Of a DNA stretch of 37,939 nucleotides, positions 1 through 37,939 are shown in pieces. A program made the position numbers and the translations under genes. Source of the DNA: Candidatus Bathycorpusculum acetigenes. Lineage in GTDB: Archaea > Thermoproteota > Bathyarchaeia > Bathyarchaeales > Bathycorpusculaceae. The notes below the pieces were generated by a model. That model did no database searches. It saw nothing but the letters and a program-made list of their open reading frames with translations, and was not told where the DNA came from. Positions within the stretch are counted from its first letter, which is position 1. The number at the start of each line of letters is the position of its first letter. Location of the stretch: positions 1-37,939 of the forward strand of contig WQVG01000009.1 in NCBI GenBank assembly GCA_009781675.1, read 5' to 3'.

Positions 1-201
1 ATGTTGTTGATTGTTAGGGTTGTTTGTGGGTTTTGTTTTGGCATACATGGTTTATACATTGTTTATACTTATAAGTTTTGCGATTAATGGATGTTTAAAA
101 AATACCGGGAGCTGAATACATACAAACAGACAAACCAGGGTTAAAATGTAAACAGATATTTATCTTATAAAAATATTAAATTGACCAAAGAGAGAGAGGA
201 A

Positions 202-261
202 GTTAGCTTAGAAGCAGATAAAATTTAGAGAGAGAGGGGAAACGTCTGCTTCTAAGCTGAC
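202..261 (+). terminator. Long hairpin with purine-rich loop and T-tract
   Basis: Arms at 202-218 and 245-261 pair over 17 positions with a single G-U. The 26-base loop is dominated by AGAGAGAG, and a similar AGAGAGAGGA lies just before the left arm. The right arm is followed by TTTTTCTTA on the plus strand. This looks like a transcription terminator for something entering from the left edge, but no gene is visible there. A structured RNA or mobile-element end is possible. Confidence 0.4.
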
Positions 262-829
262 TTTTTCTTATAATCATATTTCACCTTGAACCATAAATAT
301 CGATGTGATCACCGTCGACAGCAACAATTTCAATACCACAGAGCTAAAAATAGGTGTTAAGCGGATTCAGCCGCGTGCTAACGTTGAGAGGACATAAAAA
401 TACTTGAGCCATGCCGCCTCGGCGTTAACAGCCAGACCCGCCCAACTTGTCGGGCACATACTGCTTTTCCACACAAGTAACCTAATTTAAAATAAAATAA
501 AAAATGATGCTGGTTCAGCCATACAGTAACAAAACGATAAATGCGTTGTCTTAGGGCGACTTCGAATGCTTTTTCACGCCGATCACAACCACTATCAAAG
601 GTCTTAAAATATAAAATGCTAAATTTTATGGAATTAAAATTTTAGGTTCAAATGTTCAGCATAAATATCATCATAAACGAAATAAAACCATTAGTTTTAA
701 GTTTTTACAAAAAGCGATACCAGCCAGTACTTTTGGGTTTTTAGCGAGATTTGTTGTCATTTAGATACGGAAAACAAGGTGTGCATTGAAAATTAACAAA
801 AAAAGGAAGAAAGAAAAGCAAGACAGCGA

Positions 830-934
830 TTAATGGTGTTTAATGTGTTTATACAAACCTATGGCTATGACCGCAGCAGTTACAGCAATGAGACCTGTGG
901 CTAAAATTTTTTTTCCATGACGATGATGACCCAA
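830..934 (-). CDS. Possible 34-aa membrane peptide with His-rich ends
   Basis: A TTG-started frame of 34 codons encodes a peptide beginning MGHHRHGKK, continuing with an uninterrupted hydrophobic segment of about 18 residues (LATGLIAVTAAVIAIGLY), and ending KHIKHH. A GGTGA sequence lies six bases before the TTG and could act as a Shine-Dalgarno site. The frame has a single-span membrane peptide layout with histidines at both ends. It is short, isolated and of unknown function. An ATG at 918 is in another frame and stops after a few codons. Existence as a gene is uncertain. Confidence 0.3.
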   Translation of the reverse strand: MGHHRHGKKILATGLIAVTAAVIAIGLYKHIKHH

Positions 935-977
935 AAAAAATCACCAAAACATTTGAGGAAAAATTCATTATAAAGTT

Positions 978-1109
978 GTGCTGGTCCAGGTTGCAGTCAC
1001 TTTACAGGGGTTTTTGGCGGCTTGGTACAGTCACAAACTTTTATGGTTAGAATTATTTCCTTTTGTTCTATTAGGTGCTATGTTTGCCCAAAAAAACTCA
1101 CACCATTAA
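978..1109 (+). CDS. Doubtful 43-aa hydrophobic ORF
   Basis: A GTG-started frame encodes a hydrophobic peptide (AAWYSHKLLWLELFPFVLLG in the middle) ending in NSHH. There is no well-placed ribosome binding site; a GAGGA lies about 18 bases upstream. Like the minus-strand micro-ORF next to it, it ends in histidines. It may be chance or the remnant of a membrane protein gene. Confidence 0.15.
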   Translation: MLVQVAVTLQGFLAAWYSHKLLWLELFPFVLLGAMFAQKNSHH

Positions 1110-1362
1110 ACCAGAGACAACCCCGGATGGCAGATATATCTGCAGAGCTGATAAACTAGTTTTCAACACACGGAAAGATTATGATAGACACTACACAGAC
1201 ACCCATTTGACCCAAGCCAGCAGAGCTTGGTAAACGACAGTTATAGTTAGGAGATAGCTTTTTTCTAAAACTTGGATAGCCGTGTGTAGTTTAACTATGA
1301 ATTAGGGAAACCCTTTAAAGCTACTCAGAAAAACTATCTGACTAAGCGGGTAACTCTGCAGC

Positions 1363-2304
1363 ATGGCAAAAGAAGAAAAGAAAAAGCTGACTTTCGATTA
1401 CCGGTCTTCACGGTTTTTTGCACTTCTTTTTCCAATTGTATATATTATAGCCATAGCCATTTTTAGTATCAATTATCACATCATTCCCGGTCCGGAATTT
1501 TTGGTTTTAGCCTTTTTGATTTATGCGGCTTACAATAAAACGACTTGGCGGTTTCTCAAGGATTGGTTACCGTTTATTACTGTGTTTATCTCTTATGAAA
1601 TTACCCGCGGCATAATAGGCAGTATAATCACCCAAGAGGTGTGTCATGCTGGACCATATAACCTTGAAATGATCACATTTGGCAACCAGCTACCCAGCCT
1701 CATACTCCAAAACATCATCCGCTTCCCCGTTCTCGACTATGCAGGCGCCTTCTTCTACTCCCTGCACTTCTTCGCCCCAACCATATTTGCCTACATACTC
1801 TGGAGAGCCAGCCCCCCAAATTACTGGAAATATACAGTAGCATTTGGCATCTGCACCTACGGGGCCCTCATAACGTTTCTATTTTACCCAGTGGCACCAC
1901 CTTGGATTGAAGTGCCCAACGTGATCCGCATACTAACAGAGTCCGTCGACGTCAGTCTAGGCATCCCTGTTTATCGGACAATGTTTGATTTCCTAAGCCC
2001 CAATCCCTTCGCTGCATTCCCCAGTATGCACTCTGCCCTGCCCTTACTTATTTCATTGTTTGCCATTAAAATTTGGAAGAAAAAAGCCCTGCCCGTTCTC
2101 ATCTTCCCCATCGGCGTATGGTTTAGCGCCGTCTATCTAGGTGAACACTACGTAGTAGATGTTTTAGGCGGGATCGCCTACGCTTTGATAGCATTTGTAG
2201 CAGTAGAAAAGCTTTTGCCTCTTTTGACCAAGAAGAATGATTTTCTTAGAAAGTATCTACCTCAGCTCAAACCACCTGAAAAACAGAACACAAAAAAGGA
2301 ATAA
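1363..2304 (+). CDS. PAP2-superfamily integral membrane phosphatase/phosphotransferase
   Basis: This 313-aa polytopic membrane protein belongs to the PAP2 (type 2 phosphatidic acid phosphatase) superfamily. Hydrophobic spans cover most of residues 17-285. The core phosphatase motifs are visible late in the chain: YPVAPPW (175-181), PSMHS (220-224, catalytic His223) and GEHYVVD (260-266, His262 and Asp266). The order and the YPxAPPW element resemble the inositol-phosphotransferase/AUR1-like branch, so the substrate is probably a lipid phosphate or a phospholipid head group at the membrane face. The lysine-rich N and C termini are likely cytoplasmic. It starts at an ATG without a clear ribosome binding site and stands alone. 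The exact substrate cannot be read from the sequence. Confidence 0.8.
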   Translation: MAKEEKKKLTFDYRSSRFFALLFPIVYIIAIAIFSINYHIIPGPEFLVLAFLIYAAYNKTTWRFLKDWLPFITVFISYEITRGIIGSIITQEVCHAGPYNLEMITFGNQLPSLILQNIIRFPVLDYAGAFFYSLHFFAPTIFAYILWRASPPNYWKYTVAFGICTYGALITFLFYPVAPPWIEVPNVIRILTESVDVSLGIPVYRTMFDFLSPNPFAAFPSMHSALPLLISLFAIKIWKKKALPVLIFPIGVWFSAVYLGEHYVVDVLGGIAYALIAFVAVEKLLPLLTKKNDFLRKYLPQLKPPEKQNTKKE

Positions 2305-2810
2305 GGTTTTTGAGGTTGTCGCCTTTGGGTAGCTGGCGTAGTAACAAATAAGAACCGGCTGGACGCAGAGTTGAAGTTGCTGAAATCGACACATTGCATT
2401 GAGACGTTTCGGGATTATTGATGTTGATTTTGTTTCTTTGTTGGTCAAGTTGAAGAAATTGCTTGGAGTTTACTGTTGAGGGCCGGCTTGAAATGTTTGA
2501 ATAGCCATCTTGGTGTTTATTGGGGATGAGGTTGGTTTGTGGGGTGACTAAGCATATGAAGCGGTTGGACTATTGTCTTTGTGCGGCCTAAAATTTTGGA
2601 TTTAATCTGCTTTCTGTAGGGGTATGAAGCTCACGTCCCATATGGAGGTTAACCCTGGAGTTTAGAATAACTTGCCAAATAGACTGTAAAAATATATGAA
2701 AGCATCAGTTGAAAAGCGCAATATTAGCCGTATTAGGCGCTAGTTCCGTTTAGCTGTTGTTGGCATTTCGGTTAGAAAAACCGTCGGTGGAGTATACACC
2801 GTACCAGAGC
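2305..2810. other. Intergenic region, about 500 bases
   Basis: No gene is supported between the PAP2 protein and the convergent hydrolase. At 2748-2762 there is one copy of a GTTTAGCTGTTGTTG sequence that recurs, with small changes, on the other side of the hydrolase gene at 3694-3708 and inverted at 3766-3780. Nothing else is recognised. Confidence 0.5.
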
Positions 2811-3680
2811 TCAAATCAAAAGTTCAGCTAGCCGATCCAAATTGTCAAACATAACGCAGTGTCCTTGCCGAGGAAATACCTCTAGACCAGTTCCCTCAAA
2901 TTTACGTGCTATTCTATATGCGTTGTCCACTGGGCAAGTCTTGTCTTCTACACCATGCCAAATCCACAGCTTGTTGCCGATTCCCTTAAAGGCCTTAAAG
3001 GGGAGGTTCCAGGTTTTTAAAAAAAGTCTGTGTTCTTCAAGCACCGCTCGAACACCATCATTTTGGCGGAATGCTTCGGCCATAGACTGATACATCAGCT
3101 CTATCCAGTTGGGGTTAGAGAAAAACACCAAGTCACGGCTTGAGCACCCATGAAGCATTTGTCGGCCTGTACTAGAACGCAGAAAATCCTCTGAGCAGTC
3201 TGCCTTGAGTATCTGCCGCCGCATGTTTTTCATGGCTAATGCACCTAGTACTGGAAGCTTCATCATATACTTGGCAAGCGGCATATCGTGTGCGGTTGAG
3301 GCATCAAATGGTAAATCGGGCGTACCCACGACTACACCATGGTTTATTCGCTGGGGAAAACAGGCCATATAAGCGAGGGCAAAAGTGCCGCCACCTGACC
3401 AGCCTAAAACGCTGAATTGAGTGATACCTAAGTGATCGGCTAAGAAGTTGAGATCACAATTAAAGTCTTGAATGTTTTTTCGGGGTTTATATGTCGATAG
3501 GCCGTATCCCGGGCGGTCGATTGCTATGATTTTTAGGTTTTGGGTGGAGAACCGTTTTAGGAGAAGAGCTTCTATGCGGCTACTGGCGGTGCCGTGAAAA
3601 TATATGACGGGGACGCCTTTGCCGGCTACAAAGTAGCCCAGTTGTCGTCCGTCAGGTAAAGTGAGTACATGACTGCCCAA
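2811..3680 (-). CDS. Alpha/beta-hydrolase fold protein
   Basis: This 289-aa protein has the full layout of a soluble alpha/beta hydrolase. The oxyanion-hole element is YFHG (27-30). The nucleophile elbow is GWSGG with Ser95. A late acid lies in HGVEDKTCP, and the catalytic His is in GHCVMF close to the C terminus. The helical lid lies roughly between residues 120 and 215. The chain starts at TTG because two in-frame TAG codons directly precede it; a GGAG lies nine bases upstream. It is transcribed away from the phosphodiesterase gene, and the two share a control region with a large inverted repeat. The substrate is unknown; esterase, lipase or haloperoxidase-like activities all use this fold. 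Confidence 0.8.
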   Translation of the reverse strand: MGSHVLTLPDGRQLGYFVAGKGVPVIYFHGTASSRIEALLLKRFSTQNLKIIAIDRPGYGLSTYKPRKNIQDFNCDLNFLADHLGITQFSVLGWSGGGTFALAYMACFPQRINHGVVVGTPDLPFDASTAHDMPLAKYMMKLPVLGALAMKNMRRQILKADCSEDFLRSSTGRQMLHGCSSRDLVFFSNPNWIELMYQSMAEAFRQNDGVRAVLEEHRLFLKTWNLPFKAFKGIGNKLWIWHGVEDKTCPVDNAYRIARKFEGTGLEVFPRQGHCVMFDNLDRLAELLI

Positions 3681-3694
3681 CTACTACAGCTCCA

Positions 3695-3779
3695 TTTAGC
3701 CGTTGCTGTTATTGACTATAAACAGGGACTTGACAAATTTTTTGAACATATAGTCAACCCATAAGCAACAACGGTTAAA
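3695..3779. promoter_or_regulatory. Imperfect inverted repeat between divergent genes
   Basis: The left arm (3695-3720) and right arm (3749-3779) are imperfect inverted copies. Both carry a TTTA-RCCGTTG outer block and an inner TGACTATA/TATAGTCA block. The element lies between the divergent hydrolase and phosphodiesterase genes, just before an AT-rich TATA-like stretch (AAAATTTATA, 3782-3791). It could be a paired operator controlling both genes or a transcribed hairpin. Confidence 0.4.
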
Positions 3780-3835
3780 CTAAAATTTATATTCACCGCA
3801 CCCCATCAGAACTTACCAAACCTCCAGGCATCTAA

Positions 3836-5116
3836 ATGACAACAGGAAAATCTCAAACAGCAGTTAAAACAACCAGCAATAGCTTTGTCTATCCTCAATA
3901 CCACCAAAATTGCATATCAAACATACCCAAACTGATCCTACAGCTACTGGAAATACAAACTGCAGAACATAGCCCGCTTAAAAACCGCATAGAAACCGAG
4001 AGTAGACATAGCAAAATTGTGCTTCTGGTAATCGATGGTTTCGGATTTAGCCACCTCCAAAAACATCAGCAACAAAACCCCTTTCTCTCATCGCTTGCCT
4101 CCAAAGGATCGGTATCACCCATCACAAGTGTGTATCCTTCACAAACAACCAATGCGCTCATGACTCTAAACACGGGATTAACGCCTCAGGAGCATGGAGT
4201 TTTTGAATATTATATCTACCTAAAAGAAGTCGGGGTAGTCAATGCATTACGCTTTGAATGCATTGGCACAAAACAAAGAAAACTCTCAGAGAAAGGATTT
4301 AGCCCAAGTTTGATGTTTAGAGGAAAAAATATTCACCAAACACTCAAAGACAAAGGAGTTCAGACGTTTACACACATACATACAACAAACGCCTCAGGGG
4401 CATGTTCAAAACTGATTTTTGAGGGAAGCACCATAGTACCTGCACAGAAAACCTCCGATTTGATTGTTAACCTCAGAAAAAACCTAGAGAGAGTTGATGA
4501 CGGCTACTTTTTTGTACATCTAGACAGCCTTGACACAATATCGCATGAATATGGACCTAAAAGCGATCAATTCACAGCAGAACTCTCAGCCATAACATAT
4601 CTACTTCAAAAAGAACTTATCGAAAAAATTGACAATAAAGTCGCCAAAGAAACCCTGTTGCTAATAACTGCAGACCACGGCGCTATAGATACCAACCCCA
4701 ATGACATGATTTATCTTAACCGAACCCAAAAACCATTGACTTACTGGCAACACGGAAAAGATCGCAAATGCATCCTACCTACAGGAAGCCCAAGAGACAT
4801 TTTTCTACACATAAAAGAAGAGAAACTCAAAAAAACCAAAGAGGCACTAACTCAACAGATCGGCTCTAAAGCACAAGTGATTGAAACAAGCAAAGCAGCC
4901 GAGGCAGGCTTGTTTGGAATTGGAGAGGCCTCCCACGAATTTTTTGAACGCGCTGGAAACCTGTTGATTCTACCCTACGACAAAGAAACAATTTGGTTTA
5001 GCAACCCTGAGGGAAGAAAAATCACTCTTTTTGGACAACATGGCGGCTTAAACAGCGAAGAAATGCTTGTACCATTTGCCGCTGTAAACTTGGAACACCT
5101 AAGAAATAAACACTAA
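3836..5116 (+). CDS. Type I phosphodiesterase/nucleotide pyrophosphatase family protein
   Basis: This 426-aa protein belongs to the alkaline phosphatase superfamily, type I phosphodiesterase/nucleotide pyrophosphatase branch, which hydrolyses phosphodiester or pyrophosphate bonds with two metal ions. Visible motifs are VIDGFG (metal ligand Asp67), YPSQTTNAL (probable nucleophile Thr104), TGLTPQEHG, HLDSLDTISHEYGP (metal ligands), ITADHG in the second half and GQHGG near the C terminus. There is no signal peptide, so it is probably cytoplasmic. The start is the ATG at 3836; no strong ribosome binding site precedes it, consistent with a short-leader archaeal mRNA. The substrate cannot be told; some archaeal members act on nucleotides or sugar-phosphate intermediates. 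Confidence 0.8.
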   Translation: MTTGKSQTAVKTTSNSFVYPQYHQNCISNIPKLILQLLEIQTAEHSPLKNRIETESRHSKIVLLVIDGFGFSHLQKHQQQNPFLSSLASKGSVSPITSVYPSQTTNALMTLNTGLTPQEHGVFEYYIYLKEVGVVNALRFECIGTKQRKLSEKGFSPSLMFRGKNIHQTLKDKGVQTFTHIHTTNASGACSKLIFEGSTIVPAQKTSDLIVNLRKNLERVDDGYFFVHLDSLDTISHEYGPKSDQFTAELSAITYLLQKELIEKIDNKVAKETLLLITADHGAIDTNPNDMIYLNRTQKPLTYWQHGKDRKCILPTGSPRDIFLHIKEEKLKKTKEALTQQIGSKAQVIETSKAAEAGLFGIGEASHEFFERAGNLLILPYDKETIWFSNPEGRKITLFGQHGGLNSEEMLVPFAAVNLEHLRNKH

Positions 5117-5423
5117 ACACAAGCCGGGTAAAACACCGTCAGGCGCTTAAATTTGCTTTTAGTGTACAATATGCCCGATGATTTCACGCCCAATTCAGCC
5201 ACAAAACAAAGTTTTGGGACGAGGTTAGACGAACCTTGCAACAAGAGTGAGGAAAGGTTCGTCTATTCTCCTTTGACCATGGGTAGTCAAGGGTCAGAAA
5301 TGCTTCATAAGTGAGCACAGAATGTCTTTATAATCGCTGGGTGTTCATCGTGTATGCGTTGCTCAGGGGTTTGGTCTTCATTTCGTCTAAGTCAACATGG
5401 GCAGATATAAAAAGACAGCCGGC
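5117..5423. other. Convergent intergenic region
   Basis: This gap between the phosphodiesterase and modC, which face each other, holds no supported gene. It contains a perfect 12-base inverted repeat described separately (5226-5265). Confidence 0.5.
5226..5265. terminator. 12-bp hairpin between convergent genes
   Basis: TAGACGAACCTT (5226-5237) and AAGGTTCGTCTA (5254-5265) are perfect inverted copies around a 16-base loop. The right arm is followed by TTCTCCTTT. The position between two genes pointing at each other suggests a bidirectional transcription end signal. The long loop and weak T-tract leave other roles open. Confidence 0.4.
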
Positions 5424-6527
5424 TTAGTCAGTTGTGTCTTCAAATACGTTTAGTATTTGTGGGTCAAAGCAAACTTGTACCTTATCGCCGATGCTTAAAC
5501 CTAACGCTTTTACGGTACTCATTGGAAGCCTTGCATGCAGAGGAAAACCGATGTTTATGATTGTTTGTGCAGTGGATCGCATTTGTGTTATCTCAGTCAG
5601 GGTTCCTTCAATATAGTTAGTTAATTCGCCTCTTAAACGGGGGGTATCTGATTTTAACAGTGTAATATCCTCGGGCTTTAGTGTTGCAACAATTTTTTTT
5701 CCTACCAAGTTAGGTGACACTGCCGCATACAGGTTGACACCGTTGATTTCAATCTCTAACAAATCGCTATGCACCCCCAGCGCTCTACCTGCATAAGTGT
5801 TGAAGCCAAGAAACATAGCGACATATCTTGAGGCAGGTTTATCAAAAATCTCTTGGGTGCAACCAATTTGTTCCACATGTTTTTTTCCCATAATTGCGAT
5901 TCTATCAGCCATTACGTAGGCCTCAGACAGGTTGTGGGTAACGTAGACGACGGTGATTTCGAGTTTGCGTAGATAATTTTTGAGTTCTAATTTGAATGAT
6001 TCTCTTAGCTGAGGGTCTACCGCGGAGACCGGTTCGTCGAGGAGCAGAACGTGTGGTTTAGTTGCTAGCGAACGGGCGATGGCGGCGCGTTGTTTTTGTC
6101 CGCCGCTTAGCTGATGGGGGTAATATTTGGCGTATTCCCTCAACCCTATGAAATCAAGGAGGTTATTAGTTTGGGTTTTAACTTCATTGTTAGACAGATG
6201 CAGTGCCCTTAATCCGTATGCCACGTTATCTTCAACGCGCATATGGGGAAATAGAGATACTGTTTGGAAAACGTAGCCTATTTTGCGGTCTGAAGGGTTT
6301 AAATTGATCTTTTTTGTTCCTGCTTGCCCATTTACCAATATACCGTTGATGTGAATTGTGCCACTGTCCTGAGGTATCAAACCTGAAATCAGGTTGAGCA
6401 GGGTGCTTTTTCCGCAACCGTTGGGACCAAGCAGGCAGAGGATTTCTTTTTCCTTCACTTCAAGCGATAAATCTTTGAGAACCACTTTTTCGCCAAAGGA
6501 TTTTGTGAGATGCTTGATTTGTATCAT
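5424..6527 (-). CDS. modC: Molybdate/tungstate ABC transporter ATP-binding protein
   Basis: This 367-aa ABC ATPase powers oxyanion import at the inner face of the membrane. It shows Walker A GPNGCGKS (34-41), the Q-loop glutamine (VFQ, 86-88), the LSGGQ signature (140-144), Walker B LLLDEP (161-166) and the H-loop histidine (VTHN, about 198). The C-terminal 130 residues match the extra regulatory part of the ModC/WtpC group, ending in a TOBE/mop-like oxyanion-binding domain. The start overlaps the permease stop by 4 bases (ATGA), so the two are translationally coupled. Next to moa/moe genes and modA, molybdate or tungstate is the likely cargo. The sequence alone does not separate Mod, Wtp and Tup types. 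Confidence 0.85.
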   Translation of the reverse strand: MIQIKHLTKSFGEKVVLKDLSLEVKEKEILCLLGPNGCGKSTLLNLISGLIPQDSGTIHINGILVNGQAGTKKINLNPSDRKIGYVFQTVSLFPHMRVEDNVAYGLRALHLSNNEVKTQTNNLLDFIGLREYAKYYPHQLSGGQKQRAAIARSLATKPHVLLLDEPVSAVDPQLRESFKLELKNYLRKLEITVVYVTHNLSEAYVMADRIAIMGKKHVEQIGCTQEIFDKPASRYVAMFLGFNTYAGRALGVHSDLLEIEINGVNLYAAVSPNLVGKKIVATLKPEDITLLKSDTPRLRGELTNYIEGTLTEITQMRSTAQTIINIGFPLHARLPMSTVKALGLSIGDKVQVCFDPQILNVFEDTTD

Positions 6528-7405
6528 TTTTTGGCTCCAAATCGTTTTTGCTCCAACAGCTTAACTATAACTAATACTGTAAAAGAGAGGACAATCAATA
6601 TTATCGACAACATGATAGCGCCGGATGGGTTTGAGTAGAGCAGGGTATAGATGGCCAACGGCATTGTTGCGGTTTCACCAGGTAGATTTCCAGCAAACAT
6701 CAAAGTCGCACCGAATTCACCCATAGCTCGGGTCCAAGTCAGTAGAGTTCCAGAAATGATACCACGCATAGTCAGGGGTAACGTTATAGTTAAGAAAACG
6801 CGGATTCGTGAACCACTCAAAATTCTAGCGCTGTTGTAAATATCTGGGTCTTGGTTTTCAAAACCTGTTTTGGCGGCTCTAAATAGAAAAGGGGAGGATA
6901 CAAACACCTCAGCTATGATGACAGCTACAGTGAAACCCGGAAGAGTGATTCCCAAACGGGTTAAAACTGGCCCCAGAACTCCGCGGGGTGCGAAAGCGTA
7001 GAGTAACGCGATACCTGCCACAGCCGGCGGCAACACAATGGGCAGATCCAGTATGGTGTCGATGATTGTTTTTCCTGGGAATTTGCGTGTTGCCATAAAA
7101 TAGGCAGATGGAACCGCCAAGATAAATGTGAGAAGAGCGGCAATTGCTGAGGTGTAGAGGCTGAGTTGAATGGCGCTTATAACTTGCCAATTCTGCAACT
7201 GATCACCAATTTGTGTATGATCAATTTTTAAGAAAATAGACGCTAGCGGTAGAGTGATAAAAATAAAATAGGTGACAACAATGAGTCCAAGTATTACAAT
7301 TGAACTTTTATCGATAAACGAAAAAAGGCGCTTTGACCTTTTTGGCGGTATATCATCTAATACATCAAGCCTTTGGTGATTTGTGTCAGAGCTTGTTTGA
7401 GTCAA
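6524..7405 (-). CDS. modB: Molybdate/tungstate ABC transporter permease
   Basis: This 293-aa permease subunit has a hydrophilic N-terminal tail of about 30 residues and then several membrane spans (first near residues 33-57). The cytoplasmic coupling (EAA-like) loop near residues 185-215 contains SARILSGSRIRVFLTITLPL, where the ATPase docks. The following GEFGATLMFAGN segment is typical of ModB/WtpB permeases. It lies between the binding protein and the ATPase on the same strand and overlaps modC by 4 bases. It would form the homodimeric channel for molybdate or tungstate. Confidence 0.85.
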   Translation of the reverse strand: MTQTSSDTNHQRLDVLDDIPPKRSKRLFSFIDKSSIVILGLIVVTYFIFITLPLASIFLKIDHTQIGDQLQNWQVISAIQLSLYTSAIAALLTFILAVPSAYFMATRKFPGKTIIDTILDLPIVLPPAVAGIALLYAFAPRGVLGPVLTRLGITLPGFTVAVIIAEVFVSSPFLFRAAKTGFENQDPDIYNSARILSGSRIRVFLTITLPLTMRGIISGTLLTWTRAMGEFGATLMFAGNLPGETATMPLAIYTLLYSNPSGAIMLSIILIVLSFTVLVIVKLLEQKRFGAKK

Positions 7406-7449
7406 TCTATATACGCACCAGTTATGAAAAGGGGTTGTTTATACATCTT

Positions 7450-8307
7450 TTAGATGCCGAACCCATAGTATGCAAGCAATGATTGCCCTTGTTGCGATAT
7501 CCAGAAGTCTAGAAATTTCTGTGCAAGCTCTGGTTGGTTTGTTGAGCCTATAATAGCTATGCTGTATATGGCTTTTTGGTTTACCTCAGAGGGTATTTTG
7601 AGAAACTCGGTTGGTTGACCAGACAAAGCACCATAGACACCATCAGAAGCATACACTATACCGGCATCATAAAGACCGGTAGCACCTGAGAGCGCAACTT
7701 GGCCGACAACGTTTTCCACGTTAGACTCATAGGATCTAACATTTTGATAAATGCTGGCGTTGTAATTGATATAGGTACCAGAAATGACATATTGAGGGTT
7801 GCTAGCGTTGCCCCAGGTTGAATCAATTTTCCATATGGTCTGGTTTGCATAGTTACCTGCAGGAACAGAGGGTTCAGCTATGACGAGTTTTACGCCGGGT
7901 TTAGCTAAATCTGCCAGCGAAGTTATGCCTGCAGGGTTACCGGGGGCTAATATGATGGATAGGCTGTTGTTTGTGAAGTCTATGGCGGTGTCTTGGTATA
8001 GTAGGTCGTTGGCTTTTAGTTGGTTGGTCCATTTGTTGTCGGCAGACATGAAGATGTCGCAGGGTGAGCCTTGGGTGATTTGGGTGTAGAGTGCGCCTGA
8101 GGAAGCGGAGTTGATGAGTAAATTGCAGTTGTGGGTTTGTTCGAATTCTTGGGTCATGTTAGCGACGATACTGGTTAGACTGGCAGCTATGAATATGCGC
8201 AATTCAGTGGATGGGCTAGATGCATAGTTGGTATAGATTAGATAGCCGGCAATTGACGCTGATAATAAGATTAATGCTAGGGCTGTTGCGGCAAATGTCT
8301 TATGCAT
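7450..8307 (-). CDS. modA: Molybdate/tungstate-binding protein ModA, membrane-anchored
   Basis: This is the extracytoplasmic solute-binding protein of the transporter. Residues 4-25 form a hydrophobic signal/anchor with no lipobox cysteine. The mature part begins with LRIFIAASLT and continues with SSGALYTQITQG and a PAGNYANQ segment, all typical of the ModA family; serines of ASLT and SSG would coordinate the oxyanion. I chose the ATG at 8307. A GTG three codons upstream (8316) is also in frame. A TATA-like box about 50 bases upstream suggests that modABC has its own promoter although moaC-mogA lies just ahead on the same strand. Metal preference (Mo or W) is not readable. Confidence 0.85.
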   Translation of the reverse strand: MHKTFAATALALILLSASIAGYLIYTNYASSPSTELRIFIAASLTSIVANMTQEFEQTHNCNLLINSASSGALYTQITQGSPCDIFMSADNKWTNQLKANDLLYQDTAIDFTNNSLSIILAPGNPAGITSLADLAKPGVKLVIAEPSVPAGNYANQTIWKIDSTWGNASNPQYVISGTYINYNASIYQNVRSYESNVENVVGQVALSGATGLYDAGIVYASDGVYGALSGQPTEFLKIPSEVNQKAIYSIAIIGSTNQPELAQKFLDFWISQQGQSLLAYYGFGI

Positions 8308-8356
8308 ATAGTCCACACTTATTCGACATTATTATACAGTCATATCGGTTGATTCT

Positions 8357-8367
8357 CATATAAATAT
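8357..8367 (-). promoter_or_regulatory. TATA-like box ahead of modA
   Basis: On the minus strand an AT-rich box (TATTTATATGA) lies about 50 bases before the modA ATG. It would give a start site near 8333 and a short leader. It falls in the 146-base gap between the moaC-mogA fusion and modA, which supports a separate transporter transcript. Confidence 0.35.
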
Positions 8368-8462
8368 TGCTGAAAACAAACACCAAACATCATTTCGCCG
8401 TGTTTGCTAGTTAGGCTAAACTCTTTCATGGAATGCAGGTAAAAAGTTGCATACACCAAAGA

Positions 8463-9377
8463 CTAATGTCCATGGCCATCAAGCATTCCATAGATGTGCA
8501 GTAAACCTGGAAACAGAACCGCCAAACCCTCCAAAACCGCTTGGGGACTGCCGGGCAAATTCACAATAACCGTATGACCCCTAACACCACTTACACCCCT
8601 TGAGAGCATCGCAGTCGGCGTCCGCCTCTGGCCATAAGCTCTAAGCACCTCAGAGATACCACAAGTCTCTCGATCCACAACACGCAAAGTGGCCTCGGTA
8701 GTTACATCTCGGGGTCCAAGCCCAGTTCCGCCACAGGTAACAACCAAGTCCAGTTTTAAGTCATCACAAAGCTGCTTAAGCTTGATCTCAATTCTTTCAG
8801 CGTCATCAGGTATAATTTCATAGCTATTCACGCTAAGGCTGTAGTTTTGCAGAGCCTCAACGGCAAGCTTACCAGACTTGTCTTCCCGCTTTCCCATCGA
8901 TACGGAGTCACTGATAACTAGAACCGCGGCTTTTAGCGGCCGGTCGTATTTTTCTTTGAAGCCCTTGATGCCCCCTGCTTTTCTAAGCAGCGCCACAGAT
9001 TCAATACTGAGAGTTTTGTCGATTGGTTTTAGCATATCATAAACGGTGAGCGCGGCAATTGAGACAGCTGTGAGAGCCTCCATCTCGACGCCGGTTTTCC
9101 AGATAGTTTTTACCTCTGCTTGAACTTCTATGGAGGCATCCTTTAGGGTAACATCAATATGAATGTAATCGATGGGTATGGGATGACAGTAGGGTATTAA
9201 ATCTGAGGTCTTCTTGGCCGCTATAGTTGCGGCTATCCGAGCAGATTCTACGATATCACCTTTGGGAGATTTGCCCTCCCTAATCAGTCTGATTGTTTCT
9301 GGGCTGACATTAACGGTAGCCTGTGCAACGGCAATCCTCAGGGTATCGGGTTTGTTTGTAACATCAAACATGCCCAT
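8463..9377 (-). CDS. moaC-mogA: MoaC-MogA/MoaB fusion, molybdenum cofactor biosynthesis
   Basis: Two pterin-cofactor enzymes are joined in 304 residues. Residues 1-140 are MoaC, cyclic pyranopterin monophosphate synthase, with KKTSDLIPYCHPIPI (55-69), GVEMEALTAVS (96-106) and KAGGIKG (133-139). Residues 146-304 are the MogA/MoaB molybdopterin adenylyltransferase, with VISDSVS (154-160), CGGTGLGPRD (215-224) and LPGSP (274-278). MoaC acts early, on the product of MoaA; MogA activates the finished molybdopterin by adenylation. The joint is a short linker with no stop or frameshift. The start overlaps the end of moaE by 14 bases. The protein ends in GHGH. Similar fusions are annotated in some bacteria and archaea. 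Confidence 0.9.
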   Translation of the reverse strand: MGMFDVTNKPDTLRIAVAQATVNVSPETIRLIREGKSPKGDIVESARIAATIAAKKTSDLIPYCHPIPIDYIHIDVTLKDASIEVQAEVKTIWKTGVEMEALTAVSIAALTVYDMLKPIDKTLSIESVALLRKAGGIKGFKEKYDRPLKAAVLVISDSVSMGKREDKSGKLAVEALQNYSLSVNSYEIIPDDAERIEIKLKQLCDDLKLDLVVTCGGTGLGPRDVTTEATLRVVDRETCGISEVLRAYGQRRTPTAMLSRGVSGVRGHTVIVNLPGSPQAVLEGLAVLFPGLLHIYGMLDGHGH

Positions 9378-9822
9378 CTTGATTATCCTCCAGCATTACT
9401 CCCTCAACCCACCTAGAGCCCGTCGCTGATATTTCTTTCTTCCAAATCGGCACCGATCTCTTGATAGCGTCGATTGCATACCGACATGCTTCAAACGCTT
9501 CTTTACGGTGCTCTGATGAAGCAGCAATTGCAACACTTATTTCGCCAACCTTGAGGTTCCCCAAACGGTGAACTGCCATAAACCCCAGTAGATTCCAGCG
9601 CTGGGTCGTTTGATGTTCGATTTTTCTGAGAGCCTCTTCAGCCATTTCCGGATAGGCTTCATAGTACATTTCTGACACAGGACCTTTATCGCCATGATCT
9701 CTTACTGTTCCCAAAAACAGAGCCGTGGCACCCGAAGAATTGCTTGAGACTACCCGCAGTACAGCGGATACATCAATGGATTCTTGGACTATTGCAATCA
9801 GTCCTTTAACCTCCCGACACAA
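9364..9822 (-). CDS. moaE: Molybdopterin synthase catalytic subunit MoaE
   Basis: MoaE is the large subunit of molybdopterin synthase, which adds two sulfurs carried by MoaD to cyclic pyranopterin. Diagnostic parts are ALFLGTVRDHG (34-44), HRLG (85-88), SSEHRKEAF (102-110) and the two active-site lysines Lys121 and Lys128, spaced seven apart as in the family. The coordinates use a TTG that overlaps moaD by 17 bases. The homologous part begins nearer residue 8-9, where CTG (9801) and ATT (9798) codons sit a normal distance after a GGAGGT at the moaD stop, so the true start may be non-canonical. The gene is coupled to moaD and moaC-mogA. Confidence 0.85.
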   Translation of the reverse strand: MCREVKGLIAIVQESIDVSAVLRVVSSNSSGATALFLGTVRDHGDKGPVSEMYYEAYPEMAEEALRKIEHQTTQRWNLLGFMAVHRLGNLKVGEISVAIAASSEHRKEAFEACRYAIDAIKRSVPIWKKEISATGSRWVEGVMLEDNQDGHV

Positions 9823-10081
9823 ACGGCAATAGGGCTACTTCATCACTTGGCATTACCTTTACGGTACCGTCAACGATTTTTCGATTAACGGCTACAACAA
9901 ATTGAGCCTTTAGAGACGACAAGTCCGGATAGGAAACAAAAAGATCCCGTTTTAGGCCATCAACAGTGATATCAGAACCGTTGAGGATGAGCGTGACTTC
10001 TTTGTTTCCCACAACTTCCCGCAATAAGCCAAACAATTTAACGCTCAAAATAACCGGTTTTTTGCTATCTGTCATATTCAC
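9806..10081 (-). CDS. moaD: MoaD/ThiS-family sulfur carrier, molybdopterin synthase small subunit
   Basis: This 91-aa ubiquitin-fold protein ends in the required di-glycine (FVSGG), whose terminal glycine is adenylated and then thiocarboxylated to carry sulfur. The chain reads VKLFGLLREVVG near the N terminus and VAVNRKIVDG in the second half, both typical of MoaD. It lies between moaA and moaE. The codons for the final Gly-Gly form the GGAGGT that may serve as the moaE ribosome binding site. No E1-like MoeB activator is present in the window. Confidence 0.88.
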   Translation of the reverse strand: MNMTDSKKPVILSVKLFGLLREVVGNKEVTLILNGSDITVDGLKRDLFVSYPDLSSLKAQFVVAVNRKIVDGTVKVMPSDEVALLPFVSGG

Positions 10082-10086
10082 ACCTA

Positions 10087-11112
10087 TTAGCCGCCTATAG
10101 TATTCATCAAGTTCAAACCTGATCGCAGAGTATTATGCTCAAGCAAGCTTATCAAACCCGGCGGTTTTTTTTGGTAACAAGCCATGAGATAATCAGCTAT
10201 CTCCGTATCTGATTTGCCGGCTCGAATAAGTTTCTTGACATCGTTTTTAGGGCGCTCAAAGATGCAGGTCAAGAATTTACCATCTGAGGTTAACCTAAGC
10301 CGGTCACATGCCCCACAGAAGGGTTCACTTATGGACGGAATAAAGCCGATGGTTGCTCTGTTGTCTTTTATGGCATATAATCTAGCGGGATCAGATAAGT
10401 TGTTGTTTAGAGGCAGAAGCTCCAGCCCACTTTGACTGATGCGCTGTATCATTTCTTCTTTGGTAACTACAAGAGACGGATTCCAAATATGTGAGCCGTC
10501 CAGGGGCATAAATTCTATAAAACGAACAGGATAACCCGTAGCTATCGCAAATTTGGCAAAGTCCACGATTTCATCGTCGTTTTGTCCTCTGATGATTACG
10601 GTATTTATTTTTATCTCAAAGCCTTCGTCCCGCGCAGTCTGTAACGATAATAGTATTTGGGAAAGACCATCGATACGAGTTATGGATTTGAATCTGTCGG
10701 GTTTAAGAGTGTCTAAGCTGACGTTTATGCCATGTAACCCGGCAATTTTGAGTTGAGCAGCTTTTTTGTTGAGTAACAATCCGTTAGTGGTCATAGATAT
10801 TGTTTTGATGCCGTCTATGCTTGAGAGAGCACAAACCAGTTTTTCAATTTCGGGTCTAACTAGAGGTTCGCCGCCGGTAAGCCGTATTTTTTTGATTCCA
10901 AGACCTGCAAATATGGCGGCTAAGCGTTGGATCTCTTCGTAACTAAGAATTTGGTTTTTGGGGTATAGTTGGAGACCCTCTTTTGGCATGCAGTAAACAC
11001 AGTGCATGTTGCATCGATCTGTGATGGAGATACGTAGCTTCTGCGGTATCCGGTTGAGACTGTCTATTGGTTTTAGGCGGTCAGCCTCAAAGGCATTTCC
11101 GTTAAATTGCAT
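10087..11112 (-). CDS. moaA: GTP 3',8-cyclase MoaA (radical SAM)
   Basis: MoaA carries out the first step of pterin cofactor synthesis, converting GTP to 3',8-cyclo-7,8-dihydro-GTP. The radical-SAM cluster motif CNMHCVYC lies near the N terminus. The second cluster CGAC...TC (CX2CX13C) lies near residue 265-285, and the chain ends in the conserved Gly-Gly (NTIGG) needed for catalysis. The ATG at 11112 is preferred because GGGAG sits eight bases upstream; a GTG at 11121 is three codons earlier. It overlaps or abuts the moeA stop and is followed after a few bases by moaD. Confidence 0.92.
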   Translation of the reverse strand: MQFNGNAFEADRLKPIDSLNRIPQKLRISITDRCNMHCVYCMPKEGLQLYPKNQILSYEEIQRLAAIFAGLGIKKIRLTGGEPLVRPEIEKLVCALSSIDGIKTISMTTNGLLLNKKAAQLKIAGLHGINVSLDTLKPDRFKSITRIDGLSQILLSLQTARDEGFEIKINTVIIRGQNDDEIVDFAKFAIATGYPVRFIEFMPLDGSHIWNPSLVVTKEEMIQRISQSGLELLPLNNNLSDPARLYAIKDNRATIGFIPSISEPFCGACDRLRLTSDGKFLTCIFERPKNDVKKLIRAGKSDTEIADYLMACYQKKPPGLISLLEHNTLRSGLNLMNTIGG

Positions 11113-11113
11113 A

Positions 11114-12400
11114 TTAAACACTCCCTGCTCTAAGTAGAAGAACCTCGACTTTTTGGCCCTTAATAAGGCTAGATTTGCCGTTTGCTATTACCACTCCGTC
11201 GGGGCCTGTCAATGTTGAGAGCAGGCTTGCCGCTGTTGCACTCACCGGCTCAGCCATGTAGCATGAGATGCCTTTTGGGTCTGTTGTTGCTGTGAGTTTT
11301 ACTCGGACAAATGCCTGCATACCCTCACGCAACTTGATACTTGAGGCCATTTTTGCGATTATTTTTGCTTGAGGCAATCCCTTGGTTTCAAGCATTGTAA
11401 GAATCAGGGGTCTACCAAAAGTATAGAAAGCAAAAAATGAAGCCACGGGGTAACCGGGAGTTAAGATGATGGGTTTGCCATCAACGATGCCCAGTGCAGT
11501 TGGCGAACCGGGTCGCATTGCAATACCGTGAACTATGATGCCGGGGTTACCTGTATTGTTTATAACTGCGGGAACATAATCTTTTTCACCCACAGATGAA
11601 CCACCCGATATTACGACAAGGTCGTATTGCAGAGCTTTTTTTAGGGTGCCTTGTATGCTCTTTGGGTCATCTCTGCATATACCTAGGTCTACTGCTTCGC
11701 CGCCGCATTCGTGTATCATTCCAGACAGCATATAGCGGTTACTGTCGTAGAGAATGGCGTTGGTTGATAGTTCAGAGCCAGGTTCGATAAGCTCGCTACC
11801 TGTGGAGAATATTGCCACCTTTAGCTTGCAAAAAACCTTCACCGATGGTGTACCTACTGAGGCTATTAAACCGATGTTTTGTGGTCTGAGCCATGTTCCA
11901 CGTTTGAGAAGAAGCTCACCTGCCTTTATGTCCTCACCTTTAACGATTATATTTTTATTACTTTTTATCTCTTTGAAAATCTTTACCGTTTTTTTATCTC
12001 CATCAGTGTCTTCTACCATTACCACGGCGTCTGCATCTTGAGGAATTCTAGCGCCAGTTGCTATGGCGACAGCCTGTCCGGGACTAATTTTGTATGGTGT
12101 GTCGTCGCCGGCACTTGCTGTGGCTATAACTTCAAGTGAAATGGGGGTTTTTTTGGATGCCCCTTTGGTGTTGGCAGCTATTACAGCGTAGCCATCCATG
12201 GCAGATTTGTCAAATGGAGGTATGTCTATGGGGCTTATGAAATTTTGTGCAAGAACTCGGTTTGTGGCGCCATGCAAATTGGTGGATTCTATTTTTGGAG
12301 TGAAGTGGGAATGTTCTGAGTATGAAACAAAAAGATTTTTGAGAGCTTCATTTACTGACATGTATTTTTTGAAGTCTGCTGGACTCGTTTTGTTATGCAA
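11114..12400 (-). CDS. moeA: Molybdopterin molybdotransferase MoeA
   Basis: MoeA inserts molybdate or tungstate into adenylated molybdopterin. The 428-aa chain has the MoeA N-terminal motif IPPFDKSAMDGYA, the GARIPQDADAVVMVED segment, the MogA-like domain with VISGGSSVGEKDY, and a C-terminal beta-barrel domain (about the last 75 residues). The start is a TTG at 12400, because the FKKYMSVNEAL segment normally lies inside the protein; an ATG at 12361 would cut it. It heads the moeA-moaA-moaD-moaE-moaC/mogA operon. No MobA is seen, so the cofactor may stay in the mononucleotide form, as used by tungsten aldehyde oxidoreductases. Confidence 0.9.
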   Translation of the reverse strand: MHNKTSPADFKKYMSVNEALKNLFVSYSEHSHFTPKIESTNLHGATNRVLAQNFISPIDIPPFDKSAMDGYAVIAANTKGASKKTPISLEVIATASAGDDTPYKISPGQAVAIATGARIPQDADAVVMVEDTDGDKKTVKIFKEIKSNKNIIVKGEDIKAGELLLKRGTWLRPQNIGLIASVGTPSVKVFCKLKVAIFSTGSELIEPGSELSTNAILYDSNRYMLSGMIHECGGEAVDLGICRDDPKSIQGTLKKALQYDLVVISGGSSVGEKDYVPAVINNTGNPGIIVHGIAMRPGSPTALGIVDGKPIILTPGYPVASFFAFYTFGRPLILTMLETKGLPQAKIIAKMASSIKLREGMQAFVRVKLTATTDPKGISCYMAEPVSATAASLLSTLTGPDGVVIANGKSSLIKGQKVEVLLLRAGSV

Positions 12401-12798
12401 CTCATGAGATGTGATAATAACAACCTCTCAGATTTATTTAAGATGACGTATTCTTCGATAGTACTACTTGGTAATAACACCTGCTCATACAATTAATAAA
12501 CATTCTCGAACAGAAAACGACAACTCAGACCTCAAAAAACAAACAAAAACCAGTCGATAAACAAACATATCGCAATAAACTACATCATAAATGGCACGGT
12601 CATACAAATCAGGCATGTATTCAGCTCTCAGCGAATGTTACTGTACATTAAGACACAAATGCACAAAGATACACATCTAATCATGTTTTAGCGTCAAAAT
12701 GTATAACTATGGAATGTCATGATTTTACGTCCCAATGCCGGTTAGCGAGTAAGCAATATATGAGTTATGGGGAAATTCATTGAAGCGAGTTGGGTAAT
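12401..12798. other. Intergenic region between divergent genes
   Basis: This gap separates moeA (minus) from the beta-helix protein (plus). It must hold both promoters but no clear TATA box stands out. At 12615-12627 lies ATGTATTCAGCTC, one of several copies of a repeated sequence (see 13779-13804 and 109-121). Confidence 0.45.
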
Positions 12799-13773
12799 AT
12801 GATAGGGTCTCCCAAATTAGGCCGCACTAGTTTTTTGCATCAACTATTGAATTCCAAGCTAATTAATCCCCGCTTGGGACTTATTAAGCGAGCCGAACTA
12901 CGTTTACTACTTTTTGTATTGTTAACTTCAACAGTGATGAGTGCCTTGTCTGTTAATTTGGCGGGTGCTCAGACCCACGCTACTATAACTATCTCATCTG
13001 ATGGAGGTGTTAAGGGAACAGACAAGATTCAACGGGATGGCGACATCTACACCTTTACAGGCGACATTTATGGTTCTATAACTGTTCAAAAAAGCGGTAT
13101 TACCATTGATGGTACAGGGTACGCCTTTCAAGGAGCGGACTTCTCAAGAGGGATAGATTTAGTTGGGTACGGTACTTTTCCCACTCGTTGCTGGGATGTT
13201 GTGGTGAAAAATCTACGGATATGCAATTCGGGGTCTTGGGGTATATACACTACTTCAAACAACAACAGTTTCATAGATAATACTTTTGATAGTTCGGGTA
13301 TACACATTCTGGGTAGCAGAAGCGGTGAGGGGAATTTAATTAAACGTAACCTTTTCAATAATTCGTACATAACTATTGATTATAATAGTGGCGGTAAGGA
13401 TGTTGTAACTGAAAATAACTTTGTTAACAGCGGAATATATGTTACTATATCTCGACCACCACATGTTGATGGTAATTATTGGAGCAACTACACCACAAAA
13501 TATCCCAATGCTAAAGAAAGAGGTAATACAGGCATTTGGAACACCCCCTATGACTATGATATGTCAGACAGCTCTCACGGTACATACCCATGTATTGATG
13601 ACACCCCCTTAGTGCACCCAGTGAGTCTTGAAATTTCTGATGCCCCTCCAGTAGAGAATGAAACAGAACCCTTTCCAACAACCTTAGGGATCGCCACTAT
13701 ATTGGCAGTAGCTGCTATAAGCATAGGCCTACTTGTTTACTTCAAAAAACATAATTATGCGCCATCATTTTAA
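12799..13773 (+). CDS. Secreted NosD-like parallel beta-helix surface protein
   Basis: This is an exported protein of about 324 aa. The N-terminal part has a long basic region and then a hydrophobic signal core (LLLFVLLTSTVMSALSVNLA) with a likely cut after AGA. The body has repeated short strands with Asn/Ser turns (NSGSWGIYTTSNNNSFIDN and similar), typical of right-handed parallel beta-helices. It ends with the GNYWSNY motif of NosD-type repeats. A single C-terminal membrane span (about 20 residues from GIATILAV) and a short basic tail anchor it. It probably displays a carbohydrate-binding or adhesive helix outside the cell. I prefer the ATG at 12799; a TTG three codons earlier is in frame. 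No catalytic residues are identifiable. Confidence 0.75.
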   Translation: MIGSPKLGRTSFLHQLLNSKLINPRLGLIKRAELRLLLFVLLTSTVMSALSVNLAGAQTHATITISSDGGVKGTDKIQRDGDIYTFTGDIYGSITVQKSGITIDGTGYAFQGADFSRGIDLVGYGTFPTRCWDVVVKNLRICNSGSWGIYTTSNNNSFIDNTFDSSGIHILGSRSGEGNLIKRNLFNNSYITIDYNSGGKDVVTENNFVNSGIYVTISRPPHVDGNYWSNYTTKYPNAKERGNTGIWNTPYDYDMSDSSHGTYPCIDDTPLVHPVSLEISDAPPVENETEPFPTTLGIATILAVAAISIGLLVYFKKHNYAPSF

Positions 13774-13778
13774 TCAGC

Positions 13779-13804
13779 GGTATGTATTCAGCTGAATACA
13801 TACC
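13779..13804. repeat. Perfect 26-bp palindrome, member of a repeated motif
   Basis: Five bases after the beta-helix gene stop is a perfect palindrome with half-site GGTATGTATTCAG. Its 12-base core ATGTATTCAGCT also occurs at 12615-12626 and, in the other orientation, at 110-121. It may be a terminator hairpin, but there is no T-tract, and the dispersed copies argue for a protein-binding or mobile-element sequence. Confidence 0.6.
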
Positions 13805-14056
13805 AAATCAGTTAGCGTTTAACACATTGTCCCGACGCTACATCAAAATGATTTTTGCTACCGTAATCACAAGTTCTACAGTCGTTTGCTATATCTTGCC
13901 CAAAAGGGCAACCCGTCAAATCTGCCAATACCGTCACCATCTGAGGTATCATCACAACCAGATATTAAACTGTTCTATCCACTAATCTACCCCGAAAAAA
14001 CACAGACACCATTATAAATCTGACAAAGATGATTAATTTGAAATATGAAACATTGT

Positions 14057-14132
14057 TGGTAGCCCAGAAGAGATTCGAACTCTTGTCAAGGGCTCCAGAG
14101 GCCCCTATGCTTGACCACTACACCACTGGGCT
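14057..14132 (-). tRNA. tRNA-Gln (CUG anticodon)
   Basis: On the minus strand the acceptor stem AGCCCAG/CTGGGCT, D arm, anticodon stem GGGGC/GCCCT and T arm AAGAG-TTCGAAT-CTCTT all pair. The anticodon loop CTCTGGA gives CUG, reading CAG (Gln). The discriminator is A and a CCA follows at 14057-14059, so the 3' end appears genome-encoded. There is no intron. A TTAATAAAT box about 30 bases upstream is a likely TATA element. Confidence 0.93.
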
Positions 14133-14339
14133 GCAGACAGAGAGAAATAATGTTTACATTTATTAACTTTAAGTTTGTGTTTACAGTTTAGTCGTTCTTG
14201 ATTTTGTGCTTTATTTATGTAAGTGGTTCTGATTGATAGCAGAAGAAAATGCCAAGTATCTGATAGGTTGAGTTGGTTGTTTATATGACGTATTTATTTT
14301 GTAGAAAACTGGATCTTGCAAAAGCATGTAATCACTTTG

Positions 14340-15143
14340 TCATTGTGAGTTAAAGAATGACTCCAGTTTGGATGTTCCCGATTTTTTGAGCACCAACGCA
14401 CAGTCTTTGGGGTCCAGAACTTTATACTCTAAACCTAACGTGACCAACAATCGCTGTACATCTTTACCAAGGCTGGGTGCTGCAAGAACGGCACGGACGG
14501 GACGATTAACTTTAGCCTTGATGGGTTCGATGTATTTTGAGAGCTGTAATGCTGCTTCTTTGGTAGCCGCTCTGCGCTTAACTTCGACGATAACAAGTCT
14601 GCCATCTTTATCTTCGCCATAGATATCTATGAAACCTGGTTCGACATGTTTTTCCCAGCTGATAGGTTTAAAACCTTCTTCAAACAGGCTGGGTTTGAGG
14701 AGTATTGCACGATGCATGTCGTCTTCGCTTGCATGTAACAGAAATTCACCAGCATCAAAAAGACTAAGGGCTGAGACCAGTAAAACTTCATTGAAAGTTA
14801 CTTTCACACGCTCATGGGGTTTGCTACGGATACCCTGTATTTCGAGTTTGTCATCGTTAACTTCGACAGTGAAAACGCCACCTGCAGGTTGCCAGTTGAC
14901 TGGTTCATACCCGGTTGGACGGTGAACAAGCAGGGACCCATCAGATTTGACGATGATAAAACGTTCGCCATTCTCAAGCGTCGAACTGGCTCTGCCGTCA
15001 TAGTGCACATGACAGTTACCTGCGACAAGAAGAGTATGGCGTTGCGCAAATGCTCTCTCGATTAAGACAGCTGCCTCAGCCAAGGTTGGTTCTTTTAACA
15101 CTGCAAGTTTGTTATTTTTGGTCTGCAAATTGTTTTCCGCCAA
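14340..15143 (-). CDS. nucS: NucS/EndoMS mismatch endonuclease
   Basis: NucS cuts both strands at mismatches and substitutes for MutS/MutL in many archaea and in actinobacteria. The N-terminal DNA-binding domain includes PVNWQP (81-86) with the conserved Trp84. The C-terminal RecB-like nuclease domain has Asp173 (FIDIYG), Glu187 and Lys189 (VEVKR) in the D-X13-E-X-K spacing of the family. The 267-aa length fits. The tail TSKLESFF, 9-10 residues from the end, resembles a PCNA-interacting (PIP) box with Thr in place of the first Gln. The start is TTG. It is divergent from the methyltransferase gene with only a short gap. Confidence 0.92.
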   Translation of the reverse strand: MAENNLQTKNNKLAVLKEPTLAEAAVLIERAFAQRHTLLVAGNCHVHYDGRASSTLENGERFIIVKSDGSLLVHRPTGYEPVNWQPAGGVFTVEVNDDKLEIQGIRSKPHERVKVTFNEVLLVSALSLFDAGEFLLHASEDDMHRAILLKPSLFEEGFKPISWEKHVEPGFIDIYGEDKDGRLVIVEVKRRAATKEAALQLSKYIEPIKAKVNRPVRAVLAAPSLGKDVQRLLVTLGLEYKVLDPKDCALVLKKSGTSKLESFFNSQ

Positions 15144-15219
15144 GGTATTTTAGTCAGGGCTGGGTACATAAGATTTCTTGAGTGAAACACCGTTGACCGC
15201 TTGGAAAACTAAACGCAGC

Positions 15220-15783
15220 ATGATGAAGCGCTATGATATAACAGCCGAAATATATGATGAACGATACTTTGAGGAACAGAACAGGAAATACAAAAAAGCA
15301 CTCGAAAATGTCGGTGTGAAGGGCTTGTCAATTTTGGATGTGGGATGCGGATCAGGTTTATTTTTTTCTCATGTAGCAGAACAGGCGATGCTGGTTGTGG
15401 GTGTAGATGTTTCACATGGGCTTTTGCTCAAAGCTAAAGAGCGACCTGAACGGAATGGAAACGTTTTTTTGGTGCAGGCAGATGCGGATCATTTACCGTT
15501 TAGGGATGATTTTTTTGGAGCAACATTTGCTTTCACTATGCTACAAAATGTACCCAACCCTTCAGAAACCATAACTGAACTCAAAAGGGTTGTTGAAGTA
15601 AACGGCAAAGTGGTTGTGACAGGGTTAAAAAAAGCGTTTGCTCTCAGCAAGTTTATGGATATACTGGAGGATTCTAAGATGACACTAACTGCTTTTGTGG
15701 ATGAAAAGACCTTAAACTGCTACGTGGCCGTGTTAGGGTCACTTAGCATCTCTACATCAGCCGCTTCACCGTTGTCTGCGTAG
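15220..15783 (+). CDS. Class I SAM-dependent methyltransferase
   Basis: The chain has the Rossmann-fold motif I ILDVGCGSG near residues 35-45, an acidic end of strand 2 (VVGVDVS) and QADADHLPF (motif II/III region), then AFTMLQNVPNP at the position of motif IV. This is the UbiE/Methyltransf_11 type. The substrate is unknown. I prefer the double ATG at 15220; a TTG at 15178 would add 14 residues. The last 20 codons overlap, antisense, the end of the neighbouring regulator gene (15720-15783), so the two genes converge tail to tail. Confidence 0.75.
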   Translation: MMKRYDITAEIYDERYFEEQNRKYKKALENVGVKGLSILDVGCGSGLFFSHVAEQAMLVVGVDVSHGLLLKAKERPERNGNVFLVQADADHLPFRDDFFGATFAFTMLQNVPNPSETITELKRVVEVNGKVVVTGLKKAFALSKFMDILEDSKMTLTAFVDEKTLNCYVAVLGSLSISTSAASPLSA

Positions 15784-17024
15784 ATACCAACAGCCACTTG
15801 ATTTATGCCGCTTGAATAGGTTCTATCAAGGGGCAGAACCACATACCAGTATGGGACCAGCGCTACAGAGTTGTTTCGTGGATGCGGGATAAACTCAATG
15901 TAGAAGGGGTCACCCTGAGAGTTAAAACCATTTACCTTTTCTCCATCTATGACCCATGTGAGGGTTTTGATATAGCTTCTGGCGACAGCAACTGCTTCCT
16001 GCTGGCCAATAGTTAGATCGGTACTGGCGATGGTATATAGGAAATAACCATCCATAAGTTTGATTAAAACACGATTTTGGAAAACCATAAGGAGACTTTT
16101 AGGGCTAAAATCTACATCGTTTTCGGTGTACAACCACATGAACTCGGCAATTTCACCTTTGAGACTTATTTGAAGCTTCATGTTTCCCGATGTAACCACT
16201 ATATTCTCTGTTTGGTTAACAGAGTCAAGGAGGCGACTCATTTCATCTAGGTATGAACCTTCAGAGTACGCCTTGTAGCCTTCCAGTGTATTTTTGGCAG
16301 TCTGCAGAATACCAATGTTATCTGCCTGTGTCGTGTAGAGCTGGGAATCGAAGTTTAGCCTATCTATCCTGAGTTCATAGTATGAGAGGTGGTTGTTACG
16401 GAAACGGAAATCAGCATCAATACTGCTTTGGCTGATGGTGAGCGAGTACTTGATGATCTCCTCAGTTACACCTATGTCGTTGCGATACTGCAATGTGTTA
16501 TCCAAAAGTTTAACTGCATATTTTGAAGTGTCAAGCCGTACAACATCTTGCAATAAGCTAACAACTTTGTTTGTACTCACACCCCATGAGAGCAACTGTT
16601 CGTTTTGGGCTTCAAGACTGGATTTAGCGACTGAAAGCTGATTTAGTGCATTGAGCTGGACAGCTGTAAAGGTGGAGAGCAGAATAACTGCAATTAATAA
16701 TACTGAGAAGATAGTTTTCCATCTTGTAGATAGTTTTATGCGTCGTTTGGGTTCGATTTCAGGGGTGTCCTCCACACCCTTCATGGCACTAACTGTTGCC
16801 CGGCCAAACGATGAGAGCTTGTATCGACCGTTCTCTACCTTGTAGATAAGTTCACCTAGACTTTCTAGGTGGTAGGTCAAATTAGAGCTGGATACACCGA
16901 TATTATCTACTATCTCCATAAACGTCATTGGTTTATCGTTTAGCATCCGCAAAATTTTGCGGCGGACTGGATGTTTAAGCGAGGTAAACATTATGGAGTA
17001 GATTTCTTCATCAGAGCCATCCAT
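15720..17024 (-). CDS. Membrane-tethered winged-helix regulator
   Basis: The cytoplasmic N-terminal 75 residues form an ArsR-type winged helix (SLKHPVRRKILRML, then the recognition-helix region NIGVSSSNLTYHLESLGEL and a GRYKLSSFG wing). A basic patch EPKRRIKLSTRWK precedes one transmembrane span (about 20 residues from FSVLLIAVILLS). About 310 residues follow on the outside, starting with a coiled-coil-like stretch and rich in aromatic and acidic residues. This is a one-component design in which an external domain could signal straight to DNA. The signal and targets are unknown. The ATG at 17024 is chosen over a TTG six codons upstream. Confidence 0.7.
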   Translation of the reverse strand: MDGSDEEIYSIMFTSLKHPVRRKILRMLNDKPMTFMEIVDNIGVSSSNLTYHLESLGELIYKVENGRYKLSSFGRATVSAMKGVEDTPEIEPKRRIKLSTRWKTIFSVLLIAVILLSTFTAVQLNALNQLSVAKSSLEAQNEQLLSWGVSTNKVVSLLQDVVRLDTSKYAVKLLDNTLQYRNDIGVTEEIIKYSLTISQSSIDADFRFRNNHLSYYELRIDRLNFDSQLYTTQADNIGILQTAKNTLEGYKAYSEGSYLDEMSRLLDSVNQTENIVVTSGNMKLQISLKGEIAEFMWLYTENDVDFSPKSLLMVFQNRVLIKLMDGYFLYTIASTDLTIGQQEAVAVARSYIKTLTWVIDGEKVNGFNSQGDPFYIEFIPHPRNNSVALVPYWYVVLPLDRTYSSGINQVAVGIYADNGEAADVEMLSDPNTAT

Positions 17025-17275
17025 ACCCTGCAGTATAAGCAACGTCTAAGTATAAAACTTCCGAAAAAAATCGCCCAAAAATAAGGCAACATTGACGGAT
17101 TTTTCCACAGGTTAGCTCCAACAAACTCGGCGATACAGACACCTAGTTTGAGGCATCTATTCTACAGACAGGCTTGAACAACTAACTAACAAGTGAAGAT
17201 CCACGATACTAAATACGGGTACTAACCTTTCATTGTCCAACTATAGGTTCAAAAGAACACACAGAATTTAGCGGA

Positions 17276-17896
17276 TTAATCTTGCTCTGATGAGGGTTCA
17301 GTTTGTTCTTCCTGTAATGGTTCTAAGGCACCTGCTTCCTGTTTTTCTGCTGATAACAACAGTTCGATGAGTTTCTTTTGGTCCACTTCGGCCTGTGTTC
17401 GCCAGTCCAAAAACAGCTGGCCGCCTTCGTCCTGTGTGAGGTAGCCGTGACGGATATAGCGATCGATGTTTAAACCTACTTTCCATCCAGGCATTTTTTC
17501 GCCCAGCAACTTTTCGACATCTTTACGGTTTGCTTGTCCTTTTTTGCTGATAATGTAGCTGATTGTGATAGCTAAACCTGCGAGGTCGTCTATGCGCCAT
17601 CCCATCAGCTTATCCTTGGAGGCAACATCTCGCAAAACAACAAAAAATCTAGCCTTGTCTAGTTGCTCAACTGTGGGTTTTTGGGGGGTTTTTTCTTCCT
17701 CAAATACGGTTTTAACTTCCATATCTAGCGGTTTTAGGTAATCATCTAAGACCTCGAGAACTTTGGGATAGTCGTTGCCCAGTGCTTTACGCAATTCCCA
17801 GCCTTTCACGCCAGGTTTTGCATGGCGTTTGTAGAAAAGTATCTGAGCGGCTCTCTTAGCTTTGCCTGTATAGAGGCTTTTTTTTCTTGTACTCAT
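17276..17896 (-). CDS. KITE-like tandem winged-helix partner of SMC
   Basis: I read this 206-aa protein as the third subunit of the SMC complex. Two winged-helix-like segments can be seen. One lies at about 20-65, where GVKGWELRKALGNDYPKVLE and the following DDYLKPLDMEVKTV have the ScpB-like pattern (short helix, linker helix, strand). The other lies at about 85-165, with LAGLAITISYIISKKGQANR, KDVEKLLG and IDRYIRHGYLTQ, a layout like MAGE/Nse3 or ScpB second domains. A charged Gln/Glu tail follows. Its ATG overlaps the kleisin-like stop (ATGA). No catalytic motif is present. The assignment rests on pattern and operon position, not on a search. Confidence 0.55.
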   Translation of the reverse strand: MSTRKKSLYTGKAKRAAQILFYKRHAKPGVKGWELRKALGNDYPKVLEVLDDYLKPLDMEVKTVFEEEKTPQKPTVEQLDKARFFVVLRDVASKDKLMGWRIDDLAGLAITISYIISKKGQANRKDVEKLLGEKMPGWKVGLNIDRYIRHGYLTQDEGGQLFLDWRTQAEVDQKKLIELLLSAEKQEAGALEPLQEEQTEPSSEQD

Positions 17897-18720
17897 GGTT
17901 GTCTACCTTCTTTCCATTTCTGCCAGTCTTCACAGGACACTACGATTGGGATCGAGGTGGCCTGAATCGTTAAAGCTTCTTCTCGGGGTACCGCATGGGG
18001 CACCACAAAAATGGTTTCTTCCAAGCGATCAATCTCTAGTGAGGCATAACCGTAGGTTACCAGAAAACTTGTAAGAAATGCTCGTTGTACAGTTTCTTCG
18101 TAGGTATCGGCTCCTATGAAGTCCCAGTAGCTGATTTTTCCATCTGAGTCTTCTTCTTTGGCTTTGAGTTTGAGTTCCTGCCAACAGTCGTCAAGTTCTT
18201 TGCTGAATTCCTTGTTGCTTAGTACCCGTTGTTTGACCATTTCATCATGACTCACCGAACCGATTTCAACTGTGTTAACGTCTATATTTCGCCAGCGCGT
18301 TTCCATGGGCTCCAGTGCATCCCAGTAAAGCAACCCCTGGGCAAGATTGTGGATGCTTAGTTGTTCGAATTCGACCAGTGGTGCCCATACGGATGCAAAT
18401 ACTTGAACCATACTCTCCTTACTGGTCTGACGTATTTTCTCCTCCAAAAGGAACGGATCGGTGTAGAGTGAAGTGGAGCGTTGTTTAACCCATTCGCTTT
18501 GTATTTTGATGACCGAGGCAAGGTGATGGAGGGCTTCAGCGTCTAGTTGGAGTTCGTCTGGATGTTTCCAATGGGGAAAATATTGCTTCACTACTGCAAT
18601 GATGTCATCGATGTTTAGAGTGAAGGGATCAACCTGATGGTTTTCTATGGCAGTACACATTTCAATAATGTATTCGAGACGTTCTTTACCAAGTTTCTTA
18701 TCGTGCTTGCCTACGCTCAT
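17893..18720 (-). CDS. Kleisin-like subunit (ScpA-like layout)
   Basis: This 275-aa protein lies between the SMC ATPase and the KITE-like gene. Residues 11-90 follow the ScpA N-terminal layout: a helix (LEYIIEMCTAIENHQVDPFT), an NIDDIIAVVKQYF segment, and a helix LDAEALHHLASVIKIQSEW, as in the kleisin part that binds an SMC neck. Residues 196-240 (ISYWDFIGADTYEETVQ, FLTSFLVTYGYASLEI, ETIFVV) resemble the C-terminal winged helix of kleisins that binds the opposite SMC head. The middle is less conserved and could bind KITE subunits. Start and stop overlap both neighbours by ATGA. A structural prediction would be decisive. Confidence 0.6.
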   Translation of the reverse strand: MSVGKHDKKLGKERLEYIIEMCTAIENHQVDPFTLNIDDIIAVVKQYFPHWKHPDELQLDAEALHHLASVIKIQSEWVKQRSTSLYTDPFLLEEKIRQTSKESMVQVFASVWAPLVEFEQLSIHNLAQGLLYWDALEPMETRWRNIDVNTVEIGSVSHDEMVKQRVLSNKEFSKELDDCWQELKLKAKEEDSDGKISYWDFIGADTYEETVQRAFLTSFLVTYGYASLEIDRLEETIFVVPHAVPREEALTIQATSIPIVVSCEDWQKWKEGRQP

Positions 18721-20636
18721 TTGACAACTTCTCGCACAAGTGATTTGCCTTCAAGGCTCTGAACGGTGATGACATTAGCGTCCTGTTGGGCAAAAGTGAT
18801 TTGGCTGGGTGTGATAACAACATATTGAGATGTCGCATCTTTTATCAAGGCGACCAGCACCTTGGCGATCATTTCACGGTTTTTGGGATCCATATGGATG
18901 TCGTATTCATCAACGGCACGAAAGGGAGAGCGGACATGCTGTTGCAATGCTAATAAAAAGCCCATGGTAGCGGTTGTGCGTTCACCGCCGCTTTGTGTAT
19001 AAGCATTGAGTGTAACGGGTTTGCTACCTTTGAAGCCCACATAGATTTCTAAGCCAGCAGTTGTGATGTCTTGGGGGTTGGAAAGTTGAATTTCGCCTGT
19101 CGCTAAGGTTTGGTTCATAATGCGTTGATACTCCAAGTTGACACGGCCTAGTAACTGCTCCATAACAGTGCGCCAAGCAGTCATACGAACCTGGACTTCT
19201 TCAAGGGTTTTCTCACGGTTTTCAGCGACAAGCTGGGCTTTTTCTTTGAGTTCAAAGTAGAGTTTTGAGTAGGATTCGTATTGCCGCTCGATCTCCTCTG
19301 AGACCCCTGAGAGTGCAACTAGATGCCCATCAGTTAACCCCATTTCCTCTTGGATTTCGCCTGCGGATTTAGCCACTGCAATACGTTCGCCTGATTCTTG
19401 GGCTTTTTCAAGGGCGGTATTGAGGTTTTCTTGAGCGTCTTTGAGTGATTTTTCGATATTTTCCTGTTCTTTGACCGCGCGTTCTCGCTTGAATTCCAAA
19501 AGAGCGAGGGTAACGCGTTTATCAAGTGCCCGGATGGCGATCTTGTTAGTGGATTCTTCGAGGCGTTGCATTATGGTTTGGTTAGCAACGATTTGTTTAG
19601 CGGCTTTCTCTATCTGTTGTTGGGATACTTCAAGCAGTCCTCTTAGTTGCTCAGGATGAAGGAGCGTAAATTGGCTTATGTCTATGACTGATTGGAGGTG
19701 TTCTGCTTCAGAGAGCAACTGTTCTACAAGGGAAAGCTTAGACTGGTTTTGAGCGACTGTCCGTTCCAAACCCAGACGTTCTTCAAACATGAGTTTGGTT
19801 TCATCTTTAAGTGTCTGCTGTTCGATACTCTGTCCATCCAGTTCACTGATGATAACTTGACGTTCGCCTTCGATTCTTCCCAATACCTGCTGAGTACGGT
19901 TAAAATTGGCCTGTAAAGTCTTCACGACGTCTTCTCTGCGTGCGATTTCGGCCCAAATTAATTCACGATCCAAAAATCGCCTTTTGAGTTGAAGTTGTTT
20001 TTTTTCTTGGAATTTTTCGTATTGCTCACGCCAGTAGTTGAGGGTCTGTTCGGCCTGTTCAAGCAATTTACCCACCGATTCTTCTTGTGTCAAGATACGG
20101 GAAAGTTTGGTTTTAGCGGCAACTACATTTTCGCGAAAAGGCTCCAAGCCTACGGCTTCTTCAACCATGCGTAGCTTGTCTATGTTGCTTAGCACACTAA
20201 ACTGTTCAACCATATTTTGGTGCATGATAATGAGCATGTTGTCGGGATCCACACCGAATTTTCCCAAAAGGCGTTCCACATTTTGTTTTGAAGCGGCATG
20301 ATTTTCGAGTTCAAACCAATATTTGCCGTCACGACGCAGAATCCGTGTTAAGAAAAGCTGGTCTTTATTGAATTTGGGTTCTGGGCGCCGGTCGCCTTGT
20401 TTTGCGTTATCTAAGATTAGGGTGACACGTGCTTGATCTTGTCCCCATCGGATGAGATCGCTGAGTTTACGGCTACGTTCCGTGCTGGTCTGGCCCAAAC
20501 CTACGCTTATGGCAAGCAGAAGGGAGGATTTGCCTGCACCGTTTGGGCCGCCGATTACGTTAACACCCTGTTTGAATGGCACTCGGGCGTATTCGTAACT
20601 CATAAAGTTTTCAACAATAAGTTCTCGGATTAACAC
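18717..20636 (-). CDS. Compact SMC-family ATPase, Smc5/6-like
   Basis: This 639-aa ABC-type SMC protein starts at a GTG with GAGG nine bases upstream. The N-terminal head has ENFMSYEYA (9-17), Walker A GPNGAGKSS (30-38), KLSDLIRWG (57-65) and the Q-loop region MHQNMVEQF (138-146). Long helical, Glu/Gln/Lys-rich segments run over about 175-315 and 335-505. The C-terminal head has the signature QSGGER (548-553), Walker B PFRAVDEYDIHMDPKNRE (571-588) and SQYVVITP (603-610). The last two closely resemble eukaryotic Smc5/Smc6, rather than bacterial Smc. Eukaryotic members exceed 1000 aa. Here the arms are about 140-170 residues and no globular hinge is evident. A role in chromosome organisation or repair is inferred. 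Confidence 0.8.
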   Translation of the reverse strand: MLIRELIVENFMSYEYARVPFKQGVNVIGGPNGAGKSSLLLAISVGLGQTSTERSRKLSDLIRWGQDQARVTLILDNAKQGDRRPEPKFNKDQLFLTRILRRDGKYWFELENHAASKQNVERLLGKFGVDPDNMLIIMHQNMVEQFSVLSNIDKLRMVEEAVGLEPFRENVVAAKTKLSRILTQEESVGKLLEQAEQTLNYWREQYEKFQEKKQLQLKRRFLDRELIWAEIARREDVVKTLQANFNRTQQVLGRIEGERQVIISELDGQSIEQQTLKDETKLMFEERLGLERTVAQNQSKLSLVEQLLSEAEHLQSVIDISQFTLLHPEQLRGLLEVSQQQIEKAAKQIVANQTIMQRLEESTNKIAIRALDKRVTLALLEFKRERAVKEQENIEKSLKDAQENLNTALEKAQESGERIAVAKSAGEIQEEMGLTDGHLVALSGVSEEIERQYESYSKLYFELKEKAQLVAENREKTLEEVQVRMTAWRTVMEQLLGRVNLEYQRIMNQTLATGEIQLSNPQDITTAGLEIYVGFKGSKPVTLNAYTQSGGERTTATMGFLLALQQHVRSPFRAVDEYDIHMDPKNREMIAKVLVALIKDATSQYVVITPSQITFAQQDANVITVQSLEGKSLVREVVK

Positions 20637-21001
20637 TAAATCTAGCCTCTATCAGGAACGTCAAACTATGGGAAAAACGCCGTATTAAAACAATTTGATA
20701 CACACATACAAAAACAACCAATACACATAACGCCTTGAATCATTTAAACCAAGAGAATCATTTAATGCAAGTAACAGGAAACCACTTGGTCACGACAAAC
20801 GCATGAACTGCCGTTTTGAAAAAATACGCTATTTACAGGCGTTGTCGGTTTACCTTAACACATTTACCGGCAACCTGATCTGCCGCCACAATCATATAGT
20901 CTACAACTCATCCAGCATGATGTGTTGGAGGATTTTTCGGTGCGATAAGGAGATTTTTAAGCTAAAAGCTTTTATTCCTCTACAAGGGGGAAGTAGGCTT
21001 T
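20637..21001. other. Divergent promoter region
   Basis: This 365-base gap lies between the SMC operon (minus) and the 82-aa gene (plus). A TATA-like TTTTAATACGG on the minus strand (20680-20690) lies about 45-50 bases before the SMC GTG. A 70-codon plus-strand frame from 20803 runs into the next gene but has no coding character. GGGGGAAG at 20986-20993 serves as a ribosome binding site for 21002. Confidence 0.4.
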
Positions 21002-21250
21002 ATGAAGTTCGCTGAAATCGCCATCTTACTCAGAGAGATAGTGGACAAGTGTCCAGGATTAGACGGAAACACCATCACGTTGATTCCTCAAAAAGCAATA
21101 CACCCAGCCTACCAAGGATACCATATTAACATAAAGGGGAACGTATCCAAAGAATGCCTAGGTGGACTGCGGAAAATCGTCGAAGGTCACGATTTAGCTA
21201 TGCAGATTAAAGCAGACTGCATAGTGGTCTATGAGGCACGACCGATCTAA
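21002..21250 (+). CDS. Small conserved-looking protein of unknown function
   Basis: This 82-aa soluble protein has an ATG start preceded by a GGGGGAAG ribosome binding site about eight bases upstream. The sequence has mixed helix and strand character (FAEIAILLREIVDKC, then NTITLIP, YHINIKGN, and ADCIVVYEARPI at the end), typical of a small folded alpha/beta domain. No known motif is recognised. It is divergent from the SMC operon and could share its promoter region; a perfect hairpin follows it. Length, base composition and ribosome binding site support a real gene. Confidence 0.65.
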   Translation: MKFAEIAILLREIVDKCPGLDGNTITLIPQKAIHPAYQGYHINIKGNVSKECLGGLRKIVEGHDLAMQIKADCIVVYEARPI

Positions 21251-21290
21251 CACATCCAAGAAAAGGACCCGAACAGCAATCCACCGGTTT

Positions 21291-21308
21291 TAAACGGGCT
21301 ACCGTTTA
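21291..21308 (+). terminator. Hairpin after the 82-aa gene
   Basis: TAAACGG (21291-21297) and CCGTTTA (21302-21308) pair perfectly around GCTA. They are followed by an AT-rich run containing TGTTTTAAGTTTAAG. This suits a transcription end signal 40 bases after the stop codon. Confidence 0.45.
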
Positions 21309-21453
21309 TATGTTTTAAGTTTAAGGGACTGATAGCTTTAGGGACAGTAGCATAACTACAAACAACTAACAAATATATGCGTAGAACAGGCTTATCACTA
21401 TGAATCTATTCAGCGGCGTTACGCCACCTAGCTAGCCGGTTCGCGGTCTAGAC

Positions 21454-21858
21454 TTAGGTGATGCTTACGTTCTGAATATCAAAGTACCGTTTCGCTAAAA
21501 AGCGTAGACGTTCAGCATTTTTGCCGTTTTTACCTATTGCGACGCCCTTATCTTTAGGGTTAACTGTGATGACTGCCATCTTTTTGCCATCGGTGCGTTC
21601 ACTAACTCGAATTTCGCGTACTGTTGCGGGTTTTAAGGCGTTTTTCATGAATGTTACGGGGTCTTCACTGTATTCAATGATTTCGTGTTTTTTGCCGGTC
21701 ATGCGTTCAAGGGTGTGGATATTACGACCGCCTTTGCCGATGGCGACACCGACTTGACCTTGGTTGACGATGAATATTGCGCGTTCTTGTTCTTCGTCTA
21801 TGATGCAGTCTTTTACACTAGCGCCGCTGATGCTTTCAAAGAGAGCTATGTATCGCAT
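21454..21858 (-). CDS. nusA: Archaeal NusA-like KH-domain transcription factor
   Basis: Archaeal NusA consists of little more than two KH RNA-binding domains, as here: GKGGRNIHTLER in the first and GKNGKNAERLRF in the second, in about 134 residues. It follows L30e and rpoA as in many archaeal genomes. The first in-frame ATG gives MRYIALFES, but the family usually has several residues before this block, and the upstream in-frame codons read IKITCDE. A strong GGAGG lies further upstream, near 21908. Translation may therefore begin at a rare ATA or ATC codon (about 21879 or 21891). It is the last gene of the operon here. Confidence 0.88.
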   Translation of the reverse strand: MRYIALFESISGASVKDCIIDEEQERAIFIVNQGQVGVAIGKGGRNIHTLERMTGKKHEIIEYSEDPVTFMKNALKPATVREIRVSERTDGKKMAVITVNPKDKGVAIGKNGKNAERLRFLAKRYFDIQNVSIT

Positions 21859-21915
21859 TTCGTCGCAGGTGATTTTTATGCCAGTTGTGATTTTTTTTCC
21901 TCCATTTTTTTATTT

Positions 21916-22218
21916 TTATTGTTCGATTAGTTTGAGAATATCGCTGTCCCCTGTTTCGCGTATGCTCAGCGCAGAGATAATGAAGAGTTTACTACAGACT
22001 TCAGCGAGATCCATTGAGCCACCTTTGTAGGTTATCACGGGAACTTTTGAGATTTCTCCATAGTATTCGATCTGTTCTTTTATGTCTTTTGGACAGTTTG
22101 CGGCTAAAACAATCATTTTAGCTTTTCCGGTTTTTGCGTTTTGCAATGCTGTGTTGGCTCCGAAGGATACTTTGCCGGTTTTCACTGCTGATGCTAACGC
22201 TTTATCTATGTCTATCAT
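21916..22218 (-). CDS. rpl30e: Ribosomal protein L30e
   Basis: This 100-aa protein matches the L7Ae/L30e family: GKVSFGANTALQNAKTGKAK near residues 16-35, VLAANCPKDI, PVITYKGGSMDLAEVC, then SALSIRETGDSDIL at the end. It is a component of the large ribosomal subunit. The gene lies between rpoA and nusA, its conserved place in archaea. Its ATG overlaps the rpoA TGA (ATGA), indicating translational coupling. Confidence 0.93.
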   Translation of the reverse strand: MIDIDKALASAVKTGKVSFGANTALQNAKTGKAKMIVLAANCPKDIKEQIEYYGEISKVPVITYKGGSMDLAEVCSKLFIISALSIRETGDSDILKLIEQ

Positions 22219-25200
22219 GCTTCTGTTTTTCCTCCATCTTTACTTTGACATTCGAAAGTTGACATGTAAAGTTCAACTAAACCTGTGCCGATTGGTATAG
22301 ACTGCCCAACTATAACGTTTTCTGTCACGCCAGCTAAAGGATCACTTTCACCTTTAACAGCTGCTTCAACGATGTTAGGAACAGTGATTTCAAATGCGGC
22401 GCGGGCTAGCACACTGGCTTTTTTGCCACTGATACCGTGTCTGCCAATCTGCTGCACATCTCCAGTGGTAGTCATCATATCTGCGACAAGCATAACATGC
22501 CGGACGTCGACATCTAAGCCTTGATCTTCCAAGACACCCTTAGCTTCGTTAACCAATGCGTTTCTTGATGCTTCGACGCCTAATGTTTTGGCGATTTCAT
22601 GAATATTGTTGGTTGATGTACGGGATGTATCGACACCTTCGACTTCGAGCACTTTACCAAGGTTTGAACCGTCAGTACGAATAACCCATTCGCCGCTTTC
22701 TTCAGTGACTAGTACACGTTTGATATCTGGAACGCCTTTAACTTGGAAATCGGGCACTTTGGTAAGCATACGTTTGATTTGCTCAGCTTTTTTAGGCTTG
22801 ATTTCGACGGTGTTATCGGTGATTGTTACAGTGGCATTTTGGAGTTCAAGTTTTTCTTTGAGTTCGTCCATACTAATGTTGCGGTCATCCATCATCTGCT
22901 TGTTGAGTTCGATGATGATTTCTTCGCGGACAGGGTCTTCATAGATTGCGGATGCTAAGTTTTCCACTGAAGTGTATATGATGTTACGTGCGACTTCAAC
23001 TGCAGCTTCTTTGCTTTTAGCGTGGTCGCCTGTGAGGTAGATGGTCATGATTGGTGTAGAGGGGATTCGGCGGGCGTCTACGATTTCTATGAGACGCGGC
23101 AAACCTAAGGTGACGTTTTGTTCTTTGACACCGGCATAGTGGAAGGTTCTAAGGGTCATCTGTGTACCAGGTTCACCGATTGATTGCGCTGCAACAATAC
23201 CAACTGCTTCACCGGGCTCCATCAAGGCGCGTTTGTACTGTTGCGCCGTGGCGGTTACAGCTTTCTCCACACCCTTAGTGGTGAGCTTGTTCTTGGCAAA
23301 GTTTTGTTTAAGCTGGTTTAACAGAATCGGGGTAATCTGAGTTTCAACTGTTTTGAGTTGCTTCTTGATGAAATCAGCTGAAGCTGGGTCGCCTTTTTCT
23401 TCGCCGAGTTTAACCTGCTCTATTAAACGGCTAACGTTTACAGCTTTACCGTGGTCGCTCTTAGCTGGATCCACACCATCCTCTCCGTAGCGGAACTGGA
23501 TGATGTCACCTGCGCTGTCACGAACGGTACTGTCGTATTCCAGTCGGATATGTTCTAAAGCGTTAATGAGCCTGCGTTGCATGTAGCCGCTTTGCTGTGT
23601 ACGAACGGCTGTGTCAACTAGACCTTCTCGGCCACCCATAGCGTGGAAGAAGAACTCGATTGCATCTAGACCTGTTTGGTAGCTGTTGTAGACAAAACCC
23701 CTTGCTCTTGGTCGGGGGTCGTTGGGTGTAAAGTGAGGAAGGGCACGACCAGCATAACCTCTTAGGATACGTTTTCCACGAACTGACTGCTGACCAACAC
23801 AAGCAACCATTTGCCCGATGTTGAGACTGCTACCCCTTGCACCAGTACGGGTCATAACGATACCTGCATTTTCTAGGGTGAAGTCGTCGTCTGCAATCTT
23901 ACCGGATTCGTCTCGAGCAGTGGAGAGTTCATGCATGACATAGATTTCGAATGATTCCTCAAGTGTTTGACCAGGAAGACGTGGGAGGGTCCCGTTTTGG
24001 TAGTTAGCAATATGTTCGTCGATTTTTTTCTGAGTACGCTCCATGATTTTTGCCATACGATTTCGTGCGCGGGTTGAGAGGACGAGCTGCTCGTAAGTGT
24101 AGCTGAAACCTCTCAGCGATATGAAGAGTTTAAGCATGTGAGTAATATTGTTGAGGAATTCGCGTCCGGCTTGTGTACCATAGTCTTTGATGATTCGGTG
24201 GAATAAACTCTCAGACTGTTCAGAGCCGATACTACGACGGTCAATGATACCGGAGACGAGCTGCCCATTTTTGACGACAACATAGGCGTCGTATTTGCAT
24301 TCAGTCTCTTCACACTTTGTACATCCCTGGCAGATGTTAGCTTTGAGCACATAGTTGAGTGTTTTTGGTAGGAACAAACTGAAAATTTGTTTGCCTGACC
24401 AGAGAGGCTGGGGTTCGGTGATTTCTGGTTCGGGCAAGTCACCTTGGTAGTTGGTAGTAGTTAAGATGCGGTCGATTTGCCCACGGGTTAGATAGTTGCC
24501 TTTTTTTGTGAAGTAGTAAGCACTTGTGATGAAGTCACGGATGGCACCGATGATGGGTCCTCCGAATCTGGGTGAGAGAATCTGGTCTTGGACTTGCATG
24601 AGCAGAAGTGATTCGGTTCTGGCTTCCTCGCTTTGGGGAACGTGGAGGTTCATTTCGTCGCCGTCGAAGTCTGCGTTGTAGGGTGGACAGACACAGAGGT
24701 GCATTCTGAAAGTTTTGTATGGAAGAACACGGGCGTAGTGAGCCATTATAGACATGCGGTGGAGTGAGGGCTGTCGGTTAAAGATAGCTATGTCGCCGTT
24801 TTTGAGGTGCCGCTCTACGATGAAGCCCAATTCGACGGCTTCAGCTATTTTTGTGCGATCCACGACGAATTCAAGTCGAATACGTTTACCGTCAGGACGG
24901 ATGATGTAGAGCGCTCCGGGATATTGCTCGGGGCCGTTTACAACCAGTTTCTTCATTTCTTCGATATTCCAGGCGGTAACTTTTTCTGGAACACTGAGCC
25001 TCATGGCAACGTCTATTGGGACACCGACTTCATTTATGTCAAGGTTAGGGTCTGGAGAAATGACTGTACGCGCGGAGAAGTCAACACGTTTACCGGAGAG
25101 ATTGCTTCGGAAACGGCCCTCTTTACCTTTGAGACGCTGACTGAGGGTTTTTAGCGCTCTGCCGCTACGGTGACGTGCGGGCGGTATACCTGAGGCTTCG

Positions 25201-26051
25201 TTGTTGAAGTAGGTGGTAACATGGTACTGAAGCAACTCACTGAGGTCTTGGATGATTAAGGTTGGAGCGCCTGCCTCCATGTTTTCCTTCAACCGTTGGT
25301 TAATACGGATAATGTCGACGAGTTTGTGTGTTAAGTCATCTTCACTGCGTATACCTGACTCCAAAGTGATTGAGGGACGCACATACACGGGCGGAACGGG
25401 CAGAACTTGGAGAACCATCCATTCGGGACGGGCAACTTTGGGGTTGAAACCCAAGATTTCAAGGTCTTCGTCACTAATGCGTTCAAGCCTTTCCCGAATC
25501 ATGCTAGGAGTGAGGGGTTCAGACCCTAACTCGGTCTGTTCGATGAATTTAGTTGGTTTTTCGAAAGTGATTTTGTACTGTGTTGCTGCACAATAGGGGC
25601 ATTGTTTGACTTTTATGTCGGTCATGATTTCCTTGTAGACTTCGTCAGGGATAGTTCCTAGAAGTGCGTTGAAGTGCTCGATACGCTGGCGAGCTTTTTT
25701 GGATGCTTCCTCGCTTAGGAGTATGCGACCACAGGTACGACAGGTAGATTTGAGCATATCAAAGATAATTTTGGTGAATTCAATGTGTACAATGGGAACC
25801 GCAAGTTCGATATGGCCGAAGTGACCAGGACAACGGATTGCAGTGTTACCACATGTTTTGCATCGCTGTCGAGGTTCAAGGGTACCGAGCCGCCCATCCA
25901 TTAAACCGGCGGTAATGGGCGCACCATCTTCGTCATAGGTATCGGGGGTTTGAATTTCAACGACAGATTGTTTTCGGAGGTCTTTGGGCGAGATTAGACC
26001 AAATGAGATTTCATCTACTACTTTATGGATTAATTCTTCCGTTTGTGCCAT
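22215..26051 (-). CDS. rpoA: DNA-directed RNA polymerase subunit A, unsplit (A' and A'')
   Basis: This 1278-aa chain contains the whole of the eukaryotic Rpb1-like core. The N-terminal zinc-binding region has CKTCGNTAIRCPGHFGHIEL and a second CRTCG cluster. The catalytic NADFDGDEMN, with its three Mg-binding aspartates, lies near 458-467. The sequence continues through the bridge-helix region (HAMGGREGLVDTAVRTQQSG) and on to EPGEAVGIVAAQSIGEPGTQ near 943. In most archaea the last 390 residues are a separate A'' gene; here there is no break. An unsplit subunit is known in Thaumarchaeota-like and Korarchaeota-like lineages. It begins one base after the rpoB stop. Confidence 0.95.
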   Translation of the reverse strand: MAQTEELIHKVVDEISFGLISPKDLRKQSVVEIQTPDTYDEDGAPITAGLMDGRLGTLEPRQRCKTCGNTAIRCPGHFGHIELAVPIVHIEFTKIIFDMLKSTCRTCGRILLSEEASKKARQRIEHFNALLGTIPDEVYKEIMTDIKVKQCPYCAATQYKITFEKPTKFIEQTELGSEPLTPSMIRERLERISDEDLEILGFNPKVARPEWMVLQVLPVPPVYVRPSITLESGIRSEDDLTHKLVDIIRINQRLKENMEAGAPTLIIQDLSELLQYHVTTYFNNEASGIPPARHRSGRALKTLSQRLKGKEGRFRSNLSGKRVDFSARTVISPDPNLDINEVGVPIDVAMRLSVPEKVTAWNIEEMKKLVVNGPEQYPGALYIIRPDGKRIRLEFVVDRTKIAEAVELGFIVERHLKNGDIAIFNRQPSLHRMSIMAHYARVLPYKTFRMHLCVCPPYNADFDGDEMNLHVPQSEEARTESLLLMQVQDQILSPRFGGPIIGAIRDFITSAYYFTKKGNYLTRGQIDRILTTTNYQGDLPEPEITEPQPLWSGKQIFSLFLPKTLNYVLKANICQGCTKCEETECKYDAYVVVKNGQLVSGIIDRRSIGSEQSESLFHRIIKDYGTQAGREFLNNITHMLKLFISLRGFSYTYEQLVLSTRARNRMAKIMERTQKKIDEHIANYQNGTLPRLPGQTLEESFEIYVMHELSTARDESGKIADDDFTLENAGIVMTRTGARGSSLNIGQMVACVGQQSVRGKRILRGYAGRALPHFTPNDPRPRARGFVYNSYQTGLDAIEFFFHAMGGREGLVDTAVRTQQSGYMQRRLINALEHIRLEYDSTVRDSAGDIIQFRYGEDGVDPAKSDHGKAVNVSRLIEQVKLGEEKGDPASADFIKKQLKTVETQITPILLNQLKQNFAKNKLTTKGVEKAVTATAQQYKRALMEPGEAVGIVAAQSIGEPGTQMTLRTFHYAGVKEQNVTLGLPRLIEIVDARRIPSTPIMTIYLTGDHAKSKEAAVEVARNIIYTSVENLASAIYEDPVREEIIIELNKQMMDDRNISMDELKEKLELQNATVTITDNTVEIKPKKAEQIKRMLTKVPDFQVKGVPDIKRVLVTEESGEWVIRTDGSNLGKVLEVEGVDTSRTSTNNIHEIAKTLGVEASRNALVNEAKGVLEDQGLDVDVRHVMLVADMMTTTGDVQQIGRHGISGKKASVLARAAFEITVPNIVEAAVKGESDPLAGVTENVIVGQSIPIGTGLVELYMSTFECQSKDGGKTEA

Positions 26052-26052
26052 G

Positions 26053-29000
26053 TTAAGCCTTCTCCTTTAGTCTGAGTTTGGGAGTGATACATAGACTTTG
26101 AAGCTCCTGTAAAAGAAGCTTAAAAGCGTATGAAACGATTACCGGGGCAATTTTGGCCTTTTCGTCACATATCTTACAGACATAACGTCTTTGTTTCATG
26201 TCGAAGTATGCGATTTGTCCGCAGTTCTCACATATATAGAGAGTGTACTTGTCGGATTCTTCTAGTAACCTATCACGCAACAACATTGCAGCGCCATGAC
26301 CAATGAGGCAGTCGCGCTCCATTTCACCGAAACGCAGACCACCACCCCGAGCACGACCTTCAGTTGGTTGGCGTGTAAGCATCTGGACTTGACCACGGGC
26401 GCGTGCGTGTATTTTGTCAGCGACCATGTGGTGTAGTTTTTGGTAGTAGACAATACCAACGAATACGTCTGCAACAAATTTTTCGCCGCTGGTGCCGTTA
26501 TAGAAAACTTCACTACCGGTATGGCTGAATCCAAGTTTGACTAGATTTTTACGTACTTCGTCGGGACCTTCATTGCTGAAAGGTGTACCATCTCCGGGTT
26601 TACCTCTGGCGGCGGCGGCTTTGCCTGAGAGTGACTCAATGAATTGACCAAGGGTCATACGACTGGGAATAGCATGGGGATTAATGATGAGGTCAGGGAC
26701 CATTCCGTCTTCGGTGAAGGGTAGATCTTCTTGGGGAACGATTAAACCGATGACACCTTTCTGGCCATGTCGTGAGGCGAATTTATCGCCGAGTTCGGGG
26801 ATACGCTGGTCGCGAACCCGGACTTTGACAAGTTGGCTACCCTCGCCGCTTTCGGTGATAAATATGCCATCGACTATACCGGTTTCGGATGGACGCATGT
26901 CGACTGAGGTGTCACGCATGCTTGGCCCTTTGACTTCGAATTCTTTGTATTCTTCGAGGAATCTTGGTGGGCTGATTCTGCCGATTAAAACGTCACCACC
27001 GACTACCTGCGATTCGAGGCTGATGATTCCGTCGGGTTCGAGTAACCGGTAGTATTGTTCGCCTCTGTAGCCGCGGGTACCTGCTTCAGGGACAGTGAAT
27101 TTGTCTTTTAAGCCGCCTAGATACTGTCGGCATTCTGCTTCGTAGATACGATAGAAGGTGCTACGTGCAAGTCCGCGTTCGATGGATGCTTTGTTGAATA
27201 TGATGGCGTCCTCCATGTTGTAGCCTTCAAAGCTTAACACTGCGACGACACAGTTCTGGCCGGTAGGACGCTGCTTGTAGCCCATAACATCCATGTTTTC
27301 GGTCTGGACAAGCGGAACCTGAGGATAGTGCAGGATGTGACTACGGGTGTCGACACGATGGTGGAAATTTGTTCCGTAAACGCCTAATGCCTGTTTAGCC
27401 ATGGCTGCTTGGTATGAGTTTCTCGGGGACTGATTGTGTTCTGGGTATGGAATAGTTGAAGCGCAGATACCGAGGATTGTGTGGGTGGCGATTTCGACGT
27501 GGGTAATTTTGGGTTCGATTGCATCGTAGCTCAACGCGATAAATGCGTTTTCTTCTTCTTCAGCATCAAGGTATTCAACTAAACCGTTTTTGATGAGATC
27601 TTCCCATGTCCATTCACCTAAACTAATTTTTTCAAAGTGCTTGCTCTGTAGTCTAGGTTGTCCGTTTTCTACGATGATAAGCGGACGGCGAACTCTGCCT
27701 TCGTCACAGTTGGCATGGACCTCTTCGGTTTCGGTTTGTGGCTTAGAGAAATAAGTTACGTTGACTTCTGTTGAGATTTCTCCGGCACGACGTTTCTGGC
27801 GGAAACTCTCCACCATTTCGTGGGGGTTGCTACAGTAGCCGATTATGTTTCCATCCACGAAAACTTTGGCGCCTTCGATACGGAGTTCGTTGGTTGCTTC
27901 GTATGCTGGAACGGTTCCCATTTCAAAGAGTAGCTGCTTTATGCGGTCAGGATTAACACCTACAGCGATGGATGCAGATAGTGCGAGGTTCTTTACGAGT
28001 CCGCAGTTTGAGCCTTCAGGTGTCTCATTAGGGCATAATCGGCCCCAGTGGGTTGGGTGTAAGTCGCGGGCTTCGAAGTTAGGCTGGCTTCTGCTCAGCG
28101 GTGATTGAAGCCTTCTTAGGTGACTAAGGGTGGAGATGTAGTTAGTTCGATCGAGAAGCTGTGTGATACCAACTCTACCCCGGCCCCAGTTACCTGTTGC
28201 CAATGCATGCTGGAAACGTTCGGTGATAATACCGGGACGTACAGCGACTGAGACGGTTATGATTGGACCTTTAACGCCGATGCGTTCAAGCTGGTATTTG
28301 ATGTCACGGGTAAGGTTGCGGAAGGAGACACGGAAGAGGTCAGCAAGGAGTGGCCCGCCGAGTCGAAGACGCTTATTTTTGAAGTGGTCCTTGTCGTCGG
28401 GTGTACGTCTTCCGGTTTTAAGCTGAATAACGCGGTATGCCATTTCACCGAGAAATATTGCTTTTTCTTTACGGTTTTTGTCGCTTCTGCCCAAATGAGG
28501 CAGGAAGTTTTTATCGAGAGCTGTTTCGGCTTTCTGGAGACGGTATTCTTCGACTTGGCCGTGAGCAACACGGTTACCGATGAACAAGATGGCGTCCTGA
28601 GGCGTATCTACGCCTATGGCCTTCTCAAACGATGCACCGAGTTGAGTTTGGATATCGCTGTCGAGGCTAACGGCTTCGGCAATATCTTTGTCTTTTTCCA
28701 TACTAAGGGCACGCATGATAACAACGAAGGGGATTTCTGTTGGGACACCAGGCATAGTGACATAGATTGCATCATCTGACTTTAGCTTAAGTTCGATTCT
28801 TGCGCGGAATCCCACGGTTGTGGAGAAGATTTTTGCTTGATAAACAGGGCTGGTTCCTTTCTCGTCGACATCGACGATAACACGGTTAGGTGCCAAGTCC
28901 TCCATGGCAACTATGACACGCTCAGAACCGTTAACGACAAAGTACCCTCCGGGGTCGTCGGGGTCTTCACCTGCGGCTATAAGCTCTTCACGGCTAAGCT

Positions 29001-29427
29001 GGCTTAGGAAGCAAAGTTTACTCTTGAGCATAACAGGGATGTTACCGATGTAGACTAGTTCAGTGTCCTGTTCTCTGCCGTCAATAACAGGAGTCATCTC
29101 AAGCGCAATAGGCGCGGAATATGCCAAGTTTCTAAGGCGACCTTCCATTGGGTAGATTTCATGTTTTGTGCCGTCTACTTCGGTTGCATATGGACCAGTG
29201 ATGCGACTCTGGGGGTCGATTACCCAGATTTGCCCGAGTTTAACTTTATATGGATTTTCAGGCACTTCGATCGGAATTTCGCAGACTTCATCCACGACTT
29301 CTTGGAGACCATGATCAATGAATTCGTTGTAACTGTCAAGGTGCTGGCGGACTAGCCCTTTTTCTGCAAAGAAGGTTTTAAGGAGGTGATGAACATCATC
29401 TTTTTGGATTTTTTGTATAGTCGTCAA
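26053..29427 (-). CDS. rpoB: DNA-directed RNA polymerase subunit B, unsplit
   Basis: This is the 1124-aa Rpb2-like subunit in one piece, unlike the B'/B'' split of many euryarchaeal methanogens. Recognisable blocks are GGYFVVNGSERVI near the N terminus, GRLCPNETPEGSNCGLVKNL in the middle, GYNMEDAIIFN, GDKFASRHGQKGV near 880-892, and a C-terminal zinc ribbon CENCG...CKIC near 1067-1085. The start is TTG with a GGGAG ten bases upstream. A 23-codon ORF with a strong ribosome binding site ends four bases before it. The usual rpoH gene is not found upstream. Confidence 0.95.
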   Translation of the reverse strand: MTTIQKIQKDDVHHLLKTFFAEKGLVRQHLDSYNEFIDHGLQEVVDEVCEIPIEVPENPYKVKLGQIWVIDPQSRITGPYATEVDGTKHEIYPMEGRLRNLAYSAPIALEMTPVIDGREQDTELVYIGNIPVMLKSKLCFLSQLSREELIAAGEDPDDPGGYFVVNGSERVIVAMEDLAPNRVIVDVDEKGTSPVYQAKIFSTTVGFRARIELKLKSDDAIYVTMPGVPTEIPFVVIMRALSMEKDKDIAEAVSLDSDIQTQLGASFEKAIGVDTPQDAILFIGNRVAHGQVEEYRLQKAETALDKNFLPHLGRSDKNRKEKAIFLGEMAYRVIQLKTGRRTPDDKDHFKNKRLRLGGPLLADLFRVSFRNLTRDIKYQLERIGVKGPIITVSVAVRPGIITERFQHALATGNWGRGRVGITQLLDRTNYISTLSHLRRLQSPLSRSQPNFEARDLHPTHWGRLCPNETPEGSNCGLVKNLALSASIAVGVNPDRIKQLLFEMGTVPAYEATNELRIEGAKVFVDGNIIGYCSNPHEMVESFRQKRRAGEISTEVNVTYFSKPQTETEEVHANCDEGRVRRPLIIVENGQPRLQSKHFEKISLGEWTWEDLIKNGLVEYLDAEEEENAFIALSYDAIEPKITHVEIATHTILGICASTIPYPEHNQSPRNSYQAAMAKQALGVYGTNFHHRVDTRSHILHYPQVPLVQTENMDVMGYKQRPTGQNCVVAVLSFEGYNMEDAIIFNKASIERGLARSTFYRIYEAECRQYLGGLKDKFTVPEAGTRGYRGEQYYRLLEPDGIISLESQVVGGDVLIGRISPPRFLEEYKEFEVKGPSMRDTSVDMRPSETGIVDGIFITESGEGSQLVKVRVRDQRIPELGDKFASRHGQKGVIGLIVPQEDLPFTEDGMVPDLIINPHAIPSRMTLGQFIESLSGKAAAARGKPGDGTPFSNEGPDEVRKNLVKLGFSHTGSEVFYNGTSGEKFVADVFVGIVYYQKLHHMVADKIHARARGQVQMLTRQPTEGRARGGGLRFGEMERDCLIGHGAAMLLRDRLLEESDKYTLYICENCGQIAYFDMKQRRYVCKICDEKAKIAPVIVSYAFKLLLQELQSLCITPKLRLKEKA

Positions 29428-29431
29428 ATTT

Positions 29432-29503
29432 TTAATTCTCCCATAAATTTAATGTAAAACTGCAATAATTACTGTAATTTTTAGGTGATGGACTATTTTT
29501 CAT
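29432..29503 (-). CDS. Possible 23-aa leader ORF ahead of rpoB
   Basis: An ATG frame of 23 codons (MKNSPSPKNYSNYCSF...) is preceded by GGAGG nine bases upstream (29513-29517). It ends with a TAA four bases before the rpoB TTG. The peptide is hydrophilic and matches no family I know. The layout, with a good ribosome binding site and immediate coupling to a weak-start gene, suggests translational coupling or a regulatory leader. It could also be the worn-out end of a lost upstream gene. Chance is not excluded. Confidence 0.35.
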   Translation of the reverse strand: MKNSPSPKNYSNYCSFTLNLWEN

Positions 29504-29587
29504 GTTACATTTCCTCCGATGCTGGGATGTCCGGCGTCGAAAAAGGAATTCAAACTTTTCTAAGAGCACAAACACATGCTACACACC

Positions 29588-29599
29588 ATAAATATAAAT
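29588..29599 (-). promoter_or_regulatory. TATA-like box of the RNA polymerase operon
   Basis: On the minus strand, ATTTATATTTAT lies about 165 bases before the rpoB start and 85 before the possible leader ORF. It predicts a start site near 29563 and an untranslated leader of about 60 bases before the leader ORF. It is the best TATA candidate in this gap. Confidence 0.35.
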
Positions 29600-29740
29600 G
29601 TTGTTATCAGATCTATAGCAGAAAACAAGGGCTACCAAACTTTCACAAAACAACCCAAAAAACGCAAGAAAAGCTTGCCCCAACAACTACCTTATAAAAC
29701 TCTACCAAAATTCTACCACCGTTCAGCATTATTGAGAGGG

Positions 29741-30181
29741 TTATAGTTTTTGTTGTGCCCAGTTTTTGGCTTGATCCAAATCGTCTGCGTTTGGCCTGCC
29801 GCGACGGGTAAATCCAAACGTTTGCCCTAGGCAAATAAAATAATCTGCCTCAAGCCTCTGCCCTTTTGTATCAAGCAACAGCTTAACACGTTCATACGCC
29901 AGTTTATTGCTTGCACCGCCTCCGGCCCACGTCATAAAAAGCACAAACCGCACCCCCGCTTTGAACTCGGCAGTTTTGATGTAGTTCTGGAGTTCGATGT
30001 AGGGCTCACCACCTCTAATACCGGTACCCAAAAAAACCAAACGACAATCGTCAAGAGATGACGTTTGGGTACCAGAAGTTCCAGTTAACTTCACAGCTGA
30101 ACAGCCGAGATGTGTTGCTATTGCTTGAGCTACTTTTTCAGTATTGCCGCGGTGGCTTGAATAGATAACAGCTATATCCAT
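29741..30181 (-). CDS. Flavodoxin-domain protein
   Basis: This 146-aa protein has the FMN phosphate-binding loop near its N terminus (YSSHRGNTEKVAQAI, residues 7-21) and the later flavin-contacting loops GTGIRGGEPY and TWAGGGASN. The tail (CLGQTFGFTRRGRPNADDLD) is typical of small archaeal flavodoxin-like proteins. It likely carries electrons in the cytoplasm for a redox partner that cannot be named from the sequence. It stands alone, upstream of the RNA polymerase operon and on the same strand. Start ATG at 30181. Confidence 0.82.
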   Translation of the reverse strand: MDIAVIYSSHRGNTEKVAQAIATHLGCSAVKLTGTSGTQTSSLDDCRLVFLGTGIRGGEPYIELQNYIKTAEFKAGVRFVLFMTWAGGGASNKLAYERVKLLLDTKGQRLEADYFICLGQTFGFTRRGRPNADDLDQAKNWAQQKL

Positions 30182-30568
30182 GCAACAAACCCTAAGATCG
30201 GTTGGTGATTTCTACTTTCAAGCTCAGACATCTGCAGACTACTACCAAAGGTTATATGGTGCTGGACAGACATGCTAACCACAGTATAACAAAGTATGCT
30301 TTTTCTTTTGTGGTAAAAAACATGCAAAACAAAATGAATACTGATCAGAATTAGAAACAACAGCCAGTTGTAAGATCCACACGTTAGATGAAGCAGGCGT
30401 ATCATGCTCACAAAACCTATCAGTGTAGAACAAAGGAGATGCTAAAGTACAACAACACCCTACTGAGAGACACAGTTTAAATACAGATTGATACACACAT
30501 CCCAACCAGCTCTGAGTTGCGGCAAATAGTTAATAAGCCAGAATCAAACCTTTTGTACTGCATTGTAG
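30182..30568. other. Intergenic region before tRNA-Leu
   Basis: No coding sequence is supported. A GTTAATAAG stretch near 30529-30537, about 35 bases before the tRNA, may be its TATA element. Otherwise nothing is recognised. Confidence 0.4.
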
Positions 30569-30697
30569 GCTACGGTAACCAAGCCAGGTCAAAGGTGAAG
30601 GACTCAAGATCAACGTTTGGCCGGCAGGTCTGGCCTCCGCGGATGGGACATCCTTTCCCGCAGGGGTTCGCAGGTTCGAATCCTGCCCGTAGCACCA
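30569..30697 (+). tRNA. tRNA-Leu (CAA anticodon) with 41-base intron
   Basis: The acceptor stem GCTACGG/CCGTAGC, D stem ACC/GGT, T arm GCAGG-TTCGAAT-CCTGC and a class II variable arm (CCC-GCA-GGG) identify a leucine tRNA. The anticodon stem AAGGA/TCCTT only closes if 30609-30649 is removed, which gives loop CTCAAGA with anticodon CAA. The intron lies at the canonical 37/38 site. CTCA (30603-30606) pairs with TGGG (30644-30647), leaving three-base bulges AGA and ACA at both cut sites, the bulge-helix-bulge recognised by archaeal tRNA-splicing endonuclease. The 3' CCA is encoded. Confidence 0.93.
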
Positions 30698-31008
30698 ACA
30701 AAAACCCTCAAAAACGCCACGTTTACGCTTATTTTCGCTATTACGGTGATTTAAATTGGAATTAAAAATGGTTGTTTTTTGGTTCTTTTTGGTTCGAACC
30801 ATCGAATTAAAAATTCACCCACCATCCCTGTATTGGTGAGTAAAGTGTTGACGCGGACACAGCAGAAACTGGCTTTGGCGTTGAGTAATGGGCAACCTTG
30901 TTCTAAATACCACACTTAATTGGCAACGATTCGCTATCTTGGTCATAATTCCATGTGCGCCACTGGCGAGATAATTTTTTGGGAAAAGAGTTTTGGTGCT
31001 TGTTTGTT
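30698..31008. other. Intergenic region after tRNA-Leu
   Basis: No gene is supported in these 311 bases. A GGTTCGAACC palindrome (30791-30800) resembles a T-loop, but no tRNA can be folded around it. T-rich runs at 30774-30790 may end the tRNA transcript. Confidence 0.45.
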
Positions 31009-32523
31009 TTATGGTTGATTCCAGTAGTACGTATGGAGGTATTTCCCTGTGACGTGGCAGTTTGGGTCTTCAAAAACTATGTCAAGTTTTGTGCCATATT
31101 GATCAATTCTAGCCTGTATCTGGTTCCAAATCTCAGTGTTGTTTGCGGGCCATATACCCCAAATACTATCGTTCGGATTACGCATACCCCACCCATAATT
31201 CTGAGGCAAAATCAGTACCGCTTCAGCCTTTAAACCCCCGTGAACTATGTTGGAGTTTTGCACAACATCATTCCAGAAACGTTCCAAAGCTTGGAAATGC
31301 TCGTCTTGTAAGATATTAGAACGGGTCGCATCTTCTGAATAATTGAAAACTATTACGTAATCTGCTCCGGCTTCGTAGGAGGTTTTCATTTGTTCAAACA
31401 GTTCAGCCCCATCGGGAAGATATGGCGCTTGGGTGTATTTCCAGGTTAGGATAGTGCCCCATTGCTTGTTTTGCAGATTTGCAGCCCCTCTCACTAGACC
31501 AATTTCTTGCGTGACAGAGTTGTTCCAACCTAACTGTGCAAGAACAAAATCATAACCGCTTTGATAATCCCACCAATAAAGGGCATAGTCCGATGTAAAA
31601 AGAGGCACGGGACTATTTTCTAAGGGTTGCAGTCGCCAAGCGGTTTCAGTTTCAAAAGCTTGAGTAGCCTCATCAAACGTCTTGAGGGGCTTTCTATCTA
31701 AAACATCACTAAAAGGCTCCACCGGGAGAAGCCGTGCACTATCATCTACCACAGTATCAAAGTAATCATAACTCTCCAAAACAATGATAGCCCCATCAGG
31801 ATGATATGTAACAGCAATCTGGATCGATTCTGGACTAAACACAACGGTGGTTCCGTTAGGGTATTCTATGCGGTTTTCTTCTGTCCAGGGAACATTAGGT
31901 ATCACCTCGGATGAATCATCCGGATAAAAAACAAGGAGATTACCTGGCTTTGTTTTATCTGGACTATGGGCAAGCACTTTTGCAGTACCGTTAGGATAGT
32001 AACTAGTTGTATAGGTGATCCACTCTATTCCACCCCTCTCTATACCTAGTTCAGATATGTGAATGATTCCAGTGGAACTCTTATGCAGGGTTGAATTGCT
32101 GTAGCTTAGGAATTCTACATTATCATCGAGCATTTTGCCTCCAGGCTCATCATAAAAATATATGCCGACGAAATGGTTGCCCCAGCGTTGCTGTGCATCA
32201 TTAACCCAACCTGGAGGGACCTTGTTTTCAAAGTATGCACCATAAGATGGCGCAAAGTTGAGGCCAGATGCGATTGCATAATCTCCGATTTCTTCTACAT
32301 GTGTGAGATTATGCTGTAGACTCCCTGAAGATAGGATGAAGAGATTAGTGTAGTCTTTAACTTTGTCGATTAAGAGCTTTGCACCCTCAACTGTATCTCC
32401 ACCGTAGGTTATACCAACATAGAAGGGCTTATCAGCGGAAGGACTACGCACTATAAGAATAGTGGCTGAAACAATTACTACTAGAAGTATGGCGCTAACA
32501 GCCAGCAATACTGTACGCTTCAT
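31009..32523 (-). CDS. Large exported, membrane-anchored protein of unknown function
   Basis: This 504-aa protein has an N-terminal hydrophobic signal/anchor (LLAVSAILLVVIVSATILIV, residues 5-24) followed by an extracellular body. The body has alternating strand and helix pieces such as YVGITYGG, NLFILSSG, GLNFAPSYG and GIYFYDEPGG in the first 140 residues, and ADYVIVFNYSED and EAVLILPQNYGWGMR late in the chain. This pattern recalls a TIM barrel of the glycoside-hydrolase type, with a beta-rich insertion in the middle carrying repeated YPNGT/YPDG units. Many N-x-S/T sites suggest glycosylation. I do not recognise the family; a carbohydrate-related role is a guess. Confidence 0.6.
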   Translation of the reverse strand: MKRTVLLAVSAILLVVIVSATILIVRSPSADKPFYVGITYGGDTVEGAKLLIDKVKDYTNLFILSSGSLQHNLTHVEEIGDYAIASGLNFAPSYGAYFENKVPPGWVNDAQQRWGNHFVGIYFYDEPGGKMLDDNVEFLSYSNSTLHKSSTGIIHISELGIERGGIEWITYTTSYYPNGTAKVLAHSPDKTKPGNLLVFYPDDSSEVIPNVPWTEENRIEYPNGTTVVFSPESIQIAVTYHPDGAIIVLESYDYFDTVVDDSARLLPVEPFSDVLDRKPLKTFDEATQAFETETAWRLQPLENSPVPLFTSDYALYWWDYQSGYDFVLAQLGWNNSVTQEIGLVRGAANLQNKQWGTILTWKYTQAPYLPDGAELFEQMKTSYEAGADYVIVFNYSEDATRSNILQDEHFQALERFWNDVVQNSNIVHGGLKAEAVLILPQNYGWGMRNPNDSIWGIWPANNTEIWNQIQARIDQYGTKLDIVFEDPNCHVTGKYLHTYYWNQP

Positions 32524-32793
32524 ACAAGATCAAACCCTAGTCTAGCTGGTTGACAAACAAGCCACCCGCGGTACTTATTCCTATTCCCAAATGCTATGTT
32601 TAGCGTTGAGTTATTTTGGCAGAACGAAACATAAAACAACAAATTGTTTTTTGGCCCTATAAACGCCCCATCAAATTATTCCGTAGCACTTTTCATTAAG
32701 TCTTTGTTTTTGGAATAACTATACAGAGTAAAAATTATATTGAAATTAATATAAAAATCACATCTACTCGGTTATGCATAGATAATTAAGCCA

Positions 32794-33714
32794 TTATTTT
32801 AGAGATTTAACAAAATGTTCTATATCATCGATGTATCTTAATTTTAAGACTGCCCGGGTGTCCTGTTTTGTAACATAATCTTTTAGCATCCAAAAGGCAT
32901 GCTCTCTAACTTCTTGGGATGAACCACGTTTTTCATATTCGTTGTATAACTCTATGAAGCGTAGAATCTGGTTTTTTATATCGGTATTGCTGATTTGTTG
33001 TTTTTCTGGATTAAAAATCCACGGACGATCTCTTGCGCCTCTGCCAATCATGACGAAATCACAGCCAGTTTTGTTTAAAAGGTCGTTACCTTCTGCGTAA
33101 CTTGTAACGTCGCCGTTGGCCATTAGGGGTATGGTGATTTTTTCTTTGGTCTGTTTCATTATGGTCCAGTTAACTTTTTTGGCGAGCTTTTGTTGTGCAG
33201 TTCGGCCGTGAATGCATATTGCCGATACTCCGGCATCCTGGAGCAGTGCAGCGACTTTTACAGCGATTATATGTTGTGCATCTAGTCCTATGCGCATTTT
33301 TACTGTCACTGGTTTTTCTGTTGAGTTAACCGTTTTTCTTATAAGACGCTCTAAAAGAGCAAGATTTGACAGTAAAAATGCACCGTAACCTTGCTGGAGG
33401 ATTTCTTTTTCACTACAACCAACGTTGAAATCGATAATGTCAGCGAATTCTTCCACGTTTTTTACACTCTTAATCATGGAGTCTTCGTTGTTACCTATTA
33501 ATTGGACACTTACGGGTCTTTCGGGTTCAGTTATGTTAAGAAGGTCTTTGATTTCTCGTTTGGTTTTGTTCTTGACGAGTTCAACATCGAACATTTGGGT
33601 ATACACTAGGCCTACCTTGTTTTCTTTGCACAGCATTCTAAAGGCAGTGCAGTTAACAGCAGCCATGGGTGCGAGAACGAATTGATTGTTTATTGTGAGT
33701 TTCCCAATTTTCAT
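32794..33714 (-). CDS. dus: tRNA-dihydrouridine synthase (Dus family)
   Basis: This 306-aa FMN enzyme would reduce uridines in tRNA. The TIM-barrel start LAPMAAVNCTAFR (14-26) and the NVGCSEKEILQQGYGAFLL segment, with catalytic Cys100, fit the Dus family. VKMRIGLD, CIHGRTAQQ and the FMN-phosphate loop MANGDVTSY followed by VMIGRGARDRPWIF complete it. The C-terminal helical domain (about 240-306) would bind tRNA. It is a single gene transcribed towards the exported protein. The modified position cannot be inferred. Confidence 0.9.
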   Translation of the reverse strand: MKIGKLTINNQFVLAPMAAVNCTAFRMLCKENKVGLVYTQMFDVELVKNKTKREIKDLLNITEPERPVSVQLIGNNEDSMIKSVKNVEEFADIIDFNVGCSEKEILQQGYGAFLLSNLALLERLIRKTVNSTEKPVTVKMRIGLDAQHIIAVKVAALLQDAGVSAICIHGRTAQQKLAKKVNWTIMKQTKEKITIPLMANGDVTSYAEGNDLLNKTGCDFVMIGRGARDRPWIFNPEKQQISNTDIKNQILRFIELYNEYEKRGSSQEVREHAFWMLKDYVTKQDTRAVLKLRYIDDIEHFVKSLK

Positions 33715-33977
33715 CTGGATTCTTCTTTCACACAGGGTGATGAATGGGTGTTTTTAAGTTTATGTCCAAAAATAATTAAAGGGAATGATCCACGGGGATT
33801 TTATTTGTTGATTTTGTTATGATAGTTTGTTTGTAGCATGATGTTGCACAACAAAGTTAATACATCAGTTTACGGTATATGTGATGATACAAGTAAGCTG
33901 TTTCTATATAGTTGTCAACAACTACAATCAAACGCTTAATTGCATACCAAACCCAAAAATTAAATGGAGGAAAAACT

Positions 33978-34160
33978 ATGAAAACAACAATCACCGCATC
34001 AGTGCAGTTCACCTGCCCCCAATGCAGTGCAAACTTTGAATTCGATGCTGTCGGAGAATACGAATTTGTACCTTGCCCAGTCTGCGGATCCGACTTTGTT
34101 ACTATCAAAAAAGACTGCAAGATAATGCTTGAAACCTTGGAACAAACACTGATGTGCTAA
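33978..34160 (+). CDS. Small zinc-ribbon protein (LysW-like fold)
   Basis: This 60-aa protein has two CxxC pairs, FTCPQC (11-16) and CPVCG (33-37), separated by FEFDAVGEYEFV, the layout of a zinc ribbon similar to LysW. It lacks the EDWGE tail that makes LysW an amino-group carrier, ending in LMC instead, so that role is not supported. The ATG at 33978 follows a perfect GGAGG with seven bases between. A longer frame from 33912 has no ribosome binding site. It is probably a small metal-binding protein of unknown partner. Confidence 0.7.
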   Translation: MKTTITASVQFTCPQCSANFEFDAVGEYEFVPCPVCGSDFVTIKKDCKIMLETLEQTLMC

Positions 34161-34174
34161 AAGAACCCGACGCC

Positions 34175-34192
34175 TCCGGGCCCCAACCCGGA
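34175..34192 (+). terminator. GC hairpin after the zinc-ribbon gene
   Basis: TCCGGG (34175-34180) and CCCGGA (34187-34192) form a perfect stem with a six-base loop, 15 bases after the stop. T-rich stretches begin about 15 bases later (34208-34233). This is a likely transcription end signal. Confidence 0.45.
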
Positions 34193-34265
34193 TACGCCAT
34201 CGGCCCCATATTTTCTGATTTATTTTTAATTTTTGAAATAAATCCGTCAATTTTTTCAAATCAAA

Positions 34266-34274
34266 TATATAAAA
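34266..34274 (+). promoter_or_regulatory. TATA-like box upstream of pepF
   Basis: TATATAAAA lies in a very AT-rich stretch about 105 bases before the pepF ATG. It would leave a leader of roughly 80 bases. Another AT-rich box (GAATAATTAA, 34315-34324) nearer the gene is an alternative. Confidence 0.3.
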
Positions 34275-34379
34275 TTAAAAAATTACAACTAAATAAGCAA
34301 TTTTGGGTTAGTAGAGAATAATTAACGGGAAACATAACACAGAATAACCCATCACAACACTATCTTTAGAGGTATATAC

Positions 34380-36161
34380 ATGGCATCACAGCAAGTTACA
34401 TGGGATTTATCAGGGCTTTTTTTGGGTGTAACTGACCCCAAAATTAACATGGTCATCACTCAAGCAACTATGCAGGCAGATTTATTTGAAGGAAAATATC
34501 GCGGTAAAATGTCGGGTTTATCTGCTGAGGGATTGCTTGAGTGTTTCAGAGAAGTTGAGGCGTTTGAGCCGAAAATTGGTGATGTTTCGCTGTTTTCGAG
34601 TTTAGCATTTGCCGCTGATATGACACAGCCAGAAACACAGGCACTAAATGACCGGGTAAGCAAACTTGAGGCTAAACTTGCCAAACAACTGGCGTTTTAT
34701 TCGCTGGAATTGGGCGAACTCGTGAAGGCTAAACCGCAACTCATAGATGACCCCGTCTTAGTCAACTATAGGCATATGTTGCGTCGCGTCTTGCAGAGAG
34801 TTAAGCATCAACTCAGTGAGGTAGAAGAGCAACTCATCATAGAGAAGGATCAGTTTGGCATAAATGCCTGGGAAGAGACACAGAGCAAATGGCTAAACAC
34901 CCGACTCTTTGAAGTGTCAGTTTTAGGGGAGAAAAAGACACTTAGCTATGGTGAAGCAAATGGATTGTTCTCCCATTCCGACCGTGCTACGCGAGAATCC
35001 GCAAACCGGGCAATCTATGGCCTTCTGGGTAGAGACGGAGAAATCTTTACGGCGGCGCTTCGAAGCATATGTAATGACTGGGTCACTGTGGCTAAACGAC
35101 GGAAATATGTTTCACCCATGGAAGCCAGCTTGATAAGCAACGATACCCAACAGAGTATAATCGATAATCTGCTTAGGACCATTGAGAAAGGCACCACCGT
35201 CTATCACCGTTACCTCAAGGTGAAGGCTAAACTGATGGGATTACCTGTACTGGCTAACTATGACATAACAGCACCTTTACCCAATATGCCTGAACAGAAA
35301 TTTAGCTATCCACAAGCTCAGACAATAATTATAGATGCTTACAACCGCTTTGACCCCCAATACACCGAAGCAGTAAAAGAAATGTTCCAAAAACACCGTA
35401 TCGACGCTTCACCCCGGTTTGGCAAACGCAATGGAGCCTTCTGTGCAAGCGATTACAACGGTAAATCTGCGTATATACTGCAGAGTTTCAATGACACTCT
35501 AGGCGATGTCTTTACATTGGCACATGAATTGGGACATGCTACCCATGACTGGTATATGTCTAGAAATCAAACGTACCTAAACACAGGCGTACCCTCGATT
35601 GTTGCTGAAACAGCCTCAATCTTTGGTGAGCTTTTACTCACAGACGTGATGCTTAAAAATGCAAAAACAGATACTGATCAGAGGGCACTACTCTGTCTGG
35701 TTTTAGACGAGGCGGGTATGACGACATTCCAGGTTACAGCCAGAGTGTGGTTTGAGCAGGCACTCTACGAATCCATCGGAAAGGAAGAGTTTTTGGATTA
35801 CCCCACTATATGCAGACATTGGACACATGCACGAAACCGTATCTTTGGCGATACTGTGGAGTGGTTACCGGAGATGGATGCAGAGTGGACAATGAAGCCT
35901 CACTATTATATGGCAAACTATCGCTTTTACAACTACCCCTATGTATATGCACAGATGTTTGTTTACTCACTCTATGAACGGTATTTAGAGGAGAACAAAG
36001 AATTTGTGCCCAAGCTGGTGGAGCTACTCTCTGCAGGCAGCAGTAAATCTCCCCAAGAACTCGGTGAAATCGTCGGATTGGATTTGACGGCGCCGGATTT
36101 CTGGAGAGGAGGCTTGAAGGTATTTGAACGCTTCGTCACTGACTTAGAAAAAACTGTGTAG
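34380..36161 (+). CDS. pepF: Oligoendopeptidase F-type metallopeptidase (family M3B)
   Basis: This 593-aa zinc peptidase would cut short peptides in the cytoplasm. The zinc site HELGH (382-386) lies within TLAHELGHATHDWY, and the third ligand is probably the glutamate in VAETASIFGE downstream. The C-terminal FYNYPYVYAQMFVYSLYERY and the LLSAGSSKSPQELGEIVGLD segment are typical of the PepF group. The N-terminal half is the helical substrate-sorting lobe. Length is normal for the family and there is no signal peptide. AGAGGT six bases before the ATG supports the start. Confidence 0.92.
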   Translation: MASQQVTWDLSGLFLGVTDPKINMVITQATMQADLFEGKYRGKMSGLSAEGLLECFREVEAFEPKIGDVSLFSSLAFAADMTQPETQALNDRVSKLEAKLAKQLAFYSLELGELVKAKPQLIDDPVLVNYRHMLRRVLQRVKHQLSEVEEQLIIEKDQFGINAWEETQSKWLNTRLFEVSVLGEKKTLSYGEANGLFSHSDRATRESANRAIYGLLGRDGEIFTAALRSICNDWVTVAKRRKYVSPMEASLISNDTQQSIIDNLLRTIEKGTTVYHRYLKVKAKLMGLPVLANYDITAPLPNMPEQKFSYPQAQTIIIDAYNRFDPQYTEAVKEMFQKHRIDASPRFGKRNGAFCASDYNGKSAYILQSFNDTLGDVFTLAHELGHATHDWYMSRNQTYLNTGVPSIVAETASIFGELLLTDVMLKNAKTDTDQRALLCLVLDEAGMTTFQVTARVWFEQALYESIGKEEFLDYPTICRHWTHARNRIFGDTVEWLPEMDAEWTMKPHYYMANYRFYNYPYVYAQMFVYSLYERYLEENKEFVPKLVELLSAGSSKSPQELGEIVGLDLTAPDFWRGGLKVFERFVTDLEKTV

Positions 36162-36739
36162 AGACAAAAACGTGTTAACGCGGTGGCGGTTTGGCGATAG
36201 TACATGTGATTGGCCCATATACCACCGTTTTAAGGAGATAAAAAATACAGAAAAGAGCAAATGCGTCAAGGAGGCACGCCCAGCTAAGTTATCCCTGCAA
36301 CAGCTATTTAGGCCATGATAATCAAACAGCAGATCATTGCAACCCGCCGCCAGATTATTTAAGGCATACCGAAAGTTTTGAATGATTACCTGCCATGCTT
36401 TGGTGTGTTAACAAGATTTGTGATTAATGGGTATCTCAGTAAATCGGTGTTCCAAAATTTATGGTGTAATTGTATTGGTAGGTAATACAGAAATATCTAG
36501 TATGCTGTGATGGGTGTCGGTTGTACACTAAATAGACAAACTGTTTTATGCCTGCCTTCTTTTACGGTGGGTGAGAATAAATCGGAGTATAGAATCCAGG
36601 ACATAGGTAGAATTTCTGACTGATTTATACCTCCTTTTTAAGGAGTACTTTTGGTTATAGTTGGTTTATTGAAGTCACATAGGTTTATGTGGCGTGTGCA
36701 GGCTAGTAATTTGATTCTATTGTTTTGGAGGTGAATTTT
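36162..36739. other. Long intergenic region with small hairpins
   Basis: No gene is seen in the first 450 bases. AATAAATCG near 36574 may be a TATA element for the small zinc-finger gene. Further on lie a perfect inverted repeat (36631-36645) and a CACATA/TATGTG hairpin (36676-36691), both in the presumed leader of that gene. Confidence 0.4.
36631..36645. repeat. 15-base inverted repeat in the leader of the zinc-finger gene
   Basis: CTCCTTTTTAAGGAG has six-base arms around TTT. The overlapping ACCTCC (36629-36634) is complementary to the GGAGGT ribosome binding site at 36727-36732. It could be an operator or part of an RNA leader that hides the ribosome site. Confidence 0.35.
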
Positions 36740-36877
36740 TTGGAGCAAAAAAGGAATGTTCCTGCACCTGAAATGACTACCCAGGGTAAATTCAAATGCC
36801 GTGCTGACAACCAAGAATACGATAGCCGTGAAGACTATGAAGCACACTGTACAGAAGAACATGCGTCTGAAATGTGA
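36740..36877 (+). CDS. 45-aa zinc-finger-like protein
   Basis: This short gene starts at TTG, five bases after a full GGAGGTGA ribosome binding site (36727-36734). The peptide runs MEQKRNVPAPEMTTQGKF and then KCRADNQEYDSREDYEAHC-TEEH. The second half has the length and strand-helix pattern of a single C2H2 finger, but the second cysteine of the usual CxxC pair is Asp, while a cysteine follows the first histidine, giving C...HC...H. Small single-finger proteins are common in archaea. A regulatory role is plausible but unproven. It converges on the ferredoxin gene. Confidence 0.65.
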   Translation: MEQKRNVPAPEMTTQGKFKCRADNQEYDSREDYEAHCTEEHASEM

Positions 36878-36914
36878 GGGCGTTAAAAAGGGTATTGGAA
36901 TTAAAAAATAATGG

Positions 36915-37409
36915 TTATCGTTTTTCCTCTTTTTCTTGGAAAAGTTTTTTGATTGCACTAATTCTTGCTTTCTGTGCCAGTACGTCGCTTGTGACTACTG
37001 TGAGGGCTTCTTCGGGGCACCATTTTACACATTGGGGTCCTTCGGTTTTTTCTCTGCACAGGTCGCAGACATAGACAACTTTGGTTTCAGGATGAAGCAT
37101 CATTGCACCATAGTCACATGCTTCAATGCACCAACCGCAACCGTTACATTTCTCTTTATCAAGAACGATGTTGCCGATGTCTTCAGTTTGGCTAAGCGCA
37201 TTTCGGGGGCAGGCAGCAACGCATGCAGGGTCTTCACATAGACGGCAGGTAACGGCCATGTTGGCAAGCTGATTAACGCGGACTAGACGAATACGTGATT
37301 TGAGCGGGTTGAAAGCTTTTTCTTTGTTGTATGAGCAGGCGTACTCACAAATTTGACAACCAACACACTTCTCAGGGTCAGCAGAGACAAATTTTCTTTT
37401 TTTAACCAT
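36915..37409 (-). CDS. Four-cluster ferredoxin-like electron-transfer subunit
   Basis: This 164-aa protein has 16 cysteines in four groups: CVGCQICEYAC, CRLCEDPACVAACP, CNGCGWCIEACD and CDLCREKTEGPQCVKWCP. This is the HycB/CooF/DmsB-type arrangement binding four [4Fe-4S] clusters. It starts two bases after the stop of the aldehyde:ferredoxin oxidoreductase gene, in the same operon, so it likely takes electrons from that enzyme. No signal peptide or membrane span is present, consistent with a cytoplasmic complex. The C-terminal helix is basic. Confidence 0.9.
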   Translation of the reverse strand: MVKKRKFVSADPEKCVGCQICEYACSYNKEKAFNPLKSRIRLVRVNQLANMAVTCRLCEDPACVAACPRNALSQTEDIGNIVLDKEKCNGCGWCIEACDYGAMMLHPETKVVYVCDLCREKTEGPQCVKWCPEEALTVVTSDVLAQKARISAIKKLFQEKEEKR

Positions 37410-37411
37410 TT

Positions 37412-37939
37412 TTATGCCTCTTTGTCTTGAGTTATTGTTTTAAAGTCTTGTAAGTCTAATTCTTGGAGTTTAGCCTTTGACGGGATACCTTCAACGGTCC
37501 ATCCACGGGCTTGATAGTAATCATCTATGAGCAGATCAAGCTCATCTTGAGTTATAACTGCACCCTTTGATGGCCCATCGTCGGAGATGGGTTGATTGAT
37601 AACTTTCCATGGCAGAGTATCATCGTCTCGGGTAAAACCTTCCCGGAGATTGATGAGTTTAGCAAGGGTTATGATTCGTTCGCCTGCAACGCCGAATTCT
37701 TGTGGAGTAATTTCGATACCTGTGACGGCACTGTAGAGTTTAGCCATGTCAGCGAGCTCTTTGTAGAAGGTGCCTTTGGCATTTTTACATACAATAAGTG
37801 AGTCTATGAGTGCGAAGAGGTCTTCATTATCTTTGACGAGTTTACCTTGACCTTTCCCAGCATCAACACCATCAACCCTACCCTTCAAATCCAACGCCAC
37901 AACACCACTACGACTATGATCCGCCCCCCTAAAAGAAAC
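37412..37939 (-). CDS. aor: Aldehyde:ferredoxin oxidoreductase, C-terminal part (runs off the window)
   Basis: The last 175 residues of a tungstopterin aldehyde:ferredoxin oxidoreductase are present; the reading frame is open to the right edge, so the N-terminal part lies outside. Visible are an RGAD stretch near the window edge (compare RGACH in the family), the CKNAKG segment, LYSAVTGIEITPQE, and GERIITLAKLINLREGFTRD followed by DDTLPWK. These are typical of AOR domain 3, the cofactor- and cluster-proximal C-terminal domain. The GTG at 37900 is internal, not a start. The ferredoxin gene follows after two bases. The cofactor could be supplied by the moa/moe genes in the window. Confidence 0.9.
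   Translation of the reverse strand, partial: VSFRGADHSRSGVVALDLKGRVDGVDAGKGQGKLVKDNEDLFALIDSLIVCKNAKGTFYKELADMAKLYSAVTGIEITPQEFGVAGERIITLAKLINLREGFTRDDDTLPWKVINQPISDDGPSKGAVITQDELDLLIDDYYQARGWTVEGIPSKAKLQELDLQDFKTITQDKEA

Follow-up and report, generated by a model that had tools for sequence, protein, structure and literature searches.

Does a three-gene operon in an archaeon encode an SMC-kleisin-KITE complex of the Smc5/6 type? The KITE-based SMC complexes listed in review are eukaryotic Smc5/6 and the bacterial-type Smc-ScpAB, MukBEF and Wadjet (PMC10512200), and it has been argued that SMC complexes of archaea do without a KITE (PMC7055376). In the window, i.e., the whole stretch of 37,939 nucleotides from the bathyarchaeon Candidatus Bathycorpusculum acetigenes that was analysed, three minus-strand genes code for a mini-SMC of 639 aa, a kleisin of 275 aa and a KITE of 206 aa. 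The initial annotation had described these genes as linked by two ATGA overlaps, and the ORF calls agree with it exactly, both junctions being 4 nt long. The features are as follows:

18717..20636, minus strand: mini-SMC ATPase gene, 639 aa, GTG start, Smc5/6-type heads (ORF call)
20526..20549, minus strand: Walker A GPNGAGKS, residues 30-37, invariant in an alignment of 52 diverse homologues
19218..20099, minus strand: coiled-coil hairpin, approximately residues 180-473, lacking a Cys hook and any recognisable hinge
18978..18992, minus strand: ABC signature SGGER, residues 549-553, invariant in the same alignment
18873..18920, minus strand: Walker B / D-loop RAVDEYDIHMDPKNRE, residues 573-588, Smc5/6-like by alignment comparison
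18807..18827, minus strand: QYVVITP, residues 604-610, where a Smc5/6-like ITP replaces ITH
18717..18720, minus strand: ATGA overlap of SMC and kleisin genes (ORF call)
17893..18720, minus strand: Nse4-type kleisin gene, 275 aa (Pfam Nse4_C; yeast Nse4 on top in the fold search)
18466..18720, minus strand: residues 1-85 of the kleisin, forming its helical N-terminus (AF2 model; neck-binding presumed from the kleisin family)
17911..18120, minus strand: C-terminal winged-helix domain of the kleisin, residues 201-270 (Nse4_C match, AF2 model, fold search)
17893..17896, minus strand: ATGA overlap of kleisin and KITE genes (ORF call)
17276..17896, minus strand: KITE gene, 206 aa, tandem winged helices
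17633..17890, minus strand: first winged-helix domain of the KITE, residues 3-88 (AF2 model)
17408..17593, minus strand: second winged-helix domain of the KITE, residues 102-163 (AF2 model; the MAGE/Nse1 Pfam register in relatives fits)

The SMC-kleisin-KITE order recurs at about 160 loci in other genomes, and the Walker A, Q-loop, SGGER signature and Walker B residues of the mini-SMC are invariant among the 52 homologues, which places the operon far beyond chance. KITE is the last gene; an HTH protein, a methyltransferase-like ORF and NucS lie on one flank of the operon, and NusA/rpo genes on the other.

Identity of the ATPase and its partners

The mini-SMC of the window matches Pfam SMC_N (1.5e-33), and its best PDB sequence matches are yeast Smc5 (2.7e-29) and Smc6 (7.8e-27). 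The motifs quoted in the initial annotation are present, with PFRAVDEYDIHMDPKNRE spanning residues 571-588 and SQYVVITP running up to residue 610, and the proposed resemblance to Smc5/Smc6 is borne out by a head tree lacking JetC and MukB, in which the mini-SMC falls in a clade with eukaryotic Smc5 and Smc6 (SH-aLRT 96.9 / UFBoot 99). Grouping of the mini-SMC with canonical SMC was rejected in the AU test (4e-33), as was grouping with Rad50 (0.028), which the initial annotation had named, next to RecN, as a placement that would speak against its proposal. These comparisons support membership of the predicted ATPase in the Smc5/Smc6 clade. Within this clade the tree favours no branching order among mini-SMC, Smc5 and Smc6. 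The source genome has a single mini-SMC, alongside canonical SMC and Rad50-like ORFs that are distantly related to it; a second, paralogous Smc5/6-type SMC for a heterodimer was not found in it.

Being short and having SMC-superfamily matches to Rad50, RecF, RecN and ASRP, the protein might instead belong with the SMC-like repair ATPases (Rad50/RecN/ASRP type) and lie beside two unrelated neighbours. We regard this as scarcely credible, given the AU result for Rad50, the absence of a CxxC zinc hook at the apex (0 Cys in the middle region of the window protein) and a score of 47 bits with the ASRP model, whose cut-off is 300.

For the kleisin, Pfam Nse4_C was found in 62/68 and 38/56 family members (best 5.6e-9), one of which passes the Nse4_C cut-off of 26 bits with 30.8 bits (L137). 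The fold search returned yeast Nse4 first (7qcd_F and 7tve_G on top; E 3.6e-4, probability 1.00), with other kleisins ranking after it; in the AF2 model of the single chain (pTM 0.40) the domain arrangement is unreliable. No ScpA Pfam match was among the families reported for the 68+56 kleisins. Pfam match and fold thus support a Nse4-type (delta) kleisin: the kleisin fold of the initial annotation stands, but its ScpA-like label gives way to a Nse4-like one.

The KITE, modelled as a single chain (AF2, pLDDT 79, pTM 0.60), has Nse1/Nse3/MAGE on top in its fold search (1.7e-5), then JetB, with MukE and ScpB lower. Among its relatives, Pfam MAGE was found in 8/51 and SMC_Nse1 in 4/51, all below the Pfam cut-offs, and no ScpB Pfam match was among the families reported for 58+51 KITEs. 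A fold match and a weaker sequence match support a tandem winged-helix KITE of Nse1/Nse3 type, in keeping with the Nse3 likeness first proposed; for both partners, fold searches thus recover the expected kleisin and KITE folds. The KITE of the window alone gave nothing useful against PDB and Pfam; its kinship is visible only with a diverse homologue set and a fold search. It has zero cysteines and, thus, no RING. A second KITE is absent, with one KITE match in the source genome.

The same subunit classes (SMC, kleisin, KITE) make up the bacterial-type Smc-ScpAB chromosome condensin, and ScpB homologues exist in archaea (PMC7055376). That the operon encodes a variant of this condensin is nevertheless very improbable: Nse4_C, MAGE and SMC_Nse1 are reported for the partners while ScpA/ScpB Pfam families are not, canonical SMC grouping is excluded for the heads, and the source genome encodes a separate canonical full-length SMC.

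Co-inheritance and genomic setting

The initial annotation had proposed co-occurrence across archaeal genomes as a check, and the three genes do travel together: all three are present in 152 of 398 Thermoproteota genomes sampled and none in 235 (Fisher p < 1e-94), and the near-perfect association persists where the SMC gene sits apart from the kleisin-KITE pair (L141, G015). Ammonia oxidisers among the sampled Thermoproteota have none of the three. Within the genus, some genomes lack the operon, all three genes being cleanly absent at a fixed site. Loss or gain involves the whole operon at once, and the loss seen in several same-genus genomes indicates that the complex is dispensable there. 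With a kleisin and a KITE as strictly co-occurring neighbours, the Rad50/RecN/ASRP reading is largely refuted by AU test and co-occurrence. A conserved, divergent neighbour of 230 aa was weighed as a possible fourth subunit and rejected; it was not found in the source genome or in four same-genus genomes.

Clean, cassette-like absence also fits a Wadjet-like (JetABCD) plasmid/virus defence system, in which a nuclease is recruited once an SMC-kleisin-KITE complex senses circular DNA of foreign origin. JetB comes close behind Nse1/Nse3 in the KITE fold search, and both eukaryotic Smc5/6 and Wadjet restrict extrachromosomal DNA (PMC10586767). However, PADLOC matches neither kleisin nor KITE, and its JetC match to the SMC is weak, superfamily-level and of the generic ATPase kind; neither the window flanks nor the recurrent neighbours include a JetD-like gene (Toprim nuclease); the operon is single copy and adjoins the rpo/nusA core genes; and the heads cluster with Smc5/6, in a tree without JetC and MukB. 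A scan of viral contigs gave partial ATPase matches only, with no convincing homologue and no operon, so that an origin from mobile elements is not indicated. We consider Wadjet-like defence improbable, and the defence role suggested by the initial annotation found no positive support.

Sequence, fold and tree together support the assignment of the parts as a Smc5/6-clade SMC, a Nse4-type kleisin and a Nse1/Nse3-type KITE that are inherited together. The earlier claim of a 'complete minimal Smc5/6-type machine' holds as to type but not as to completeness: with one SMC, one KITE, no RING and no recognisable hinge, the operon represents a pared-down relative of Smc5/6 rather than the full complex.

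The coiled coil, the hinge and a proposed mechanism

The middle region of the mini-SMC measures merely 217-337 aa, and it is at the centre of this region that the alignment varies most, in length as well. PF06470, the hinge family, matches no mini-SMC, and its matches are to other ORFs only; in some families it likewise fails to pick up the hinge of full-length but divergent SMCs. Judged by PF06470 and, independently, by the short middle, the mini-SMC apparently lacks the usual hinge. PF06470 is likewise unmatched in 81 non-Bathyarchaeal genomes holding the three-gene complex. The idea that canonical SMC is missing from these genomes was dropped, since families f24, f28, f39 and f40 have SMC ORFs of about 1130-1169 aa whose hinge PF06470 misses; no full-length SMC was found in seven checked genomes of f19, f23, f35, f37 and f64.

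A hinge is present in all characterised SMC-kleisin complexes (PMC10512200, PMC10586767). An unrecognised mini-hinge at the apex might dimerise the SMC, giving a normal tripartite ring and loop extrusion as in other SMC complexes; some real hinges do escape PF06470, and a short stretch with Pro lies near the coiled-coil apex of the window protein. We nonetheless find a mini-hinge unlikely, as the shortest members have about 217-225 aa between the heads, mainly helix-forming with a short Gly-containing break, and the alignment is most variable at just this place.

We consider it likely that the product of the operon is a minimal Smc5/6-type SMC-kleisin-KITE complex, probably homodimeric, which acts with short arms as an ATP-gated clamp on DNA or as a junction sensor. 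By analogy with the families, two mini-SMC heads would sandwich ATP, and the kleisin would touch one SMC at the neck with its N-terminus and cap the head of the other with its C-terminal winged helix. Bound to the middle of the kleisin, a KITE dimer may clamp duplex DNA atop the engaged heads, and ATP hydrolysis would open the clamp. Having no recognisable hinge, the complex would probably not close the usual large SMC ring, and long-range loop extrusion would be less expected of it than clamping or junction sensing. A genome-maintenance role may be expected from homology.

Relation to known systems

A simple, apparently hinge-less relative of Smc5/6 outside eukaryotes, in a bathyarchaeon and many relatives, is supported by these data. 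That the operon is both a living relative of the Smc5/6 ancestor and the first hinge-less SMC-kleisin-KITE machine is a possible but doubtful combination. If the ancestral part is true, a single SMC gene was later duplicated to give Smc5 and Smc6, and a single KITE gene to give Nse1 and Nse3; if the hinge-less part is true, DNA clamping in this family needs no closed SMC ring, and would be uncoupled from ring closure and loop extrusion. A widespread archaeal operon would supply a prokaryotic Smc5/6 relative together with its partners, making the origin of Smc5/6 testable; structural biology would gain a small system of three proteins that may be thermostable.

The SMC gene itself was known: archaeal 'SMC5/6-related' SMC proteins were published by Yoshinaga & Inagaki 2021, as cited in PMC9389158, and the mini-SMC is very probably one of them, judging from the published description of the tree. 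Kleisins are nowhere mentioned in the 2022 paper PMC9389158. The partners, the operon and the apparent absence of a hinge appear to be new, in that they were not found in the literature searched, which comprised no preprints and few subscription journals.

With the eukaryotic Smc5/6-Nse1-Nse3-Nse4 core the operon shares heads in one clade, the PFRxxDE...MDxxNR and QYxxITP motifs, a Nse4-type kleisin and a KITE whose fold is closest to Nse1/Nse3. It differs in having one SMC gene and one KITE where the eukaryotic complex has two of each, no RING, no recognisable hinge and arms several times shorter; no Nse2, Nse5 or Nse6 was seen within the operon. Wadjet JetABC, MksBEF and MukBEF likewise combine a homodimer-type SMC, a kleisin and a KITE in a single operon, with a JetB-like KITE fold, but here the JetD nuclease is lacking, the kleisin is Nse4-like, and the mini-SMC is several hundred residues shorter with no hinge found. 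As in Smc-ScpAB and archaeal Smc-ScpA (PMC7055376), an SMC would be bridged by a kleisin, yet the mini-SMC is in a different SMC clade, and the operon encodes a KITE, which archaeal ScpA reportedly does without (PMC7055376). Finally, ASRP, coalescin and Sph (PMC9389158) are also short archaeal SMC-superfamily ATPases; ASRPs mostly carry a zinc hook (PMC9389158), while the mini-SMC has none and falls far below the ASRP cut-off.

The operon and its SMC heads

The three overlapping minus-strand genes that the initial annotation proposed at 17276-20636 are all present, with a 4-nt overlap at both the SMC/kleisin and the kleisin/KITE junction:

18717-20636, minus strand, mini-SMC gene (639 aa, GTG start)
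17893-18720, minus strand, kleisin gene (275 aa)
17276-17896, minus strand, KITE gene (206 aa)

In favour of the GTG start is the N-terminus MLIxEVILENFMSYEY, which is conserved in the alignment of the mini-SMC family. The host is a Bathyarchaeon (assembly 2.14 Mb, 95% complete) whose closest named locus is from Candidatus Bathycorpusculum termitum (SMC 88% identical), and the three-gene order is retained in most loci compared.

The mini-SMC matches Pfam SMC_N at 1.5e-33, and among PDB chains it is closest in sequence to yeast Smc5 (2.7e-29) and Smc6 (7.8e-27), with condensin and bacterial Smc heads behind. Since the residues of Walker A, Q-loop, SGGER and Walker B/D-loop do not vary across 52 homologues (identity down to ~33%), the protein should be an active ATPase. 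The head tree was built from N- and C-terminal head segments of 47 sequences (325 positions, LG+G4+F), comprising 23 mini-SMCs, canonical Thermoproteota SMCs, Rad50-like proteins, and eukaryotic and bacterial references (human and yeast SMC5 and SMC6, human SMC2 and SMC3, B. subtilis Smc); MukB, JetC and RecN are absent from it. Yeast sequences were taken from PDB alignments. Of the human ones, SMC5 and SMC3 are identical to their PDB chains at every position of the displayed alignments, SMC6 was brought into line with its PDB alignment, and SMC2 matches its PDB chain by score (815 bits, no alignment displayed). For B. subtilis, a presumed Smc sequence was used.

Mini-SMCs form one clade with Smc5 and Smc6 (SH-aLRT 96.9, UFBoot 99), within which the branching order is left unsettled, and canonical SMCs form another with SMC2/3 and bacterial Smc (97.4/99). 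Grouping of mini-SMCs with canonical SMCs (AU 4e-33) or Rad50 (AU 0.028), and of Smc5/6 with SMC2/3 (AU 3e-11), is rejected, upholding, as regards Rad50, the earlier proposal of a Smc5/6-like ATPase. For the archaeal 'SMC5/6-related' SMC type, PMC9389158 cites Yoshinaga and Inagaki 2021. In the published tree these SMCs group with SMC5 and SMC6 with 100% support (PMC9389158), with which our tree agrees; the SMC gene type is already known (PMC9389158).

The spacing from Walker A to signature is 442-567 residues (165 homologues). The stretch between the heads, 217-337 aa in 7 mini-SMCs examined, is mostly helix-forming and most variable at its centre; that of the window mini-SMC contains no Cys hook. 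Across 397 genomes, the SMC_hinge model (PF06470) matches no mini-SMC, its matches falling in other ORFs, mostly of ~1180 aa; the window's own genome has a canonical SMC with such a match on another contig. Because this model overlooks some real hinges, we consider it only probable, mainly from length, that the mini-SMC lacks one. Canonical SMCs of ~1130-1165 aa in families f24, f28 and f39 (e.g., G009:C6, G017:C1, G078:C8) have a central hinge that the Pfam model misses. A canonical SMC accompanies the complex in 53/55 Bathyarchaeia genomes; 7 checked genomes of families f19, f23, f35, f37 and f64 yielded no full-length SMC in addition to the mini-SMC.

Kleisin and KITE partners

The window kleisin matches Nse4_C 3 bits below the cut-off (9.6e-5), and no other protein of its genome matches this model. 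Among relatives, 62 of 68 Bathyarchaeal proteins match Nse4_C at E <= 1 (best 1.8e-6) and 38 of 56 diverse ones at E <= 0.1 (best 5.6e-9), with that of locus L137 exceeding the cut-off at 30.8 bits; ScpA is not among the families reported for either set. In the AF2 model (pLDDT 75, pTM 0.40), the N-terminal parts are helical and the C-terminal winged helix is confident. The top PDB fold match is yeast Nse4 (7qcd_F, E 3.6e-4, probability 1.00), followed by Nse4 in 7tve, condensin Brn1, ScpA-C and Scc1-C; these are local matches, whole-chain TM-scores being low because the domain arrangement of the model is unreliable. The kleisin assignment therefore stands, and the ends described as ScpA-like are better taken to be of the Nse4 kind.

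For the KITE, the AF2 model (pLDDT 79, pTM 0.60) has two winged-helix domains, as had been claimed. In the fold search, the KITE chains of the Nse1-Nse3-Nse4 complex 7dg2 rank highest (E 1.7e-5), with MAGE-G1/NSE1 (5hvq), Wadjet JetB (8as8, 8dk1) and MAGEA4 next, then MukE and ScpB, placing Nse1/Nse3/MAGE above the ScpB likeness also put forward. Sequence support is weaker, but points in the same direction: among 51 diverse members, MAGE is matched in 8 (best 2.8e-4) and SMC_Nse1 in 4 (best 1.2e-4), all below cut-offs and aligning to the C-terminal winged helix. The window KITE contains no cysteine and therefore no RING.

Distribution and gene neighbourhood

Among 398 Thermoproteota genomes (SMC threshold E <= 1e-20), SMC, kleisin and KITE occur in 158, 157 and 157, respectively, with all three in 152 and none in 235, so that the suggested co-occurrence is borne out (Fisher p < 1e-94 for each pair). 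Several exceptions lie on broken contigs. In family f21, the SMC gene is separate from the kleisin-KITE pair (opposite strand in locus L141, different contig in genome G015), yet both parts are kept. The complex is absent from all 65 amoA-bearing genomes (families f18, f47, f50).

In the window's genus, 7 of 16 sampled genomes lack all three genes, and two of them, G094 and G142, have a clean syntenic site, where the next gene after that for NusA encodes the HTH protein bordering the window operon. Gain or loss thus involves the three genes together, at a chromosomal site beside rpo/nusA. This pattern is consistent with an accessory system for maintenance, and the plasmid/virus defence role suggested initially would fit it too. 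However, no nuclease partner was found in the window flanks or among recurrent neighbours, kleisin and KITE have no PADLOC match, and scanned viral contigs yielded no mobile-element copy of the operon.

Other genes in the neighbourhood are as follows:

window 14340-15143, minus strand, endonuclease NucS (NCBIfam equivalog above cut-off)
window 22215-26051, minus strand, RNA polymerase A' + A'' as a single unsplit gene (1278 aa)
L139:5962-7512, plus strand, topoisomerase IB (likewise in L137, L163, L170, L172)
L160:4002-6617, minus strand, Lhr-type helicase (plus ~26 further loci, mostly non-Bathyarchaeal)
L070:4127-4822, minus strand, uncharacterised 230-aa protein (plus 43 further loci, e.g., L040, L133, L151)

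NucS lies ~2 kb downstream of the operon, a pairing confined to a few close relatives. The eukaryotic-type topoisomerase IB (PF01028, PF02919) adjoins the mini-SMC gene divergently in 5 loci of one family, and in many relatives the KITE gene is closely followed by the convergent helicase gene. The 230-aa protein gene is divergent from the mini-SMC gene, mostly <= ~340 bp upstream, in ~31 loci of several classes. It has a conserved motif (KLSLYGxxL...WYxV...TRxxxVTxF) and no Pfam, NCBIfam or PDB match, and neither the window's genome nor four others of the genus yielded it.

Proposed mechanism and relation to Smc5/6

Sequence, fold and tree support three subunit classes, Smc5/6 affinity, joint inheritance and conserved ATPase motifs. 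By analogy with established SMC biology (PMC10512200), the kleisin would bridge SMC neck and cap, with KITEs on its middle; DNA would be gripped between engaged heads and KITEs, and released upon ATP hydrolysis. A missing hinge would preclude a closed SMC ring, so that the complex may act as a short ATP-gated clamp rather than a long-range extruder. Its role, judged from that of Smc5/6, might be repair or junction handling, the least certain step of this mechanism.

In the open literature covered, which leaves out preprints and most subscription papers, neither Nse4- or Nse1/Nse3-like partners from archaea nor such an operon were found described. Of the complete Smc5/6-type machine originally envisaged, the subunit classes and the Smc5/6 affinity are retained, and the operon would work as a Smc5/6-type clamp. 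However, the Smc5/6 complex has an SMC heterodimer and a second, RING-bearing KITE, neither of which was found in the window system, and we therefore do not class the operon as a Smc5/6 complex.
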